Source: Streptomyces adustus (GTDB lineage: Bacteria; Actinomycetota; Actinomycetes; Streptomycetales; Streptomycetaceae). Taken from it: a stretch of 64,000 bases of DNA. The stretch is from positions 1 to 64,000 of the forward strand of contig NZ_VJZD01000014.1 in NCBI RefSeq assembly GCF_009377175.1, read 5' to 3'. The position numbers and the translations under genes were made by a program. Under the pieces are notes generated by a model. That model made no database searches, was not told the origin of the DNA, and saw nothing but the letters and a program-made list of their open reading frames with translations. Shown one piece after another: positions 1-64,000 of the stretch; the first letter of the stretch is position 1; each line of letters opens with the position of its first letter.

Positions 1-150
1 GGCGGAGGCCGGGCAGGCGGGCGGCGGGGTAGAGGTGGTGGTGCTCGCCGCCATGGCGGTGCCGGGCAGGATGCCGGTCACCGCAGCCGCGACGGCCGTG
101 ACCGCCGTCGTCGCCAGAGCCGCCCTGCGAATGCCGTTGCTGTGACGCAT
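1..150 (-). CDS. N-terminus of a secreted protein, cut by the window edge
   Basis: Reading the reverse strand from ATG at 150 gives MRHSNGIRRAALATTAVTAV followed by an alanine-rich hydrophobic stretch and a TAMA-A cleavage-type site: a typical Sec signal peptide. After it comes a short Thr/Pro linker, then the window ends. Only 50 codons are visible, so the mature domain is unknown. Signal peptides of this style are common on Streptomyces FG-GAP repeat proteins, and one such protein lies at 3647-6760, but that link is inference. Confidence 0.6.
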   Translation of the reverse strand, partial: MRHSNGIRRAALATTAVTAVAAAVTGILPGTAMAASTTTSTPPPACPASA

Positions 151-395
151 GTTGTCGTCCCCCTGAGTCGTCTCGTCCGCGGGTTTCGGTCGTCGGTTAT
201 TGCCCCGCGGTACGCGTGGTCGTGGTGCGTGAGTGCAGATAGGGCGGGAGAGCGGCAGGGTTCCGTGCGGCGACTACTTGTGACGGAACGGTGACGACAG
301 GCTGCATCCGTGCAGATGGCCGTTGCTGACACACCGAAGGCAACACGCCTTGGAAACAAGGGCGATGCGGCCACTCGATGTGCACCCGTCACGCT

Positions 396-421
396 CTCAG
401 CTTGGGAAGCTGAGGGCATCT
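396..421. repeat. Direct repeat copy A, att-core-like (pairs with 3115-3140)
   Basis: A 17-base stretch beginning CTCAGCTTGG is identical at 3115-3131. Including the next nine bases (xGGxCATCT), 24 of 26 positions match. The repeat contains TCAGC-TTGGGAA-GCTGA, a 5-bp stem with a 7-base loop. Read on the reverse strand the loop is TTCCCAA, which looks like the anticodon arm of a tRNA-Gly(CCC). The tRNA origin is inferred from memory of such arms; no T-arm or acceptor stem remains here. Confidence 0.55.
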
Positions 422-483
422 AGAGCTTGCTCTGGCCCTGACCCGCGGCAGAGGACCGGAGACGCCTGGTGGACGGTCAAGGA

Positions 484-538
484 GTTCCCCGCTGTTCCCC
501 GTGGTTCCCCGCACGATCTGGCACGAGTCTGGCACGAG
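484..538. repeat. Phased short repeats beside site A (integrase arm-site-like)
   Basis: GTTCCCCG occurs three times at exact 10-bp spacing (484-491, 494-501, 504-511). TCTGGCACGAG then occurs twice in perfect tandem (517-527, 528-538). The same TCTGGCACGAG word recurs at 7260-7270 beside the tRNA-Arg fragment, and (A/G)TTCCCCG recurs twice at 10-bp spacing at 3214-3231. Helically phased short repeats near a tRNA-like core are what arm-binding sites of a tyrosine integrase look like. Confidence 0.55.
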
Positions 539-561
539 TCATTCGTACTCACGGTTGGTCC

Positions 562-1194
562 TCACGTCTTGCTCGGCGGACTCGCCAGATCGCTGTTCTG
601 GCCGACCGTAGCGGCGGGGAAGAGGCGCTGCACGGCTGCCACGATGGCCGCTCGCCGCGCGGACAGGAAGCGCACGCGCTCCGTCTCGTCGGCGGGCATC
701 AGGTCGGTCTGTCCGGCCCAGGACATGGCGAGCTGGTTGACGAACACCAGGATGTCGGCGGGGTCCCATGCCGGGTCCAGGTGGCCGGCCTTCTGCGCGT
801 TGCGCAGTTGCTCGGTCTTGTGGCGCACGGTGGTCTGGATCGGGTCGTCCGGCGCGGCCGGCCTGCCGTCGCCCAGTTCGAGGCGGCCCCAGTTCATGAG
901 GCGCAGGCGGTCGGGGTGGGCCGTGAAGTAGTCGTGGACGCGTCCGGCGTATCCGGGGAGGTCGGTGGGGTCCAGGCGTGTGGCCTCGGCGACTGCGGTC
1001 AGCTCGTCGGCGGCGACGGTCGCGTAAAGCTCTTCCTTGCTGCGGAAGTAGGCGTAGAGGCGTTCCTTGCTGGTGCGTGCCGCCTTGGCGATGCGTTCGA
1101 TCCGGGCTCCGGCGATTCCGTGCCGGGAGAACTCGGCCGTGGCCGCGGTGACGATGCGGTCGCGGGTGGAGTCTGCTCCGGTCGAAGGGGTCAT
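562..1194 (-). CDS. TetR/AcrR family transcriptional repressor
   Basis: 210 residues. The N-terminus has the TetR helix-turn-helix: an ATAEFSRHGIAGARIERIA stretch, then the recognition helix and LYAYFRSKEELY. The remainder is the usual helical ligand-binding domain. It is divergent from the aldo-keto reductase gene, with two near-identical palindromic elements (1212-1228 and 1256-1275) between them, one beside each start. It therefore very likely represses itself and the reductase and releases DNA on binding a small molecule. The inducer cannot be read from the sequence. Confidence 0.88.
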   Translation of the reverse strand: MTPSTGADSTRDRIVTAATAEFSRHGIAGARIERIAKAARTSKERLYAYFRSKEELYATVAADELTAVAEATRLDPTDLPGYAGRVHDYFTAHPDRLRLMNWGRLELGDGRPAAPDDPIQTTVRHKTEQLRNAQKAGHLDPAWDPADILVFVNQLAMSWAGQTDLMPADETERVRFLSARRAAIVAAVQRLFPAATVGQNSDLASPPSKT

Positions 1195-1211
1195 ACGTTC
1201 AATCTACCTGG

Positions 1212-1228
1212 CCGAACCGTTTGGTTTG
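1212..1228. promoter_or_regulatory. Operator copy 1, TetR side
   Basis: CCGAACCGTTTGGTTTG lies 18 bp upstream of the tetR start and differs at one base from copy 2 (1259-1275). The core AACC-GTTT-GGTT is an inverted repeat, as expected for a TetR dimer site. Probable autoregulatory operator. Confidence 0.65.
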
Positions 1229-1255
1229 CCCGTGCCGTGAGCTGGACGTACGGTA

Positions 1256-1275
1256 AAACCGAACAGTTTGGTTTG
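1256..1275. promoter_or_regulatory. Operator copy 2, reductase side
   Basis: AAACC (1256-1260) and GGTTT (1270-1274) bracket GAACAGTTT, giving a 19-bp nearly perfect palindrome. It ends 17 bp before the GTG start of the reductase, where a bound repressor would block its promoter or RNA polymerase. Copies 1 and 2 are 47 bp apart. Confidence 0.68.
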
Positions 1276-1291
1276 GATTGAGGAGCATCTT

Positions 1292-2230
1292 GTGGAGACC
1301 AGGACACTGGGCACCCAGGGCCTGACCGCGTCGGCGATCAGCTACGGGGCGATGGGCACCGCGGTCGGCTACGGTCCGACGGACGACACCGAGTCGATCG
1401 CCGCGATCCGCCGCGCGCACGAACTCGGCGTGACCCACTTCGACACCGCCGAGATGTACGGCTGGGGCGAGGGCGAGAAGCTGCTCGGCCAGGCGCTCGC
1501 GCCGATCCGCGACGAGGTCACCATCGCGACGAAGTTCGGTTTCACCCCCGCCTACGGGCAGGACTCACGGCCCGAGCACATCCGCGAAGTCGTCGACAAC
1601 AGCCTGCGCAACCTGGGAGTGGACGTCATCGACGTGCTCTACCAGCACGTCCCCGACCCGAACGTCCCCATCGAAGACGTCGTCGGCGTCATGAAGGAGT
1701 ACGTCGACGCGGGCAAGGTGAAGTACCTCGGCCTGTCCAACGCCGGCGAAGACGTCATCCGCCGCGCCCACGCCGTGCACCCCATCTCCGTGCTCCAGCA
1801 CGAATACTCGATCTTCACCCACGAGGTCGAACCCCTCTTCCCCGTCTTGGAAGAACTCGGCATCGGCTTCGTCGCCTACTCCCCACTCGCCCGCGGATTC
1901 CTCAGCGGCGCCGTGAAGTCCCGCGACCACTACGGCCCCCACGACTTCCGACAGCGCATCGCCTGGTGGAACCCGGAGAACTTCGACGCCAACGTCGCCA
2001 TCACGAACGAGCTGACCAAGTTCGCCGAGAGCAAGGGCGCCACGCTCTCGCAGCTCGCGCTGGCATGGCTGCTCGCGCAGAAGGACTACATCGTCCCCAT
2101 CCCGGGTTCGCGCAACTCTGGCCGCGTCGCACAGAACGTCACCGCGGTAGATCTGACGCTGACCGCCGACGACCTCACCCGCATCGCCGAGATCGCCGCC
2201 GACGGCGGACTCGGCGGACGGCTGAGCTGA
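1292..2230 (+). CDS. Aldo/keto reductase
   Basis: 312 residues from GTG at 1292. This start is preferred over an in-frame ATG at 1268 because the ATG lies inside the operator palindrome, while 1292 has GAGGAG six bases upstream. The AKR fold is clear: TRTLGTQGLTASAISYGAMG at the start, the catalytic Asp/Tyr in FDTAEMYGWGEG, the Lys in IATKFGF, a His in LYQHVPDP, and the NADPH-binding VPIPGSRN near the C-terminus. It most resembles the potassium-channel-beta-like AKRs that reduce aldehydes or ketones with NADPH. Control by the divergent TetR protein suggests a response to a toxic carbonyl or xenobiotic; the substrate is unknown. Confidence 0.9.
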   Translation: METRTLGTQGLTASAISYGAMGTAVGYGPTDDTESIAAIRRAHELGVTHFDTAEMYGWGEGEKLLGQALAPIRDEVTIATKFGFTPAYGQDSRPEHIREVVDNSLRNLGVDVIDVLYQHVPDPNVPIEDVVGVMKEYVDAGKVKYLGLSNAGEDVIRRAHAVHPISVLQHEYSIFTHEVEPLFPVLEELGIGFVAYSPLARGFLSGAVKSRDHYGPHDFRQRIAWWNPENFDANVAITNELTKFAESKGATLSQLALAWLLAQKDYIVPIPGSRNSGRVAQNVTAVDLTLTADDLTRIAEIAADGGLGGRLS

Positions 2231-2635
2231 CATCTGCCCTCACGCGATGCCTGCCCACGTCACCAGGCGTAGGCAGGCACCCTTGGCCAAGAAGCGCACT
2301 CGTTTCGCCGGTGTTGAACCGTCGTTCTCAACGGCGGCCTTCTGATCCGCAGCTCCATGTGGATCCGTCGGCGAGGGCCATGCCATCGGCGCTACGGCCT
2401 TACGAGGTCACCGTCAGCCGAATCCCGCTGCCGCACCTCGCTGCTGTACCGTCACCGGCCTCGCCGGCCGACCACCGCTTTAGGAGTTCGATCTGGAGGG
2501 CTGAAACTCCTTCGGTAGGCCCACCTGGCTTGAGGGTACTGGCCGTCCACGTGCGTCTACCTTTGCCGCTGTCTGCCGCCGTTGATGTCGGCGGTGGATG
2601 TCAACTCCTGGGCAAGGGCACGTCCACGCGGGATC
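2231..2635. other. Intergenic stretch without recognisable gene
   Basis: About 400 bases between the reductase and the lipoprotein gene. Open frames here are extensions or shadows and show no domain. No terminator with a clear T-tract was recognised. Confidence 0.4.
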
Positions 2636-3052
2636 TCAGCGGGGCGAGATGCTCGGTGAGGCTCCGTCCAGGCAGTGGTCGTATGCGGCTTTCATGGAGG
2701 GGTACGACGCGCTCAGAGCTATCCGACTGCCCAAAGCATCGTCTTCGCAGACATATCCCCCTGAGCCCAAAGCTGTCTCGACGTGCAGCATTACTTCGTA
2801 GGAGGAGATGTGCACGGTGCGATGTGCCCCTGCTGAGATGACTCCTAGGTCGTGCTCCTCCGCGCACTTGTTGTCCCCGTCGCCGGCACACCAGAAGACG
2901 CGCACTGGGTTCGATGTACTGTTCACCAGAGCGATCGGATCGACGTTCTCGGGGTCGGTCGGATCAGGGTTGCAACCGGCGATAGCGAGTGCAGCCAAGC
3001 CCAGCAGGATCATGGTCGCAAAGCGGGCAACACGGCTGTTCAGCAGATCCAC
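2636..3052 (-). CDS. Small putative lipoprotein, unknown function
   Basis: 138 residues. A basic start is followed by a hydrophobic stretch ending in the lipobox LAIAGC (Cys about residue 27), so it is probably exported and lipid-anchored. The mature part is acidic, with NPDPTDPENVDP right after the Cys, and contains four further cysteines (FWCAGDGDNKC, YVCEDD and DHC) that could form disulfides outside the cell. No family recognised. It lies alone between the two att-like repeats and has lower GC than the core genes, consistent with transfer. Confidence 0.7.
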   Translation of the reverse strand: MDLLNSRVARFATMILLGLAALAIAGCNPDPTDPENVDPIALVNSTSNPVRVFWCAGDGDNKCAEEHDLGVISAGAHRTVHISSYEVMLHVETALGSGGYVCEDDALGSRIALSASYPSMKAAYDHCLDGASPSISPR

Positions 3053-3114
3053 TTGCTCTCCGAGAGGGCGCCATATGAAGCCCGCACCGTACCGCGAGAC
3101 CGTCGCCCCAGGAC

Positions 3115-3140
3115 CTCAGCTTGGGAAGCTGCGGTCATCT
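3115..3140. repeat. Direct repeat copy B, att-core-like (pairs with 396-421)
   Basis: Matches copy A at 24 of 26 positions in the same orientation. The segment between the copies, 2.7 kb, carries the tetR, reductase and lipoprotein genes, so the two copies could be attL and attR of a small degenerate integrated element. Confidence 0.55.
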
Positions 3141-3213
3141 GCAGGTGAATCGGGAGCTGACCTGGGCGAACGGCTGCGGGGTGACCGCGTTGGGCTGGGC
3201 CGCTTTCACCGTG

Positions 3214-3231
3214 ATTCCCCGCTGTTCCCCG
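3214..3231. repeat. Two phased TTCCCCG repeats beside site B
   Basis: ATTCCCCG (3214-3221) and GTTCCCCG (3224-3231) are 10 bp apart, the same spacing as the three copies at site A. They lie 75-90 bp from the repeat core, again on its right side. Confidence 0.5.
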
Positions 3232-3646
3232 CTCGACATGGTGCGCTTGTGGTGCGGGGCCGACGCGCTACAGCCGACCGTTGATCACTGACGGTCCGTT
3301 GTAAGTACCTGTGGCTATGGTCTCAAGCGCGCCGTCGGCTCCGGGGGTTCCCGCTCTGAAGGGAATGGTTGCATCCCCGCCCCGTCTGTTGGTCTGCCAG
3401 CATGATCGCCTTCTTGCCTGACTTGACGTCAGATCTTGTGCCCCACAGTCCTGTTGAGTGCGGCCCCGGCTTATTGAACGGGTTCGAAATTCTCTTCCGT
3501 GGCCTGTGAGCCTGTTGTTAGGATCGATCACTCGGGTGTGGGGGGCGGAGGGCGCCGGGATTGACCGGCCTGCTTGCTGTGAGTACTGAGAACCGAGCCG
3601 ATTCCCCTGCCTGCTCCAGGTCCTTTCACGTCAGGGGTGGAATCAA

Positions 3647-6600
3647 GTGGCCGAACGTGTCCTCCTCCGCAGTGCCGTCACGGCGGTCGTGTCGCTGTCG
3701 CTGGCTGTCGGTCCTGCCTCCTGGGTCGCATTGGCCGATGCAGGAACGTTCAGTGAGACCACGATTCCCGCGACCATGCGCGCCACACCGGGCTACGGAT
3801 CTGTGGTGAGCGTCGGGCCTTCCGGGTTTCTGCACTCCGCCACCACTACGAGCGGTCCCTCCGGACTGGAGTGGACGGGCGTGGACGGCTCGACCCGAAA
3901 GCTCGAGGGCACGCAGCCGCACGACCCTGTCGAGTACTACGGAGCGGCATCGGACGTCGTGGCGCTGCCGCCGAGCGGTGGCACGGGCGAGGTACTGCTG
4001 CGGAACATGGTCACCGACGAGACCACGACCGTCACTGTCCCCGCAGGTCAGGTTTACAGCAGGGCGATCGGGACCACCGTGGTGACCCAGGGCGGAGCCG
4101 GTGCCGACGGGAAGTGGACTGAGTTTCATCTGCTGAGCAATGAGAACGGGACCACGGCGGACCGCCGCGTGACAGGCCTTCCGGAGGGTGCCTCCATCAT
4201 CATGAACGCGCGGGCCGGCGTCCACGGGTTCCTCTCACTCCTGAAGGTCCCCGGAGAGGACGTCGGACAGTACGCCTGGATCGATCTCCGCACCGCGGAA
4301 GCCACGTTTCTGCCGTACGGCACGGTGTATGGGAATTCCGTGGTGACCGCCGTTCATCTGGTTACCCCCCAGGCCGGCGGCGTGCGGATCTATGAGCAGG
4401 GCCGGTTCGACACCCCCGTGCGCGAGATTCAGGTCAGTCTCAAGGACGCGAAGGTTCTCGGCGTCGTCGGTGACTCGCTGATCGTGGCCCGCTATGACTC
4501 TTCGCTCGGTCAGAAGGAGTACGAGGCGTCCATCTGGAAGGTTGTGGCCGTCCCCTTCGACGGTTCCGGCGAGCGGACGCTTCTCGCCCGTGCGGTGGCG
4601 GACCGTGTTGCCGTCCGGCCGGACGGCGGCGTTCAACTCGTCGGCGGCCAGTCCGCGGAGGACTACGGCTACCAGGACATCACCGCCGGGGCGGACGGCG
4701 TACCGTACGCGGCTCGTGTGCTCCTCATCCCGCCGGTCCCGATGCGGCTCCAGCGGCTGACGCTGGATCACGGCACCGTCAGGACCCTGGAGTACGGCGA
4801 CGGGGCCACCTTCGCGTACGACCGCCTGCTCACCGAAACCGCGCCCGGATACGGCGAGCGCGTGCGGATCGGCAGCCTGTCGGCCCCGTACAACAAGTGC
4901 AGCGTCGGCAACGGGCTGTGCCCCGAGCTGTATCCCACCGGGGACGGCCGGACCGTGTACCGCGGGGCAGTGAGCGTGGACGGCGGCTGGCAGCCCAAGC
5001 TGTTCGTCGTGGGCAAGGGCGAGACGTTTCCCGGAACGCCGATCGAAACGGGCCTCCAGGATTCTTTCGACGATTCCCCGGACCAGATGAGGATCGTGGG
5101 GGCATCCGAGAACCTGGTGCTGGTCGACGGGACACCTGCTGGCGGCAGCCGGGAACTTCGGGTCGTGGACATCGACTCCGGCAAGGTCGTGCACACGGAG
5201 CCGTACCAGAGGGGTGCGATCTGGGGGACCACTCTGTGGTCCTCGGCCCCGGGCGGCAAGGTCACGGCCAAGGATGCGCGCACCGGGGCCTCGCTGACGT
5301 CCTTCACGGTGAGCACCGGGTGCTCCTCCATGGTCGATCTGCAGGCCGTCGGCCGGTGGCTGTACTGGAAGTGCAACTTCAGTACCGCTCCGTACGCCGC
5401 GGGCGTCTACGACCTCCAGTCCAGGAAGAACATTCCGCTTCCCTCCACCGCGCAGGCTTACCTCGGCGACGGTGTCGTCGCCGTCCGGGGCGGGCAGGGG
5501 CTGGGTGTCTACGGCCTGCAGACCGGGATGGTCGTCCAGCGGTGGGCAACCGACGCCGCGGGGCTTGTGGCGCTCGACCCTCGTGACGGTGACCTCGCGT
5601 ACTCCACGCTGGACCAGGCCGTCCACGTCCTGCACACCGGGCGGCCCGAGGCGGCCCTGGTCTCTCCCTACCGGAATGTCACCGCGCGGGTGGAGACGGA
5701 CGTGACCCCGGTCTCTTGGCGCGGTGAATGGTGGCTCTCCGAGCCGGCGGCTTCCTGGAGGGTGGAGATACGCCACAAGGCCACGGGCCGCGTGGTGGCC
5801 ACGCGCAGTGGCGGACCGGCCGAGTACTCGATCGCGACGACGTGGAACGGCCGGGACACGACGGGCGGACTGCTTCCCAACGGCTCGTACACCTGGACGC
5901 TGACGGCTCAGCCGGCGGACGGGCAGGGAGCGGCGTTGGTCCAGTCCGGCACGGTCCGGTTGACGGGTGGCACAGCGGTGTGGCGGGACCACGTCGGCGG
6001 CTCGGCCCTGCCCGACGGTGTCGGCGACCTCCTGACGATGAACTCCTCGGGGTGGCTCACCTTCCACCAGGGGGACGGGGCCGGGAAGTTCTCCGGGAGC
6101 GTTTCGGCGAGCGGCTGGTCGACCTCGGTCAGGGCCGTGCCGTTCGGCGACCTCAATGGCGACCGCTGCAACGACGTCCTGGTCCGGCTGAGCACCGGCG
6201 CCCTGCGCCTGTACAAGCCGGTCTGCGGCGCCCCGCTCAAGTCGGCGACGTCGTACACCACCCTCGCCACCAGCGGCTGGAACCAGTACGACGTCCTCAC
6301 CTCGCCCGGAGACCTCACGAAGGACGGCCGCCCGGATCTGATCGCCCGCAACGTCTCGACCGGCGCGGTGTACCTGTACAAGGGGACCGCTGGCGGCACG
6401 CTCGCAGCTCGTGTGAAGCTCTACGACAACTGGAAGACGTACAAAAAGGTCGTGGGCGTCGGAGACCTCAACGGCGACGGCATCGGCGACCTGGTCGCGC
6501 AGGACACGGCGAACAACCTGTACCGGTACTTCGGGAAGGGCAACGGCACCTTCGCTGCGCGGGTGAGGATCGCCACCGGGTGGGGATCCACGTATAACGC

Positions 6601-6760
6601 GGTCGTCGGCGTCGCGGACATCACCGGGGACGGCAAGGGCGACCTGGTCATGCGGGACACGGCGGGCAACCTGTACCGCCAGGCCGGGACCGGCAAGGGG
6701 ACGTTCGCCTCCCGGGTGAAGATCGCGACGGGCTGGCAGGGCTACAAGGGCCTCTTCTAG
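3647..6760 (+). CDS. Large secreted FG-GAP/VCBS repeat protein
   Basis: 1037 residues from GTG at 3647, with AGGGGTGG seven bases upstream. Residues 1-29 form a signal peptide ending in WVALADA. The central 600 residues resemble a beta-propeller of repeated short blades. Residues about 690-760 look like a FlgD-type Ig domain (ATTWNGRDTTGGLLPNGSYT). The C-terminal quarter carries FG-GAP/VCBS calcium-binding repeats: DLNGDRCNDVLV (about 835), DLTKDGRPDLIA (889), DLNGDGIGDLVA (939) and DITGDGKGDLVM (991). It is probably an extracellular adhesion- or carbohydrate-binding-type protein; the ligand is unknown. It stands alone in the accessory region, flanked by att-like site B and an integrase remnant. 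Confidence 0.85.
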   Translation: MAERVLLRSAVTAVVSLSLAVGPASWVALADAGTFSETTIPATMRATPGYGSVVSVGPSGFLHSATTTSGPSGLEWTGVDGSTRKLEGTQPHDPVEYYGAASDVVALPPSGGTGEVLLRNMVTDETTTVTVPAGQVYSRAIGTTVVTQGGAGADGKWTEFHLLSNENGTTADRRVTGLPEGASIIMNARAGVHGFLSLLKVPGEDVGQYAWIDLRTAEATFLPYGTVYGNSVVTAVHLVTPQAGGVRIYEQGRFDTPVREIQVSLKDAKVLGVVGDSLIVARYDSSLGQKEYEASIWKVVAVPFDGSGERTLLARAVADRVAVRPDGGVQLVGGQSAEDYGYQDITAGADGVPYAARVLLIPPVPMRLQRLTLDHGTVRTLEYGDGATFAYDRLLTETAPGYGERVRIGSLSAPYNKCSVGNGLCPELYPTGDGRTVYRGAVSVDGGWQPKLFVVGKGETFPGTPIETGLQDSFDDSPDQMRIVGASENLVLVDGTPAGGSRELRVVDIDSGKVVHTEPYQRGAIWGTTLWSSAPGGKVTAKDARTGASLTSFTVSTGCSSMVDLQAVGRWLYWKCNFSTAPYAAGVYDLQSRKNIPLPSTAQAYLGDGVVAVRGGQGLGVYGLQTGMVVQRWATDAAGLVALDPRDGDLAYSTLDQAVHVLHTGRPEAALVSPYRNVTARVETDVTPVSWRGEWWLSEPAASWRVEIRHKATGRVVATRSGGPAEYSIATTWNGRDTTGGLLPNGSYTWTLTAQPADGQGAALVQSGTVRLTGGTAVWRDHVGGSALPDGVGDLLTMNSSGWLTFHQGDGAGKFSGSVSASGWSTSVRAVPFGDLNGDRCNDVLVRLSTGALRLYKPVCGAPLKSATSYTTLATSGWNQYDVLTSPGDLTKDGRPDLIARNVSTGAVYLYKGTAGGTLAARVKLYDNWKTYKKVVGVGDLNGDGIGDLVAQDTANNLYRYFGKGNGTFAARVRIATGWGSTYNAVVGVADITGDGKGDLVMRDTAGNLYRQAGTGKGTFASRVKIATGWQGYKGLF

Positions 6761-6852
6761 CCAAGTTGTGACGTGCATCGCGCCTCCGGCGAGGGAATCG
6801 CTGGGGGCGTGACGGATGACGCGATAGGGAATGGGCCGAAGGGAACGGCTGG

Positions 6853-7056
6853 GCTGTCACCCGGCACGGCACCGCCACTCTCCTCACGGCGGCCGGAGTC
6901 GCGCCCCACGTCGTGATGGAGATCCTCGGGCACAGCCAGATCAGCATCACCATGGACGTGTACACGCACGTCGTGCAGGACACCCAGCGGGAGGCCATGA
7001 GTCACATGGACGGCTGCTCAGGAAGCGCCCCGGTCGTCAGTGACCGTGCTCGTTGA
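6853..7056 (+). pseudogene. 3' remnant of a tyrosine integrase
   Basis: The open frame reads TRHGTATLLTAAGV, then VMEILGHSQISITMDVYTHV and ends SDRAR-stop at 7056. This is the C-terminal end of a tyrosine recombinase, with the LGHS box and the nucleophile Tyr in DVYTH. The N-terminal arm and core-binding domains and the first catalytic Arg are absent; the upstream sequence runs straight into the end of the FG-GAP gene. The fragment is followed by a terminator and, 58 bp after its stop, by a tRNA-Arg fragment. That is the int-att order normal for Streptomyces integrative elements. Confidence 0.8.
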
Positions 7057-7076
7057 TATCAGATGCGGACGTCAAA

Positions 7077-7108
7077 GGCCCCGGACCATGATCGGTCCGG
7101 GGCCTTTT
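7077..7108 (+). terminator. Rho-independent-type terminator after the integrase remnant
   Basis: A strong hairpin with GGCCCCGGACC and GGTCCGGGGCC arms and a short loop, followed by a TTTT run. It lies between the integrase stop (7056) and the tRNA fragment. Confidence 0.75.
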
Positions 7109-7114
7109 CCCTTG

Positions 7115-7155
7115 TGCCCCCGGCAGGATTCGAACCTGCGACACCCGCTTTAGGA
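7115..7155 (-). pseudogene. 3' half of a tRNA-Arg(CCT) gene (attachment-site core)
   Basis: Read on the reverse strand, the sequence has part of an anticodon loop with CCTAA, then the stem 3' side, a variable loop, a perfect T-arm (GCAGGTTCGAATCCTGC) and a CGGGGGC acceptor strand ending in A. The 5' half (matching acceptor strand, D-arm and anticodon stem 5' side) is missing; unrelated sequence begins at about 7156. It is therefore a displaced 3' end, as left behind when an element integrates at a tRNA 3' end, and not a functional tRNA. The CCT assignment rests on the loop and memory of actinobacterial tRNA-Arg. Confidence 0.78.
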
Positions 7156-7236
7156 GCGAGGTTGGGCGATCATGCACGCGACCTGCGGATTCCCTACCTT
7201 GGGCAGGCCCTGCCGAACCCACCCCGGCAACCCCCG

Positions 7237-7280
7237 GTCCCCCGTGAGTCCCCGTCCGTTCTGGCACGAGAGTGGCACGG
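7237..7280. repeat. Arm-site-like repeats right of the tRNA-Arg fragment
   Basis: Two TCCCCG-type words about 10 bp apart (7238-7254) are followed by TCTGGCACGAG (7260-7270), identical to the site A word, and a related GTGGCACGG (7272-7280). This cluster flanks the tRNA-derived core on its right side, as at sites A and B. Confidence 0.55.
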
Positions 7281-7297
7281 CCCGGAGACTGTTGCCG

Positions 7298-7609
7298 TCA
7301 GCGGTTGGTTCGGAGATCACGCTCCCGAAGCATCCAGAAGGCCAGGACCGCCACGGTGAATATCAACACAAAGTTGAGAGCGTCCACGATCATGGCGACG
7401 GAGTACGGCGCGTGCAGCAGGTGCGGCACCTTGGCGCCGATCAACTCCCCGCCCATGAGCAGGGGGAGCCAGGCCGCGAAGAAGCGCCTGCTTCGATCGG
7501 GACTTGCTCCCTTTTGGACCTTGGTCCGCTCCCACCACCAGCCGCCGAGACTCGTGAGGACCAGCGCACACCCCAGCGCTAATACGGACCAGTCCATAAA
7601 GCCGAGCAT
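7298..7609 (-). CDS. Small integral membrane protein
   Basis: 103 residues from ATG at 7609, with AAGGAG five bases upstream. Three hydrophobic segments are visible: LALGCALVLTSLGGWWW near the start, a middle segment around AAWLPLLMGG, and VDALNFVLIFTVAVLAFWML at the end. No family recognised. The ATG overlaps the stop of the upstream reading frame (TGATG), so the two are probably translationally coupled. It lies in accessory DNA just right of the tRNA-Arg scar. Confidence 0.6.
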   Translation of the reverse strand: MLGFMDWSVLALGCALVLTSLGGWWWERTKVQKGASPDRSRRFFAAWLPLLMGGELIGAKVPHLLHAPYSVAMIVDALNFVLIFTVAVLAFWMLRERDLRTNR

Positions 7610-8352
7610 CACATCTCCTTTTGATCAGAGGGGATTCTCCTCTCGCAGGCGACCGCAGGCAATGGTCCAACTGGACCGCCGGCGGACGCGCAAGGATCTC
7701 CCGAACGGTCACACGATGGGGGTGCTCTCCCCCAGCACCTCGCCTGCCGAGGGCTGACGACGGCGAGAGGTTGGCTTCGAGACTTTGGGCTGGAGCTGCC
7801 ATGGGGCGAGTGATCATGGCCCCGTAAGCTTCCGGCGCGTCGGGCAGTCTGTGGACCTGCCCACCCTCGTGGCGCTGGAAGTGGTGCTGTCGTTCGGTCG
7901 GCGCCGAGATCCTGTCGCATAGCAGCGCGAAGCTGGGTCAGCGCGTCCTCGTACGCAACTCGGCCATGGACGTAAGCGTCGTCGCTCGCCAGAGTGCCCG
8001 CCGCTGCCAGGTCGCGGACATCGCGAAGGCGCCTGAACGCGACCTCCGAGGCTTGGAAGACGTCCTTCGAAGCGGTGATCGACATCTGGTAGCGCATGCC
8101 GTAGCAAGGGGCGAAGCTGTCTCGGGAGATCCGTTCCCGTTCGGTATCTGGGGCTTCTCGGTTGCGGGCGAGGCTGCGGAAGGCGTTGCGGGCCTGCGAG
8201 AGACATTCGAGGTAGTCGCCGTACAGAGCGCGACGCACGCCGACGAGGTGGTCGTATCGCTCCCGTCGCCACCGGAATCGGTCAAGCAGGGCTGCGGATG
8301 AGGTCGCGATGACTGCACCGACAACTGCGCTTAGCAGGGTCACCCAGGGCAT
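7609..8352 (-). CDS. Membrane-anchored protein of unknown function
   Basis: 247 residues if started at the ATG at 8352. It begins MPWVTLLSAVVGAVIATSSA, a single N-terminal membrane segment, followed by a charged helical domain (RFRWRRERYDHLVGVRRALY and so on to about residue 160). Proteins of this layout recur as hypothetical genes in Streptomyces. The last 80 residues are Pro/Ser/Arg-rich and look less like real coding sequence, so a frameshift near 7850 is possible. The frame runs to a stop overlapping the next gene's ATG. No good ribosome-binding sequence precedes 8352. Confidence 0.5.
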   Translation of the reverse strand: MPWVTLLSAVVGAVIATSSAALLDRFRWRRERYDHLVGVRRALYGDYLECLSQARNAFRSLARNREAPDTERERISRDSFAPCYGMRYQMSITASKDVFQASEVAFRRLRDVRDLAAAGTLASDDAYVHGRVAYEDALTQLRAAMRQDLGADRTTAPLPAPRGWAGPQTARRAGSLRGHDHSPHGSSSPKSRSQPLAVVSPRQARCWGRAPPSCDRSGDPCASAGGPVGPLPAVACERRIPSDQKEM

Positions 8353-8399
8353 GGATGCACGGTAAGCGTCGCGCAGCCCCGCTTGTAGATGTCCTTCCG

Positions 8400-8780
8400 T
8401 CAATGCCGGCGCGGTTTGAAGTTGTGCGCGCACGCTGGTAGTTCGCTGTTCCGGCGATAGGCGAGGCGGAGGTAGGTCACCGGGCTCACGGTCCAGGTGA
8501 TGAGTGTGCGGGTGTGTCTGACTGAGACTGTCCAGGGGACGCGGCGGATCAAGGCTCGGCGGGTGTTGACCCGGTGGTCGTGGAGTTGTCCCCACGCCTC
8601 CTGTGAGGTGTCCGCGTCGAGGGCCGGTGAGATGGTCCGGAGGATCGTGGACACCCAACTGTTCGCCTCGACCTCGGTGTACGCGTCGTAGGAGCCGAAG
8701 AGGGTCGGCGGTTGTTCGTCGTCCAGGTGTCGGGTCCAGCATTCGCACCAGAAGCCGGGCCTGGTCGTCGTCCTCAGCAT
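8400..8780 (-). CDS. Conserved hypothetical protein of mobile-element type
   Basis: 126 residues from ATG at 8780. The protein is rich in Trp, Cys and Arg (PGFWCECWTRHLDDE near the start, FKPRRH at the end) and has no recognised domain. From memory, proteins of this type sit beside tyrosine integrases in Streptomyces integrative elements. Its start is about 45 bp from where integrase homology begins on the opposite strand. Confidence 0.55.
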   Translation of the reverse strand: MLRTTTRPGFWCECWTRHLDDEQPPTLFGSYDAYTEVEANSWVSTILRTISPALDADTSQEAWGQLHDHRVNTRRALIRRVPWTVSVRHTRTLITWTVSPVTYLRLAYRRNSELPACAHNFKPRRH

Positions 8781-8824
8781 GGGTGCCCGCCGGGAAGGCC
8801 GTCGGTGAAGAGCTCCGCGGTGAC

Positions 8825-9383
8825 CACGCTCCACGTGGTCCAGCAACTGAAGCTGAGCCGGCGCAAGGCCGTGTTCGCCCCGCCCAAGGGCGGCAAGCTG
8901 CGGGACGTGCCGCTGCCCGGCCCGGTCGCCGATGCCCTCCGATCCCACATGAACCGGTTCCCGCCGGTCGACATCACCTTGCCGTGGAAGGTGGCGGACG
9001 GGCCTCCGGTGACCAAACGGCTGATCTTCACCGGGCCGCGGGGTGGTCACGTCTGGCGGACGTCCCTCAACGAGGAGGTATGGAAGCGGGGACTGGCCTC
9101 GGCTGGTGTGATCCCTGAGCGGAAGCCGGGCGAGTCGTACGCCGAGTCCCGCGAGAACGGCATGCACGCGCTCAGGCACTTCTACGCCTCGGTGCTCCTG
9201 GACGCCGGGGAGAACATCAAGGCCCTCGCCGAGTACCTGGGGCACTCCGACCCTGGCCTGACGCTCCGGGTGTACGCGCACCTAATGCCCTCCAGCCAGG
9301 AGCGCACTCGTAACGCTGTTACGCGGATCTTTAGGGGAACCAGCCAGAGCGGAAATAGTGCGCCGATTATCCGCGCCGAATAA
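8825..9383 (+). pseudogene. Truncated tyrosine integrase, second type
   Basis: Homology starts at about TLHVVQQLKL and continues FAPPKGGKLRDVPLP, HALRHFYASVLLDAGENIKA, LAEYLGHSDPGLTLRVYAHL, stopping at 9383. The second Arg/His box (HALRH), the LGHS box and the nucleophile Tyr (RVYAH) are intact. The N-terminal two thirds, including the first catalytic Arg, are gone and no in-frame start fits, so it cannot work. Its sequence is clearly different from the 6853-7056 remnant, indicating a second element. Confidence 0.82.
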
Positions 9384-9767
9384 GCAACGCGGATAGACAA
9401 CGCGGTTAAGGGTCCGGATTAACAGTCCGGAGCATCTAATCTGCTCCAATATTCGGCTACCAGATAATGGCGCATCTAACCGCACCTGCCGAGCCGACCA
9501 CCGACTGGACGTGCATGCATGCACGCTAGATACACCCACAACCCAGACCAAGATCCACAAGCCGAACACGGGGTCCGCGCCGTACCAATGACACCCGCAA
9601 ACTATGTTTTGGAAGCCGCACATTCAATGCTAGTAGGCCCCCACCTGGAGATTCGACAGAGGGGCTGAACATCTGAAAGGCTTTACGCGAAATTCAGGGC
9701 CGCTCCCCTGTCCGGGAGCGGCCCTGTCTCCGATATAGCAACGCATCGCATCCTTCGGAGGGAACCT
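9384..9767. other. AT-richer intergenic stretch with palindromes
   Basis: No gene. The base composition is visibly lower in GC than the neighbours. It holds a TCCGGA direct repeat, a GGAGCA/TGCTCC hairpin (about 9431-9449), a perfect 14-bp palindrome GTGCATGCATGCAC (9511-9524) and a strong hairpin at 9697-9724. Probably the outer end of the decayed element. Confidence 0.5.
9697..9724. terminator. GC-rich hairpin
   Basis: Arms GGGCCGCTCCC (9697-9707) and GGGAGCGGCCC (9714-9724) with a six-base loop. No T-tract follows. It could terminate transcripts leaving the integrase remnant. Confidence 0.5.
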
Positions 9768-9947
9768 ATGGTCCCACGCACAGGTGTCACCGTCGACGTC
9801 TGGTTCCGCGACTTGCCGATCGCGCTCATCGGCACAGCCGGCGGTGCGCTCGCCCTCTGGGCCGACGCGCCGAGCCGGATCGCCGTCCCCGTGGCGCTGC
9901 TGATCGTCCTCGATGTCCGCATCCGCCGCTGGCGTCGTCGCACCTGA
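9768..9947 (+). CDS. Small membrane-type protein, 59 residues
   Basis: ATG at 9768 has a good ribosome-binding sequence GGAGGG at 9757-9762. The product begins MVPRTGVTVDVWF, has a hydrophobic centre (PIALIGTAGGALALW, then IAVPVALLIVL) and ends in a basic RIRRWRRRT tail, consistent with two short membrane helices and a cytoplasmic basic end. No family recognised. It follows the accessory region directly and precedes the gpmA terminator. Confidence 0.5.
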   Translation: MVPRTGVTVDVWFRDLPIALIGTAGGALALWADAPSRIAVPVALLIVLDVRIRRWRRRT

Positions 9948-9973
9948 CGGCCCACAAACGGCCCAGCCCCACC

Positions 9974-10015
9974 AAAAAGCCCCCGCCCCGCGAGGAACTC
10001 GCAGGTCGGGGGCTT
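9974..10015 (-). terminator. Terminator of gpmA
   Basis: On the reverse strand, AAGCCCCCG and CGGGGGCTT arms (10007-10015 with 9977-9985) enclose a 21-base loop and are followed by a run of T (AAAAA at 9974-9978 on the forward strand). It starts 12 bases past the gpmA stop. Confidence 0.75.
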
Positions 10016-10027
10016 GCTGGTGAACGG

Positions 10028-10789
10028 TTACTTCTTCTTGCCCTGGTTCTTGACCGCTTCGATGGCCGCCGCGGCCGCTTCCGGGTCGAGGTACTTTCCG
10101 CCCGGGGTGACCGGCTTGAAGTCGGCGTCGAGCTCGTAGTACAGGGGGATGCCCGTGGGGATGTTCAGGCCCGCGATGTCGGCGTCGGAGATGCCGTCGA
10201 GGTGCTTGACCAGGGCGCGCAGGCTGTTGCCGTGGGCGGCGACGAGGACCGTGCGGCCGGTCAGCAGGTCCGGGACGATGCCGTCGAACCAGTACGGGAG
10301 CATGCGGACGACGACGTCCTTGAGGCACTCCGTCTGCGGGCGCAGCTCCGGCGGCAGCGTCGCGTAGCGCGCGTCGTCGAACTGGGAGTACTCGGCGTCG
10401 CGGTCGAGCGGCGGGGGCGGGGTGTCGTACGAGCGGCGCCAGAGCATGAACTGCTCCTCGCCGAACTCCGCGAGGGTCTGCGCCTTGTCCTTGCCCTGGA
10501 GGGCGCCGTAGTGGCGCTCGTTCAGGCGCCACGAACGGTGGACCGGGATCCAGTGGCGGTCGGCGGACTCCAGAGCCAGCTGCGCGGTGCGGATGGCGCG
10601 CTTCTGGAGGGACGTGTGGACCACGTCGGGCAGCAGGCCGGCGTCCTTCAGCAGCTCACCGCCGCGGACCGCCTCCTTCTCGCCCTTCTCGTTGAGGTTG
10701 ACGTCCACCCAGCCGGTGAACAGGTTCTTCGCGTTCCACTCGCTCTCGCCGTGGCGGAGGAGGATCAGCTTGTACGGTGCGTCGGCCAT
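10028..10789 (-). CDS. gpmA: 2,3-bisphosphoglycerate-dependent phosphoglycerate mutase
   Basis: 253 residues, the usual length, starting [19 protein letters not shown] at 10789; an upstream in-frame extension lacks homology. It interconverts 3- and 2-phosphoglycerate in glycolysis and gluconeogenesis in the cytoplasm. The phospho-accepting His lies in [10 protein letters not shown], the catalytic Glu in [12 protein letters not shown], and the second His in [17 protein letters not shown]. The Lys-rich tail (NQGKKK) is ordinary for this family. In actinobacteria the gene commonly sits near mshA and a YbjN gene, as here. Confidence 0.96.
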
Positions 10790-11019
10790 GCGTATGAGCC
10801 TAATCGAAGGCTTTGGGGCGGGGCGTTCCTGCCCACGGAACGGACTCCGGACAGGGGCCGGACAGGGGACGGACATGCGGCGAACGGGGAGAGCCGGGTG
10901 GGAGCCGGTGCGGGGGTGCCGACAGTTGACTGGATCTGTTAATTGAGTGGTCTGTCCGAGGCCCGCGACCGTAAGTTGTGCGCACCGCCTGAGCCGCTTA
11001 CAACCGTGGGAGTACCTCC

Positions 11020-12333
11020 ATGTCCGTCACCGCTCTGAGGCGCTCCGCCCGCGAGACCGTCTCCGGGCTGCCGCGCGAGTTCTGGTGGCTGTGGACCAGC
11101 ACCCTCGTCAACCGGCTCGGGGCGTTCGTCGCCACCTTCATGGCGCTGTACCTGACGCTCGACCGCGGCTACTCCGCCTCGTACGCGGGTCTGGTCGCCT
11201 CGCTGCACGGGCTCGGCGGTGTCATCTCCTCCCTGGGCGGGGGCGTGATGACCGACCGTCTCGGGCGGCGGCCCACGATGCTGATCGCCCAGGTGTCCAC
11301 CGCCCTGTCGGTGGCGCTGCTCGGGTTCATGCACGATCCCGTCGCCATCGCCGGCGTCGCCTTCCTCGTCGGAATGGCCAGCAACGCCTCCCGGCCGGCC
11401 GTGCAGGCGATGATGGCCGACATCGTGCGGCCCGAGGACCGGGTGCGGGCCTTCTCGCTCAACTACTGGGCCATCAACCTCGGCTTCGCCGTCTCCTCCA
11501 TGGCGGCCGGCTTCATCGCCGAGTTCAGCTACCTCGCCGGGTTCCTGATCGAGGCGGGGATGACCCTGGCCTGCGCGGTCGTCGTCTTCCTGAAGGTCCC
11601 GGAGTCCCGTCCGCAGCACACGGCGGCGGAGAAGAAGGCCGCGGACGAGGTCGGGCTCGGGACCGTGCTGCGCGACCGGCGTTTCATGAGCGTGGTCGGG
11701 CTGTCCTTCCTGGTCGCGGTGATCTTCCAGCAGGGGTCGGTCGGGCTGCCCGTCGCCATGGGCGAGGCCGGGTTCACCCCGGCCGACTACGGCCTGGCGG
11801 TCGCCGTCAACGGTTTCCTCATCGTCGCCCTCCAGATCCCCGTCACCCGGCTCATCGAGCACCAGGACCCGCGACGGCTGCTGGTCGTCTCCTCGATGCT
11901 CGCGGGGTACGGCTTCGGGCTCACCGCCTTCGCCGGGTCGGTCGGCGTCTTCGCCCTCACGGTGTGCGTGTGGACGCTCGCCGAGATCGTCAACGCGCCG
12001 ACGCAGACCGGCCTCGTCGTCCGGCTCTCCCCGGTCCACGGACGCGGGCGCTACCAGGGCATGTACACCATGTCGTGGTCGGTGGCGGCCCTGGTCGCCC
12101 CGCTGATGTCCGGTTTCGTCATCGACCGGTTCGGCGCGGAGTGGCTGTGGGGCCTGTGCGCGGTGGTCGGGACGGGGGCCGCGGTCGGGTACGGGGCGCT
12201 GATGCGGTCGCTCGCCGCGGACGAACGGGTCGCGGACGAACGGGTGGCGGACGGGCGGCCGGCGGACGAGCGGGCCAAGGCTTCGGCCCCCACCTCGTCC
12301 ACGGCCTCGCCCGAGACTGCCGCCAAGCCGTGA
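11020..12333 (+). CDS. MFS transporter (drug-exporter type)
   Basis: 437 residues with about twelve hydrophobic segments. The loop after helix 2 carries the MFS signature ([15 protein letters not shown]). Such proteins export small molecules using the proton gradient. The substrate is not indicated by neighbours. The C-terminal tail is hydrophilic, with an [14 protein letters not shown] repeat. The gene is single, divergent from gpmA and convergent with the DUF2000 gene, only nine bases separating the stops. Confidence 0.88.
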
Positions 12334-12342
12334 ACCTCGGGC

Positions 12343-12765
12343 TCAGGGGTGCATTCGGGCGCCCTTGAGCACCTTGTCCACCGCGTTGCGCGGTCCGTAC
12401 ACGGCGAGCCCCACCAGGTCCAGCGCCGCCGTGGGCACCGCGCGCACCGCCGCCCGGTTGTCGTGGTCGTTGCCGGTGGCGAAGAGGTCGGAGGTGAACA
12501 GCGCGCGGGGCAGGGCGCGGGACAGCGCCCTGGTGTGGGCCGCCGTCAGCGTCTCCTTCGTACCTTCGAGCACCAGTACCGGCTGCCGGAACATCGGCAG
12601 GTGCCGTACGCCGTCGGCGTCCTCGTAGGGCTCGCCGATCACCTCGGGGACGACCGTGCCGAGGCCGCTGGTGAGGAACGCGGTGACGTTCAGGCGCTGC
12701 CAGGTCTCCAGGTCCTCCCGCAGCAGGACGGCGATCTTGGTGTCGAATCGGGGCTGCTCGCTCAT
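12343..12765 (-). CDS. DUF2000 family protein
   Basis: 140 residues from ATG at 12765. It reads FDTKIAVLLREDLETWQRLN, then VLVLEGTKETLTAAHTRAL, a small alpha/beta protein matching DUF2000, whose structure resembles peptidyl-tRNA hydrolase-like folds and whose role is unknown. It is divergent from the AraC gene with 49 bp between starts, so AraC control is likely. Confidence 0.8.
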   Translation of the reverse strand: MSEQPRFDTKIAVLLREDLETWQRLNVTAFLTSGLGTVVPEVIGEPYEDADGVRHLPMFRQPVLVLEGTKETLTAAHTRALSRALPRALFTSDLFATGNDHDNRAAVRAVPTAALDLVGLAVYGPRNAVDKVLKGARMHP

Positions 12766-12814
12766 GCCTCGAGACTGCCGAACGCCGTCCGGCGTCGTCT
12801 TGTACGTTCTTTGC

Positions 12815-13642
12815 ATGGCCACCTCGAGTGACGGCGGCAACCACGTCTCCGCCTGGCGCCCCCGCGTGCCCGGTGTCGTGGAGGTGCTCCACGCGCACTT
12901 CACCGAGTACGCCTATCCGATGCACGTGCACCAGGCGTGGACGGTGCTCATCGTCGACGACGGGGCCGTACGGTACGACCTCGACCGGCACCGGCACGGC
13001 ACCCCGCACGACACCGTCTCGCTGCTGCCGCCGCACGTCCCGCACAACGGCTCCCCCGCCACCCCGGACGGCTTCCGCAAACGCGTCCTCTACCTGGACA
13101 GTTCACGGCTGGGCGAGCATCTGATCGGGGCTGCGGTCGACGGGCCCGATCTGCGTGATCCGGTGCTGCGGCTGCGGGTCGGACAGCTGCACACCGCGCT
13201 GGCGCGTCCCGGCGACGAGTTGGAGGCCGAGAGCCGGCTGACGTTCCTCGGCGAGCGGCTGCGGACGCTGCTGCGGCCCCAGGACGCCGTGCGGGCCCCG
13301 CGCCGGGATCCCGTCGTCGCCCGCAGGCTGCGCGAACTGCTCGACGAGCGGGTGGCCGAGGGCCTCGCCCTGGACGAGGCCGGGGGGCTGCTGGCCGCCC
13401 ATCCCGCCCATCTGGTGCGGGCGTTCAGCGGCGCGTACGGCATCGCCCCGCACCAGTACCTGATGTCCCGCCGGGTCGAGCTCGCCCGTCGTCTGCTGCT
13501 GGACGGACAGCCGCCGGGCGAGGTGGCGGTGGCGGCCGGTTTCTACGACCAGGCCCATCTGACCAGGCACTTCAAGCGGCTGGTGGGGGTGACGCCGGGG
13601 CGCTACCGGGTCGGCGGGTCGGCGTCCGGGCGCACTGCCTGA
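12815..13642 (+). CDS. AraC family transcriptional regulator
   Basis: 275 residues. An N-terminal cupin-type sensor has the metal-box-like pattern EYAYPMHVHQAWTVL and later LLPPHVPHNG. The C-terminal double helix-turn-helix has LVRAFSGAYGIAPHQYLMSR and the end signature GFYDQAHLTRHFKRLVGVTP. A TACGTT box at 12803-12808 ends six bases before the ATG, so the transcript may be leaderless. The divergent DUF2000 gene is its likely target. Confidence 0.9.
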   Translation: MATSSDGGNHVSAWRPRVPGVVEVLHAHFTEYAYPMHVHQAWTVLIVDDGAVRYDLDRHRHGTPHDTVSLLPPHVPHNGSPATPDGFRKRVLYLDSSRLGEHLIGAAVDGPDLRDPVLRLRVGQLHTALARPGDELEAESRLTFLGERLRTLLRPQDAVRAPRRDPVVARRLRELLDERVAEGLALDEAGGLLAAHPAHLVRAFSGAYGIAPHQYLMSRRVELARRLLLDGQPPGEVAVAAGFYDQAHLTRHFKRLVGVTPGRYRVGGSASGRTA

Positions 13643-13661
13643 CGGAGCGGCACCCGGCCGG

Positions 13662-14189
13662 TCAGTCGGCCTGGCGGCTCGTCAGGTGTGCGAACGCGTC
13701 CAGGTTGCCGGTCGGCTCGCCGCGGGAGACGCGCCAGGCGTACTCCTTGCGGATCGCCGAGGCGAAGCCCAGTTCCAGCAGGGTGTTGAAGGCGCCGTCG
13801 GCGGCCTCCAGGACCTGGCCGAGGATGCGGTCGGTCTCGTCGGCGGTGACCGAGGCGAGCGGGAGGCGGGCCGTGACGTAGACGTCGCCGAGCGGGTCGA
13901 CGGCGTAACTCACGCCGTACAGCTTGAGGTTGCGCTCCAGCAGCCAGCGGTGGACGCCCGCCTCGTTCTCGTCGGGGTGGCGGATGACGAAGGCGTTGAG
14001 GGAGAGGGAGTGGCGGCCGACGACGAGCGAGACGGTCGTCTTCAGTTTCCGGGTGCCGGGGAGCTGCACGACGAAGGTGCCGGGTGCGGGGCTCTCCCAC
14101 TCCGGTCCGGCGTCCGTCAGGAAGCTCTCGACGGCCCGGGCGGCCCGCTCCGCTTCGGTCCGGTGAGCGATGTCAGCCTTGTCAGCCAT
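13662..14189 (-). CDS. YbjN domain protein
   Basis: 175 residues. The YbjN domain, a fold like type III secretion chaperones, covers most of the protein; visible pieces include [20 protein letters not shown] and [20 protein letters not shown]. Family function is unknown; E. coli YbjN is linked to stress and motility. Its start overlaps the end of mshA by eight bases, so it is the second gene of an mshA operon. The same pair occurs in mycobacteria. Confidence 0.88.
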
Positions 14190-15522
14190 GGTGGGAGCGT
14201 ACGCGACGCCGGTGCGACTGCACCGCGGCCGTGTAGACGTCCGCGGTGGCCGCGGCCGCGGTGTCCCAGCCGAAGGACCGGGCGTGCCGGGCGGCGGCGG
14301 GTCCCATCCTGGACAGCAGTTCGGGGCGGTCGGCGAAGTCGGCCAGCACGCGCGCGTAGGCGGCCGGGTCGTGGCCCCGGACCAGCACCCCGGTCTCGCC
14401 GTCGCGCACGGCCACCGGCAGGCCGCCGACCGCGGCGGCGAGCACCGGGGTGCCGGCCGCCTGTGCCTCGATCGCGACTAGGCCGAAGGACTCGCTGTAG
14501 GAGGGGACGACGAGTACGGACGCGGCCCGGAACCAGTCGGCGAGCTGGTCCTGGCCGACCGGCGGGCGGAACCGTACGACGTCGGTGACGCCCAGGCGCG
14601 CGGCCAGTTTCTGGAGGCCCTCCGGCTTGGCCAGGCCGCTGCCGCTGGGGCCGCCCACGATCGGCACGACGAGGTTCCCGCGCAGGTCGGGGCGTTCGTC
14701 GAGGAGTACGGCGATGGCGCGCAGCAGGACGTCGGGGGCCTTGAGGGGCTGTATGCGGCCCGCGAACAGGGGGATCAGGGCGTCCTGCGGGAGGCCCAGG
14801 CGGGCGCGGGCGGCGGCGCGGCCGTCGGCGGGGCGGAAGCGGTCGAGGTTCACCCCGGGGTGGACGACGGCGACCTTGTCGCGGTCGGCGGCGTAGTGCC
14901 GTACCAGTTCGGCGGCCTCTTCCGCCGTGTTGGCGATGAGGCGGTCGGCGGCGCTGACGATCTGGGTCTCGCCGATCACCCGGGCGGCGGGCTCGGGCGT
15001 GTCGCCCTCGGCCAGGCTGGCGTTCTTGACCTTGGCCATGGTGTGCATGGCGTGCACCAGGGGGGCGCCCCAGCGCTGGGCGGCGAGCCAGCCGACGTGC
15101 CCGGAGAGCCAGTAGTGCGAGTGGACCAGGTCGTAGTAGCCGGGGCGGTGGCCGGCCCAGGCCTGCATCACGCCGTGGGTGAAGGCGCACAGCTGGGCGG
15201 GCAGCTCCTCCTTGGCGAGACCTTCGTACGGGCCCGCGTCGACGTGCCGGACGAGGACGCCGGGGGCCAGTTCGACGGCCGGCGGGAGGGCGCCGGTGGT
15301 GGCACGGGTGAAGATCTCGACCTCGATGTTGATGGCGGCCAGGCGCTGGGCGAGTTCCACGATGTAGACGTTCATGCCGCCGGCGTCGCCGGTGCCGGGC
15401 TGGTGCAGCGGCGAGGTGTGCACGGAGAGCATGGCGACCCTGCGGGGCCTGCGGTGCGGCAGCCTGAGCCGTGCGGGCGCTGCCCCCGAGCGCCGCCCGA
15501 GCCTGCTGACGTACTGGCTCAC
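14182..15522 (-). CDS. mshA: D-inositol-3-phosphate glycosyltransferase
   Basis: 446 residues from GTG at 15522, with AGGAGG eight bases upstream. It catalyses the first committed step of mycothiol synthesis, joining UDP-N-acetylglucosamine to inositol 3-phosphate. It is a GT-B family 4 enzyme: [20 protein letters not shown] forms the N-terminal substrate loop, and [20 protein letters not shown] carries the EX7E motif. Other marks are [12 protein letters not shown] and [12 protein letters not shown]. It is followed by the overlapping ybjN gene. mshD, the last pathway gene, is also in this window at 57632-58558. Confidence 0.95.
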
Positions 15523-15713
15523 GTGGCGTTCCTCCTCGCTTCGGGCATGCCGTGCGGGGACGCAGCGCGCCCTCCAAGGGGGTGAAACACCGGAGGAAGG
15601 CATTCCCATTCCATGCGGGGTGGTTTTTGCCGAGCCATTACCGAGTGTCGCTCAACCGTTCGAGCGTAGATCGCGTGCATCCGCGGCGGACGCGGGCGCA
15701 TACCCTCATAGGC

Positions 15714-16526
15714 ATGACATCCCGCGCCTCCGCCCGCCCCGTGGGCACGGTCACCCGCGGGACCACCAACCCCAACCGGCTGCGCCGCATGGACCGCTGG
15801 ATCGTGGCCGCGTACGGCGACCGGCTGCGCCGCGCCGCCGACCCGGTGGCGGTCGACCTCGGGTACGGGGCCGCCCCCTGGACCGCCGTCGAACTGCTTC
15901 GGCGCCTGCGCTCGGCCGTGCCCCACGCACGCGTGGTGGGCGTCGAGATCGACCCGGCCCGGGTGGCCGCGGCCCGGCCGTACGAGCGCGAGGGACTGGT
16001 CTTCCGGCACGGCGGTTTCGAGATCCCCCTCCCCCAGCGTCCGCACCTCGTGCGGGCCGCCAACGTCTTGCGCCAGTACGACGAGAGCGAGGTCGCCGCG
16101 GTCTGGCAGCGGCTGTGCTCCCGCCTCGCCCCCGCGACGGCCGACTCGCCCGGCGGACTGCTCGTCGAGGGGACCTGCGACGAGATCGGGCGTCGGCACG
16201 TATGGGTCGCGCTCGGCCCGGAGGGGCCGCGCACGGTCACCTTCGCGACCCGACTGGGCTCCCTGGAACGACCGTCGGACCTGGCCGAGCGGCTGCCCAA
16301 GGCGCTCATCCACCGCAATGTCCCGGGCGAGCCCGTGCACGCCTTCCTGCGCGACTTCGACCGCGCCTGGGCCGCCGCCGCCCCCTACGCCTCCTACGGC
16401 GCCCGGCAGCGCTGGATCCGGGCGGTCCGGGACCTGACGGCGGACTGGCCGGTGACGGACGGACCCGTGAGGTGGCGGCAGGGTGAAGTCACGGTGACGT
16501 GGGAGGCGTTGGCCCCGCGAGGCTGA
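15714..16526 (+). CDS. Class I SAM-dependent methyltransferase
   Basis: 270 residues. VAVDLGYGAAPWTAVELLRR is motif I of the SAM-binding Rossmann fold and VVGVEIDPARVAAARPY holds the acidic ribose-binding residue. The substrate is not evident. It is divergent from mshA with about 190 bp between starts. Conserved next to mshA in Streptomyces, as far as I recall. Confidence 0.85.
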   Translation: MTSRASARPVGTVTRGTTNPNRLRRMDRWIVAAYGDRLRRAADPVAVDLGYGAAPWTAVELLRRLRSAVPHARVVGVEIDPARVAAARPYEREGLVFRHGGFEIPLPQRPHLVRAANVLRQYDESEVAAVWQRLCSRLAPATADSPGGLLVEGTCDEIGRRHVWVALGPEGPRTVTFATRLGSLERPSDLAERLPKALIHRNVPGEPVHAFLRDFDRAWAAAAPYASYGARQRWIRAVRDLTADWPVTDGPVRWRQGEVTVTWEALAPRG

Positions 16527-16727
16527 TCCGGGGCCATCCGATCCGCTTCGACCTGCGCGGAACGATCCTCGTGAGTCCTTCGTCACACAGGCGGGGAGAT
16601 CGTCATACCGGGCCGGGATGCAGGGGAGTGAGGGGGAAGCAGTTGCTCTGTCGTTTTGCGCGTCGCCGTGGCACGATCCCCCGGAAGCCGTAAGTTACTG
16701 ACGGTAAATCAACTTGGGGGACGAGGT

Positions 16728-17837
16728 ATGGGCACGGGAAAGCGCACGCTGATCGCGGCGGCCGTCACCGCGGTCTGCGCGGTCACCGTCCTGGCGACGC
16801 CGTGCACGGCGTTCGCGGCCACCGGCCCCGAACCGACTCCGGCCGCCACCTCGGCCACCACACCGACCGCCGCCGCGACCGGCACCACGACGCCTCCGCC
16901 CGACAAGGACCTGGAGGCCGTCCGCGAGCAGCTCGACCGGCTCTACCACGCGGCCTCCGTGGCCACCGACGCGTACAACGCCGCCGAAGAAAAGACGCAG
17001 CAGCAGTCCGCGGAGATCGTCCAGCTGGCCCGGAAGATCGTCGAAGGGCAGGAGCGGCTCGCCGACCTCAAGGACCGCGCGGGCGCCGCGGCCCGCGCCC
17101 AGTACCGCGGCGGCGGCCTGCCGGACGAGGCCCGCCTGATGCTGAGCGACAACCCGCAGCAGTTCCTCGACGGAGCGGGCCGGGTGATCCAGGGTCAGCG
17201 GGCGACCAAGGGCCTGCTCGCGGAAATGACCCGCACCCAGCAGGACTTGGAGCAGTACTCCGAGGACGCCTCCGCCCAGTGGCAGAAGCTGGAGGCGAAC
17301 CGCCGGGCCAAGGCGGCCGCCCAGAAGAACATCGAACGGCAGATCAAGGCGGCCAAGACCCTGGAATCCCGGCTGGAGAAGAGGCAGAAGGAACGCCTCG
17401 CCAAGCTGGAGGAGGAGGCCGCGCACCGGGCGCAGACCGCCTGGCTGGACTCCGGCATCCTCGACGAGATCGACGGCAAGGCCTCCGCGCAGGGAAAGAA
17501 GGCCGTGGAGTTCGCCACGGCCCAGATCGGAAAGCCGTACGTGTGGGGCGCCGAGGGGCCCGATTCGTACGACTGCTCGGGGCTGACCTCGCAGGCCTGG
17601 GCGAACGCCGGCCACGGTATCCCGCGCACCTCGCAGGAGCAGTGGAAGCAGCTCCAGCACGTCGACATCCAGGACATGCGCCCCGGCGACCTGATCATCT
17701 ACTTCGGCGACGCCAGCCATGTCGCGATGTACGTGGGCGACGGCGCGATCATCCACGCCCCGCGGCCCGGCCGGACGGTGACCCTCGCGGGTGCCGGGAC
17801 GATGCCGATCCTCGGGGTGGTCCGCCCGGACGCCTGA
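16728..17837 (+). CDS. Secreted NlpC/P60 peptidoglycan hydrolase
   Basis: 369 residues. A signal peptide (to about residue 31, ending AFAA) is followed by a Thr/Pro/Ala linker and a long coiled-coil (residues about 65-245, rich in Glu/Gln/Lys/Ala). The C-terminal NlpC/P60 domain has catalytic Cys in SYDCSGLTSQAW, His in ASHVAMYVGDG and a third polar residue in IIHAPRPG. It should cleave peptide cross-links in cell-wall stems; the coiled-coil is as in RipA/Rpf-partner enzymes. I looked for a c-di-AMP (ydaO) riboswitch in the 200 bp upstream and did not see one. Confidence 0.92.
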   Translation: MGTGKRTLIAAAVTAVCAVTVLATPCTAFAATGPEPTPAATSATTPTAAATGTTTPPPDKDLEAVREQLDRLYHAASVATDAYNAAEEKTQQQSAEIVQLARKIVEGQERLADLKDRAGAAARAQYRGGGLPDEARLMLSDNPQQFLDGAGRVIQGQRATKGLLAEMTRTQQDLEQYSEDASAQWQKLEANRRAKAAAQKNIERQIKAAKTLESRLEKRQKERLAKLEEEAAHRAQTAWLDSGILDEIDGKASAQGKKAVEFATAQIGKPYVWGAEGPDSYDCSGLTSQAWANAGHGIPRTSQEQWKQLQHVDIQDMRPGDLIIYFGDASHVAMYVGDGAIIHAPRPGRTVTLAGAGTMPILGVVRPDA

Positions 17838-18184
17838 CCGGGACCACGGGGCCACGTGGCCACGTGACCGCACGCACGTGACCGCACGCACGTGACCGCA
17901 CGCACGTGACCACAACCACGTGACACGGCCCACCAACTGCGGTCCCGTGACCCGTCGCACCCGCGGCGGCCGCCGAACTCCCCGTGGACGTGACGTTCGT
18001 CATCCCCGCTGCACACCCCTCCTGCCCAACTGCGGTAGGTAAAGAGGCATATGCCAGAGGCCTCATCCCAACCTGGGTGTCGTACACCATTCCGCTGCGG
18101 CGCCGACACCCGCTATGGTCCCGCTCGGTGGATGGAGTCCCTCTGTCCGCCGTGCCCTCGGGGGGAGGGAAGGAACCCAAGACG
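17838..18184. other. Intergenic region with E-box-like tandem repeats
   Basis: About 350 bases. The left part is the CACGTG repeat tract (17853-17926). The right part leads into the phosphatase gene with an AGGGAAGGAA ribosome-binding sequence. No other gene is convincing; an in-frame upstream extension of the phosphatase lacks a domain. Confidence 0.5.
17853..17926. repeat. 14-bp tandem repeat with six CACGTG palindromes
   Basis: Unit CACGTGACCGCACG is repeated perfectly three times (17861, 17875, 17889), followed by a degenerate copy (17903) and a partial copy (17917). A further CACGTG lies at 17853-17858. The 14-bp period puts successive CACGTG words about one and a third helical turns apart. 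It lies just past the NlpC/P60 stop and about 260 bp upstream of the phosphatase start. Confidence 0.85.
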
Positions 18185-19513
18185 ATGCCCGTACCCGTGC
18201 CCCGGCAGAGAGCAATCCCGGCCGTGGAGTGTGGTCAGGCGCAGGCCGTGCCCCAGGCCGGCCCCTCGAAGGAAGAGACCCCGCGCAAGGAAGCCCAGGT
18301 CGTCGACGCCACCGCCGCCACGCACCCGAACGCCACCGCTCATGCCCCGCTCACGCTCCTGCTGATCGAGGACGATCCGGCAGGGTCGCCGATCGTGCCC
18401 GATCTGCTGGACTCGACCGGCAACCCGATCCGGGTGCGCACCGCCCGCAATCTCACCGAGGCCGAGCGGCTGCTCACCGACGACGTCCAGTGCATCCTGC
18501 TGGACCTGGCGCTGCCGGCGCCCGGCCGCTCGTCCGGCGAGGACGAGCTCGCCGTGCTCAAGCACGTGCTGCGGCTCGCGCCCCGGCACGCCGTGCTCGC
18601 GCTCACCGCGTCCGACGACGCCGAGCGCGGCGCGGAGGCGGTGCGGGTCGGCGCCCAGGACTATCTCTTCCGGGACGAGCTGGACGGACGGCTGCTCAGC
18701 CGCGCGATCCGGTACGCCGTGGAACGCAAGCGTTCCGACACCGCCGAGCGACGGCTCGCCGAGGGCAAGCTGCGCGCCCAGGAGAACGCCCGGCTGGAAC
18801 GCGGTCTGCTGCCGACCCCTCTGCTGGAGGGTTCGACGCTCCGCTTCGCCGCGCGCTACCGCCCGGGCCGCTCCCGCGCCCTGCTCGGCGGCGACTTCTA
18901 CGACACCGTCCGCATGCCCGACGGCACCGTGCACGCCATGATCGGTGACGTCTGCGGGCACGGTCCGGACGCGGCGGCGCTCGGTGTGGAGCTGCGTATC
19001 GCCTGGCGTGCGCTGACCCTGGCGGGCCTGTCCGGCGACGAGCTGCTCGGCACGCTCCAGCAGGTGCTGGAGCACGAGCGCGACGACGACGAGATCTTCG
19101 CGACGCTGTGCACGGTGGACATCGCCCCGGACGGCCGGCAGGCCGGCCTGTGCCTGGCGGGCCACCCGTCCCCGCTGATCGCCCGGCCCGGCGAGCCGGC
19201 GGAGCTGCTGCCGTACGAGAACAACGGCCCCGCCCTCGGGCTGCTGCCCGGCGCCCGCTGGCCGCGGATGCAGGTGGAGCTGGGCGCCGAGTGGAGCCTG
19301 ATGCTCTACACCGACGGTCTGATCGAGGGCCGCGTCGGCGAGGGCCGGGAACGGCTCGGACAGGACGGCATGGTGGAGATGGTCCGCCGCCAGCTCGCCT
19401 CGGGCCTGTACGGCGAGCAGCTGCTGCGCGCCGCGGTCAGCGAAGTCCGCGAGCTGAACGGGGGCGAGCTGACGGACGACGTCGCGGTGGTGCTGCTGGA
19501 CCGGGTCCCCTGA
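18185..19513 (+). CDS. Receiver-domain PP2C serine/threonine phosphatase (RsbU type)
   Basis: 442 residues from ATG at 18185. Residues about 55-175 form a response-regulator receiver: LLLIEDDP acidic pocket, phospho-acceptor Asp in ILLDLALP, Thr in LALTASDD; the usual switch Lys is replaced (DYLFRDEL). Residues about 215-440 form a PP2C/SpoIIE domain: LLGGDFYDTVRMPDGT, MIGDVCGHGPDAA, LMLYTDGLIEGR and ELTDDVAVVLL supply the metal-binding aspartates. Such proteins dephosphorylate anti-sigma-factor antagonists and so release a sigma factor. No sigma partner lies adjacent; the kinase is unknown. Confidence 0.9.
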   Translation: MPVPVPRQRAIPAVECGQAQAVPQAGPSKEETPRKEAQVVDATAATHPNATAHAPLTLLLIEDDPAGSPIVPDLLDSTGNPIRVRTARNLTEAERLLTDDVQCILLDLALPAPGRSSGEDELAVLKHVLRLAPRHAVLALTASDDAERGAEAVRVGAQDYLFRDELDGRLLSRAIRYAVERKRSDTAERRLAEGKLRAQENARLERGLLPTPLLEGSTLRFAARYRPGRSRALLGGDFYDTVRMPDGTVHAMIGDVCGHGPDAAALGVELRIAWRALTLAGLSGDELLGTLQQVLEHERDDDEIFATLCTVDIAPDGRQAGLCLAGHPSPLIARPGEPAELLPYENNGPALGLLPGARWPRMQVELGAEWSLMLYTDGLIEGRVGEGRERLGQDGMVEMVRRQLASGLYGEQLLRAAVSEVRELNGGELTDDVAVVLLDRVP

Positions 19514-19540
19514 GGGACCCGGCGGCGGCCGGGCGGTGGA

Positions 19541-19559
19541 ACCCGGCAGGCTGCCGGGT
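19541..19559. terminator. Hairpin between convergent genes
   Basis: ACCCGGCAG and CTGCCGGGT flank a single base. It lies between the stops of the phosphatase and the DUF2516 gene. The loop is too short for full pairing, so the inner pairs would open. Confidence 0.45.
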
Positions 19560-19583
19560 CCGGAACCCGGCAGCGGTCAGCGG

Positions 19584-19943
19584 TCAGCGCCCGCCGTTGT
19601 ACGGGCCGTAGGGGCCGTCGCTGCTGCTTCCGCCGCCGCGGCGGCCCCAGCCGCGGCCACCGCCGGAGACCTGCTTCAGCGCGGGCCGTACGTCCACCAG
19701 GTAGACGATGCTGGCGACCGCGGCCGCGACCGGCAGTATCGCGAGGATCGAGAACAGGTAGCTCACCACGAGCGAGATACCGAGGATGATCAGCCAGAAG
19801 ACCTTGTTCTGCTTGTCGGCCGCACGGAAGGCGTCCTCGCGCCGGAAGGCCGCGTCGGCCAGCCCGAACGCCGCCAGCGCCATCAGAAGGATCTTCAAGA
19901 GCCCCAGGAATCCCGCGAAACCCAACGCCAGCATGTCGCCCAC
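19584..19943 (-). CDS. DUF2516 family membrane protein
   Basis: 119 residues from GTG at 19943; ATG at 19934 is an alternative. Hydrophobic segments: LALGFAGFLGLLKILLMALA, VFWLIILGISLVVSYLF and LPVAAAVASIVYLVDVRPAL. The Gly-rich tail (GGGRGWGRRGGG) is cytoplasmic-looking. The order XRE regulator, HbhA-like protein, DUF2516 is the same as Rv0474-Rv0476 in M. tuberculosis, pointing to an old functional linkage. Function unknown. Confidence 0.85.
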   Translation of the reverse strand: MGDMLALGFAGFLGLLKILLMALAAFGLADAAFRREDAFRAADKQNKVFWLIILGISLVVSYLFSILAILPVAAAVASIVYLVDVRPALKQVSGGGRGWGRRGGGSSSDGPYGPYNGGR

Positions 19944-20010
19944 CGCCTGTTCCCGCCTGCCTGTCCGACCTGTCCGACCATGACCCCTACCCGGCCACCG
20001 TACCCGTAGA

Positions 20011-20043
20011 ACGGGCCGGACACCCCGGAGGTGCCCGGCCCGT
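20011..20043 (-). terminator. Hairpin after the HbhA-like gene
   Basis: ACGGGCCGG (20011-20019) pairs with CCGGCCCGT (20035-20043). It starts 15 bases past the stop at 20058 in the direction of transcription and separates the gene from DUF2516. Confidence 0.6.
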
Positions 20044-20057
20044 ACGACTGCCGTCCG

Positions 20058-20726
20058 TTACTTGGCGGGCGGGGTCGGCTTCTTGCCGGCGGCCTTGCGC
20101 GGGGCCGGGGCCTTCTTCGCCATGGGCTTCTTCTCCGGGGCGGCCTCGGCCTTGGTCTCGGCCGGCTGCGGCTCCTCCTTGACCTCGACCGGCTGGGCCT
20201 TCGGCTCGATGACGATCGCCAGTTCCTCGATCTCCTCGGCGGTCTCGCCGCGCCACGTCCGCACGGCCTGCTCGCCGTGCTCGGCGACCTTCTCGTAGGT
20301 CTCGCGGGCCTTCACGGCGTACTCGGCGGCGACGCCGACCCCGCGCAGCGCGAGGTCCTGGGCGTTCTCGCCGAGCTTCTTCAGGTCGGCGTCGAGCGAG
20401 CTGCCGAACTTCTTCAGGTCGCCGTCGAGGGTGGTGAGGAACTCGCCGACCTTCGCCTGGAGGGACTCCTGAGCCTCCTTGGCCCGGGCACCGGCCTCCT
20501 TCGCGCGGGCACCGGCCTCCTTGGCGCGGGCCGCGGCCTTCTCCTGCACGGCCTTCGTGTCGGTGCCGCGGACGGCCTCGAACCGGGCGGGCGCCTCGGC
20601 CCGCAGCTGCTCCACCAGCCCGGGCACCTTCTTGGCCTGCTGGAGGGCGAGGTCGGCGGTGCCGGCGGCGAAGTAGAGCGGGGTCGGGTCGCTGAAGGTC
20701 TTGCGCAGGTCGTCGGTGATGGCCAT
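20058..20726 (-). CDS. HbhA-like coiled-coil protein with Lys/Ala/Pro tail
   Basis: 222 residues from ATG at 20726. The N-terminus (LRKTFSDPTPLYFAAGTADLA) matches the heparin-binding hemagglutinin family. A helical region with the repeat ARAKEAG (three near-perfect copies at about residues 69-88) follows, then a coiled-coil, and a basic PAKKAP-type tail from about residue 180, which in mycobacteria binds sulfated glycans. There is no signal peptide, as in mycobacterial HbhA. In a soil Streptomyces the role is more likely in envelope or lipid organisation than adhesion to animal cells; that is inference. Confidence 0.85.
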   Translation of the reverse strand: MAITDDLRKTFSDPTPLYFAAGTADLALQQAKKVPGLVEQLRAEAPARFEAVRGTDTKAVQEKAAARAKEAGARAKEAGARAKEAQESLQAKVGEFLTTLDGDLKKFGSSLDADLKKLGENAQDLALRGVGVAAEYAVKARETYEKVAEHGEQAVRTWRGETAEEIEELAIVIEPKAQPVEVKEEPQPAETKAEAAPEKKPMAKKAPAPRKAAGKKPTPPAK

Positions 20727-20803
20727 GGTGAGGGTCCTCCCGGATTCGCGTTCGGCTGAGGGTTGTGTGGGTCCGCAGTCAGGCGGCCGGTCCCCTGGTC
20801 CGG

Positions 20804-21340
20804 TCAACTGGCCGTCTGCTGCGGGTCGACGCCGGATCCGCCGGCGGGGCGGGTACGGCGTACGGCGCTGTCCTTACCGCTGTCGTCGGCGTCGGCGGCC
20901 TTTGCCCCGTCGGGCTCGCCCCGGGGCTCCGCGGGATCCGCCGCATCCTCGGGATCCTCGGGATCCGCCGGGTCCGCCGCGGGGACGGACTCGAATCCGT
21001 TCTGCTTGCGGAACGACTCGTAGACCTGGAGCAGTGCCTGCTTCTGCCCCTCGGTCAGCGTGGGATCGGCGAGGATGACCGCGCGGGTCTCCACCTCGTC
21101 CCGGTCCCGCTCGGCGTCGAGGATCCCGGCACGGACGTACAGCGTCTCGGCGGAGATTCGCAGCGCCTTCGCGACCTGCTGCAACACCTCCGCGCTCGGC
21201 TTGCGCAGCCCGCGCTCGATCTGGCTCAGATACGGATTGGACACCCCGGCGGCATCGGCGAGCTGCCGCAGCGACAGTTGCGCATTGCGCCGCTGCTCGC
21301 GCAGATAGTCACCGAGATTGCCGACGTTGAGCGATGCCAT
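20804..21340 (-). CDS. XRE family DNA-binding regulator
   Basis: 178 residues from ATG at 21340 with AGGTGGGGG upstream. An N-terminal Cro/C1-type helix-turn-helix (LREQRRNAQLSLRQLADAAG, then VSNPYLSQIERGLRKPSAEV) is followed by a helical dimerisation segment and a disordered Asp/Pro-rich tail (ADPADPEDPEDAADPAEP). A perfect palindrome at 21367-21394, just upstream, is the obvious autoregulatory operator. Orthologous position to Rv0474 beside hbhA in mycobacteria. Confidence 0.9.
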   Translation of the reverse strand: MASLNVGNLGDYLREQRRNAQLSLRQLADAAGVSNPYLSQIERGLRKPSAEVLQQVAKALRISAETLYVRAGILDAERDRDEVETRAVILADPTLTEGQKQALLQVYESFRKQNGFESVPAADPADPEDPEDAADPAEPRGEPDGAKAADADDSGKDSAVRRTRPAGGSGVDPQQTAS

Positions 21341-21366
21341 GCCCCCACCTTGCCGCACCTTCGCTA

Positions 21367-21394
21367 ACTTTTGCAAGCAGCCGCTTGCAAAAGT
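21367..21394. promoter_or_regulatory. Perfect 28-bp palindromic operator
   Basis: Twelve-base arms ACTTTTGCAAGC and GCTTGCAAAAGT are separated by AGCC, with no mismatch. It lies 27 bp upstream of the XRE gene and 31 bp upstream of the first ATG of the divergent acetyltransferase gene. It is notable for its AT content in a GC-rich genome. Confidence 0.8.
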
Positions 21395-21425
21395 GTGTCG
21401 CGGGCCCCTGGAGCGCCTCTCCGGC

Positions 21426-22304
21426 ATGGGAAATCATGAGGCCATGCGACCGGACGACTGGCACCTCACCGAAGACGTCGACGACTTCCTCGCCCGCGCC
21501 GGGGACTTCCTGCGCTCGCGGCCCGGACCGCACGTCATGGCGCTGACCTGGGCCGAACGGGTGAGGACCCGCGGCGCGGACGCGTTCGGCACCGGGCCCG
21601 CCGTCTTCGGCACGCTGGAGCGGGCGGGCGAGGTCCGGGCGACCTTCCACCGCCTGCCGCCCCGCGCCCTGGTCCCCACCCCGCTCACGCCCGAGCAGGC
21701 CGACTCCCTCGCCGCCCGGCTGGCCGCCCTCGGCCACCCCCTTCCCTCCGTCAGCGCGGACCACCGCACCGCCACCGCCTTCGCCGAGGCCTGGCAGCGG
21801 CGCACCGGAGCGACACCGAAAGCGCGGGAGACCAGGGTCCGGCTGTACCGCCTCGACACGCTGGTCCCGCCGGAGCCGATGCCGGCGGGCCGGGGCCGGC
21901 TGCTGGGTGAGCGGGACCTCGAAGAGGCCGTGTTCTGGTGCGGCGAGTTCGCCAGGGCCGTCGGGGAGGACGTGACCGTCGACGCCCGCACCTGGGCGGA
22001 CACCCGCTTCGCCGACAAGCGCTACACGCTCTGGGAGACCCCGGACGGCATCCCCGTCTCCGTCGCGGGCATGAATCCGCTGATCGGCGGCCAGATCCAG
22101 GTGGATGTCGTCTACACCCCGGCCCACCTGCGCGGTCGCGGCTACGCGGGCGCCGTGGCGGCGGAGGTGAGCCGGGCGGCGCTGGCCGCGGGGGCGAAGG
22201 ACGTCGTGCTGTTCGCGGACGCGGCCAATCCCACCAGCAACGCCCTCTACCAGCGCCTCGGCTACCGCCCGCTCACCGACTGGACCGCGTACGACTTCTC
22301 GTGA
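21426..22304 (+). CDS. GNAT family N-acetyltransferase
   Basis: 292 residues from ATG at 21426; ATG at 21444 (286 residues) is equally possible. The C-terminal half is a GNAT domain: VDVVYTPAHLRGRGYAGAVA is the acetyl-CoA-binding motif A and ADAANPTSNALYQRLGYRPL motif B. The N-terminal half (DVDDFLARAGDFLRSRP) is a family-specific extension found in Streptomyces. Substrate unknown. It shares a short promoter region, with the 28-bp palindrome, with the XRE regulator. Confidence 0.88.
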   Translation: MGNHEAMRPDDWHLTEDVDDFLARAGDFLRSRPGPHVMALTWAERVRTRGADAFGTGPAVFGTLERAGEVRATFHRLPPRALVPTPLTPEQADSLAARLAALGHPLPSVSADHRTATAFAEAWQRRTGATPKARETRVRLYRLDTLVPPEPMPAGRGRLLGERDLEEAVFWCGEFARAVGEDVTVDARTWADTRFADKRYTLWETPDGIPVSVAGMNPLIGGQIQVDVVYTPAHLRGRGYAGAVAAEVSRAALAAGAKDVVLFADAANPTSNALYQRLGYRPLTDWTAYDFS

Positions 22305-22327
22305 CGCCGGGGCGCCGGCATCCCCGA

Positions 22328-22825
22328 CTATGACCGGTCCGGTCCCGGGCGGCCGATCCACTGCTCCAGCACCGAGAAGTCCGCGCCGGTCAGCCCGTAC
22401 CGGTGGTCCACCCGGTGGAGCAGGGCCCGGCCGGGGTGGTGGGCGGTCACCCAGGTGCGGTCGGCGGCGGTGATCTCGTCGTCGACCCAGACGAAGGGCC
22501 GGCCCGCGGCGAGGGCGACGAGCGGCCGGGTCTTCCAGTGCAGGGCTCCCGGCGGACACTCCTCGTCCGGCCACTCCACCACCGGCAGCGGGGGCAGCCC
22601 GAGCCAGGGCGCGACACAGGCGTTGGCCTCGTCCATCCAGGTCGTGGCCCACACCAGCTCGCAGCCCAGCGCCGCCAGCCGGGGGCCGAGCCTCGGGTCG
22701 ATCCGGGTCATCAGCGGATTGCCGACGGCCCGGGCACAGGCGCCGACACCCGTCTCGTACACCGGGTACGGGCCGGTCGCCCCGAAGGGGAGCAGCGTCC
22801 CGTCGACGTCCAGGAAGAGGAGCAC
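22328..22825 (-). CDS. HAD-like protein of unknown function
   Basis: 165 residues from GTG at 22825; an ATG at 22882 would add 19. The start LLFLDVDGTLLPFG holds the HAD nucleophile pair DxD, and VWVDDEITAADRTW the C-terminal acidic residues. ELVWATTWMDEAN matches the small 'HAD domain in Swiss army knife RNA repair-like' proteins. No cap domain is visible. Phosphatase activity is possible but unproven. Confidence 0.75.
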   Translation of the reverse strand: MLLFLDVDGTLLPFGATGPYPVYETGVGACARAVGNPLMTRIDPRLGPRLAALGCELVWATTWMDEANACVAPWLGLPPLPVVEWPDEECPPGALHWKTRPLVALAAGRPFVWVDDEITAADRTWVTAHHPGRALLHRVDHRYGLTGADFSVLEQWIGRPGPDRS

Positions 22826-22982
22826 GGCGGCCGGGCAGGACGGCGGGGCGGGTGTAACGGCTGAGGCAGGCGAGGAAGGCATCGAGGACCACGTTGCCCT
22901 GCTTCTCGCCCCGGCGCCACCTTCCCACGCGGGGCCGACCGGCCGCCGGGCGGAGCGCCCGGCCGTACCGGGGGACGGGCCC

Positions 22983-25022
22983 TCAGAACGGCAGGGGACG
23001 CGCGTGCACCACGTCCAGTCGTGACACCGCGCGGGTGAGGACGACGTACAGCCGGTGCAGGCCGCGTTCCTCCGCCTCCGCGATCGCCGCCGGTTCGACG
23101 GCGACGACATGGTCGTACTCCAGGCCCTTGACGACGCTCGCCGGGACCACCGCCACCCGGGCGGCCGGCTCGTCGGCCGCGGCCGCCTCGATCCCGGCCG
23201 CGCCGAGCGCGTCCCGCAGTCGCGGCACGTCGGCGTCCGCGGCGACGACGCCGACGGAGCCCTCGCGGGCGAGCGCGTGCCGTACGCAGTCCACCGCCGC
23301 GGCGAGGACGTCGTCCGTCGGGCGCAGCCGCAGTTCGCCGTCCGTGCGCAGGGAGCGGGCGGGCGGGACCTCGACGTCCAGCCGCCCCAGCAGCCGGTTG
23401 GCAAGCCCGACGACCTCGGCCGGCACCCGGAATCCGCTGGTCAGCGGGACCACGGCCGCGTCCGGCTTGCCCAGGTGGCCCAGCAGTGCGGCCCAGGTCC
23501 TGGCCGCCCACGGGGTGGTCCCCTGCGCCAGGTCGCCGAGCACCGTCAGTGAGCCGAAGGCCGCCCGGCGGGCGATGGCCCGGCACTCCATCGGGGAGAG
23601 GTCCTGGGCCTCGTCGACGACGACATGGCCGTAGCTGCCGGGATGTTCGACGAGCCCGGCCAGCTCGTCGAGGAGGACGAGGTCGGCGGCCGACCAGCGG
23701 GCCGACTTCCACGAGCGCGGCGGCCGCGTCCACCGCAGGGTCCGCCGTTCCTCCTCGTCGAGCAGCCCCTCGGCGGCCCGCGCCAGCTCGTCCGGGTCGG
23801 TGAGGAGCGCGGCGAGGACCTCCTCGGGCCGTACCCGCGGCCACGCGGCGTCGAGGTACGCGCTCACCGGCCGGGCCCGCTCGATCCGGCGGACCCAGGA
23901 GCTCGGCGGCGGCCCGTACCGCAGCTCGGCCTGTTCCTGGAGCCGGCGCACGATCCGGCTGCGCACCCGCTCCCGCCCGACGGCGTACGGCGGCTGCTCG
24001 GCGAGCACGCCCGAGACGATCGCCGTCAGCCTGGCGGCCGTGACGCGCCAGCGGTAGGTGCCGTCGGGGATGTCGAGACTGTCCCGCGCCTCGACCGTCA
24101 CGCGCGCGTAGAGCGCCCGGCGCAGCACCTCGGCCATCCGGGGATCGTGCTTGAGGGCCGCGGTGCGCTCGTCGTCGGTCCCGGTCACGGGGTGCCGGGC
24201 GATCTCCTCGCCGAGCGTCGACTGCCGTACGCCCGTCTCGCCGAGCGCGGGCAGCACCTCGGCGATGTACGACAGGAAGGTGCGGTTGGGGCCGAGGATC
24301 AGCAGGCCGGAACGCCTGATGCGCTGGGGGTGGGTGTAGAGCAGGTACGCGGCGCGGTGCAGGCCGACCGCGGTCTTCCCGGTCCCCGGCGCGCCCTGCA
24401 CGCACACCGAGAGCGCCAGGTCGCCGCGTACGAGGTCGTCCTGCTCGGGCTGGATGGTCGCGGCGATGTCGCGCATCGGGCCGACGCGGGGCCGTTCGAT
24501 CTCGCGGGCGACCAGGTCGCTCACCCCGGCCCCGGCGTCCTCGCCCCGGCCGAGGTGTTCGTCCTCCAGGGCGGTCAGGTCGGCGGAGTCGCCCCGGCTG
24601 CCAGGGGCCCAGCCGAACCGGCGGCGGACGGCGACACCCTGCGGGTCGCGGGCGCTCGCCTGGTAGAAGGCGCGGGAGACGGGGGCCCGCCAGTCGACGA
24701 CCAGGGGCGGGGCGGCCGGGGCCGCGCTGATCCGCAGCCGCCCGAGGTGGTAGCGCTGGCCGGCGTGGTCGCCGGGTCCGTGCGCGAAGTCCAGCCGCCC
24801 GAAGAACAACGGCCCCTCGGGGAGTTCGCGCATCTCCTTGGCCTTGCTGCGCAGCTGGTATCCGAGCACTTCGGCGTCGGCTCCCGAGGCGGAGACGTCC
24901 TCGCCCCTGACGACCTGCTCCTGGGCGCCCTCGACCATGGCCGCGAGGGCGCCGCGGCAGATGTCGTGGTGGGCGCGTTCGCGGCGGAGATCCTGGTCGA
25001 GGCCGGGTCCGGTGGACGTCAT
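22983..25022 (-). CDS. HelD-type superfamily 1 helicase (RNA polymerase recycling factor)
   Basis: 679 residues, typical of actinobacterial HelD/HelR. An N-terminal acidic helical region is followed by Walker A VQGAPGTGKTAVGLHRA, Walker B VVVDEAQDLSPMECRA, a motif around LTSGFRVPAEVV, and the C-terminal VVKGLEYDHVVAVEP and RLYVVLTRA boxes. Class II HelD proteins pull stalled RNA polymerase off DNA; some (HelR) protect it from rifamycin. I saw no rifamycin-associated palindrome upstream, so resistance is not claimed. An ACGT-GAAAA-ACGT inverted repeat lies upstream at about 25034-25046. Confidence 0.88.
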   Translation of the reverse strand: MTSTGPGLDQDLRRERAHHDICRGALAAMVEGAQEQVVRGEDVSASGADAEVLGYQLRSKAKEMRELPEGPLFFGRLDFAHGPGDHAGQRYHLGRLRISAAPAAPPLVVDWRAPVSRAFYQASARDPQGVAVRRRFGWAPGSRGDSADLTALEDEHLGRGEDAGAGVSDLVAREIERPRVGPMRDIAATIQPEQDDLVRGDLALSVCVQGAPGTGKTAVGLHRAAYLLYTHPQRIRRSGLLILGPNRTFLSYIAEVLPALGETGVRQSTLGEEIARHPVTGTDDERTAALKHDPRMAEVLRRALYARVTVEARDSLDIPDGTYRWRVTAARLTAIVSGVLAEQPPYAVGRERVRSRIVRRLQEQAELRYGPPPSSWVRRIERARPVSAYLDAAWPRVRPEEVLAALLTDPDELARAAEGLLDEEERRTLRWTRPPRSWKSARWSAADLVLLDELAGLVEHPGSYGHVVVDEAQDLSPMECRAIARRAAFGSLTVLGDLAQGTTPWAARTWAALLGHLGKPDAAVVPLTSGFRVPAEVVGLANRLLGRLDVEVPPARSLRTDGELRLRPTDDVLAAAVDCVRHALAREGSVGVVAADADVPRLRDALGAAGIEAAAADEPAARVAVVPASVVKGLEYDHVVAVEPAAIAEAEERGLHRLYVVLTRAVSRLDVVHARPLPF

Positions 25023-25121
25023 GCCCCGAGCGTACGTGAAAAACGTAACCGAGTTAAATATTCTGCCGCGCCGCCTCGCCGACCGCCCGCCGCGCCGTCC
25101 GCGTCCGCCGCCCCCGCCCGC

Positions 25122-25733
25122 TCAGGCGAGCCGCGGCAGCCCCGCCGCCAGTGCGCCGAAGGCCTGCTCGGCCGCGGCCACGGCGTCCGGCCGCACCCGT
25201 GCCAGCGGCTCCCCCTCGGCGACGCGCCGCCAGTTGTCCTGCGCGAGGATCCGCTGGACGGCGATGATCTGCCCCGCGGCCAGCCGCGCCTGGAGGCCGC
25301 CGCCGAGCGCCCCGGCCAGCGCCGCCTCCGACCGCTCCAGGTACGGGTACAGCCGGGCGACCAGCGCGGGAGTCCCGTACAGCAGCCGGTGGAAGGCGAG
25401 GACCGCGGGATGGTCGTTGAGCCCGGTGATCGGATCGCTCCGCTCCAGACCGTCGAGGAAGTGCCGGCGCAGCGCGGCCAGCGGGGTCGGCCCCTCGGTC
25501 ACCACCCGGGCCGCCTCGTCCTCGTGGTCGGCGAACCGGTGCAGGACCAGGTCCTCCTTGGTCGGGAAGTACCGGAAGAGGGTCGGCTTCGAGATCCCCG
25601 CCGCGGCGGCGACCTCGGCGACGGACACGGCGTCGAACCCCTTCTCCAGGAAGAGTCCGACGGCGGTGTCCGACACGTCCTGGTACATCCGTTGCCGCTT
25701 GCGCTCGCGCAGTCCCCCGGTGCCGCTGCTCAT
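25122..25733 (-). CDS. TetR family regulator
   Basis: 203 residues. The helix-turn-helix is DTAVGLFLEKGFDAVSVAEV, AAAAGISKPTLFRYF and PTKEDLV; the C-terminal part is a MftR/TetR_C-type ligand domain. It lies beside, and upstream of, the HelD gene in the same orientation with about 100 bp between. Target unknown. Confidence 0.88.
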   Translation of the reverse strand: MSSGTGGLRERKRQRMYQDVSDTAVGLFLEKGFDAVSVAEVAAAAGISKPTLFRYFPTKEDLVLHRFADHEDEAARVVTEGPTPLAALRRHFLDGLERSDPITGLNDHPAVLAFHRLLYGTPALVARLYPYLERSEAALAGALGGGLQARLAAGQIIAVQRILAQDNWRRVAEGEPLARVRPDAVAAAEQAFGALAAGLPRLA

Positions 25734-25743
25734 GACTACGAAG

Positions 25744-25887
25744 CGTAGCCCCGGCGCGGACGCGTCAGGACCGCCGGTGCACAACCCCGCAGCGGGCGCG
25801 GCAGGAGCCACGATCCGCAACCCGGGCGCCGACGCGGCAGGTCCTACGGTGTGTAGCCCCGGCGCCAGCGCGTCAGGGCCGTCGCGG
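25744..25887. repeat. 36-bp tandem repeat, four copies
   Basis: Four consecutive 36-base units (25744, 25780, 25816, 25852) share the pattern GTAGCCCCGGCGCC-GACGCG-CAGG with unit-specific ends. The tract fills the gap between the TetR gene and the phosphotransferase, and the last unit runs into the phosphotransferase 3' end (stop at 25844). The units are degenerate, about 70-80 percent alike by eye. Confidence 0.8.
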
Positions 25888-26917
25888 TCCGCCCGGGCGA
25901 CGGCACCGAGGCCAGCCCCAGCGGCTCCGCGCCCGCGTGCAGCACCGCGCACAACCGGGGCACGACGGCCCGCAGCGGCGCGCCGCCGTGCAGGTCGAGC
26001 GCGCTCCGGATGACGTCGGTGAACAGGGACTGCGCGCGTTTGAAGCCGAGGATGCGCGGCAGGTCCTCCGGCCAGTGCCGGGCCGCCCCCGGCCGGATGT
26101 GCTCCAGCGCTGCCGTCCACCGTTCGGCGACCCGGCGGGCCTGACGGTCGGGGTAGCGCATCAGGTGCAGATGGGTCGCGAGGTCGTAGAGGGGATCCCC
26201 GAAGGTGGCGAGTTCCCAGTCGATGGCCCAGAGGCGGCCGGCCGGGTCGAGGATCAGGTTCTCGCGGTGCAGATCGCCGTGGAGGAGGTGGAAGGGGCGC
26301 TCCGCGATCCCGTCCAGCCGCTGGCGCAGCCGCTTGAACGCGTGCGCGTCGACGCCGAGGTCCCGGAAGAGGGTCCCGAAGGTGTGCTCGTTGCGGGTGT
26401 AGACGTGCTCCTCTGCGAAGAGCGCCAGCCGTTCGACGAACCCGTGGCTGTCGCCCTCGGCCTCCCGCTCGCCGGCGGCCACGCGCGCGAGACGGGGCAG
26501 GGCCCCCACGGGTATCGAGGCCAGGTCGCGCACGAGATCCAGGAGTTGGTCCACGACGGTGTCGGGTATCGCGGTCCCGGCCCGGAACCGGGAGCCGAGC
26601 GTGTGCCCCTCGATGTACCTCTGGAGCGTCACGCCGTCGGCGCGGACCACCTCCGGCACGCCCCTGACCCGTCCGGCCAGGGCGGTCAGCAGCGCCTCCT
26701 CCCGCAGGAAGGTCCTGCGTTCGAACCGGATGACGTCCGCGCGCGGTTCCCTGAGCTTCATCCGGGCGGTGCCGAACGCTCCGTCGCGCGGCACGAAGGC
26801 GTACGTCTCGTGGTAATAGCCCGTCAGGGGGCCGTGCAGGGGCTGGTTCCCGGCGATCTCTCGCGCGCGTCGGCGGGTGCCGCCCGACAGGTCAGGTGCC
26901 TTGTCCTCAGGCCTCAT
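25844..26917 (-). CDS. Aminoglycoside phosphotransferase-fold kinase
   Basis: 357 residues from ATG at 26917. The kinase fold is shown by the catalytic HGDLHRENLIL (Asp and Asn) and metal-binding AIDWELATFGDPLYDLATHL. The N-lobe carries the ATP-binding Lys in ARMKLREP. Such enzymes phosphorylate small molecules; there is no reason to call it antibiotic resistance. It is the last gene of a kinase-HAD-kinase operon: its start overlaps the HAD gene by 11 bases. It is a paralogue of the kinase at 27622-28941. Confidence 0.85.
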   Translation of the reverse strand: MRPEDKAPDLSGGTRRRAREIAGNQPLHGPLTGYYHETYAFVPRDGAFGTARMKLREPRADVIRFERRTFLREEALLTALAGRVRGVPEVVRADGVTLQRYIEGHTLGSRFRAGTAIPDTVVDQLLDLVRDLASIPVGALPRLARVAAGEREAEGDSHGFVERLALFAEEHVYTRNEHTFGTLFRDLGVDAHAFKRLRQRLDGIAERPFHLLHGDLHRENLILDPAGRLWAIDWELATFGDPLYDLATHLHLMRYPDRQARRVAERWTAALEHIRPGAARHWPEDLPRILGFKRAQSLFTDVIRSALDLHGGAPLRAVVPRLCAVLHAGAEPLGLASVPSPGRTATALTRWRRGYTP

Positions 26918-27632
26918 CAAGGAAGAGAGCATACGAGTCGACGACCAGGGCGGCTCCGGCCCCACGCAATTCCGACTGCTTGCGCAGGTCGCGCCCGAAC
27001 CCGATGAACGGCACGCCCGCGGCCCGCGCGGCGATCGCGTCCGCCGGCGAGTCGCCGATCATGACGGCCTCCTCGCGGCGCAGCCGCAGACTGGCCAGGG
27101 CCCGCTCGACCACGTACGGGTCCGGCTTCATCCGCTCGACCTCGCGGGTGCGTCCGTGCACGGCGTCGAAACAGCCCCTGAGTCCCTCCCGCTCCAGGTA
27201 GTACGCGGCCGCCCGCGCCGCGTTGTTGGTCACCACGGCCAGCCGCGCGCCCCGCACGGAGAGCCGGCGGATGAGCTCGGCGGCGCCCGGGGTGGGCCAC
27301 GCCCCACGCCGTACGGCGTCCAGCTCCCCCTCCGTCACCCGGTCCTCCAGGGCCCGGACCAGGTCCCCGGCGCGCCGCGGCAGGCGACGGTCGCGCTGCG
27401 CCCGGTACACCGCCCGCAGTACGGCGTGCGGATCCTTGTCGGCCGCCTCCTCGGGGGTCAGCACATGCGCGACACCGGCCTCGGCCACCAGGGTGCGCAG
27501 CGCGTCGGCGACGGGCCGGGAGGAGCCGCCGGGAAAGAGCCGGCAGACCGGTCCGTCGAAGTCGAAGAGGACCCCTCGGGCCCCCGCGAGCAACGAGCGG
27601 ACGTCGGTCGTGTCCTCGACTTCAACAGCCAT
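26907..27632 (-). CDS. HAD family hydrolase, DevB-like
   Basis: 241 residues from ATG at 27632. Motif I is VLFDFDGPVCRLF, with Pro where most HAD phosphatases have Thr. Motif II is VVTNNAA, motif III the Lys in RMKPDPYVVE, motif IV IGDSPADAIAARAAG. The same DFDGP/TNN variant occurs in the devB gene at 30257-31003, so the two are paralogues. Likely a phosphatase acting on a small phosphorylated metabolite; enclosure between two kinases by 11-base overlaps suggests a phosphorylation/dephosphorylation module. Confidence 0.87.
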   Translation of the reverse strand: MAVEVEDTTDVRSLLAGARGVLFDFDGPVCRLFPGGSSRPVADALRTLVAEAGVAHVLTPEEAADKDPHAVLRAVYRAQRDRRLPRRAGDLVRALEDRVTEGELDAVRRGAWPTPGAAELIRRLSVRGARLAVVTNNAARAAAYYLEREGLRGCFDAVHGRTREVERMKPDPYVVERALASLRLRREEAVMIGDSPADAIAARAAGVPFIGFGRDLRKQSELRGAGAALVVDSYALFLDEA

Positions 27633-28941
27633 GCGGTTCCAGGCCCTCCAACGGCTCCACCGGTTCGGCACGCCTCTCCCGGTCCGGACCGGGCCGCGTC
27701 TCCCGCCGCCACCGCGGCCGCGGGGCCAGCGCCTCGTGCCGTATGCCGTCGCTCCGGTCGATGCCGCGGGGCCGGTCCGCGTCCCGGCACGCCTCGGTGC
27801 CGCCCTGCCCGGGCCGGGCGGTGCGCCGGGCGGCGGCCTGCCGGAGCCGGTCCTCGGTGTGCCACCGGCGCAGCGCCCGCACCAGGGTCCGCCGGTCCCG
27901 CGGCTCGCCCGGCATCGGCAGCGACTCCCGGGCCCGGTCCAGTGCCCGGCGCACCCGGTCCGCGGACCGGCCGAGGTCCTCGGGCGTCGGTTCGGCGGGC
28001 AGGGCGAGGGCGGCGCGCATCACGTCCGGGAACACCGACTGGACGTACTCGAAGCCGAGATAGGTGTCGAGGTCGGGGTCCAGGCCCTCGGTCAGGTCGG
28101 CGCGGCCCGAGTCCCGCATCGCCGCGGCCCACAGCTCCGTCATGAGCTTGCGTTCCTCGGGGTCGTACTCCATGCGCGCCAGATGGGTCGCCAGGTCGTG
28201 CAGCACGTCCCCGTACAGGCTGAGTTCCCAGTCGAGGACGGTGAGCCGCTCGCCGCCGCCGGGCTCCGATGTCACCACGATGTTGGCGCGGTGGACGTCC
28301 GTGTGCAGCAGGCCGAACGGGCGCCGGACCGGGTCGGGCACGGTCCGCAGGAAGCGGCTCACGAGGTCGGCCGGGATGCCCACGGAGTCGAAGAGGCTGC
28401 CGAACCGGGGCCGGTTGGCCTGGTGGACCCGCTGTTCCGTGAAGCGGGCCAGCCGGTGCAGGAAGGCCCGGCTGTCGTCGCCGCGCGGCCAGTCGTCCGC
28501 GGGCCGGGGCAGCGCCTGCGGGGGGATGGCGGCCAGCCGGGCGAAGAAGGCGGCGAGCGCCGCCATCCGTGGTTCATCGATCGGCGTCCCGGGCGGCTCC
28601 TCGGACAGCGCGTGACCGGGCACGTAGGCGTGCAGCGACCAGGCCCCGAAGTCCGCGAGGCAGCGCGGCACGTCGGCCAGCCGCTCGCTCACCACGTCCA
28701 GCACCTCGGACTCGCGCCAGATGCGCGGCACCACCTCGACGGTCTCCAGGGGCACCCGGAACTTGGCACGCACCTGCCCCGACCCCATCCCGAGGAGGGA
28801 GGCCAGCGGCCGGCCGAGCGGAAGGACGTGGTTCCGGTTGTGGTGCCCGACGACGATCGGGCCGCATGCCCGGCGACGGCGCGCCTCCGCGAAGGCCCGG
28901 ACCAGTGCGGTGCGGGCGCGGTGGGGCAGGTGGTGCAGCAT
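27622..28941 (-). CDS. Aminoglycoside phosphotransferase-fold kinase with low-complexity tail
   Basis: 439 residues. LLHTDVHRANIVV carries catalytic Asp and Asn, and TVLDWELSLYGDVLHDLATH the metal-binding Asp. The last 80 residues are Arg/Pro/Asp-rich (RRTARPGQGGTEACRDADRP) and probably disordered. First gene of the operon. Substrate unknown. Confidence 0.84.
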   Translation of the reverse strand: MLHHLPHRARTALVRAFAEARRRRACGPIVVGHHNRNHVLPLGRPLASLLGMGSGQVRAKFRVPLETVEVVPRIWRESEVLDVVSERLADVPRCLADFGAWSLHAYVPGHALSEEPPGTPIDEPRMAALAAFFARLAAIPPQALPRPADDWPRGDDSRAFLHRLARFTEQRVHQANRPRFGSLFDSVGIPADLVSRFLRTVPDPVRRPFGLLHTDVHRANIVVTSEPGGGERLTVLDWELSLYGDVLHDLATHLARMEYDPEERKLMTELWAAAMRDSGRADLTEGLDPDLDTYLGFEYVQSVFPDVMRAALALPAEPTPEDLGRSADRVRRALDRARESLPMPGEPRDRRTLVRALRRWHTEDRLRQAAARRTARPGQGGTEACRDADRPRGIDRSDGIRHEALAPRPRWRRETRPGPDRERRAEPVEPLEGLEPHGC

Positions 28942-29005
28942 GGGCGGAGAGTACCGGCTGCCACGTGATGCTTCTCACGTTTGGTCACCATATGGACATC
29001 CGCCC

Positions 29006-29866
29006 TCAGTTCTTCTGCAGAGCCTCGCGCTCCTTGTCGACCATCGCCCAGAGGTCGTCGAAGACTCCTCGCAGGTCGAAGAACTCCGAGTCCGGTCCGG
29101 CATCGGCCGTGAAGTGGCGCAGGGTGGCGCCGACGCCCATGACGTCCACCGCGCCCTCGACGGCCGTCCCGTCCTCCAGCTCTATGCCTTGCTCCAGGCG
29201 GTAGTAGCCCTTGAGTACGTGGGTGCCGTTGAAGACGCACAGTTTGAACTGCGGGGTCAGCGGGATCCTGCGGACCTCCAGGTCCAGTTCGACCTCGCAG
29301 CGCGCGAGCCGGGAACGGCACTGCTCCATGCCGCTCACGTTGCCGCGGGCCATCTCCTGCCAGCGCCGCAGCGGGCGGTCGTCCGCGGGATCCCAGGCGC
29401 GCGGGTAGTAGAGCGCGGTGTCCTCGGCGGGCAGCAGGAACCGTACGGTCACCTTCCGCAGCCCGCTGAACTCGCCGTCCTCCACGCGCTGCACCTGGGT
29501 CCGGAAGAGCCCGACGACCGACTCACCCGTCAGGGCGAAGACGTCGAGCGACGCCTCCGGTGCCGCGAAGAGCCGGGACATGAAGGAGTGCAGCCGGGGC
29601 CGGTCCTGCGGGCTGCTGTCCGACGACGGCTTGCGCAGTACGAACGTGCCGCTGCCCTGCTTCAGGCCGACCAGGCCGGCGTCGGCCAGCAGCCGGGCGG
29701 CCTTCTGCACCGTGTCCCGCGAGCAGTTGAGGTTCGACGCGAGCACACGCTGGGACGGCAGCGTGCTGCCCACCGGGTACGTCCCGTCCGCGATACGCGA
29801 CTCCAGCGCGTCGTACACGCGGCTCAGCGCCCGGGGGTTGCTGTCCTCGCCATCCGAAACACTCAC
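29006..29866 (-). CDS. GntR family regulator, DevA-like paralogue 1
   Basis: 286 residues. The N-terminal winged helix reads LESRIADGTYPVGSTLPSQR, then LASNLNCSRDTVQKAARLLA and GLKQGSGTFVL. The C-terminal domain is the type seen in the other three GntR genes here: VTVRFLLPAEDTALYYP, then a polar stretch and FKLCVFNGTHVLKGYY. No standard FCD or UTRA family was recognised. It is divergent from the 63-residue membrane protein at 30042, with palindromes in the gap. Confidence 0.85.
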   Translation of the reverse strand: MSVSDGEDSNPRALSRVYDALESRIADGTYPVGSTLPSQRVLASNLNCSRDTVQKAARLLADAGLVGLKQGSGTFVLRKPSSDSSPQDRPRLHSFMSRLFAAPEASLDVFALTGESVVGLFRTQVQRVEDGEFSGLRKVTVRFLLPAEDTALYYPRAWDPADDRPLRRWQEMARGNVSGMEQCRSRLARCEVELDLEVRRIPLTPQFKLCVFNGTHVLKGYYRLEQGIELEDGTAVEGAVDVMGVGATLRHFTADAGPDSEFFDLRGVFDDLWAMVDKEREALQKN

Positions 29867-29891
29867 AGGCAGAACCTACCGCTTTCATGCA

Positions 29892-29945
29892 GGTGTGACA
29901 CCACTTCCAGTCAACAACCCCCCATATTGGCCTGCCGGTTAACCG
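29892..29945. promoter_or_regulatory. Palindromes between GntR paralogue 1 and its small partner
   Basis: GGTGTGACACC (29892-29902, perfect) lies 25 bp upstream of the GntR start and CGGTTAACCG (29936-29945, perfect) lies mid-gap. Either could be the GntR operator. They differ from the GTTGG/CCAAC palindromes of the other two modules. Confidence 0.5.
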
Positions 29946-30041
29946 ATCTAGCAGTCCGGGAACAGTCCACTCAGGACAACCAGTCCAATTGGCCGACAAG
30001 TTGACGAAAGTCGACAGCGTTGCACGACCTCCGGGGGGACC

Positions 30042-30233
30042 GTGAAGACTGAGGAGTGGCAGGAGTTGCTGGCAGGCACAGCACTGATCCTGCTGGAGAG
30101 GCTGCTGCGGCAGCACTACGGGGTGCTCGGACCGCTCCTCGTCCTCTCTCTGTCAATTGGACTGAGAGCGGTCAAGGCACCGCCCGGCTGGACCCTCTGC
30201 CTGGTGCTCGTGTGGCTGTCGATCCAGGCCTAG
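30042..30233 (+). CDS. Small membrane protein 1 of the GntR modules
   Basis: 63 residues from GTG at 30042 with GGGGGG at about 30033-30038. It has two hydrophobic stretches around GPLLVLSLSIGL and TLCLVLVWLSIQA. With the proteins at 33041 and 34338 it shares an ungapped pattern E-[QR]-x5-Y-G-x2-G-x7-[ST]-I-G-[IL]-[KR]-A. It is divergent from a GntR gene, as the others are. Function unknown; a membrane partner or sensor for the regulator is a guess. Confidence 0.7.
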   Translation: MKTEEWQELLAGTALILLERLLRQHYGVLGPLLVLSLSIGLRAVKAPPGWTLCLVLVWLSIQA

Positions 30234-30256
30234 CGTCTGCCCCCGTGGACGGAGTC

Positions 30257-31003
30257 TCAGGAGCGGTTCCGCCGCAGGGACGACAGCAGTGGCTCCAGCG
30301 AGCCCATGATGTCGTGGGCCGGCACACCGTCCCCCAGCATCCGCGACCGGGCCGCAGGGTTGCGCGCGTAGCCGAGGAAGCGGACCCCGGCCGCGCGGGC
30401 GGCGGCGTGGTCGGAGAGGGCGTCGCCGATCATCAGCGAGGCGTCCGGCGCGGCGCCCATCGCCCGCAGGGCGCGGTTCAGCATCTCCGGGTGCGGCTTG
30501 AGCAGCCGCAGTTCCTGGGTGCGGCCGTAGATGTGCGGGTCGAAGCAGGGGTACAGACCGCGCCCGGTCAGGTACGAGGCCACCGTGCGGGCCGAGTTGT
30601 TCGTCACGACGGCGAGGCGCGCGCCGACCGCCACCCAGGTCCGGATCAGCGGGTCCGCGTACGCCGTGGGCATCGCCACCCGGGCCGCCCGCAGCTCGTG
30701 CCGGGTGAGGTTCTCCTCCAGTCCGGCGATCACGTCGCTTCCCGGATAGCGGCCGTGCAGCGAACTGAGGGTTCCGTGCGGATCCGAACTCCAACGTTCC
30801 GCCTCGGTGAGCATCCCGCCCAGTCCGCGGACGTCGAGCCAGTTCACCTGGTCCCGGGCTATGACATCGGCCGGATGACCGGAGAACAGCCGGCAGATCG
30901 GCCCGTCGAAATCGAAGAGGACATACCGTGTGCGTGCCACCAGTTCGTGCAGTTCATCGGCTTCACTCGTCACCGGTTCGGCCCGTCCCGTCTCAGCAGT
31001 CAC
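30257..31003 (-). CDS. devB: HAD family hydrolase DevB
   Basis: 248 residues from GTG at 31003, which overlaps the devA stop by four bases (GTGA), a clear sign of translational coupling. HAD motifs: VLFDFDGPICRLF, VVTNNSARTVAS, LLKPHPEMLNRA, MIGDALSDHAAARAAG. In S. coelicolor the devA-devB operon encodes a GntR regulator and a putative phosphatase needed for aerial development; the naming here rests on that arrangement and my memory of it. Substrate unknown. The open frame continues upstream inside devA on another frame but is not coding. Confidence 0.85.
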   Translation of the reverse strand: MTAETGRAEPVTSEADELHELVARTRYVLFDFDGPICRLFSGHPADVIARDQVNWLDVRGLGGMLTEAERWSSDPHGTLSSLHGRYPGSDVIAGLEENLTRHELRAARVAMPTAYADPLIRTWVAVGARLAVVTNNSARTVASYLTGRGLYPCFDPHIYGRTQELRLLKPHPEMLNRALRAMGAAPDASLMIGDALSDHAAARAAGVRFLGYARNPAARSRMLGDGVPAHDIMGSLEPLLSSLRRNRS

Positions 31004-31920
31004 TCTGCGAGTGTCTGTCCGGGAGCCTCCGAATCCCAGAGGGCATCGAAGTAATTCTTGGTGGCCTGCACGACAGCCGCCTCCTGTCCGCCCCTGCTCA
31101 GCCGGTACTCGAACAGGTCCGAGCTGAACCCGCTGACGTCCAGGACGTCGAACTCGCCGGCCCCGGGCAGCTCGTAGGAATGCCGTCCCACCGGGTAGTC
31201 GCCCCGCAGGGCGAGCGTGCCGTTCAGCACGTACTTCTTCTCCGACGGCACGAAGCGCAGTGGGCGGAAGGTCACCCCGGTGGCGACGCCCTGGTAGCGG
31301 CGGAGGTTGGACAGATGGATCTCCATGGTCTTCATCTGGGCCCTGATCTGCGCCTTCAGCTGCTCGTGCACCGCGTCCCTGAGGTCCGGCCGGTCCACGG
31401 GTTCGGGATAGGGCAGCGGGGCGCCGGGCCCCGGCAGCAGGCACCGTACGGTGACCGACGCGGGGCGGGCCTCGCCCCTGGCGACCGCCGCGCACATCTC
31501 GGCGAGCGCCCACAGCAAGGTCTCCGCGGTGAAGCAGACGGCGTCGATGGTCACGTCCTCGGCCCGGAACGCCTCCTCCAGATACCTGATCAGGACCACC
31601 CGGGCCGCCCTGGACTCCTGCGGGGGTCCCACGGGGACGTCGGCCACCCTCGGCGGGCTCCCCTTGGTCACATGGGTCAGCAGTCCGTCGTGCTGGAGCA
31701 TGCCCAGCGCCTGGCGCACCGTGCCGCGCTCGACCCCGAACTCCTCCGCGAGCACGGCCTGGGTGGGCAGCCGGTCCCCGGCCTCCAGGTCTCCGGCCCT
31801 GATGCGCTCCCGCAGGGCGTCGGCGATCTCCTGGGCCGAGGTTCTCCCGCTGCCGTTCACCACCGCGTTCTCCTGGTCGACGTCCGTGCCCCGAGTGCCC
31901 CCGCGGGGCGTCTGCGGCAC
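31000..31920 (-). CDS. devA: GntR family developmental regulator DevA
   Basis: 306 residues from GTG at 31920. The winged helix (LRERIRAGDLEAGDRLPTQA, then LAEEFGVERGTVRQALGMLQ) is followed by a linker and the DevA-type C-terminal domain (VTVRCLLPGPGAPLPYPEPV, YVLNGTLALRGDYPVG). DevA controls aerial hyphae and septation in S. coelicolor. It starts only three bases after the stop of the GntR gene at 31924, so that gene, devA and devB form a three-gene operon. Confidence 0.83.
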   Translation of the reverse strand: MPQTPRGGTRGTDVDQENAVVNGSGRTSAQEIADALRERIRAGDLEAGDRLPTQAVLAEEFGVERGTVRQALGMLQHDGLLTHVTKGSPPRVADVPVGPPQESRAARVVLIRYLEEAFRAEDVTIDAVCFTAETLLWALAEMCAAVARGEARPASVTVRCLLPGPGAPLPYPEPVDRPDLRDAVHEQLKAQIRAQMKTMEIHLSNLRRYQGVATGVTFRPLRFVPSEKKYVLNGTLALRGDYPVGRHSYELPGAGEFDVLDVSGFSSDLFEYRLSRGGQEAAVVQATKNYFDALWDSEAPGQTLAE

Positions 31921-31923
31921 CTG

Positions 31924-32796
31924 TCAGCTGAGGGTCAGGTCCGTAGTGATGGTTCCCCAGAGTGCGTCGAACCATTTCCGGGACTGTTCCACGAACGCGG
32001 CGTCCCGCTCCCCTGCGCCCCGCTCGAAGGAGAACAGGACGGACTCGGAACCCTGCACGTCGTACATGTCCATGGTCCCGCTCTCGGTGGCTTCCTCCCG
32101 GAGCTTGATCATGTAGTACGCCATCAGCGCCTCTGTCCCGTTGAGCAGATACAGCTTCACCGGAGGGGTGAAGGGCAGGGCGCGGAAGGTCACCCGCACA
32201 TCGATGCCGTGGGAGGAGCGCAGCGCGCGGAGGTTGTGCCGCAGGACCTGCCCCTGGGCGTTGCGCATCGCCAGCCACCGCTGGTGGACCGGGTCGTCGT
32301 CCCCGCGTCCGTCGACCGGGATCGGGAAGGCCAGGTCGATGTTCCGGCTCGGCAGCAGGATGCGGACGTCGATCGACTCGGGGTGGACGCGGCCCTCGTG
32401 GATCAGGCGCAACGGTTCGCTCAGGGCCAGCATCAGGCTCTCGGCCGTGAGGCAGGCCGCGTCGATCCGTACGTGCGGGGCCTTGAACGCCTCGGTGAGC
32501 CGGGGCGCCAGACCGACCATCGTCGGCTGCGGCCGGTGGTCGGCCGGTGCCGGTTCCGCGATGCGCGGCGGGCTGCCCTTGCTCACGTTGCTGAGCAGAC
32601 CGTCGTCCTGGAGCGCGCGCAGGGCCTGGCGCACGGTGCCGCGCTCGACCCCGAACTCCTCCGCGAGCTCCGCCTGGGTGGGCAGCCGGTCGCCCGCCTT
32701 GAGGTCTCCGACGCGGATGCGTTCGCGCAGGACGTCGGCGACGTCCTGCGCCGACGACTTCCTGCTGCCGTTCACTGCCACGTTCTCCTGAGCCAC
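31924..32796 (-). CDS. GntR family regulator, DevA-like paralogue 2
   Basis: About 290 residues. I prefer GTG at 32796: a TAGCGT box ends six bases before it, suggesting a leaderless message; a TTG at 32802 is in frame. The winged helix (LAEEFGVERGTVRQALRALQ) is almost identical to that of devA. The effector domain (VRILLPSRNIDLAFPIPVDG, then PPVKLYLLNGTEALMAYY) is closest to the regulator at 33267. First gene of the operon with devA and devB; divergent from small membrane protein 2. Confidence 0.82.
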   Translation of the reverse strand: MAQENVAVNGSRKSSAQDVADVLRERIRVGDLKAGDRLPTQAELAEEFGVERGTVRQALRALQDDGLLSNVSKGSPPRIAEPAPADHRPQPTMVGLAPRLTEAFKAPHVRIDAACLTAESLMLALSEPLRLIHEGRVHPESIDVRILLPSRNIDLAFPIPVDGRGDDDPVHQRWLAMRNAQGQVLRHNLRALRSSHGIDVRVTFRALPFTPPVKLYLLNGTEALMAYYMIKLREEATESGTMDMYDVQGSESVLFSFERGAGERDAAFVEQSRKWFDALWGTITTDLTLS

Positions 32797-32881
32797 GACC
32801 AAACGCTACAACTCAGATCCATCTATCGGGAGTTGTTTGAAAGTTGTTTACGACTGGCTGCCAAGTGGGGACAAACTCTTT

Positions 32882-32900
32882 GGAGTTGGCGACCAACTTC
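32882..32900. promoter_or_regulatory. GTTGG/CCAAC palindrome, module 2
   Basis: GGAGTTGG-CGA-CCAACTTC, a near-perfect palindrome, starts 80 bp from position 32802. The equivalent sequence in module 3 (34261-34279) starts exactly 80 bp from position 34181. A further pair, AGTTGTTTG and AGTTGTTTA, lies nearer the regulator. Probable GntR-type operator. Confidence 0.65.
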
Positions 32901-33040
32901 TCCAAGTTGGCGGAAGGTTTGCCTCCCATCTACCAGCCTCCCGGCCTCCGTCCTCCCGCACCTGTCCTGTCCCGCGCTGTCCAGCCCGGCTCCACCCCGC
33001 CCCGCCCTGTCCCGTCCGGCAGCCCGAAGGGGGAACCACC

Positions 33041-33277
33041 GTGCCCGCTGCTCTCGCTCTTCTGACCACCGTCCTGGGCGTAGGCCTGGAACAGACCGTC
33101 CAGTGGAAATACGGCGCCGCCGGCGTCATCGGCCTGCTGCTGCTCTCCATCGGCATCAGGGCCAGGAACCCGACGGTCAGCTCCATCGGGGCCGTCATGC
33201 TCGCCGCCCTGGTCACAGGCCCGCCGTGTGACACGGCGCCGCCCGGCCCGTCCTCCGTGGGAGACGTCAGTCCGTGA
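33041..33277 (+). CDS. Small membrane protein 2 of the GntR modules
   Basis: 78 residues from GTG at 33041, with AAGGGGGAA upstream. Two hydrophobic stretches, around ALLTTVLGVGLE and GVIGLLLLSIGI, then a third weaker one (GAVMLAALV) and a short polar tail. It carries the E-Q-x5-Y-G-x2-G-x7-S-I-G pattern and is very like protein 3. Its 3' end overlaps the 3' end of the convergent GntR gene by 11 bases. Confidence 0.72.
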   Translation: MPAALALLTTVLGVGLEQTVQWKYGAAGVIGLLLLSIGIRARNPTVSSIGAVMLAALVTGPPCDTAPPGPSSVGDVSP

Positions 33278-34175
33278 GCACCAGCTCCGAACTGATCGTC
33301 TCCCACAGCGCGTTGAACCACAGGCACGACTGCTCCACGAACGTCGTGTCCCGCAGCCCCACGCCCCGCTCGAAGGCGAACAGCATCGACCGGGTGCCCT
33401 CGGCGTCGTACATCTCCAGCGACTCGTGGTCGACCTCCGCCTCCCGGCGCACCAGCGTGTAGTAGGCGAAGAGGGCCTCCGCCCCGTTGAGCAGGTAGAG
33501 CTTGACCGGCGGGGTGAAGGGCAGGGCGCGGAAGGTCACCCGGACGTCGATGCCGTGCGTGGAGCGCAGGGCCAGCAGGTTGTGCCGCAGCACCTGCCCC
33601 TGCGCGTTGCGCTGGGCCAGCCAACGGCGTTGCAGGCGTTCGGGATCCGAGCGGTCGACCGGCGCCGGGAAGGCCAGGTCGATGTTCCGGCTCGGCAGCA
33701 GGATCCGCACGTCGACCTTGGCCGGTTCCATACGCCCCTCATGGATCCGGCGCAGCGGCTCGCCCATGGCGAGGGTGAGGGAGACCGAGGTCAGACAGAG
33801 CGCGTCGATCGAGACGTGCGGGGCCGCGAAGGCACCCGTGACCCGCGGACCGAGGGTCACCATGGTGGGCTGCGGCGGGACCTCCGGACCGGTCGGGGCC
33901 CGGCCGAGCCCCAGGTCGGAGGCGACGGTCGCCGGACTCCCCTTGGACATGTTGGTGAGCAGCCGCTCCGCCTGGAGGATCCGCAGCGCCTCCCGCACGG
34001 CCCCGCGCTCGACCCCGAACTCCTCCGCGAGCACGGCCTGCGTGGGCATGCGCTGACCCGGCCGCAGCACCCCGGACCTGATCCGGGTGCGCAGCACGTC
34101 GGCCACCTCGCGGTGTGTCACCTGTGGCGGCTGTGGCCTTTTCCGCCCACTGGCGGAGGCGGGTTCCGGGTCCAC
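33267..34175 (-). CDS. GntR family regulator, DevA-like paralogue 3 (possibly devE)
   Basis: About 302 residues from GTG at 34175, preceded six bases upstream by TAGGGT, the same leaderless-looking layout as paralogue 2. The winged helix is LAEEFGVERGAVREALRILQ; the C-terminal domain (VRILLPSRNIDLAFPAPVDR, then PPVKLYLLNGAEALFAYY) is nearly identical to paralogue 2. From position it would correspond to devE of S. coelicolor, but I am not certain of that assignment. Divergent from small membrane protein 3. Confidence 0.82.
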   Translation of the reverse strand: MDPEPASASGRKRPQPPQVTHREVADVLRTRIRSGVLRPGQRMPTQAVLAEEFGVERGAVREALRILQAERLLTNMSKGSPATVASDLGLGRAPTGPEVPPQPTMVTLGPRVTGAFAAPHVSIDALCLTSVSLTLAMGEPLRRIHEGRMEPAKVDVRILLPSRNIDLAFPAPVDRSDPERLQRRWLAQRNAQGQVLRHNLLALRSTHGIDVRVTFRALPFTPPVKLYLLNGAEALFAYYTLVRREAEVDHESLEMYDAEGTRSMLFAFERGVGLRDTTFVEQSCLWFNALWETISSELVLTD

Positions 34176-34260
34176 GACCAAACCCTACAACTTCCCGCCA
34201 TCTTTGGGCAGTTCATGTGAAGGTGGTTATGAGCCGCTTCCAAGCGGAGATAACTACAGT

Positions 34261-34279
34261 GAAGTTGGTCGCCAACTTC
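34261..34279. promoter_or_regulatory. Perfect GTTGG/CCAAC palindrome, module 3
   Basis: GAAGTTGG-TCG-CCAACTTC is a perfect 8-bp inverted repeat with a 3-base spacer, 59 bp upstream of the small membrane gene and 80 bp from position 34181 at the regulator's 5' end. The surrounding 100 bases align without gaps to the corresponding gap of module 2. Confidence 0.72.
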
Positions 34280-34337
34280 AGCAACATGGTCAGACCGATG
34301 GCGGGTTGGCCGCCAGGAGGGACAAGGAGAGACCGTC

Positions 34338-34523
34338 ATGCCGCTCGTCGCCCTCGCTGTCGCCGCCCTCGCCGTCGGCTTCGAACAGATCGTCCAGTGG
34401 AAGTACGGGCCGATGGGACTCGTCGCGTTCGCCGCGCTGACCATCGGCCTCAAAGCCAGGAGCACCACGATCAGTGGTATCGGAGCGGTGATCCTCGTGA
34501 TGCTGCTCGCCCAGTCCGGCTGA
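34338..34523 (+). CDS. Small membrane protein 3 of the GntR modules
   Basis: 61 residues from ATG at 34338 with AAGGAG ten bases upstream. Hydrophobic helices around ALAVAALAVGFE, GLVAFAALTIGL and GIGAVILVMLLA. It shares the E-Q-x5-Y-G-x2-G-x7-T-I-G-L-K-A pattern. Divergent from GntR paralogue 3. Function unknown. Confidence 0.72.
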   Translation: MPLVALAVAALAVGFEQIVQWKYGPMGLVAFAALTIGLKARSTTISGIGAVILVMLLAQSG

Positions 34524-34670
34524 CCGGGCTCCCTTCCGGAGGGGAGCCGGGAGCCTGGTCCGTCTGCACCACCGCACAACAACCACAACCGAACAGCACC
34601 AGCTACGGATGCGTGGTACCGCACTGCCGCATCACAGCACCACCGCACCGCCGTCGACCGGAAGGAGGCC

Positions 34671-35927
34671 TCAGAACATGTCCGGGCACCAAGGCCGCCT
34701 GGACGTACGCAGCAGGGCGTCGGCCACCCGGGCGGCGCCCGCTCGTTCTTCCCGGACCCGGCCCAGCGCCGCCAGCCGCACCGCCGACTCGTCACCCAGC
34801 CACAGGGTCGCCAACTCGGCGACGTCCAGGGTGAGATCGGCGTCCGACCTGGTCGGTGTGCACACCCCGGCCCCGCCCGCCGCGGCCTGGAGCCGGTAGC
34901 GGCCGCCGGTCAGCCCGGTCCGGTCCACGACCTCCAGCACCAGTTCGCCCGCCGCTTCGTACGTACGCGCCTCCAGGGCCCGTACGACATCCAGCAGCCG
35001 TACCCACAGCCAGTCCGCCTGCCGGGTGATCCGGGCCGACCTGACGTCGGGGAAGAAGAACGGGAGCAGGTCGTCCGGGGCCCGCCACCCCGTCTTCACC
35101 TGCGCCACCCAGTCGATCGAGCACAGGTAGCGCCACAGGGCGCGCTCGGCGGCCGGGGTCGAGGCGATCAGCCAGTCCACGCTCGCCGTGACGCGCGGCT
35201 GCTTGGCGTCGTCCCACGTGGAGTCGCACTCGTAGGACGCCAGGCCCTCGACCTCGCCGCCCGCCGAGCGGTACACGGCGTAGAACGGCTCGGCCCACGA
35301 CGTGTCGAAGCGTACGGCGCCGGTGTTCACCTGCCACCACAGGTCGTCGCGGCTGACGGCGCCCGGCTGGCCCAGGCGCACCCGTTCGTGCAGCTCGGGG
35401 CCGAGCTTGCGCACCTCCTCGCCCTCCACCAGGTCGATGCGGCCGCCGTCGTCCGGGACGGCGGCGCGCGGGTCGAGGCCGGTGCGGGCGGTGTCGACGA
35501 TCCACTCGGCCGTCGAGGTGGCGGGGCCGAAGCCGTAGCGGCCGTAGATCCGGTACTCGGCCGCGATGAGGGTGGCCACGACGTCGCCGCGCTCCTTCGC
35601 CGCCGCCAGGTCGTGGTTCATCATCCGGGTGAGCAGACCCCGGCGGCGATGCGTGGCGGTGACGGTGACATTGGAGATGGCGTCGGCCGGGACCGGGGCG
35701 CCGCCGACGGCCGTGAGCTCCTGGGCGAAGGAGCGGCAGGTGGCGACACAGCGGCCGCCGTCGAAGGCGCCGAGCAGCCGGCCCGGCACGAACTGCTTGC
35801 GGCGGCCGTCGAGTTGCTTGCCCGAGCTGACCGGCTCACGCAGGAAGCCGGTGTTCAGGGCGCGGAGCCAGTCGGGGAGTTCGGATTCGGTGATCGGGCG
35901 GACGTCGAGGGCGGGGCGGCTCGTCAT
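34671..35927 (-). CDS. Eis-like GNAT N-acetyltransferase
   Basis: 418 residues, the length of Eis. The N-terminal GNAT domain has [17 protein letters not shown] and [13 protein letters not shown]; a second GNAT-like fold and a C-terminal sterol-carrier-like domain ([36 protein letters not shown]) follow. The C-terminus PDMF provides the free carboxylate used as catalytic base in this family. Eis proteins acetylate amines at several positions; the natural substrate here is unknown. Confidence 0.9.
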
Positions 35928-35981
35928 GAGGTCACGGTAGGTGTGCGGCCCGGGGGTGTCGCGCGCATTTCCCCGGACCCG

Positions 35982-36572
35982 TCAGACGAGCAGATCGTCG
36001 ATCTGCGCTTCTCCTTCGCGGTACCGGCGGGCGATCTCCGCGCTGCACTCGTCCGTCGTCCGCTGCCACTGCTGCCGCCGACGGGACACCTGCTGCTCGT
36101 ACCGTACGAGCCGGCCCATCGCCTCGCTCAGTTCCGGGTCGGTGCGGGCACCCAGGTCCGACAGTTCGACCTCGGCGAGCATCTCCGAGGCGAGCAGCCG
36201 GTACTCCTCGCCGTGCGGGGTGCCCAGCGTGACATGGCGGGCGGAGGAACGGTGCCGGGCCGGGGCGTCGGTCAGGATCTCCGACAGCCGGGCGAAGACG
36301 GAGGCCCCGTCCGGGGTGTCCACCGGGGACGCCGGACCGCGCCGGGCCAATTCCGCGCGCAGGATGTCGATCCGGCCCTGGAGCAGCCGCCGGATGTAGC
36401 TGAGGTCGGCCTCGTCGCGCTGGGCGTCCCGGCGCAGGGTGCGCAGCTCGGCCAGACTCAGCGCGGCCAGGTCGGGCTCGGCCGGCCGCCACGGGCTGTC
36501 GGTGCGCTGCGCGGGCGGCTTGTGGGCAGCCGTGGACGACTGCCCGGTGAGCCCAGTACTCGGTGTGCTCAT
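35982..36572 (-). CDS. rsiG: RsiG, c-di-GMP-dependent anti-sigma factor of WhiG
   Basis: 196 residues. Two copies of the c-di-GMP-binding signature E-x3-S-x2-R-x3-Q-x3-D are present and exact: E54-S58-R61-Q65-D69 and E159-S163-R166-Q170-D174. In Streptomyces, RsiG sandwiches c-di-GMP between these helices and then holds sigma-WhiG, delaying sporulation; when c-di-GMP falls WhiG is freed. The N-terminal 35 residues are polar and probably disordered. whiG itself is not in this window. It lies between the Eis-like gene and dtd, close to the dev genes. Confidence 0.94.
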
Positions 36573-36787
36573 GTGCCTCTACCCGTCCCCTCGACCGGCG
36601 TGTGGCGCCATCGTGCCACCCCGGGCGGCCACTATGGGAACGAGTGCACCCGATCGGCCCCAGATGGGGGTATACGGATCAAAAAAGACCTGGTAAAAAC
36701 CCTGCGCGAACTGCTCTTCGGACCGCTCGCCGGGCCACCCCCCGGACCGCTCACCGGGCCGTCCGCCGGGCCCGGCATGATGGTCGT

Positions 36788-37213
36788 ATGCGTGCAGTGG
36801 TGCAGAGAGTGGACGGCGCGAGCGTCGTCGTCGACGGCAGGACGGTCGGGGAGATCATCGGCGAGGGACTGTGCGTCCTGGTCGGGGTGACCCACGACGA
36901 CACCCCGGAGAAGGCGGCCCAGCTCGCCCGCAAGCTGTGGTCGATCCGGATGCTCCAGGACGAGAAGTCGTGCAGCGACATCGCCGCGCCGCTCCTCGTG
37001 ATCAGCCAGTTCACCCTGTACGGCGACGCCCGCAAGGGCCGCCGCCCGACCTGGAACGCGGCCGCTCCCGGCGAGGTCGCCGAGCCGCTCGTCGACGAGG
37101 TGGTCGCCCAGCTGCGGGCCCTGGGCGCGACGGTGGAGACGGGCCGGTTCGGCGCGCAGATGCGGGTGTCGCTGACCAACGACGGCCCGTTCACCGTCCT
37201 GCTGGAGATCTAG
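36788..37213 (+). CDS. dtd: D-aminoacyl-tRNA deacylase
   Basis: 141 residues, full length. [17 protein letters not shown] is the family start; [19 protein letters not shown] carries the catalytic SQFTLYGD motif and [15 protein letters not shown] the NxGPF motif with the cross-subunit Gly-cisPro-type element. It frees tRNA mischarged with D-amino acids or glycine. Single gene, divergent from rsiG. Confidence 0.95.
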
Positions 37214-37233
37214 CAGGCCCCCTGGGGGACTCC

Positions 37234-38199
37234 CTAGGGCTCGACGACGACTTCCTGCGCCGCCGCCGTCTCCCCCGCCAGCAGCCGCGCGTCCACCGGT
37301 ACGTTGCGCTTCACCAGCGCGAGGGCGATCGGGCCGAGCTCGTGGTGGCGTACGGACGTCGTGACGAATCCGATCTTGCGGCCGTCGGGGCCCTCGTCCG
37401 CGACCCGCAGCTCCGTGCCGTGGGCGGGCAGGTGGACCTCGCTGCCGTCGAGGTGCAGGAAGACCAGGCGGCGCGGGGGCTTGCCCAGGTTCTGGACCCG
37501 GGCGACCGTCTCCTGGCCCCGGTAGCAGCCCTTCTGGAGGTGGACCGCGGTGCCGATCCAGCCCAGCTCGTGCGGGATGGTGCGGTGGTCGGTCTCGAAG
37601 CCCACGCGCGGCTGGTGGTGCTCGACGCGCAGCGCCTCGTAGGCGAGCAGCCCGACCGGCGGGCCGGCCTTCGCCATGTACTCCTCCAGTTGCGCGCGCG
37701 GCAGGAAGAGATCCCGGCCGTACGCCGTCTCGCGTACGACGACGTCCTCCGGCACCTCGGTGATCGAACCGGCCGGCAGGTACACGACCGCGAGGTCGGC
37801 GGTCCGGTCGGCGACCTCCACCCGGTAGAAGAACTTCATCGACTCCAGGTACGCGATCAGCGCGTCCTGGGTGCCGGGCTCCACATGGGCCCAGGCGGTG
37901 GTGCCGTCGTCCACCAGGTACAGGGCGTGTTCGATGTGGCCGTGCGCGGACAGGATCAGCGCCTCGGTGGCCTGTCCGGCCGGCAGGTCGCTGACGTGCT
38001 GGGTGAGCAGCAGGTGCAGCCAGCTCAGCCGGTCCTCACCGGTGACGGCGACGACTCCGCGGTGCGAGAGGTCGACGCATCCGGTGCCGTCGGCGAGGGC
38101 GCGCTGCTCGCGGAACAGGTCGCCGTAGTGGGCGGCGACGCCTTCGTCCACGCCCTCGGCGGGGACCGCACCGGGCAGGGACAGCAGGGGGCTCTTCAT
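37234..38199 (-). CDS. ygfZ: Folate-binding protein YgfZ
   Basis: 321 residues of GcvT-like fold. KGCYRGQETVAR is the YgfZ signature with its conserved Cys. YgfZ supports repair or assembly of iron-sulfur enzymes using folate. Other marks: VDLSHRGVVAVTGEDRLSWL near the N-terminus and LGWIGTAVHLQKGC. It lies downstream of the Nur gene with only 10 bases between, in the same direction, so co-transcription is possible. Confidence 0.93.
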   Translation of the reverse strand: MKSPLLSLPGAVPAEGVDEGVAAHYGDLFREQRALADGTGCVDLSHRGVVAVTGEDRLSWLHLLLTQHVSDLPAGQATEALILSAHGHIEHALYLVDDGTTAWAHVEPGTQDALIAYLESMKFFYRVEVADRTADLAVVYLPAGSITEVPEDVVVRETAYGRDLFLPRAQLEEYMAKAGPPVGLLAYEALRVEHHQPRVGFETDHRTIPHELGWIGTAVHLQKGCYRGQETVARVQNLGKPPRRLVFLHLDGSEVHLPAHGTELRVADEGPDGRKIGFVTTSVRHHELGPIALALVKRNVPVDARLLAGETAAAQEVVVEP

Positions 38200-38209
38200 G
38201 GACCCAAGC

Positions 38210-38656
38210 CTACGACTTGGTAATTGAACTCTTGAGTGTGCAGTCCTTGCACCGGCCGAAGATCGCGAAGTGCTTCATGTCGGTGTCGAAGCCGAAGGTC
38301 TCGCGCAGTTTGGCGGTGAAGTCGGCGGCCACCTCGACGTCCGCCTCGATGACGTTCTGGCAGTCGCGGCAGACGAGGTGGATGTGGTGGTGCCGGTCGG
38401 CGAGGTGATACGTCGGCGCGCCGTGCCCGAGATGCGCGTGGCTGACCAGCCCGAGCTCCTCCAGGAGCTCCAGGGTCCGGTAGACCGTGGAAATGTTGAC
38501 CCCCGACGCCGTCTTCCTCACTTCCACGAGGATGTCGTCGGGGGTCGCGTGCTCAAGGGTGTCCACGGCTTCGAGCACGAGCTGACGCTGCGGCGTCAGT
38601 CGGTAGCCGCGCTGCCTGAGGTCGCTCTTCCAGTCCGTACTTCCGGTGCTCACCAC
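38210..38656 (-). CDS. nur: Nickel-responsive Fur-family regulator Nur
   Basis: 148 residues. The winged helix (LTPQRQLVLEAVDTLEHATP, NISTVYRTLELLEELGLV) is followed by the metal-binding dimerisation domain: HADRH-like histidines in HLADRHHHIHLVCRDC, and a second Cys pair in FGRCKDC. The sequence closely matches the S. coelicolor Nur structure protein as I remember it. Nur with nickel represses the iron superoxide dismutase gene and nickel uptake genes. Confidence 0.9.
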   Translation of the reverse strand: MVSTGSTDWKSDLRQRGYRLTPQRQLVLEAVDTLEHATPDDILVEVRKTASGVNISTVYRTLELLEELGLVSHAHLGHGAPTYHLADRHHHIHLVCRDCQNVIEADVEVAADFTAKLRETFGFDTDMKHFAIFGRCKDCTLKSSITKS

Positions 38657-38672
38657 ACGGGAAAGTCTAGGA

Positions 38673-39248
38673 CTACTTGAAGAACGCGATCCCGTCGTCC
38701 GGCATGTCGTCCGGCAGGGCCTTGGCCCAGCGTTCGACCTCCTCCGGGGTGACGGCCTTCTTCAGGTGCGCGGACATGTAGGGGCGCAGCTCCACCTCGG
38801 GGGTCTGCTTCTCGCCGACCCACATGAGGTCGCTCTTGACGTAGCCGTACAGGCGCTTGCCGCCGGTGTACGGGCGGGAGGCGGCGGTCCGCGCCACCGC
38901 GTCCGTGACCAGGTCGATCTGCGGCTTCTTGTCGGCCAGTTCGCCGTACCAGATCTCGATGACTCCGTCGTCGCGGGTCATCGTGACCTCGACCTTGCGG
39001 TCGGCGTCGATGCGCCAGAAGCCGGACTCCGACTCCAGGGGGCTGACCTTGTTCCCGTCGTTGTCCAGGACCCAGGTGTGGGAGCGGTACTCCAGGAAGT
39101 CCCGGCCGTCGTGCGTGAAGGTGACCTCCTGGCCGAAGTTGCACTTCTCGGAGCCGGGGAAGTCGTGCACGCCCGCGCCGGCCCAGGAGCCGAGCAGGAA
39201 GGCGAGCGGGACGAGGTCCTTGTGCAGGTCCGACGGGATCTCGATCAT
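38673..39248 (-). CDS. Nitrobindin-like FABP-family protein
   Basis: 191 residues. The start LVPLAFLLGSWAGAGVHDFP carries the GxWxGxG signature of the beta-barrel family, and VEVTMTRDDGVIEIWYGEL and DKKPQIDLVTDAVART are barrel strands. Nitrobindins bind heme and isomerise peroxynitrite, but the heme-ligating His could not be placed with confidence, so heme binding is open. It is followed on the same strand by nur. Confidence 0.82.
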   Translation of the reverse strand: MIEIPSDLHKDLVPLAFLLGSWAGAGVHDFPGSEKCNFGQEVTFTHDGRDFLEYRSHTWVLDNDGNKVSPLESESGFWRIDADRKVEVTMTRDDGVIEIWYGELADKKPQIDLVTDAVARTAASRPYTGGKRLYGYVKSDLMWVGEKQTPEVELRPYMSAHLKKAVTPEEVERWAKALPDDMPDDGIAFFK

Positions 39249-39271
39249 GAGTGGCAGTCCCTAGAGGTTGA

Positions 39272-39370
39272 TCAGCGCTGGCCCTGGTACAGCTTCTTCA
39301 CGGTCAGCCCGGCGAAGGCGAGGACGCCGACGCAGACCAGGACCAGCAGGGTTTCGAAGAAGATCTCCAC
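39272..39370 (-). CDS. 32-residue single-pass membrane peptide
   Basis: GTG at 39370 preceded by AGGAGC; the product starts VEIFFETLLVLVCVGVL, continues through a hydrophobic helix and ends KKLYQGQR. One transmembrane helix with a basic tail. It lies 23 bases upstream of the nitrobindin-like gene in the same direction. Short Streptomyces membrane peptides of this kind are conserved but uncharacterised. Confidence 0.7.
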   Translation of the reverse strand: MEIFFETLLVLVCVGVLAFAGLTVKKLYQGQR

Positions 39371-39470
39371 GGATGCTCCTTGGGATGAGCGTGGTTGCGC
39401 ACGTAGACAAGGCCGGGACCCAGCTTACGCGGCTGGGCCCCGGCCCTCTCCGTGAGGTACGCCCTGCGGG

Positions 39471-40595
39471 TCAGCCGAGCAGCTGGCTCTGGAGGGCGAC
39501 GGTCTGCTGGAAGGGGACGGCGCCGGCGCCGCCCTTGCGGGACTGGACGATCAGCGCGAAGACGTCCCCCGCGGACACATAGGCCTCGCGGACCTGTTCG
39601 GGCCCGTACGGCTTCTGCTCCCGGTACACCTGACGCTCGACCCCCGACACCGCGGCCCGGTCGGGGAAGTCCTCGTCGTACACGGACGTGCTGTCGCCCT
39701 GCACCTGGTGCTTCGGGTTGCTGAACGGGACGGCCTCACCCGCGTAGAGCTTGTCCGCGACCGCGGCCGTGCCGAACTGGAGCAGGTAGATCCGGGTCCG
39801 GGTGCCGTCCGGGGTGGTCCAGCCGCGGGCCGCGATGTGCCGCAGACCGGAGTCGACGAGGGTCTGCCCCAGTTCCTGCCGGTCGTCCGCGACCGCGTAC
39901 TCCGCCAGGTAGTCCTTGGTCGGCAGCCAGCCGTCCGCGCCGTTCAGCGCCTTGTCCGGCGTCGCTCCCTTCGGGGCGGGCAGGAGCAGGGCGCGCAGAT
40001 CGGCGTAGTGGGCGTTGGCCTCGTTCGCCTCGGCGAACGGCGCGGGGCTGCCCGACGGCAGCGGCGCCCGGACGAGCGCGGGGAAGTCCCAGCGCCCGTC
40101 CGACTGCGTCGCCAGTCCCGGTACGTCCGTCCGTTCCATCCCCGTGATCCCGTACGCCGACGCCGAGGCGACGGCCGCGAAGACGCCGACGGCGGCGGTC
40201 CAGCGCAGGACGGCACGCAGGACACGGCGGTCCTTCGGGGACCGGACGCCCGCGCCGACGGGCTCGGGCTCGGGCTCGGTCGCGGTCGCGGTCGCGGTCG
40301 CGGTCGCGGCAAGCGTGTCGTCGGCGGGCGCGGACTCGGCCACCACGGACTCGGCGGGCGCGGGCTCGGCCGTGGTCGCGGGCGCGGGCTCGGCCACCAC
40401 GGACTCGGCGGAGGCGGGCTCGGCGGGCGCGGGCACGGCCACCACGGACTCGGCGGGCGCGGGCTCGGCCACCACGGACTCGGCGGGCGCGGGCTCGGCC
40501 ACCACGGACTCGGCGGGCGCGGGCTCGTTCGCGGGCTCGTTCATCTGCGCGTCCTCGGTCGATGCGGGTCCCGCGACCTGCTGCTGCTCTGTCAT
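39471..40595 (-). CDS. Membrane-anchored protein with repeat-rich cytoplasmic N-terminus
   Basis: 374 residues from ATG at 40595, overlapping the stop of the upstream gene by four bases. Residues about 10-115 are low-complexity, repeating EPAPAESVVA; one membrane helix follows (AVLRWTAAVGVFAAVASASAY), then an extracellular domain of about 220 residues (LVDSGLRHIAARGWTTPDGT, AVSGVERQVYREQKPYGPEQ). No known family. Third gene of a three-gene operon of similar architecture. Confidence 0.72.
   Translation of the reverse strand: MTEQQQVAGPASTEDAQMNEPANEPAPAESVVAEPAPAESVVAEPAPAESVVAVPAPAEPASAESVVAEPAPATTAEPAPAESVVAESAPADDTLAATATATATATEPEPEPVGAGVRSPKDRRVLRAVLRWTAAVGVFAAVASASAYGITGMERTDVPGLATQSDGRWDFPALVRAPLPSGSPAPFAEANEANAHYADLRALLLPAPKGATPDKALNGADGWLPTKDYLAEYAVADDRQELGQTLVDSGLRHIAARGWTTPDGTRTRIYLLQFGTAAVADKLYAGEAVPFSNPKHQVQGDSTSVYDEDFPDRAAVSGVERQVYREQKPYGPEQVREAYVSAGDVFALIVQSRKGGAGAVPFQQTVALQSQLLG
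40280..40313. repeat. CGGTCG hexamer repeat
   Basis: A CGGTCG-type hexamer is repeated about five times in the coding strand region of the 39471-40595 gene, encoding alternating Ala and Thr. Prone to slippage. Confidence 0.7.
40322..40530. repeat. 30-bp tandem repeat inside a membrane-protein gene
   Basis: Three near-exact units start at 40441, 40471 and 40501 (ACCACGGACTCGGCGGGCGC plus ten more bases); degenerate units extend left to about 40322. Each unit encodes the ten residues EPAPAESVVA. The period is in frame, so copy-number change would alter protein length only. Confidence 0.85.
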
Positions 40596-41446
40596 ATCGC
40601 CTTCCCCGGCTCTGCGATGCGGTCGAGCTGGGTGCTCAGGAGCGCGGCCACGCCCTTGGCGTCGAGCGGCTTCACCCCGTCCGCCGTCACCGTGACCAGG
40701 ACGTCCCCGACATAGCCGGAGCAGTACATCGAGTCGAGGTCGTCGTCGGCGCCCTTGGGCGGCAGGAAACACTTGGTGTCCTTGTGGCCCTTGATCTCCG
40801 GCCCCTTGCGGAAGACGTGCAGGGCGTCGAGGAACTCGTTCTGGAACGTCGACCGCTCCCGGACCGCGGCCTTGCTGTCCATCTGGGCCAGCACGATGCG
40901 CACGGTGAAGACGTCGTCGTTGTTGTACGGGTCGACCTTGTGGTTGTAGTAGCTGCGCATCGCCATGGCCGTGGTCGGCTGCTTGTCGATCTGCTTCTCC
41001 AGCCGCTTGCGCTGGGTGCGGGGCAGATCGCCCAGCGCCTGCTTGCGCAGGGCCGTGGCCTGGGCACCGCTGAGCTGGGCGTCGGCGCCGAACTCACCGA
41101 TGTCGGGCCCCTTGCTCCAGCCGTCGGTGCCGTAGGGCACCAGCGTCGCGGCGAGACCGCGCTGGGCCGTCGTCTGCTTCTTCTCCGCCGGGGACTCCGG
41201 GAACTTCCAGACGGCGGCGCCCGCGTCACGGTCGGCGCCGTCCACGGTCACGACGGTGTAGCCCACCCCGGCGACGACGACACCGGCCAGCAGCACACAG
41301 CCCGCGACGGCGGCGATCCGCCCCTTGCGCAGACGTCTCCGGACGGGCGCGACCGCGGCCGGCTCGGTCGGCTGGGCCGGCTCGCTCGGCTCAGTCGGCT
41401 CAGTCGGCTCAGTCGGCTCGGTCGGCTCGGTCTCCTTCTCGCTCAC
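40592..41446 (-). CDS. Single-pass membrane protein with extracellular domain
   Basis: 284 residues. A TEP tandem stretch (residues 6-18) and basic RRRLRKGR precede one membrane helix (IAAVAGCVLLAGVVVAGVGY). The outer domain contains two Cys (KCFLPPKGADDDLDSMYC) likely paired. No family. Its start overlaps the stop of the upstream gene by four bases and its stop overlaps the next start by four. Confidence 0.72.
   Translation of the reverse strand: MSEKETEPTEPTEPTEPTEPSEPAQPTEPAAVAPVRRRLRKGRIAAVAGCVLLAGVVVAGVGYTVVTVDGADRDAGAAVWKFPESPAEKKQTTAQRGLAATLVPYGTDGWSKGPDIGEFGADAQLSGAQATALRKQALGDLPRTQRKRLEKQIDKQPTTAMAMRSYYNHKVDPYNNDDVFTVRIVLAQMDSKAAVRERSTFQNEFLDALHVFRKGPEIKGHKDTKCFLPPKGADDDLDSMYCSGYVGDVLVTVTADGVKPLDAKGVAALLSTQLDRIAEPGKAI
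41366..41431. repeat. 9-bp repeat encoding Thr-Glu-Pro
   Basis: CTCAGTCGG and CTCGGTCGG units alternate about seven times within the 5' part of the gene at 40592-41446, encoding TEP repeats. Confidence 0.7.
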
Positions 41447-42327
41447 AGCTGCTCCATCTGCCGCTTGGCCACATCTATGATCGTCTTCTTGGGGATCGGC
41501 TTGCTGTCGTAGATCCAGATCTCCATCGCGATGTCACCGCGCCAGGCGTGCGCCTCCGCGCTGTACAGCGGCAGGTAGCCGGGCTTGGTATCGGGCCGGT
41601 CGTGGACGTACGCCATGCCGTCCCCGGTGCCGGGGATGTTCCAGCTGTGGCTGTGGTCCTTCTCGTCCGCCCAGTACTGGGCGTCGCTGTTGGCGTCCTC
41701 GGCGCTGATGGAATCGACCTGGCGGAACTGGACCAGCTCGATCTCCACGCTGTACGTCCTGCCGACCTTCCAGGAGGTTTCGGCCGCGCGACGGAACTCC
41801 TCGCCGACCAGGTTGGGGAACGCCACGCGGGGCTTGTCGAAACGCTCCGCGTAGGCGGCCAGGTCGATCCAGCCGTCGTCGGGGACCCACTCGGCCTTCT
41901 TCGCGCCACGCGGCATCTTGAGCAGCAGTTTCCGCAGGTCGCCGCCGGTCTTCACCTGCCGGTCCTGGGCGGCCGACAGCGGCTCGGGCCCATCGCCCCT
42001 GCCCTGCGGCAGCGTCGGCTGGGAGAGCGGCGGCAGCTTCGTCGGCGCGCGGTCCGCCTGGACCAGGTAGCCACCGCAGGTGCCGGCCACCAGGCCGAGC
42101 ACGGCGGCGCCGACGATCAGCAGCGCCGTACGCCCGCGGCGGCGCGGCCGGGGCGCCGCCGCATCGGGCGCGTCGGACGCCGCCGGCGCATCCGGCACAT
42201 CCAGCGCCTCTGGCGCATCCGCTGCCTCTGGCGCAGTCAGCGCACCAGACGCATCGGGCACCACTTCAGGATCTTCCAAGACGTCCCCCACAGAACGCGA
42301 ATTATCGATTCCATATACACGCTTCAC
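41443..42327 (-). CDS. Single-pass membrane protein with extracellular domain, operon head
   Basis: 294 residues. An acidic Asp/Ala/Pro N-terminus with DAP-type repeats (residues about 28-55) precedes RPRRRGRTALLIVGAAVLGL and one membrane helix; the outer domain has WKVGRTYSVEIELVQFRQV and ends IDVAKRQMEQL. No family recognised. First of three co-linear genes with the same plan: acidic repeat, basic stop-transfer, helix, 200-residue outer domain. Confidence 0.72.
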   Translation of the reverse strand: MKRVYGIDNSRSVGDVLEDPEVVPDASGALTAPEAADAPEALDVPDAPAASDAPDAAAPRPRRRGRTALLIVGAAVLGLVAGTCGGYLVQADRAPTKLPPLSQPTLPQGRGDGPEPLSAAQDRQVKTGGDLRKLLLKMPRGAKKAEWVPDDGWIDLAAYAERFDKPRVAFPNLVGEEFRRAAETSWKVGRTYSVEIELVQFRQVDSISAEDANSDAQYWADEKDHSHSWNIPGTGDGMAYVHDRPDTKPGYLPLYSAEAHAWRGDIAMEIWIYDSKPIPKKTIIDVAKRQMEQL

Positions 42328-42381
42328 AGGAGACTCACGGCGGCTGCGGGCCGTTGTAAGGAAGTTGATTACGATTCAAGC

Positions 42382-42744
42382 ATGGCGAAGAAGCTCGTGA
42401 TCAAGGTGACGGCGGGTGCCGACGCGCCCGAACGCTGCTCTCAGGCGTTCACGGTCGCGGCGGTGGCCGTGGCCAGCGGGGTCGAGGTCTCCCTGTGGCT
42501 GACCGGCGAGTCCTCGTGGTTCGCGCTGCCCGGGCGGGCGGCCGAGTTCGAACTGCCGCACGCGGCGCCGCTGCCGGACCTGATCGACGCGATCCTGGCC
42601 GGCGGCCGGCTGACCCTGTGCACCCAGTGCGCGGCCCGCCGGGACATCACGGAGAAGGACGTCATCGAGGGCGTACGGATCGCGGGCGCGCAGGTGTTCG
42701 TGCAGGAGGCGCTGGGCGACGAGACGCAGGCGCTCGTCTACTGA
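42382..42744 (+). CDS. DsrE family protein
   Basis: 120 residues. LVIKVTAGADAPERCSQAF and VAAVAVASGVEVSLWLTGES match the DsrE/DsrF sulfur-relay fold; LTLCTQCAARRDITEKDVI contains a CxxC. Possible sulfur transfer or redox role. It is divergent from the membrane-protein operon. The gene is single. Confidence 0.8.
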   Translation: MAKKLVIKVTAGADAPERCSQAFTVAAVAVASGVEVSLWLTGESSWFALPGRAAEFELPHAAPLPDLIDAILAGGRLTLCTQCAARRDITEKDVIEGVRIAGAQVFVQEALGDETQALVY

Positions 42745-42772
42745 CGCACCAAGGGCGACGGCCGGACGGACC

Positions 42773-43150
42773 CTACGCCACCCACAGACAGAACGGGTGT
42801 CCGGCCGGGTCGAGGAGCACCCGTACGTCGTCCTGCGGCTGGTACTCGGCCAGTACGGCCCCCGCCGAGACGGCCCGGGCCGTCTCGGCGGCGAGGTCGT
42901 CCACCTCGATGTCCAGATGCAGCATCATCCGCTGCTCGCCGGGCCCGGGCGCGGGCCAGACGGGCGGGACGTGGTCCGGCTCGGTCTGGAGGGCCAGGGC
43001 GATGCCCGGCGTGCCCGGCGGCGGGCCGATGAGCACCCAGTCGGGTTCCTCGGCGCGCACCTCGTACCCGAGCAGCCGTAGGTAGAACCCGGCCAGTTCA
43101 TGTGCGTCGGAGGTGTCCAGCACGACGGTCGACAGCCTGGTGGGAGACAT
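42773..43150 (-). CDS. VOC (glyoxalase/bleomycin-resistance fold) protein
   Basis: 125 residues with two beta-alpha-beta-beta-beta units: LSTVVLDTSDAHELAGFYLRL begins the first, RMMLHLDIEVDDLAAETARAV the second, ending DPAGHPFCLWVA. Likely metal-dependent enzyme or ligand-binding protein; substrate unknown. Confidence 0.87.
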   Translation of the reverse strand: MSPTRLSTVVLDTSDAHELAGFYLRLLGYEVRAEEPDWVLIGPPPGTPGIALALQTEPDHVPPVWPAPGPGEQRMMLHLDIEVDDLAAETARAVSAGAVLAEYQPQDDVRVLLDPAGHPFCLWVA

Positions 43151-43188
43151 GCCGGTCTTCCTACCGGGGCGGGCTTCTCCCCGTCCAG

Positions 43189-43449
43189 CTACCGGGGCCG
43201 CTTCTTCCCGTCCAGTTCGTCCCACCACTCGTCGGACTGGCGGTCGCCCGAGGGGTCGTCCCACCAGCGGTCCTCGGGGCCGCGGCGGTTCGCCACCATC
43301 GCGGCGAGCGGCGGGATGACCATGGCCACGACGCACATGCCCACGGCCACCGGTATCGACCACAGGCGTACGACCGCCCACGCCAGGACGAAGAGGCCGA
43401 TGCAGAACCCCATCATGGCGAAGTAGACGTGCCGCCGCCGCGCGTACAT
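43189..43449 (-). CDS. DUF3099 family membrane protein
   Basis: 86 residues from ATG at 43449 with GGAGG upstream. Two membrane helices (VYFAMMGFCIGLFVLAWAVV and VAVGMCVVAMVIPPLAAMVA) and a polar Trp/Asp tail (DRWWDDPSGDRQSDEWWDEL). Function unknown. Confidence 0.85.
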   Translation of the reverse strand: MYARRRHVYFAMMGFCIGLFVLAWAVVRLWSIPVAVGMCVVAMVIPPLAAMVANRRGPEDRWWDDPSGDRQSDEWWDELDGKKRPR

Positions 43450-43499
43450 ACCTCCAGCGTAGGACCGCGCACCTGGGACCGCGCCCGACCGTGCACGCC

Positions 43500-43544
43500 G
43501 AAGGGCCGCATCCCAGGCGTCCAACCCGCGGGATGCGGCCCTTC
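43500..43544 (-). terminator. Terminator of the sulfurtransferase operon
   Basis: GAAGGGCCGCATCCC (43500-43514) and GGGATGCGGCCCTTC (43530-43544) form a 15-bp perfect stem with a 15-base loop, 18 bases past the DUF1416 stop. Confidence 0.8.
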
Positions 43545-43562
43545 GGTGGTCCACCGCGTCGC

Positions 43563-43850
43563 TCAGACCGCGATCGCGACCTCGGCTAGGCCACCCTGCT
43601 CGGCGACGACCGTGCGGTCGGCGCTGGCGCCGGGGACGAGGGCACGCAGCGTCCAGGTGCCCTCGGCCGCGTAGAAACGGAACTGGCCCGTCGCCGAGGT
43701 CGGGACCTCGGCGGTGAACTCGCCGGTCGAGTCCAGCAGGCGGACGTAGCCGACCACGGGCTCGCCGTCCTTCGTCACCTGGCCCTGGATCGTGGTCTCA
43801 CCGGGCTTGATCGTCGAGGCGTCCGGGCCGCCGGCCTTCGCTCCACACAT
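43563..43850 (-). CDS. DUF1416 (SseC-like) protein
   Basis: 95 residues. It begins MCGAKAGGPDASTIKPGETT and folds as a single beta-sandwich-like domain (GEPVVGYVRLLDSTGEF). In mycobacteria the equivalent SseC gene follows the CysA sulfurtransferase gene, as here with 42 bases between. Role in sulfur metabolism inferred from this pairing. Confidence 0.87.
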   Translation of the reverse strand: MCGAKAGGPDASTIKPGETTIQGQVTKDGEPVVGYVRLLDSTGEFTAEVPTSATGQFRFYAAEGTWTLRALVPGASADRTVVAEQGGLAEVAIAV

Positions 43851-43892
43851 GTCGTACTCCTGAAGGGGGTGATGAACGGTCGGGCGGATTGC

Positions 43893-44735
43893 TTACTTGT
43901 TGGCGCCGAGCTCGATCGGCACACCCACGAGGGAGCCGTACTCGGTCCACGAGCCGTCGTAGTTCTTGACGTTCTCGACACCGAGCAGCTCGTGCAGGAC
44001 GAACCAGGTCAGGGCCGAGCGCTCGCCGATCCGGCAGTAGGCGATGGTGTCCTTGGCCAGGTCCACCTGCTCGTCGGCGTACAGCTCCTTGAGGGCGTCG
44101 TCCGACTTGAAGGTGCCGTCGTCGTTGGCGTTCTTCGACCACGGGATGTTGCGGGCGGTCGGGACGTGGCCCGGGCGCTGCGACTGCTCCTGCGGCAGGT
44201 GCGCCGGGGCGAGCAGCTTGCCGGAGAACTCGTCGGGCGAGCGGACGTCGACCAGGTTCTGCGTGCCGATGGCCGCCACGACGTCGTCGCGGAAGGCGCG
44301 GATGGCCTTGTTCTGGGGCTTGGCCTGGTAGGAGGTCTCGGTGCGCTCGGGCACCTCCGAGACCAGCTCGCGGGCGTCCAGCTCCCACTTCTTGCGGCCG
44401 CCGTCGAGGAGCTTGACGTTCTCGTGGCCGTACAGCTTGAAGTACCAGTAGGCGTAGGACGCGAACCAGTTGTTGTTGCCGCCGTAGAGGATCACCAGGG
44501 TGTCGTTGGCGATGCCCTTGGCCGACAGGAGCTTCTCGAAGCCCTCCTGGTCGACGAAGTCACGGCGGACCGGGTCCTGGAGGTCCTTGGTCCAGTCGAT
44601 CCGGATCGCGTTCTTGATGTGGTTCTTCTCGTACGCGGACGTGTCCTCGTCGACCTCGACGATGGCGATCGCCGGGTTGTCCAGGTTGTCCTGGACCCAG
44701 TCGGCGTCGACCAGGACCTCGCTGCGGCGGCTCAT
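43893..44735 (-). CDS. sseA: Thiosulfate/3-mercaptopyruvate sulfurtransferase
   Basis: 280 residues with two rhodanese domains. The catalytic Cys lies in TIAYCRIGERSALTWFVLH, a CRIGER-type active loop; the first domain has LVDADWVQDNLDNPAIAIVE. It is close to CysA2/CysA3 of mycobacteria. It moves sulfur from thiosulfate or mercaptopyruvate to acceptors. First structural gene behind the leader peptide at 44855-44935. Confidence 0.92.
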   Translation of the reverse strand: MSRRSEVLVDADWVQDNLDNPAIAIVEVDEDTSAYEKNHIKNAIRIDWTKDLQDPVRRDFVDQEGFEKLLSAKGIANDTLVILYGGNNNWFASYAYWYFKLYGHENVKLLDGGRKKWELDARELVSEVPERTETSYQAKPQNKAIRAFRDDVVAAIGTQNLVDVRSPDEFSGKLLAPAHLPQEQSQRPGHVPTARNIPWSKNANDDGTFKSDDALKELYADEQVDLAKDTIAYCRIGERSALTWFVLHELLGVENVKNYDGSWTEYGSLVGVPIELGANK

Positions 44736-44854
44736 GCTCTTTCTCCTCCGGGCAGTTGCGGCGGGCGTGCAAGTGAGAGGGGTGCGCACACGAAAAAGGG
44801 GGGCGCACGGATGCCCAGGCCAGGGCAGGGGGATGTGGAAGTCGGTGCTTCCGC

Positions 44855-44935
44855 TCAGAAGGGGCGACAGAGCATGGCGGCGACGCGGCACAGGTCTACT
44901 GCCCGCCGCTTCGTGAGGTCCGCCTGTCGCTTCAT
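44855..44935 (-). CDS. Cysteine-containing leader peptide (upstream ORF)
   Basis: 26 residues from ATG at 44935: MKRQADLTKRRAVDLCRVAA, then MLCRPF. Cys occurs at residues 16 and 23, near the end. A TACGAT -10 box (44943-44948) ends seven bases before the ATG, and GTGACA/TGACAT lies at 17-18 bp spacing (44966-44972), so the message should start at the ATG itself. The peptide precedes the sulfurtransferase gene by 120 bp. Cys-rich leaderless short ORFs of this kind act as cysteine attenuators in mycobacteria; the same role here is inference. Confidence 0.75.
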   Translation of the reverse strand: MKRQADLTKRRAVDLCRVAAMLCRPF

Positions 44936-44942
44936 GGACTCG

Positions 44943-44972
44943 ATCGTAGGGACGGACCGCCCGGCATGTCAC
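44943..44972 (-). promoter_or_regulatory. Promoter for leaderless upstream ORF and sulfurtransferase operon
   Basis: On the reverse strand, GTGACA (44967-44972) and TACGAT (44943-44948) are 18 bp apart; TGACAT/TACGAT is 17 bp apart. The predicted start site coincides with the ATG at 44935. Confidence 0.68.
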
Positions 44973-45133
44973 CGGTGTGTCGTATTTTGAGACGCGATCG
45001 TCCACATTGTGGGACGAGAGAGGCGCCCGGACTGCCGTGGCACGGCTTCCGGGCGCCTGCGTGTGCTGCCGCTCCTACCCCGCGGACCGGGGCGTCTCGC
45101 CTGTCGGACGGCTGACGTCCGACTGACGTCCTC

Positions 45134-45871
45134 CTACCCGGCCAGCCTGACGTTCGAACCCTGCACCGAGATCTCCACCCCGGTGCTCGTCGGCTCGACC
45201 TTGTCCAGCCGGACACCGCCCGGCAGGTCCTGAATGGCCTGCTGGAAGTCGGTGATCGAACGGACCGACTTCTCCGCGAGGCCGGCGCCGAGCTGGCCGG
45301 GCATCGAGTCCGCGCGCACCTGCACGCTGTCGCCCTTGACCGTGACCGTGCTGAGCACGGGCACCGGGTGGGGCAGCTTGACGCCGAGGAGGGTCGCGTC
45401 GACCATCACCTTGATCTTGCCGTTGCCGCCGTCGGACAGCCCCACGACCTGGGCGCTCACCCCGGGCCCGACCTCGGTGGGCTCGGACTTGGCGGCCTTG
45501 AGCAGCTCGTCGTAGGAGATGGTCGCGGTGCCGGTGGCGGTGGCCGCGGTGGCGGAGCTGTAGTCGCCCGAGAAGGCGACACCCTTCATGTGCGCCTTCA
45601 GATCGTCGATACGGATCTTCTCGGAGCCGGTGCCCGCGGCCGCTTCGTAGTCCTTGATGCCGATCTCGACGTCGTCCAGTTCGCCGCCCGCGACCTGGGT
45701 GAGGAACGGGAAGCCGTTGATGGAGACGTCCGGGGTGGCGGCCAGCCCCTCGCTCGTTCTCAGCTTGTCCGCCACCTCGCCCTCGGCGAAGTGCGCGGCG
45801 ACCCGGTCCACGACGACGAAGAGCACACCCAGGATCACGACGAGGACCAGAAGTATTCGCAGCGCACGCAT
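45134..45871 (-). CDS. DUF2993 family membrane-anchored protein
   Basis: 245 residues from ATG at 45871 with GGGGGAAA upstream. One N-terminal helix (ALRILLVLVVILGVLFVVVD) anchors a domain of about 210 residues (LAATPDVSINGFPFLTQVAG, then VEIGIKDYEAA). DUF2993 proteins resemble LmeA of mycobacteria, which assists lipomannan elongation; the role in Streptomyces is unknown. Confidence 0.87.
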   Translation of the reverse strand: MRALRILLVLVVILGVLFVVVDRVAAHFAEGEVADKLRTSEGLAATPDVSINGFPFLTQVAGGELDDVEIGIKDYEAAAGTGSEKIRIDDLKAHMKGVAFSGDYSSATAATATGTATISYDELLKAAKSEPTEVGPGVSAQVVGLSDGGNGKIKVMVDATLLGVKLPHPVPVLSTVTVKGDSVQVRADSMPGQLGAGLAEKSVRSITDFQQAIQDLPGGVRLDKVEPTSTGVEISVQGSNVRLAG

Positions 45872-46070
45872 TCGGCGTTTCCCCCACCTTGACGGTCGGT
45901 CAACAAGGACGAGAGCCACGGTAGCCCCGACCCGTGGGACCGTCGCCGAATTGTCGATCACCTGTGACATGCCACGGACGCCGCATCGTCCTGCGGAAAC
46001 GGGCCGGGGGCGGCCCGGGAACGGCCTGAACCGTCCCCGGCCGCCCCCGGCCCGTCTTCCTCGATCTCTT

Positions 46071-47312
46071 CTAGCCCAGCGCGCGGCCCAGTACGTAGAC
46101 CGCCGGCGCCGCAGCCGCCAGCGGCAGGGCCACGCCCGCCGTGAAGTGCACGAACCGCGACGGGTAGTCGTAGCTGGCGACCCGGTGGCCGATCAGCGCG
46201 CAGACCGCGGCACCGGCGCCGAGCAGCGCCCCCTTCGCACCGAGGTCCGTCATCCCGCCGACCGCGACACCGGCGCCCGCCGCGGCCAGCAGCGACGCCG
46301 CCACCGAGGCCGGGGTCGGCAGCGGCAGCGCACGGGCCAGGACCGCCACCGCCACCGCGACGGCGCCGACCGACACCACGTCCGCCTCGGCGGCGAGGTA
46401 CCCGGTCGCCACGATGGCCAACGCGGCCGAGGCGACGCCCGCCATCAGGCCGTACATCCGCTCGTCCGGTTCGGCGTGCGAGCGCAGGCCCAGGACGAGG
46501 CAGAGCAGCACCCACACGCCGAGGGTGCCGAGGATCGCGGCGGGCCCGTGCTCACGGCCGGCCGCGAAGACCGCCGCGTCCGAGACCAGCGCGCCCAGGA
46601 AGGCGAGCGCGATGCCCTGCCGGGCCGGCCACATCCCGTTCAGCCGGAACCAGCCCGCCGCGGTGACGGCCTGGAGGGCGACGAGCGGGACGAGCAGCGC
46701 GTACGAGCCGACGGCCGCCGCGCCCGAGAGCAGCAGGCCGAGCAGCGCGGTGAGCGCGGCGGGCTGCATCCCGGGCTCGATGACCGGGGAACGGCCTTCC
46801 ATGCGGGCGCGCTGGGCGTCGGTGACGCGGGCGTTGCCCGCGAGGGTGGCGGGACCGTAGGAGGGTCCTCCCGCCGCGCCGCCGTCGCCTTCACCGGCGG
46901 TGGGCCGGGCGGCGGGCTCGGCCGCGGTCGGGGCGGCGGTCCGAGGGGCCTGCCCGGCGGCGGACCACCCGCCCGCCGACGGCTCCTGGTAGCCCTGCTG
47001 CGGCTGCGCCTGTCCCTGATGGCCCTGGGGCGCCTGCCCGACCGGCGGCAGGTACGACGTCTCCGCCACGGGTGCCGCGGGGACCGGGGGCTGCGTCCGG
47101 GTCTCCCAGGTCTGCCCCTGCCACTGCTGGGTGTGCTGCTGGTCGTCGTACGGGTGGGGCTGGTGCTGCTGCCCCGACCAGGCCTGCTGCGGCTGGTGTG
47201 CCTGCTGGGAGGGGTGCTGCTGCTGGTGCGGCTGCTGCGCGTACGGGGTGTAGCCCTCGTACGGGGCCCCCTCGCGGGGCTCGTACGGCTGGTTGGTCAT
47301 CGGTGGGGTCAT
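46071..47312 (-). CDS. Polytopic membrane protein with Gln/Pro-rich N-terminus
   Basis: 413 residues. Residues 1-120 are Gln/His/Pro/Tyr-rich (QQPHQQQHPSQQAHQPQQAW) and probably disordered. From about residue 185 nine or ten hydrophobic helices follow, such as ALTALLGLLLSGAAAVGSYA and LGTLGVWVLLCLVLGLR. No transporter family recognised. Its ATG overlaps the stop of the MoaD-like gene by four bases. Confidence 0.8.
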   Translation of the reverse strand: MTPPMTNQPYEPREGAPYEGYTPYAQQPHQQQHPSQQAHQPQQAWSGQQHQPHPYDDQQHTQQWQGQTWETRTQPPVPAAPVAETSYLPPVGQAPQGHQGQAQPQQGYQEPSAGGWSAAGQAPRTAAPTAAEPAARPTAGEGDGGAAGGPSYGPATLAGNARVTDAQRARMEGRSPVIEPGMQPAALTALLGLLLSGAAAVGSYALLVPLVALQAVTAAGWFRLNGMWPARQGIALAFLGALVSDAAVFAAGREHGPAAILGTLGVWVLLCLVLGLRSHAEPDERMYGLMAGVASAALAIVATGYLAAEADVVSVGAVAVAVAVLARALPLPTPASVAASLLAAAGAGVAVGGMTDLGAKGALLGAGAAVCALIGHRVASYDYPSRFVHFTAGVALPLAAAAPAVYVLGRALG

Positions 47313-47563
47313 CCTCCTGCGAACGGCGGGAGCACCTCGACCGTGCCGCCCTCGGCCAGCCGTACCGTCTCATGCCCGCGGGTGCCGACGGGATCCCCGT
47401 CGACGAGGAACGAACATCGTCGCAGGACACGCGTCAGTTCGCCGGGGTGTCGCTCCCGGACGGCGTCGAGCGCCCCGGCGAGCGTGGCCGCGTCGTACGG
47501 CTCCTCGGCGACCCCGGCCGCGGCCTTGGCGGCGGCCCAGTAGCGCACCGTGCCCTTTGCCAT
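47309..47563 (-). CDS. MoaD/ThiS family sulfur carrier protein
   Basis: 84 residues. The start VRYWAAAKAAAGVAEE is MoaD-like and the protein ends VEVLPPFAGG, the Gly-Gly C-terminus used for thiocarboxylation. No MoaE or adenylating enzyme lies nearby. It is coupled by a four-base overlap to the membrane protein gene that follows, an unusual pairing. Confidence 0.87.
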   Translation of the reverse strand: MAKGTVRYWAAAKAAAGVAEEPYDAATLAGALDAVRERHPGELTRVLRRCSFLVDGDPVGTRGHETVRLAEGGTVEVLPPFAGG

Positions 47564-47615
47564 CTCGTCCCTCGAGTCGGTTCGGCTGTGAACACGATCA
47601 GGCTAGGCCCTGCCG

Positions 47616-48491
47616 TCAAATTCCCGCCCGCCGTGCGACGCCCGGTACGGGTGCCGCGGCCCAGCGGCCGATCCGGTGCAGCAGCTCGTCGGCCGCCGCG
47701 TGCTCGGCATGGCCCATGCCGGGCTCCAGCCAGAGCTCTCCGTGCTCGCCGGCGGCCGCGGCCAGCATCCGGGGGTGGTCGACGGGGAAGTAGCCGTCCC
47801 GGTCGCCGTGCACGATCAGCAGCGGCCGGGGCGCGATCCGCGGCACCGCCTCCACCGGGGACAGCGGCACCGGGTCCCAGTCGCGGTGGTGGATCCGGGT
47901 GCGCAGACCGTAGCGGCAGACCAGACGGCCCTCGGGCCGGGTCACCAGCCAGTGCACCCGCCGCATGAGGACCGTGCCCCGGTAGTACCAGCGGGCCGGG
48001 CCGCTGACCGAGACGACGGCGTCCGTGCCCCCCTCGTACTCCGGGCCGTACAGCGCCGCGTGCCGCAGCACCACCGAGCCGCCCATGGAGAAGCCGACGG
48101 TGACCACGCGCGTGTGCCCGAGCCCGCGGGCCCACTCCACCGCGGCCGCCAGGTCGAGCACCTCCCGGTCCCCCACCGTGGACCGTCCGCCCGAGGCTCC
48201 GTGGCCGCGGAAGGAGAACGTGACGACGGCTCCGTACCGGGTGAACGCCTTCGCCACCCGGCGAACATGTGGCCGGTCCGCGGCGCCGGTGAACCCGTGC
48301 GCCACGACGAACACGAGGTCATCGGCGGGCGGCGGACCCTCTTCGTATACAACTGCGGCCGGGTCGTATACGGAATCGATCGTCACACCGTCGACGGTGT
48401 GTAGAAACGTCCGCAATGGTGCACGTCTGCACGTCTCGGCATTCGGACGAACGGTGGAACCCGCCTCATGACCTGCCGGACTGATGCTCAT
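47616..48491 (-). CDS. Alpha/beta hydrolase
   Basis: 291 residues from ATG at 48491; a later start near residue 27 is likely, as homology begins at [16 protein letters not shown]. The nucleophile elbow is GFSMGGSV, the oxyanion region [13 protein letters not shown], the catalytic Asp in [10 protein letters not shown] and the His in GMGHAEHAA. Substrate unknown. Divergent from glnR. Confidence 0.87.
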
Positions 48492-48497
48492 GTGGGC

Positions 48498-48545
48498 TAT
48501 TCTGCTGGACAGAGGACTCGGGCAGTGAAGCCCCCGAGTCCTTTT
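48498..48545 (+). promoter_or_regulatory. Possible promoter and immediate hairpin in the glnR leader
   Basis: TATTCT at 48498-48503 fits a -10 box, though no good -35 is visible. It is followed at once by a hairpin, GGACTCGGG (48514-48522) with CCCGAGTCC (48533-48541), and CTTTTG. No forward-strand gene lies upstream, so the hairpin cannot be a plain terminator; it sits about 220 bp before the glnR ATG. Confidence 0.5.
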
Positions 48546-48766
48546 GTGCTTTCAGGCGCTTTGTATGCAAAGCGGGAAACCGCAGGCGTACAGGGCCTTC
48601 GGCACACCTCGACTCCCTGGAGTCGTGGCGGGTCCCAGAGGAGCGGGAGCCGCACAGTAGGAGGCAGTGCCGCAAACGTCCTCGCAGGGACCGAGGAGGA
48701 ACGAGACGTTATGGGCGAGCGAACCTTGCACGAACATGTGACGACGACCCAGGCAGGTGGCGTGCG

Positions 48767-49546
48767 ATGAGTTCTCTGCTGCTCCTGACCAATGCCCTTC
48801 AGCCGTCGACGGAGGTGCTTCCCGCTCTCGGCCTGCTGCTGCACAACGTGCGAGTGGCCCCGGCGGAAGGCCCCGCCCTGGTCGACACCCCGGGCGCCGA
48901 CGTCATCCTGATCGACGGACGACGAGACCTCCCCCAGGTCCGCAGCCTGTGTCAGCTGCTGCGGTCCACGGGGCCCGGCTGCCCGCTCGTCCTCGTGGTC
49001 ACCGAGGGCGGCCTCGCGGCCGTGACGGCCGACTGGGGCATCGACGACGTGCTCCTCGACACCGCCGGGCCGGCGGAGGTCGAGGCGCGGCTGCGGCTGG
49101 CCATGGGCCGGCAGCAGATCGTCAACGACGACTCCCCGATGGAGATCCGCAACGGCGACCTGTCGGTCGACGAGGCGACGTACTCCGCCAAGCTCAAGGG
49201 GCGCGTGCTCGACCTCACCTTCAAGGAGTTCGAGCTCCTGAAGTACCTGGCGCAGCACCCGGGCCGGGTGTTCACCCGCGCACAGCTGCTCCAGGAGGTC
49301 TGGGGGTACGACTACTTCGGTGGCACCCGGACCGTCGACGTGCACGTACGGCGGCTGCGCGCCAAGCTCGGCCCCGAGCACGAGTCGCTGATCGGAACCG
49401 TCCGCAACGTCGGTTATCGATTCGTGACTCCCGAGAAGGGCGACCGCTCCTCGGACGAGGCGAAGGCCAAGGCGGCCAAGCCAAAGCCGGAGGATGCGGA
49501 CGAGACGGCCGCCCTGGACGGCACCGTGGTCGGCGCGGAGGCGTAG
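48767..49546 (+). CDS. glnR: Global nitrogen regulator GlnR
   Basis: 259 residues. The N-terminal domain ([20 protein letters not shown]) is a receiver-like fold in which the phosphorylation pocket is atypical: [12 protein letters not shown] keeps an Asp but the usual Asp/Asp/Lys surround is absent. The C-terminal winged helix ([38 protein letters not shown]) is OmpR-type. It switches on nitrogen assimilation genes under limitation. The Lys/Glu-rich tail is usual for Streptomyces GlnR. Confidence 0.95.
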
Positions 49547-49641
49547 CGGGCGCTCGGGCGGGGTGTCCGGGGCGTCGCACGCGCGCGACCAAGCTCTGAT
49601 ACGCCCTGCCCAGCACGGATCCATCCGCGTAGACTCCGCGC

Positions 49642-50664
49642 GTGGCCAAGGTGACTCGGGATGATGTGGCGCGACTGGCGGGGACTTCCACCGCGGTGGT
49701 CAGTTACGTCATCAACAACGGACCCCGGCCGGTTGCCCCGGCCACGCGCGAGCGTGTCCTCGCCGCCATCAAGGAACTGGGCTACCGGCCCGACCGGGTG
49801 GCCCAGGCGATGGCGTCCCGACGCACCGACCTCATAGGCCTGATCGTGCCCGACGCGCGCCAGCCGTTCTTCGCGGAGATGGCGCACGCGGTCGAGCAGG
49901 CCGCCTCCGAGCGCGGGAAGATGGTGCTCGTCGGCAACTCCGACTACATCGGTGAGCGCGAGGTCCACTATCTGCGGGCCTTCCTCGGGATGCGCGTCTC
50001 CGGCCTGATCCTCGTCAGCCACGCGCTCAACGACCTGGCCGCCGCCGAGATCGAGGCCTGGGACGCCCGGGTGGTCCTGCTGCACGAGCGGCCCGAGGCG
50101 ATCGACGACGTCGCCGTCGTCCTGGACGACCTGGGCGGTGCCCAGCACGTCGTACGCCACCTGCTGGACCACGGCTACGAGTACGTGGCCTGCATGGGCG
50201 GCACCGCGGAGACCCCCTCGGTCGGCGACCCCGTCTCCGACCACGTCGAGGGCTGGCGGCGCGCCATGGACGAGGCCGGGATATCGACGGAGGGACGGCT
50301 CTTCGAGGCGCCGTACAACCGCTACGACGCCTACAAGGTCGCCCTCGACATCCTGTCCGGCCCCCGGCGGCCCCCCGCGGTCTTCTGCTCCACCGACGAC
50401 CAGGCGATCGGCCTGCTGCGGGCGGCGCGGGAGCTGCGGCTGGACGTGCCGGGAGAGCTGGCGGTGGCCGGCTTCGACGACATCAAGGAAGCGGCGCTGG
50501 CGGATCCGCCGCTGACCACGATCGCCTCGGACCGCTCGGCCATGGCCCGGGCGGCGGTGGACCTGGTGCTGGACGACGGGCTGCGCGTCGCGGGCTCGCG
50601 CCGGGAGCGGCTGAAGGTGTTCCCCTCGAAGCTGGTCGCCCGCAGGTCCTGCGGCTGCGAGTGA
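49642..50664 (+). CDS. LacI family regulator
   Basis: 340 residues. [20 protein letters not shown] and [20 protein letters not shown] form the helix-turn-helix and hinge; the rest is a periplasmic-binding-like sensor. It ends ARRSCGCE. Position and order after glnR are as in S. coelicolor, as far as I recall. The effector is unknown; the gene has no sugar genes beside it. Confidence 0.9.
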
Positions 50665-50826
50665 GTTCCGGCACGTCCGGCGCGCCTGGTCCGGGGCCTT
50701 TCTGAGACTGTCCTGAGAGGCCTCGCCCAGCCGCGGGAACCCGCTTTATATCGGGCATACGAGGTTCTACCCGCCTTCTCAGGGAGCACTCAGGAAGCTC
50801 TCATCGTGGAGCGGGAAGCTCTCCTC

Positions 50827-52038
50827 ATGACCGAGAGCTTCCGCCGCAGCGGCGAGTACGAGAACCCCTACCAGGGCGACCAGCAGCAGCCGGCGTACCC
50901 CCAGCAGCAGCACGCCTCCTCTCCCGTGGACCCGGAGTGGCCGCCTCCGCCGGCCTACCGGCCCGCCCAGCCGTCGGCCGAACCGGTGACGGTGGAGCCC
51001 GGCACCACGGTGTGGCCGGCCCAGGCCTCCTCGGCGACCGCGCCGGGCGCGCCGGTCGACTTCGCCGGTTTCGCGGCGGACGGCTCCGGTTCCGGCGCCG
51101 GCCACGGAGGCGACACCGCTCTCCTGGCCGCCGTACCCGCCGGGCCCGCGCCGCGCAGGCAGCGCAACCGCGGCACGGTCGCCCTGCTCGCCGCCGTGGC
51201 GATCATCGCCGCGGCCGTGGGCGGCGGCACGGCCTACGGCATCCAGGAGCTCACCGGCAAGGACTCGGTCGCCTCCAGCTCCACCAGCACCAACGTGGTG
51301 CCCTCCGCCAAGAAGGGCACGGTCTCCGGGGTCGCCGCGGCGGTCAGCCCGAGCATCGTCGAGGTCAAGGCCACGCTCAGCAACGGCTCCTCGACGGGCT
51401 CCGGGGTGATCATCACCAGTGACGGCGAGATCGTCACCAACAACCACGTCATCTCCGGCGCCTCGACGATCAAGGTGTCGACGAGCGACGGCAAGGAGTA
51501 CACCGCCAAGGTCGTCGGTACCGACAGCAAGAAGGACCTCGCCCTGATCAAGCTGGAGAACGCCTCCGGCCTGACGGTGGCGACCCTCGGCAACTCCGAC
51601 GGGGTCCAGGTCGGCGACGAGGTCGTGGCGATCGGTTCCCCCGAGGGCCTGACGGGCACCGTCACCAGCGGCATCGTCTCGGCCCTGAACCGGGACGTGA
51701 CCGTCTCCACCGACGAGAGCCAGAGCCAGCAGGGACAGGGCGGCGGCAACGGCCAGTGGCCGTTCGAGTTCGGCGGCCGCCAGTTCAACGGCGACACCGG
51801 CACCTCGACGACGACCTACAAGGCGCTCCAGACGGACGCCTCGCTCAACCCCGGCAACTCCGGCGGCGCGCTGATCGACATGAACGGCAACATCATCGGC
51901 ATCAACTCCGCCATGTACTCGGCCGCGGACTCCACGTCCTCGTCCAGCGCCGGCAGCGTCGGTCTCGGCTTCGCCATCCCGATCAACACGGTCAAGGCCG
52001 ACCTGGCCGACCTGCGGGCGGGCGGCTCCGACAGCTGA
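50827..52038 (+). CDS. Membrane-anchored trypsin-like (HtrA-type) serine protease, no PDZ domain
   Basis: 403 residues from ATG at 50827; GTG at 50806 also possible. A Pro/Gln-rich cytoplasmic region (residues 1-110) precedes one membrane helix (TVALLAAVAIIAAAVGGGTA, about 116-136). The outer protease domain has His in IVTNNHVISGA (about 206), Asp in SKKDLALIKL (about 237) and Ser in LNPGNSGGALID (about 343). The chain stops soon after, at AGGSDS, leaving no room for a PDZ domain. It lies upstream of a two-component pair, as PepD lies beside MprAB in mycobacteria. Confidence 0.91.
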   Translation: MTESFRRSGEYENPYQGDQQQPAYPQQQHASSPVDPEWPPPPAYRPAQPSAEPVTVEPGTTVWPAQASSATAPGAPVDFAGFAADGSGSGAGHGGDTALLAAVPAGPAPRRQRNRGTVALLAAVAIIAAAVGGGTAYGIQELTGKDSVASSSTSTNVVPSAKKGTVSGVAAAVSPSIVEVKATLSNGSSTGSGVIITSDGEIVTNNHVISGASTIKVSTSDGKEYTAKVVGTDSKKDLALIKLENASGLTVATLGNSDGVQVGDEVVAIGSPEGLTGTVTSGIVSALNRDVTVSTDESQSQQGQGGGNGQWPFEFGGRQFNGDTGTSTTTYKALQTDASLNPGNSGGALIDMNGNIIGINSAMYSAADSTSSSSAGSVGLGFAIPINTVKADLADLRAGGSDS

Positions 52039-52070
52039 CCCGGCCCGCCGCACACGCAAGGGAGTACGTC

Positions 52071-52280
52071 ATGATCAAGCAGGTTTCGCACCCGGTGGCC
52101 GGCATCGACGCGGCCGGTTTCGCCCTGGCCCTCGAAGTGGCGTACGAGCTGAACGCACCGTCGGCGCCGACGCTGCGGGCGCCCGAGGTGGCCCCGCAGC
52201 TGATGGGTCTGCGTGTCCCCGCGGACCGTCCGCACCGCCGCAAGGTGCCGCTGAAGCGGCTGACCGCGGTCCGCGGCTGA
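52071..52280 (+). CDS. Small conserved-looking protein between protease and response regulator
   Basis: 69 residues from ATG at 52071 with AAGGGAG upstream. It begins MIKQVSHPVAGIDAAGFALA and ends RRKVPLKRLTAVRG; the middle is Ala/Pro-rich, the end basic. No membrane helix, no family recognised. It starts 32 bases after the protease stop and is probably in its operon. Confidence 0.62.
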   Translation: MIKQVSHPVAGIDAAGFALALEVAYELNAPSAPTLRAPEVAPQLMGLRVPADRPHRRKVPLKRLTAVRG

Positions 52281-52365
52281 GCGTGGCCGGTCCGGCCCGC
52301 CGCCCGCTTCCTCGACACCCCGGCCGGGAAACATGCGAGGCTGAACGCGGTAGCGCCGAATCGGA

Positions 52366-52405
52366 CCGATCACACCGATCACACCGATCAGCCCGATCAG
52401 CCCGG
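52366..52405. repeat. 9-bp tandem repeat upstream of the response regulator
   Basis: CCGATCACA is repeated three times and CCGATCAGC about twice in tandem, 45-85 bp before the response regulator start. Each unit carries GATC. It could be a regulator-binding array or a slippage product. Confidence 0.7.
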
Positions 52406-52449
52406 TCGGCCCGCAGACGTCCCACCGCATCCTCCGAGGAACCCCGCCC

Positions 52450-53184
52450 ATGAGCTCCGCCGAAGGCGACCGTGACACCCAGCGCATCCTGATCGTCGAC
52501 GACGAGCCGGCGGTGCGCGAAGCACTCCAGCGCAGCCTCGCCTTCGAGGGGTACGCCACAGAAGTCGCCGTGGACGGTGCGGACGCCCTGGAGAAGGCCG
52601 CCGCGTACCGGCCCGACCTGGTCGTCCTCGACGTCCAGATGCCCCGGATGGACGGTCTGACCGCGGCCCGTCGCATCCGCGGCGCCGGCGACACCACGCC
52701 CATCCTGATGCTGACGGCCCGTGACACGGTCGGCGACCGGGTCACCGGGCTCGACGCGGGCGCCGACGACTACCTGGTCAAGCCCTTCGAACTGGACGAG
52801 CTGTTCGCCCGGGTCCGGGCGCTGCTGCGGCGCAGTTCGTACGCGTCCGCGACGGCCGACCCGGACCAGGCGGACGAGGCGCTCACCTTCGCCGACCTGC
52901 GCATGGACCTGGCCACCCGGGAGGTGACCCGGGCGGGCCGCCCCGTGGAGCTGACCCGCACCGAGTTCACGCTGCTGGAGATGTTCATGGCGCACCCGCG
53001 CCAGGTCCTGACCCGTGAGCAGATCCTCAAGGCGGTCTGGGGCTTCGACTTCGAGCCCTCCTCCAACTCCCTCGACGTCTACGTCATGTACCTGCGCCGC
53101 AAGACCGAGGCGGGCGGCGAGCCGCGCCTCGTGCACACGGTCCGCGGGGTCGGGTACGTGCTGCGCCAGGGCGGCGCGGAGTGA
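52450..53184 (+). CDS. OmpR-family response regulator (MprA-like)
   Basis: 244 residues. Receiver: [14 protein letters not shown] acidic pair, phospho-acceptor Asp in [13 protein letters not shown], Thr in LMLTARDTV, Lys in DYLVKPFE. Winged helix: [34 protein letters not shown]. Its stop overlaps the kinase GTG by three bases. Likely responds to envelope stress with the adjacent kinase and controls the protease, by analogy with MprAB. Confidence 0.93.
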
Positions 53185-54677
53185 GCAGGCTGACCCGCCG
53201 GTTCCGGACGCTGCCGATCCGGGCCCGGCTGTCGATGCTGGTCGCCGCGGCGGTGGCGTTCGCGGTGGCGGCGGTCTCGGTGACGTGCTGGTTCATCGTG
53301 CAGCGGAAACTGTACGAACAGGTGAACGACGACCTCAGGAAGATGGCGCAGCCCGCGCGGTACAACCAGGTCACGGACCTCCTCGCGGCCTGTCCCCATA
53401 CCGACGACTCCGACCAGACCGGCCCGAACGACCAGGGCGGCATCAACGGCCTGCGCACCCAGAGCAGCTACATCCAGCTGGTCAAGGCGGACGGCACGCC
53501 CTGTGTCTCCTCGAACTCCGTGGGCACCGTCAAGGTCACCCGCGCCGACACGGACGTGATCAAGAACTCTGCCAACAGCAGGGGGCTCGTCCACGACGGG
53601 ATCATCCGCAACGGCACCGACACCGACGGCAATACCGTACGCGTGCTCACCACACCGCTGCTCGTCACCCAGGGCATCGGCCCGCCCCAGCTCTACCCCG
53701 ACACCGCGCTGCTCATCGCGGTGCCCCTGAAGAGCACCGAGTCCACCCTCAACGACCTCGCCCTCATCCTCCTTCTGGTCTCCGGCATCGGAGTGATCGG
53801 CGCCGGGGCCGCCGGCCTCGCCGTCGCCCGTGCGGGGCTGCGCCCGGTCGACGAGCTCACCGAGACGGTCGAGCATGTCGCCCGTACCGAGGACCTCAGC
53901 GTCCGCATCCCGGTCGAGGACGACAGCGACGACGAGATCGCCCGGCTCTCCCGCTCCTTCAACTCGATGACCTCCTCGCTGGCCAGCTCCCGCGAGCTCC
54001 AGCAGCAGCTCATCGCGGACGCCGGGCACGAGCTGCGCACGCCCCTCACCTCCCTGCGCACCAACATCGAGCTGCTCACCCGCAGCGAGGAGACCGGCCG
54101 CCCCCTGCCGGAGGCGGACCGCAAGGCGCTGCTGGCCTCGGTGAAGGCGCAGATGACGGAACTGGCGTCGCTGATCGGCGACCTCCAGGAGCTGTCCCGG
54201 TCGGAGGGCCAGCAGGGCGAGCGCGTCCAGGTGGTCTCGCTGGAGGACACCGTCGAGGCCGCCCTGCGCCGCGCCCGGCTGCGCGGCCCGGAGCTGACGA
54301 TCAAGTCCTCCGTGGACCCCTGGTACGTACGGGCGGAACCGACGGCGCTGGAGCGGGCGGTGGTCAACGTCCTCGACAACGCGGTGAAGTTCAGCCCCGA
54401 GGGCGGCACGATCGAGGTACGGCTCAGCGAGGGCGTCCTGACGGTCCGCGACCACGGCCCCGGCATCCCCGCCGAGGAACTCCCGCACGTCTTCGACCGC
54501 TTCTGGCGCTCCCCGAGCGCTCGTGCGCTGCCCGGCTCCGGCCTGGGTCTGTCGATCGTCGCGCGCACCGTGCAGCAGGCCGGCGGCGAGGTGAGTCTGA
54601 CCCGCGCGGCGGGCGGCGGAACCGTCGCGACGCTCCGACTGCCCGGCTCGAAGACACCGCCCCCCGAACTCCCGTAG
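53181..54677 (+). CDS. Sensor histidine kinase (MprB-like)
   Basis: 498 residues from GTG at 53181. Two membrane helices (about 18-40 and about 193-215) flank an outer sensor of about 150 residues. A HAMP domain follows, then [13 protein letters not shown] with the phospho-acceptor His (about 283), N box [16 protein letters not shown], and G boxes DHGPGIP and [11 protein letters not shown]. Coupled to the response regulator by a four-base overlap. Confidence 0.93.
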
Positions 54678-54770
54678 CGGCGAGCGGCCTTCGAGGAATT
54701 TTCCGGGGTCCCCCGATCGGCGCATCCGAACAGTCCGGTCCTACGATGTGCTGCCTGAGGGGGAGGCTTC

Positions 54771-55511
54771 GTGAGCGTCGATGCGCACACCGGGGAAAAC
54801 GGCTTCGAGCGGGAATACAGGCGCCGACGATGGCCCGTGTCCCGGGCGCGGTTGGTCTTCCTGGCCGTCATCACCGTGAATGCCGTGTTCCAGACGAGCC
54901 GGGACGGCGACTTCATGCCGCGCTGGGGCAGGGCCGTGTACGTGGCCCTGATGGTGGCGATCGTGGGCTGGGCCTGGCTTCAGCACGCCCGGGGGCGCAC
55001 CCGGGTGGGAGCCGACGGGATCACCGTGCGCGGCGCGCTGCGGGAGCGGCATGTGCCCTGGTCGGACATCTACGACATCCGCGCGGAGCCGTTCCGCAAC
55101 CGCCGCCTGGACGGGCCCCTGCTGTTCGCCTACCTCTACCGTCACGACGGCCGGCGCACGCCGCTCCGGCAGATGGACGACTGGCAGGTGGCGGACTTCG
55201 CCGCCGAGTTTGAGGAGTTGCGTGGGACCGCGGTCCGGCACCGCGCGACGGCCTGGGAGCGGCGGCCGGAGACCGAGGAGCTGATACGGCTGCGGGCCGG
55301 GCGCCGCCGGGCTTGGGAGCATTCGGTCACCGGTGCGCTGATCGCCCTGGCGGCCATGTTCCCGGTGATGATCGTGCGGGTGGTGATCGGGGCTGCGGTG
55401 CATCCGTTCCTGCTGTTCGTCTGTGTTCCCGCGGCCGTGTTCGCCGTCGTGGCCGTGGTGCAGCGCCGACGCTGGAGGTCCCTGGTGCCCGCGTACATGT
55501 GCGAGCCGTAG
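54771..55511 (+). CDS. PH-domain-type membrane protein
   Basis: 246 residues. Two helices near the N-terminus (LVFLAVITVNAVFQ, AVYVALMVAIVGWAWLQ), a bacterial PH-like domain (GADGITVRGALRERHVPWSD), and two helices at the end (ALIALAAMFPVMIVRVVIGA, FLLFVCVPAAVFAVVAVV). Function unknown; such proteins are common and uncharacterised in actinobacteria. Confidence 0.85.
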   Translation: MSVDAHTGENGFEREYRRRRWPVSRARLVFLAVITVNAVFQTSRDGDFMPRWGRAVYVALMVAIVGWAWLQHARGRTRVGADGITVRGALRERHVPWSDIYDIRAEPFRNRRLDGPLLFAYLYRHDGRRTPLRQMDDWQVADFAAEFEELRGTAVRHRATAWERRPETEELIRLRAGRRRAWEHSVTGALIALAAMFPVMIVRVVIGAAVHPFLLFVCVPAAVFAVVAVVQRRRWRSLVPAYMCEP

Positions 55512-55570
55512 CCGTGAGACGCGGACACGAGAGCCGCGAGACGCAGATGCGAGACGCGGACGCAGGACGA

Positions 55571-55609
55571 GGGGCCCGGGACGTACGCGCGGCGTACGTC
55601 CCGGGCCCC
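55571..55609. terminator. Very long perfect bidirectional terminator hairpin
   Basis: Eighteen-base arms GGGGCCCGGGACGTACGC and GCGTACGTCCCGGGCCCC flank a three-base GCG. It lies between the PH-domain gene and the convergent nucleotidase gene and could serve both. Confidence 0.82.
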
Positions 55610-55626
55610 TCGGGGAACAGGCGGAC

Positions 55627-57432
55627 CTACTGGACGATCGTGATCCGGTTGGTGGCCGGCGGCGCCAGCGGGGCCGCCGCCGACGAGTTGGCCGTCAGGT
55701 ACCGCACCAGCGCCTCCAGGTCGTCGACGCCGACGACGTCGTTCGTGCCCAGGCCCAGCGTGGTGAAGCCGTCGCCGCCGCCCGCGAGGAAGCTGTTCGT
55801 CGCGACACGGTAGGTGGCCGCCGGGTCGATGGCGACGCCGTTCAGCCGGATGGAGTCGGTGACGACGCGGTCGGCTCCGGACTTCGTCAGGTCCAGCGTG
55901 TACGTCAGGTTCGCCGAAGGCTGGAGGATCTTGGGCGCGGCCGCGTTGGAGCCGCTGACCTGCTCCTTCAGCACCTGGATGAGCTGGGCGCCGGTGAAGT
56001 CCTGGAGGTTCACCGTGTTGGCGAACGGCTGCACCGTGAAGCCCTCGGCGTACGTCACCACGCCGTCGCCCTCGCTGCCCTTGGCCGCGTAGGTGAGACC
56101 GGCGCGGACCCCGCCCGGGTTCATCAGCGCCAGGGCCGTCTTCGGGTCCAGCTCCTTGCCGTACGCCAGCTGCGCGTCCGCGATCAGGTCGCCCATCGGG
56201 GACTCGGTGCCGGTGCTGTTGACGTCGGCGGAGATGTAGCCGATCGCCCGGTTGCCGATCGGGGCGGCCAGGGTGTTCCACTTGCTGATCAGCGCGGTCA
56301 TGTCGGCCGCCTTGGCGACGTCACGGGTGACCACGCGGTTCGCGGACCTCACGGACGTACGGGCGATGTCGCCGGTGAAGCGGTCGTACGTGAGCGTGGT
56401 GTCCGTGTAGAGGCGGCCGAAGGACGCGGCCGAGGTGACCATGCGCGGCTTGCCCGACGGGTCGGGGATGGTGCACACGTAGGCCGCGTGGGTGTGGCCG
56501 GTGACCAGCGCGTCGACCTTCGGCGTGATGTTCTTGGCGATGTCGACGATCGGGCCGGAGATGCCGTCGCCCGCGCCCGGCGAGTCGCAGTTGTAGTTGT
56601 ACGAGCCCGAGGCCGGCAGTCCGCCCTCGTGGATCAGCGCGACGATCGACTTCACGCCCTGCTTGTCCAGCACCTTGGCGTACTTGTTGATCGTCTCGAC
56701 CTCGTCCTGGAACTTGAGGCCCTTCACCCCTTCGGCGGAGACGATGTTCGGAGTGCCCTCCAGGGTCACACCGATGAAGCCGATCTTGACGCCGTTCTTC
56801 TTCCACACCGTGTACGGCTTGAGGATCGGCTTGCCGGTCTTCTCGTCGAGGACGTTCGCCGCGAGGTAGGGGAAGTCGGCACCCTTGAACTTCTTGTCCG
56901 TGTAGCAGCCGGCCGTCGGGTGGCAGCCGCCGTTCTGGAGCCGGGCCAGTTCCTTGGCCCCCTCGTCGAACTCGTGGTTGCCGACGGAGGTGACGTCCAG
57001 GTCGAGCTTGTTCAGCGCCTCGATGGTGGGCTCGTCGTGGAACAGGCCCGAGATCAGCGGGGACGCGCCGACCATGTCGCCGCCGGCCGCGGTGATCGAG
57101 TACGAGTGGCCCTTGCGGGCCTCGCGCAGATGCGTCGCGAGGTACTCCACGCCGCCCGCGTCGATGGTCTTCGTCGTGCCGTCGGCCTGGAGTTCGGTGA
57201 CCCGGCCGGAGGAACCCGACGGCGGTTCGAGGTTGCCGTGCAGGTCGTTGAAGGACAGCAGCTGGACGTCCTGGTAGCGGGCCGGCCGCGGATGACCGTG
57301 CCCGCCGTTGTCGTGCGCGTCCGCCGGCAGCGCGGCGGCCAGTGCGCCGGCCGTGGCGAGACCCGCTGCGGCCGCGAGAACCCGGAACGTACGACGTCTG
57401 CGGCCGGGATTCGACGGTGATGTGGCTGGCAT
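55627..57432 (-). CDS. Secreted bifunctional 5'-nucleotidase/metallophosphatase
   Basis: 601 residues from ATG at 57432, with AGGGGGG upstream. A signal peptide (RRTFRVLAAAAGLATAGALA, then a PADA site) leads to a calcineurin-type domain: LLSFNDLHGNLEP, GGDMVGASPL, TSVGNHEFDEG and LVTGHTHAAYVC hold the two-metal centre. The C-terminal nucleotide-binding domain begins at about residue 380 (AIGYISADVNSTGTESPMGD). It would hydrolyse nucleotides outside the cell, supplying phosphate and nucleosides. Cys pairs (GGCHPTAGCY, YNC) may be disulfides. Confidence 0.93.
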   Translation of the reverse strand: MPATSPSNPGRRRRTFRVLAAAAGLATAGALAAALPADAHDNGGHGHPRPARYQDVQLLSFNDLHGNLEPPSGSSGRVTELQADGTTKTIDAGGVEYLATHLREARKGHSYSITAAGGDMVGASPLISGLFHDEPTIEALNKLDLDVTSVGNHEFDEGAKELARLQNGGCHPTAGCYTDKKFKGADFPYLAANVLDEKTGKPILKPYTVWKKNGVKIGFIGVTLEGTPNIVSAEGVKGLKFQDEVETINKYAKVLDKQGVKSIVALIHEGGLPASGSYNYNCDSPGAGDGISGPIVDIAKNITPKVDALVTGHTHAAYVCTIPDPSGKPRMVTSAASFGRLYTDTTLTYDRFTGDIARTSVRSANRVVTRDVAKAADMTALISKWNTLAAPIGNRAIGYISADVNSTGTESPMGDLIADAQLAYGKELDPKTALALMNPGGVRAGLTYAAKGSEGDGVVTYAEGFTVQPFANTVNLQDFTGAQLIQVLKEQVSGSNAAAPKILQPSANLTYTLDLTKSGADRVVTDSIRLNGVAIDPAATYRVATNSFLAGGGDGFTTLGLGTNDVVGVDDLEALVRYLTANSSAAAPLAPPATNRITIVQ

Positions 57433-57631
57433 GCGCCCCCCTGAGGCTGATGGCGTCCACGTGGCCAGTGTGGCCCCATGGGTCTGCTGAAGGTGTGCCC
57501 GTCCGGCGCAGCCTAAGGTCAACGCGCGTAGCACGACAGGGGTTTCATGGTTACATCCAGGTTTCCCTTTGCCTCCGTCTTGCCCCCTTCTTGCCACCAC
57601 TTTGCGGGACAATCCGCTTACCCTCGTACGC

Positions 57632-58558
57632 ATGACCAGCGACGACATCGCACGGCCCCCCGGCGCCCGATCCATCGAGACCCTCTCCGCGCTCTCCGCG
57701 GAACAGACCGAGGCCGTGCTCGCACTGCTCGCGGAGGCCGCCCACACCGACGGCCAACAGGCGGTGTCCGAGCAGGGCCGGCTGCAACTGCGCGGCGGAG
57801 CCCGCGAAGGGGTCTCCCATCTGTTGCTGACCACGGGAGGCGAACTCCTCGGCTACGCGCAGCTGGAGGACACCGACCCGGTGGAGGCGCCGGCCGCCGA
57901 GATGGTCGTGCACCCCGCGCACCGCGGGCACGGGCACGGTCGGGCGCTGGGCTCCGCGCTGCTCGCCGCCTCCGGCAAGCGGCTGCGGGTGTGGGCGCAC
58001 GGCGGCCACTCCGCGGCCCGGCATCTGGCCCAGGTCCTCGGCCTCACGCTGTTCCGCGAACTGCGCCAGATGCGAAGGCCGTTGGCCGGGCTCGACCTGC
58101 CCGACCCGGTGCTGCCCGAGGGCGTGAGCGTGCGCGCCTTCGAGCCGGGCGCCGATGACGCGGCCTGGCTCGCCGCGAACGCCGCCGCGTTCGCCCACCA
58201 CCCCGAACAGGGCTCCCTCACCCAGCGCGACCTCGACGACCGCAAGGCCGAGGCGTGGTTCGACCCCGCGGGCTTCTTCCTCGCCTTCCGCGAGGACCGG
58301 CTGATCGGCTTCCACTGGACCAAGGTGCACGCCGAGGAGGGGATCGGCGAGGTCTACGTCCTCGGGGTCGCCCCCGGCGCGCAGGGCGGCGGCCTCGGCA
58401 AGGCCCTCACCACGATCGGCCTGCGTCATCTCGCCGCGCAGGCGCTGCCGACGGCGATGCTCTACGTCGATGCCGACAACAAGGCGGCGGTGTCCGTCTA
58501 CGAGCGGCTGGGATTCCTCACCTACGAGACGGACCTGATGTACCGCACGGAGACCTGA
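57632..58558 (+). CDS. mshD: Mycothiol synthase
   Basis: 308 residues with two GNAT domains: AEMVVHPAHRGHGHGRALG in the N-terminal half and YVLGVAPGAQGGGLGKALTT in the C-terminal half, which carries the active site. It acetylates the cysteine amine of Cys-GlcN-Ins, the last step of mycothiol synthesis. A TACCCT box at 57620-57625 ends six to seven bases before the ATG, so a leaderless message is possible. mshA lies 42 kb away in the same window. Confidence 0.95.
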   Translation: MTSDDIARPPGARSIETLSALSAEQTEAVLALLAEAAHTDGQQAVSEQGRLQLRGGAREGVSHLLLTTGGELLGYAQLEDTDPVEAPAAEMVVHPAHRGHGHGRALGSALLAASGKRLRVWAHGGHSAARHLAQVLGLTLFRELRQMRRPLAGLDLPDPVLPEGVSVRAFEPGADDAAWLAANAAAFAHHPEQGSLTQRDLDDRKAEAWFDPAGFFLAFREDRLIGFHWTKVHAEEGIGEVYVLGVAPGAQGGGLGKALTTIGLRHLAAQALPTAMLYVDADNKAAVSVYERLGFLTYETDLMYRTET

Positions 58559-58616
58559 GCGGCCGCCACCGGTCCCCGCCCGGGGATCCGAGCGGCCGCC
58601 ACCATCGGAACCTCGT

Positions 58617-58654
58617 CGGCCGTCGGCCGCAGGACGCGCCCCGGCCGACGGCCG
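58617..58654. terminator. Bidirectional hairpin between mshD and the ABC operon
   Basis: Thirteen-base perfect arms CGGCCGTCGGCCG and CGGCCGACGGCCG with a 12-base loop, between the convergent stops of mshD and the last ABC gene. Just before it, GAGCGGCCGCCACC occurs twice (58557 and 58590). Confidence 0.75.
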
Positions 58655-58666
58655 GCTGACGTGTCC

Positions 58667-59365
58667 TCAGGCGGTGGTCGGGGCGGTCCCCCGCGGCCGG
58701 GGACGCAGGACGGACCCGCGGCGCAGTGGCTCAGGCGCGCAGAGCGCCACCACCGCGACGGCCACCACCAGCAGCCCCGCCCACCGCCCGTGCGCGTCCG
58801 CCCAGCGCTGGTCGCCCACCGCCACCAGCAGCGCCCACCGCTGCGGCAGCAGCAGCGTCGGCACGGTCACCGCGACGGCCGTCAGACCGGCCGCGACGGC
58901 GGCGCCCGGCCGGGTCCCGTCCGTGCACCGGACGGCGGCCGAGGCCCCGGCCAGCGCGAGCGCGGCGGTCGCGGCCGCCTCCAGGGTGACCGCGCCGACC
59001 GGGGGCCGCGCCTGCCCCGGCACGAGCAGCAGCGCGGCCGTCCAGCACAGCGCGGCGACGGGCACGGCCAGCGCCAGCCGCAGGGCGCCGCGCAGCGGTC
59101 GGCGCACCGGCACCGGCGCGGTGGTGTGCCGGGCCGGGTCGTCGAACAGGAACGCAAGGCCCAGCGCGAGGCAGAGCCCGGCGGCCCGCAGCAGGTTCAG
59201 GCACAGCCAGGGATCGGGGGCGCCGGACAGCAGCCGGGGCAGCCCGGCGAGCAGCAGTCCGAGACCACCGGCCGCCGCGAGGGCGGGCCGGGGCAGGGTG
59301 CGCCAGAGCGGGCGGAGCAGGGCGCGGATCACGGCGTACGGCTTCGGCCGTCGCTCACTGGTCAC
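58667..59365 (-). CDS. ABC transporter membrane protein, small subunit
   Basis: About 232 residues from GTG at 59365; GTG at 59374 is also in frame. Six hydrophobic helices (ALAAAGGLGLLLAGLPRLL, LALAVPVAALCWTAALLLVP, WAGLLVVAVAVVALCAP). It overlaps the upstream permease gene and is the last gene of the sigma-anti-sigma-ABC operon. No sequence match to a named permease family; membership is by position. Confidence 0.78.
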   Translation of the reverse strand: MTSERRPKPYAVIRALLRPLWRTLPRPALAAAGGLGLLLAGLPRLLSGAPDPWLCLNLLRAAGLCLALGLAFLFDDPARHTTAPVPVRRPLRGALRLALAVPVAALCWTAALLLVPGQARPPVGAVTLEAAATAALALAGASAAVRCTDGTRPGAAVAAGLTAVAVTVPTLLLPQRWALLVAVGDQRWADAHGRWAGLLVVAVAVVALCAPEPLRRGSVLRPRPRGTAPTTA

Positions 59366-60908
59366 AGGTCTCACCGTTGTCCTCCCCCGTCGTGGGTGCC
59401 TTCACGCCCAGCAGCTGTGCCACCCGCGCGAGCGGTGTCCGCGGGGAGGTCAGCTCCGTCCAGTGGGCCTTCACCTTGGCGATGACGCCGTAGCGCGGCT
59501 GCCTCAGCAGCTGCCGGACGACATCGGTCTGCCCGGCGGTCATGGCGACGGAGGCGACGGGCGTCAGCGCGATCGCGTCTCCCTCGACGCTGTCGTCGAG
59601 GCGGGCGCCGCGCAGCCGGGCCAGCGGGTCGGGCTCCGCGCCCAGCGCGAGCCACATGATCGTCACCACCCGGGCGTCGCACACCTCGCTGCCGGCCCGC
59701 TCGTCGCCCGCCACCAGGACGGAGGCGACCCCGACCGCGAACTGGACGTTCCGGTCGCCACCCCACTCGGTGCCCGCGCTGACCTGGCCGGGCCCGGTGA
59801 GCGGGGCGATCGCGGCGTCGCCCTCCGGCCCGTAGCGGGCTTCCACCCGCTGCCGTACGGTCAGCCGCGTGCCGCCCGCAGCACCGCCCGCGAGGCGGCG
59901 CACCCGGTCGGCCGCGGCGGCCCAGTCGGCGGTGCGGCCGGTCCACTCGGGGAAGGCGCAGTACGTCGAGGTGCCGTGGACGCTGCACGACTGGACGCGT
60001 TCCGGGTGCACGGAGGCTTCGGCGCGGGCGGCCTTCAGGGCGGCCGAGTCGCCCGGGGCCTGCCCGACGGCCCCCGTGACGGTGACGGCCAGGGCGAGGG
60101 CGGTCACCGCCAGGGCCGTACGGGTGCGGGCGCCGCTCAGCAGCACCGCGCCGCAGGCCACGAGGATGATCAGCCCCGTCAGGTACAGCGCGTGCCAGGC
60201 GGCCGGACGGCCGAGCAGGTCGGACGGGAGGGGCCCGGCGCCGGCCTCGGTGACGGCGGGCAGCAGCCAGCGCGCCCCGTGCGAGCCGTCCAGGTTCACG
60301 GCGGCGAGGACGAGCAGGACGTAGCCGCCGATCACCACGAGCGGGGCGGCGAAGAACGACGGGATCAGCCGGGCGAGCAGGACGCCGGCGACACCGGCCA
60401 GGAGGACGCAGAGCGGGCCGACGGCCAGTTCGAAGAACGAGCCGTGGCCGCTCGCGCCGGGCTTCAGCGCGGCCCAGGTGAACTCGACGGCCACGACCAG
60501 CGCGGTGAGCGCCGCGTACGGCACCACGGACAGGACGTGCGCGACCGTACGCCGCCAGGGCTCCATGGGCAGGATGCCGTCGTGCCGGTCCGTGCCGTTG
60601 CGGCGGGAGCGCACCGCGGCCCGGTTGACGCAGACCAGCAGGGCGATGCCGAGCAGCACCGGCCCGGTCTGGGTGCCCCGGTCGACGTCCTGGAGGACCG
60701 GGTAGGCGCCCATGCCGTCGCCTTCCGAGTACAACTGCCAGGCGGTGTAGCCGATATAGAGGAGCAGGAAGGAGAACACCGGGACGAACCGGAGGAGTTC
60801 GCGGGCCTCGAAGCGGGCGAGCGCGAGCACGGCCGCGGCCCGCCGGGGAGCCGGGGCTGCGGGCCCGTCGGCCGTGGCGGCCCTCTCCACGACCTCGATG
60901 GCGCTCAT
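59355..60908 (-). CDS. ABC transporter permease with large outer domain
   Basis: 517 residues. The N-terminal half has about six membrane helices (FVPVFSFLLLYIGYTAWQLY, LTALVVAVEFTWAALK, LVVIGGYVLLVLAAVNLDG). The C-terminal half, after about residue 270, is mostly polar (SVHPERVQSCSVHGTSTYC, with a Cys pair) and looks extracytoplasmic with a further region ending GEDNGETCDQ. It follows the ATPase gene with a four-base overlap. Confidence 0.82.
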   Translation of the reverse strand: MSAIEVVERAATADGPAAPAPRRAAAVLALARFEARELLRFVPVFSFLLLYIGYTAWQLYSEGDGMGAYPVLQDVDRGTQTGPVLLGIALLVCVNRAAVRSRRNGTDRHDGILPMEPWRRTVAHVLSVVPYAALTALVVAVEFTWAALKPGASGHGSFFELAVGPLCVLLAGVAGVLLARLIPSFFAAPLVVIGGYVLLVLAAVNLDGSHGARWLLPAVTEAGAGPLPSDLLGRPAAWHALYLTGLIILVACGAVLLSGARTRTALAVTALALAVTVTGAVGQAPGDSAALKAARAEASVHPERVQSCSVHGTSTYCAFPEWTGRTADWAAAADRVRRLAGGAAGGTRLTVRQRVEARYGPEGDAAIAPLTGPGQVSAGTEWGGDRNVQFAVGVASVLVAGDERAGSEVCDARVVTIMWLALGAEPDPLARLRGARLDDSVEGDAIALTPVASVAMTAGQTDVVRQLLRQPRYGVIAKVKAHWTELTSPRTPLARVAQLLGVKAPTTGEDNGETCDQ

Positions 60909-61765
60909 GCGGCCACCTCCGCCGACGCGTCGTCGAGGGTGAGCAGGTAGCCGTCCTCCAGGGTCGGTTCGAGGAGGTCGGCGCCCTCGGGCGGGTCGCC
61001 GACGTTGCGGAAGGTGCCGAGGCCGGTGCGCCAGCCCGCCCGTGCCGCGGGATCCCGCTCGGCACTGCTCCACACCCGGCCCGCGGCCTGTGCGGTGAGC
61101 TCGGCGGGGGTGCCCTCGAAGCGGAGGCGGCCCTGGGCCATGACGATCACCCGGTGGCAGAGCATCGCCACGTCCTCGGTCTGGTGGGTGGAGAGCAGCA
61201 CCGTGCGGCCCTCGCCCGCCTGGGCGATCAGCTCCCGGAACCGCATCCGCTGCTCGGGGTCCAGGCCGACGGTCGGCTCGTCGAGGACGAGAAAGCCGGG
61301 GTCGCCGACGAGGGCGGCGGCGAGCGCGACCCGCTGGCGCATCCCGCCGGACAGCCGCTTGATGCGCCGGCCGCGCACCTCGGACAGGTCGACGGCGTCG
61401 AGTATCCGCCGCACCTCGCGGTGCCGGGCGCCGCGGTCCGTCATCTCCTTGAGGATCGCCACGTAGTCGACGAACTCGAAGGCGGTGAAGTCCGGGTGGA
61501 ATCCCGGGTTCTGCGGGAGGTAGCCCAGGGCGCGGCGGACGTTCTGCCGTCCGGCCGTGGTGCTCGGGTCGTGTCCGAGGACGCTGAAGGCGCCCCGGTC
61601 GGGGGGCACGGCGGTGGCGAGGACCCGCAGCAGGGTGGTCTTGCCCGCCCCGTTCGGTCCGAGCAGCCCGGTCACTCCTTCGGTCAGCCGCAGGGTCACC
61701 TCGTCGAGGGCGGCGGTGCCGCCGTAGCGGAGGGTCAGCCCGGAGGCTGAGACGGTGACGGTCAT
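60905..61765 (-). CDS. ABC transporter ATP-binding protein
   Basis: 286 residues. Walker A GLLGPNGAGKTTLLR, Q-loop LGYLPQNPGFHPDFT, signature LSGGMRQRVALAAAL, Walker B FLVLDEPTVGLDPEQ and the switch His in LLSTHQTEDV are all intact. It powers the two permeases that follow. Substrate unknown; the layout matches exporters or lantibiotic-type immunity pumps, but no such genes are near. Confidence 0.93.
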   Translation of the reverse strand: MTVTVSASGLTLRYGGTAALDEVTLRLTEGVTGLLGPNGAGKTTLLRVLATAVPPDRGAFSVLGHDPSTTAGRQNVRRALGYLPQNPGFHPDFTAFEFVDYVAILKEMTDRGARHREVRRILDAVDLSEVRGRRIKRLSGGMRQRVALAAALVGDPGFLVLDEPTVGLDPEQRMRFRELIAQAGEGRTVLLSTHQTEDVAMLCHRVIVMAQGRLRFEGTPAELTAQAAGRVWSSAERDPAARAGWRTGLGTFRNVGDPPEGADLLEPTLEDGYLLTLDDASAEVAA

Positions 61766-61856
61766 GGGGCACTCCTGTGCGTGGCGTGGGTGGCGCCGGT
61801 CGCGTCGAAAGCGTCGACGGCGTCGGTGAAGGGAGCGAGGGGGCGGCCGTACGCGG

Positions 61857-62714
61857 TCACCCGGCGCCTCCCTGCCGGAAGTCGGTGAACCGCACGGTCG
61901 AGGTGTCGAACCGGTCGCGGACGAGGTAGAGCAGCCCGGCACCGAGTGCCGCGACCGCGCCCGCCACGCCCTGCCCGGCAGCGGTGAACGGCGCGAGCGT
62001 CCCGTCGCCCGACGCGTCCGCCGTGAGGAGCAGACCGATCCAGGCGCCGCCGACCAGGACGGGCGCGACGACCGGACCCAGCCTGGGCGTCAGCGCCAGT
62101 CCGGTCGCGGTCAGCGCGAGCGCGGGCAGCAGCCAGGCCAGCGCGCGCAGCCCGTAGTCGGGGAGCGCGAGGGTCGCGAGGCCGTTGAGGCCGAGGCCCA
62201 CCGTCAGCACGGCGACCGTGCGGATCAGCAGCAGCCGGAAGCCGTGCAGCGGGGAGACGACGCCCATCTCGTACGTGGGGTCGAGGACGGGCCCGTACGA
62301 CAGCGCCACCCCGGCGAGCGGCAGCAGCGGTGCCAGGGCGAGGAACAGCGTGGGCGACCGTCCGGGCGAGACGGTGGCGGTGGCCTGCACCGTCATGAGC
62401 AGGACCGCGGCGACCGCCGCGAGCCAGGAGCGGCGCAGCACGGGTGTGGCGGTGAGCAGCCGGGCCGTGTGGTCGGCGACGCCGACCCGTACCATCAGCG
62501 ACTCGACGAACCCACGCCGTGGCGCGTCGAGTTCCGCGTCGAGCCGTTCCCAGCCGGCGTCCAGCGCGACGGGATCGGCGAGCCGCGCGAGCAGGGCCCG
62601 GCAGTCGGCGCAGGCCGCCAGATGGGTGTCGGCGGACCACAGTCGCGGCGCCGTCAACTCGCCCGCCGTGTAGGCCCGGAGATCGTCCTCGGGCACATGC
62701 CAGGTGGTACTCAT
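61857..62714 (-). CDS. Zinc-finger anti-sigma-type membrane protein
   Basis: 285 residues from ATG at 62714, overlapping the sigma gene stop by four bases. The N-terminal zinc-binding motif HLAACADCRALLARL (with His and two Cys) is as in anti-sigma factors of ECF sigmas. Six hydrophobic helices follow (SWLAAVAAVLLMTVQATA, LALAPLLPLAGVALSYG, TVAVLTVGLGLNGLATLAL), more than the usual one. It should hold the sigma factor inactive until a membrane signal arrives. Confidence 0.88.
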   Translation of the reverse strand: MSTTWHVPEDDLRAYTAGELTAPRLWSADTHLAACADCRALLARLADPVALDAGWERLDAELDAPRRGFVESLMVRVGVADHTARLLTATPVLRRSWLAAVAAVLLMTVQATATVSPGRSPTLFLALAPLLPLAGVALSYGPVLDPTYEMGVVSPLHGFRLLLIRTVAVLTVGLGLNGLATLALPDYGLRALAWLLPALALTATGLALTPRLGPVVAPVLVGGAWIGLLLTADASGDGTLAPFTAAGQGVAGAVAALGAGLLYLVRDRFDTSTVRFTDFRQGGAG

Positions 62715-63253
62715 GCCAGCGCCTCCCGCAGTTGCTTGCGGGCGCGCAGGGCCCGCGTCTTGACCGTGCCGGGCGGTATGCCGAGCAGTACGGCCGCCTC
62801 CCGGGTGGTGAGCCCGTCGACGACCGTCGCCTGGAGGACGGCCCGCAGCTCGGGCGAGAGCCTCAGCAGGGCCCCGGCGAGGTCCCCGTGCTCCACCCCC
62901 GCGAGCACGCGTTCCTCCGCCGAGGCCTCGTCCCGGTGCCGCAGCCGCGCCAGCGCCTGCCGCAGCCGCCCCCGTGCCCCGTCGCCGCGCAGCACGTCGA
63001 TCAGCCGTCGTGACCCGATGCGCCACAGCCAGCCGGCCACGTCGCCGTCCTCGCGGTAGCGGGCGGTCCCCCGCCACACCGCGAGAAACGTCTCCTGCAC
63101 GACGTCGTCGACGATCCCGGCGTCGGCGCACCGGCTGCGCAGCCGCGCGCTCAGCCAGGGCGCGAAGCGCCGGTACAGCTCCTCGAAGGCGCGCCGGTCG
63201 GCGTCCGCCGCGACGGCGCGCAGCAACTCCCCGTCGCTTCTCGTCTCGCTCAC
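62711..63253 (-). CDS. ECF RNA polymerase sigma factor
   Basis: 180 residues. Region 2: AFEELYRRFAPWLSARLRSR, IVDDVVQETFLAVWRG. Region 4: LRLSPELRAVLQATVVDGLT, EAAVLLGIPPGTVKTRALRA. It heads the operon sigma, anti-sigma, ATPase, permease, permease, and probably drives it from a promoter in the 63254-63701 gap. Confidence 0.92.
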   Translation of the reverse strand: MSETRSDGELLRAVAADADRRAFEELYRRFAPWLSARLRSRCADAGIVDDVVQETFLAVWRGTARYREDGDVAGWLWRIGSRRLIDVLRGDGARGRLRQALARLRHRDEASAEERVLAGVEHGDLAGALLRLSPELRAVLQATVVDGLTTREAAVLLGIPPGTVKTRALRARKQLREALA

Positions 63254-63701
63254 GTCTCCTCATCGGACGAGCCCCGCCGATCGGTTCACGCCCCGGCCCC
63301 GACTTTTCCGATCGTCCTGGAACCCATTCACTGCTTAATCAGTGAAATAGTGGTGAATCGGATGGCCGAACACCGGTTCAGCACCGGTGTCCGGCACCGG
63401 ACCGGCACTGAACCGGCCGTCCGGCGGCTCCGTACCTGCCCCCGGGAGGGGGGAGTAGCGTACGAAGCCGACGGCTCCCGGCGGAGAGAGCACGCGCACC
63501 CCGCGATGGACGCCCGGGGGCCGTACCGCGATATCCCGCACGCCATGTCCCCGTAACCGTTGGTTCAGACTGACTTGCGACGCTCGGCCAATGAACCCAG
63601 TCGCGCCCGAGGGCTCGCCACCCCATGAGGGCGATGCCGACGCGCTCCCGCTCGGACGCCTCGACGCGCCTGTCTACCTGCTGGCGCGAAAGAATGGGTC
63701 C
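63254..63701. other. Divergent promoter region between sigma factor and ppk
   Basis: About 450 bases, no gene recognised. It contains TTCACTG-CTTAAT-CAGTGAA (63327-63346, perfect arms) and CCGGTTCAG (63373-63381) with CTGAACCGG (63408-63416). PHO-box direct repeats, expected before ppk, were not clear enough to call. Confidence 0.5.
63327..63346. promoter_or_regulatory. Inverted repeat TTCACTG/CAGTGAA
   Basis: Seven-base perfect arms with a CTTAAT spacer, 74 bp upstream of the ECF sigma start and 355 bp upstream of ppk. Likely a protein-binding site; the AT-rich spacer stands out. Confidence 0.55.
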
Positions 63702-64000
63702 ATGAGCCAGCCAAACGCCCAGGCACAGGTCCAGCACCCGCAGCCCTCCGTGGGCTCCATAGCCGCGCACCGTCCGCACACCGTGTCGGCCGCGGTCTCC
63801 GACCTGGAACCCGACATCGACGCCGATCTCGACGCCTACGAGGAGTCGCCGTACGAGGGTCCCCAGCTGCCGCAGGGTCGATTCCTCGACCGGGAGCGCA
63901 GCTGGCTGGCCTTCAACGAGCGGGTCCTCGAACTCGCCGAGGACCCCAACACGCCCCTGCTCGAACGCGCCAACTTCCTGGCGATCTTCGCCAGCAACCT
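63702..64000 (+). CDS. ppk: Polyphosphate kinase, N-terminal part
   Basis: The window ends after about 100 codons. The N-terminal 60 residues are a polar, acidic extension ([20 protein letters not shown]) common in actinobacteria, followed by the PPK1 start [20 protein letters not shown] and [24 protein letters not shown] helical domain. PPK1 makes polyphosphate from ATP and the reverse. Confidence 0.93.

Follow-up and report, generated by a model that had tools for sequence, protein, structure and literature searches.

Small predicted membrane proteins as probable targets of divergent DevA-type GntR regulators at a duplicated Streptomyces dev locus

The window analysed here, the whole 64,000-nucleotide stretch of Streptomyces adustus DNA, contains a dev locus in which three small genes stand divergent from DevA-type GntR regulator genes. 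Its features are as follows.

29006..29866, minus strand: GntR1, a distant DevA-type regulator and the partner of S1
29937..29963, plus strand: S1 promoter, SigB/SigF-family-like by sequence match (GGTTAA-N15-GGGAAC)
29983..29994, no strand assigned: candidate GntR1 operator GTCCAATTGGCC, one mismatch to GTCCAATTGGAC
30042..30233, plus strand: S1, small predicted membrane protein of 63 aa, divergent from GntR1
30257..31003, minus strand (as devA): devB-like HAD-family phosphatase gene (Pfam Hydrolase/HAD_2)
31000..31920, minus strand: GntR2, a further DevA-type regulator, lying between devB and devA, without a divergent small gene
31924..32802, minus strand: GntR3, DevA-type regulator at the devA position (AlphaFold2 model, pLDDT 92)
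32846..32872, plus strand: devC promoter (GTTTAC-N15-GGGGAC), layout as in the published SCO4189p
32884..32898, no strand assigned: candidate DevA/DevE operator AGTTGGCGACCAACT, 11 nt past the devC -10 box
33041..33277, plus strand: S2, at the devC position, small predicted membrane protein of 78 aa
33267..34181, minus strand: GntR4, DevE-type regulator
34225..34251, plus strand: S3 promoter, SigF-family-like (GGTTAT-N15-GGAGAT)
34263..34277, no strand assigned: candidate DevA/DevE operator AGTTGGTCGCCAACT, 11 nt past the S3 -10 box
34338..34523, plus strand: S3, devE-linked devC paralogue of 61 aa (AlphaFold2 model of three helices, pLDDT 77)
34524..34558, plus strand: terminator-like stem-loop 3' of S3

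The HAD phosphatase gene devB thus accompanies devA, with devC divergent, and GntR2 sits between devA and devB; this fourth DevA-type GntR gene (31000-31920) was absent from an earlier, sequence-only reading of the locus. The three open reading frames claimed in that reading, of 63, 78 and 61 residues at 30042, 33041 and 34338 on the plus strand, are present, and the GntR genes divergent from them (GntR3, GntR4 and, distantly, GntR1) belong to one subfamily. The motif proposed for the small proteins, E-[QR]-x5-Y-G-x2-G-x7-[ST]-I-G-[IL]-[KR]-A, fits S1, S2 and S3 and has no further match in any of the six reading frames of the 64-kb window, where 200 shuffles of the translated frames gave 0 chance matches; it is narrower than the small-protein family, 38 of whose 145 members fit it.

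Judged by their sequences, S1, S2 and S3 are paralogues of one another. When 8 proteins were searched, S2 and S3 showed 50% identity across 54 aa (E 1e-17), and S1 matched either of them at E of about 2e-4 to 3e-4; weak in this pairwise comparison, the resemblance of S1 to S2 is clear by profile at E 3e-12, S1 itself being a row of that profile. The family comprises proteins of about 60 residues that are predicted to be membrane proteins from their hydropathy and three predicted helices; S2, at 78 aa against a family median of 61, has a C-terminal extension that reaches into the 3' end of devE. Scans of the small proteins against Pfam and NCBIfam returned no family above cut-off, and the small-protein model had no Foldseek match in the PDB at E <=0.001.

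Codon substitution indicates that the reading frames are under constraint. Specifically, ratios below neutral were borne out for two classes, with dN/dS of 0.42 and 0.40 in frame versus 0.69 to 2.19 in shifted frames, and only weakly for the S1 class (0.72); these are rough Nei-Gojobori values, computed in GC-rich DNA on pairs of equal length without gaps, and when the script was run on the partner GntR genes it yielded 0.37, 0.71 and 1.67, with 14 pairs behind the last value. Second codon positions are the most conserved in the small ORFs, and Shine-Dalgarno-like letters precede 124 of 145 starts, compared with 24% for stretches drawn at random from these loci.

All four regulators carry the N-terminal GntR winged helix (PF00392) above cut-off, and the C-terminal domain typical of the DevA subfamily is reflected in near full-length matches among them and across regulator set A2. 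GntR3 and GntR4 are 62% identical, and GntR1 is placed as a distant DevA-type member because it shares 31% identity with DevA over its own length. In its fold the C-terminal ligand domain is of the phospholipase-D type, but it lacks the catalytic HKD motif H-x-K-x4-D: with the register set by motif spacing rather than structure, the missing histidine is replaced by Q, S, P and P in GntR1 to GntR4, and in set A2 the lysine is kept (K215 in 66 of 67) and the aspartate has become N220 in 65 of 67. The segment that we take to be the recognition helix reads mostly ERG[TA]VR in DevA and DevE and SRDTVQ in the GntR1 class, where the pattern caught 7 of 35; these two helix types agree with two classes of candidate operator.

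The first of these, the palindrome AGTTGG-N3-CCAACT, lies in both the devA/devC and the devE/S3 gap, and the third pair has a palindrome of its own. Where a small gene is present, the exact palindrome occurs in 58/83 devA-class and 30/30 devE-class gaps, with 0.0 expected from Markov-1 resampling, and GTCCAATTGGAC is exact in 15 of 23 S1-type (GntR1-class) gaps. The 10.2 Mb draft assembly has two exact places for AGTTGG-N3-CCAACT, both at these gaps, versus one for a reversed control pattern; the 12-mer CAGTCCAATTGG has one copy, by construction, because it was taken from the window. Across 150 genomes, and counting exact sites only, so that weaker targets fall outside, the matches listed comprise 161 palindrome sites versus 116 of the reversed control. 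For the 89 genomes whose locus was retrieved, 127 of the 147 sites among the matches listed fall inside it, and the 20 outside (0.22 per genome) compare with 14 (0.23 per genome) listed in the 61 other genomes. The candidate operator starts 11 nt past the -10 box in 33/34 devA-class and 21/21 devE-class gaps with both elements. It lies exactly 84 nt from the matched GntR domain start in 40/58 and 24/30 gaps, respectively, but at a variable 29-185 nt from the small gene, a point against the small gene as its target.

A strict promoter pattern was found in only 38/83 devA-class, 21/30 devE-class and 12/23 S1-type gaps, the last against 0.05 expected, and the pattern predicts that the promoters of the window are of the SigF/SigH/SigN type. 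According to the accessible part of the published account, the S. coelicolor devC promoter, SCO4189p (pF23p), has a -35 GTTTAT, a 15-nt spacer and a -10 GGGGAC (PMC8346170, Table 2), is recognised by SigF, SigH and SigN, and had its activity measured in an E. coli two-plasmid system (PMC8346170). Compared with the 44 nt given there, the devC promoter of the window differs at 12 letters, with GTTTAC for GTTTAT and the spacing and -10 box kept; all 44 stand without mismatch before the devC gene of one further locus (L162), and 43 of 44 before devC in four genomes (L239-L242). The candidate operator would begin 4 nt beyond the last letter of the SCO4189p TSS column as tabulated (PMC8346170). By its position divergent from devA and its promoter layout, S2 is assigned to the DevC family.

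Of 150 Streptomyces genomes, 84 carry a relative of the small proteins. At 84 loci in 83 genomes picked by the small protein alone, a divergent DevA-type GntR gene lies within 350 bp of 132 of 140 small ORFs, and in 129 of 137 cases the closest relative from a different genome is paired with a regulator of the same class, S1 of the window being among the other 8. The proposed module of a regulator and a small predicted membrane protein, duplicated in tandem, stands and recurs across the genus. The small gene accompanies 61 of 65 devA genes at >=67% identity (one of the four exceptions is a gene fragment), 30 of 60 devE genes and all but 11 of 33 full-length GntR1-class genes; the selection by small-protein match biases the devA share upward and the devE and GntR1 counts, drawn from the same loci, less, and the partnerless counts leave out regulator ORFs with <780 nt matched.

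The expectation of homologues beside other DevA-type regulators held within the genus and failed at the 11 loci examined beyond it. Twelve outside-genus genomes had a DevA-type match at 1e-35, and in 11 of 11 loci (G198, with a split gene, was left out) no divergent small hydrophobic ORF was found; the same was true of the distant Streptomyces loci L221, L222, L230 and L231 and of L117-L119, and the scan recovered the ORFs of its positive controls (L232-L236). L117-L121 had been picked by GntR matches without a small-protein match, and a profile detects a diverged family member in L120 and L121; the weak match L091 gave none on re-scoring. Among matches listed at E 1e-3 from 396 phylum genomes (236 genera) and 197 order genomes (6 genera), the small family appeared under one genus code only, a limit that may reflect sensitivity or naming, because few candidates were scored per genome (16 and 32, respectively) and a genome labelled Kitasatospora aureofaciens (L240) has a member.

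These distributions bear on the sequence-only proposal of a small protein that serves the GntR regulator as membrane partner or sensor and would hold or release it, for example via a lipid surface or a ligand. The one-to-one pairing, the co-inherited partner classes and the phospholipase-D fold of the ligand domain are compatible with such contact, but the absence of the small gene from half of the devE genes, a third of the GntR1-class genes and every outside-genus locus examined leaves it unsupported and rather unlikely. Promoter and operator logic accounts for the linkage without contact, and the palindrome, kept at 29 of the 30 devE genes that lack the small gene, offers a simpler link of target and repressor.

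The same 30 devE loci retain the outward promoter in 28 cases, as do 5 of the 11 partnerless GntR1-class genes. A stem-loop similar to that behind S3 (at most 4 of 18 nt mismatched) is found at 29/30 devE loci with the ORF and 29/30 without it, in the latter 22-89 nt from the candidate operator, and no recurring small hydrophobic ORF was found behind the retained promoter at the 30 partnerless loci. Since promoter and candidate operator persist at partnerless regulators, they may serve the regulator itself. A single origin of partner loss was considered: the devE tree needs at least 10 changes, but well-supported branches force only 2. The closely spaced candidate operator and stem-loop, usually with a promoter, could suggest that what is conserved is a regulatory RNA or an operator cassette in which the ORF is incidental, a reading that the in-frame purifying selection, the conserved second codon positions and the Shine-Dalgarno-like letters make highly improbable. 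Loss of the ORF with its control elements left in place would also suit a type-I-toxin-like or otherwise growth-inhibiting peptide silenced by the GntR repressor, as would its small size, hydrophobicity and tight linkage to a putative repressor; however, the family-wide conservation, the sporulation-type promoter, the repeated co-duplication and the persistence of a devE-type small gene without devE in L075 and L082 render this very unlikely.

Taken together, the data are probably best explained by a model in which the small genes are devC paralogues and dedicated targets, repressed by the divergent DevA-type GntR at the candidate palindrome until sporulation; the proteins are likely sporulation-stage membrane proteins under their neighbour's control rather than sensors steering it. 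In this model, a sporulation sigma factor would transcribe the small gene in aerial hyphae, and DevA and DevE, with similar presumed recognition helices and identical half-sites, would both read AGTTGG-N3-CCAACT at the predicted transcription start and block it. A ligand in the histidine-less, phospholipase-D-like domain would then free the regulator from DNA, and the small protein would then play its part in the membrane during septation or spore maturation, with S1 and GntR1 forming the same circuit around their own operator. A bolder version, distinctly unlikely as a whole, closes the loop: DevA and DevE would use the dead domain to sense a lipid or phospho-lipid signal, share an operator private to the two modules and gate a sporulation-sigma-driven membrane protein that changes the signal, and at loci from which the devE-linked ORF was excised, the promoter-operator-terminator cassette would persist as the gene of an operator-bearing small RNA.

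The analysis adds one 60-residue family of three predicted helices under in-frame constraint, a palindrome in both gaps 11 nt past a sporulation-type -10 box, a phospholipase-D fold without catalytic histidine in the regulators' ligand domain, and 30/60 devE genes that lack the small ORF and nearly all keep promoter, palindrome and stem-loop. The palindrome marks devC and its copies as a testable target and may connect the dev locus with SigF/H/N, and the dead fold hints at the chemistry of the signal to screen.

TrmB-type transcription regulators also have a phospholipase-D-like effector domain, a likeness of fold; the DNA-binding domain here is GntR. SmeA of sporulation septa is, by description, at most alike as a small membrane protein made for sporulation, and differs in sharing an operon with SffA, a DNA translocase, and in its control by BldC (PMC4255298, PMC6428758, in their accessible parts). 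The claim that the small genes were overlooked holds only in part: an account of 2011 already gives the name devC to a hypothetical protein of roughly 50 residues next to devA (PMC3187754), and the devC promoter is in print (PMC8346170), in an account whose accessible part makes no tie to devA, a GntR operator or a paralogue family. A search of the open-licence literature found no function of devC in print. The accessible text of the 2011 account describes the understanding of DevA and DevE functions, regulons and sensed metabolites as early-stage, with devB the one known DevA-controlled gene, and reports negative autoregulation of DevA and blocked spore formation in DevA and DevE mutants (PMC3187754). 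It also limits the devE-linked devC copy to S. sviceus and S. coelicolor (PMC3187754), whereas in the present survey such a gene stands at 30 of the 60 devE genes, and a third class is linked to GntR1. With four devA-like genes the window resembles S. sviceus, for which four were likewise reported (PMC3187754), and in its -10 box, 15-nt spacer and position before devC its devC promoter resembles SCO4189p as published. In gene order, GntR subfamily, HAD phosphatase, divergent small gene and devC promoter, the locus is like devA/devB/devC/devE of S. coelicolor (SCO4188-SCO4191 region).

The window carries an enlarged version of the Streptomyces dev locus, comprising the following genes:

29006-29866, minus strand: GntR1, a DevA-type GntR regulator
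from 30042, plus strand: S1, a small ORF divergent from GntR1
30257-31003, minus strand: a devB-like HAD phosphatase
31000-31920, minus strand: GntR2, a DevA-type regulator between devB and devA
31924-32802, minus strand: GntR3, devA-type
from 33041, plus strand: S2 (devC), a small ORF divergent from GntR3
33267-34181, minus strand: GntR4, devE-type
from 34338, plus strand: S3, a small ORF divergent from GntR4

As the sequence-only reading had described, three small ORFs sharing a motif are present, each faced by a divergent DevA-type GntR gene; pairwise comparison indicates that S1, S2 and S3 are mutually homologous. GntR2 lacks a divergent small gene and is the best match for only 4 of 198 GntR ORFs, itself included. 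The C-terminus of S2 (33218-33277) extends about 16 residues beyond the usual family end and overlaps the convergent devE 3' end. For S3, three helices are predicted (AlphaFold2, pLDDT 77; five models 57-77).

Across the genus, 84 of 150 genomes hold an S3-like match (E 1e-3 or below) and at least 101 a DevA-like match (1e-25 or below). Loci were fetched at the 84 small-protein matches and at 5 GntR matches without one. A family profile grown from S1, S2 and S3 found at least 333 relatives among 7987 candidates scored (database relatives: 3 for S1, at least 226 for S3) and, within the 84 loci, 140 small ORFs; a divergent DevA-type GntR lies no more than 350 bp from 132 of them. The 8 unpaired exceptions include one of two tandem small genes in each of loci L075 and L082; there, devE is absent between the two and the devE-type small gene persists behind devC. 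In L034 and L043 the nearest DevA-type GntR lies 1.2-1.3 kb off, and L079 and L103 each carry one extra ORF without an adjoining DevA-type GntR in the stretch, their remaining small ORFs being paired. Orphan devC-like genes occur in L071 (4355-4540) and L098 (3475-3657), with DevA-type GntR absent from the fetched stretches.

The median family member is 61 residues long (80% lie between 55 and 63), and Shine-Dalgarno-like letters precede 124 of 145 starts versus 24% of random stretches. In-frame dN/dS is 0.42 for members beside devA and 0.40 for those beside devE, where shifted frames give 0.69-2.19; for the S1-type class it is 0.72 (33 pairs). When each small protein is matched to its closest counterpart in a different genome, 129 of 137 pairs share the GntR partner class; S1 of the window is one of the 8 that do not. 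A small gene accompanies 22 of 33 full-length GntR1-class genes, 30 of 60 devE genes and, in a biased count, 61 of 65 devA genes.

Palindrome mining of the gaps between small gene and regulator revealed AGTTGG-N3-CCAACT in 58/83 of the devA class and 30/30 of the devE class, and GTCCAATTGGAC in 15/23 of the GntR1 class (expected 0.0 each). The window's draft assembly contains AGTTGG-N3-CCAACT twice, both at the dev locus, and the reversed control once; the 150 genomes contain 161 sites versus 116 for the control. Of the 147 sites in genomes from which a locus was fetched (89 genomes), 127 fall inside that locus and 20 elsewhere, the latter at the same rate as in the 61 genomes without a fetched locus, which argues that, at exact-match sensitivity, this candidate operator marks dev modules and little else. 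Where a pattern caught what we take to be the recognition helix of DevA-type GntR proteins, it reads mostly ERG[TA]VR in DevA and DevE and SRDTVQ in 7 of 35 GntR1-class rows; these presumed helices are consistent with the two operator classes.

Table 2 of PMC8346170 lists the promoter SCO4189p as SigF-, SigH- and SigN-dependent, as assayed with two plasmids in E. coli. Its 44 nt as tabulated there recur identically upstream of devC in L162, and 43 of 44 do so in four named genomes, one of them S. tendae. The candidate operator in L162 starts 11 nt 3' of the -10 box, 4 nt beyond the last letter of that table's TSS column. S2 and S3 share this layout. S1 is preceded by a box pair of SigB-family-like type, and a separate candidate operator lies 19 nt 3' of its -10 box. 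A strict promoter pattern occurs in 38/83 devA-class (expected 0.7), 21/30 devE-class (0.25) and 12/23 GntR1-class gaps (0.05); none in these gaps points toward the GntR gene. A repressor bound at a transcription start acts as a roadblock, an established repressor logic; on its candidate operator, the regulator would likewise block the predicted start of the small gene and presumably repress it.

Thirty devE loci (for example L033, L038, L040, L042, L050 and L081) carry an ORF-less cassette of SigB-type promoter, DevA/DevE palindrome and terminator-like stem-loop. The promoter pattern is kept in 28/30 and the operator in 29/30, with the stem-loop following the operator within 22-89 nt (29/30); where the ORF is present this distance is 251-477 nt (29/30), the stem-loop normally lying 3' of the ORF. 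By eye, short direct repeats like CACAGCCACAACTGAACAGC, varying in number, lie 3' of the stem-loop in L081, L086, L092 and L100. Most simply, the small ORF was removed, perhaps several times, while the control elements were retained, which is evidence against an obligate partner role of the small protein at devE. The same retention cautions that both elements may be there for devE.

Taken together, the proposal of a tandemly duplicated module with an overlooked membrane partner or sensor holds in its first half: the module is real, duplicated and partly in print. With moderate confidence, the small proteins are more likely the target of the DevA-type regulators than their sensor. The literature search found no paper joining the facts of PMC3187754 and PMC8346170. 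PMC3187754 (Clark and Hoskisson 2011) names devC, described there as a small hypothetical protein (about 50 residues) encoded divergently, and reports that S. sviceus has four devA-like genes; the pairing of small gene and DevA-type GntR as such was thus already known.
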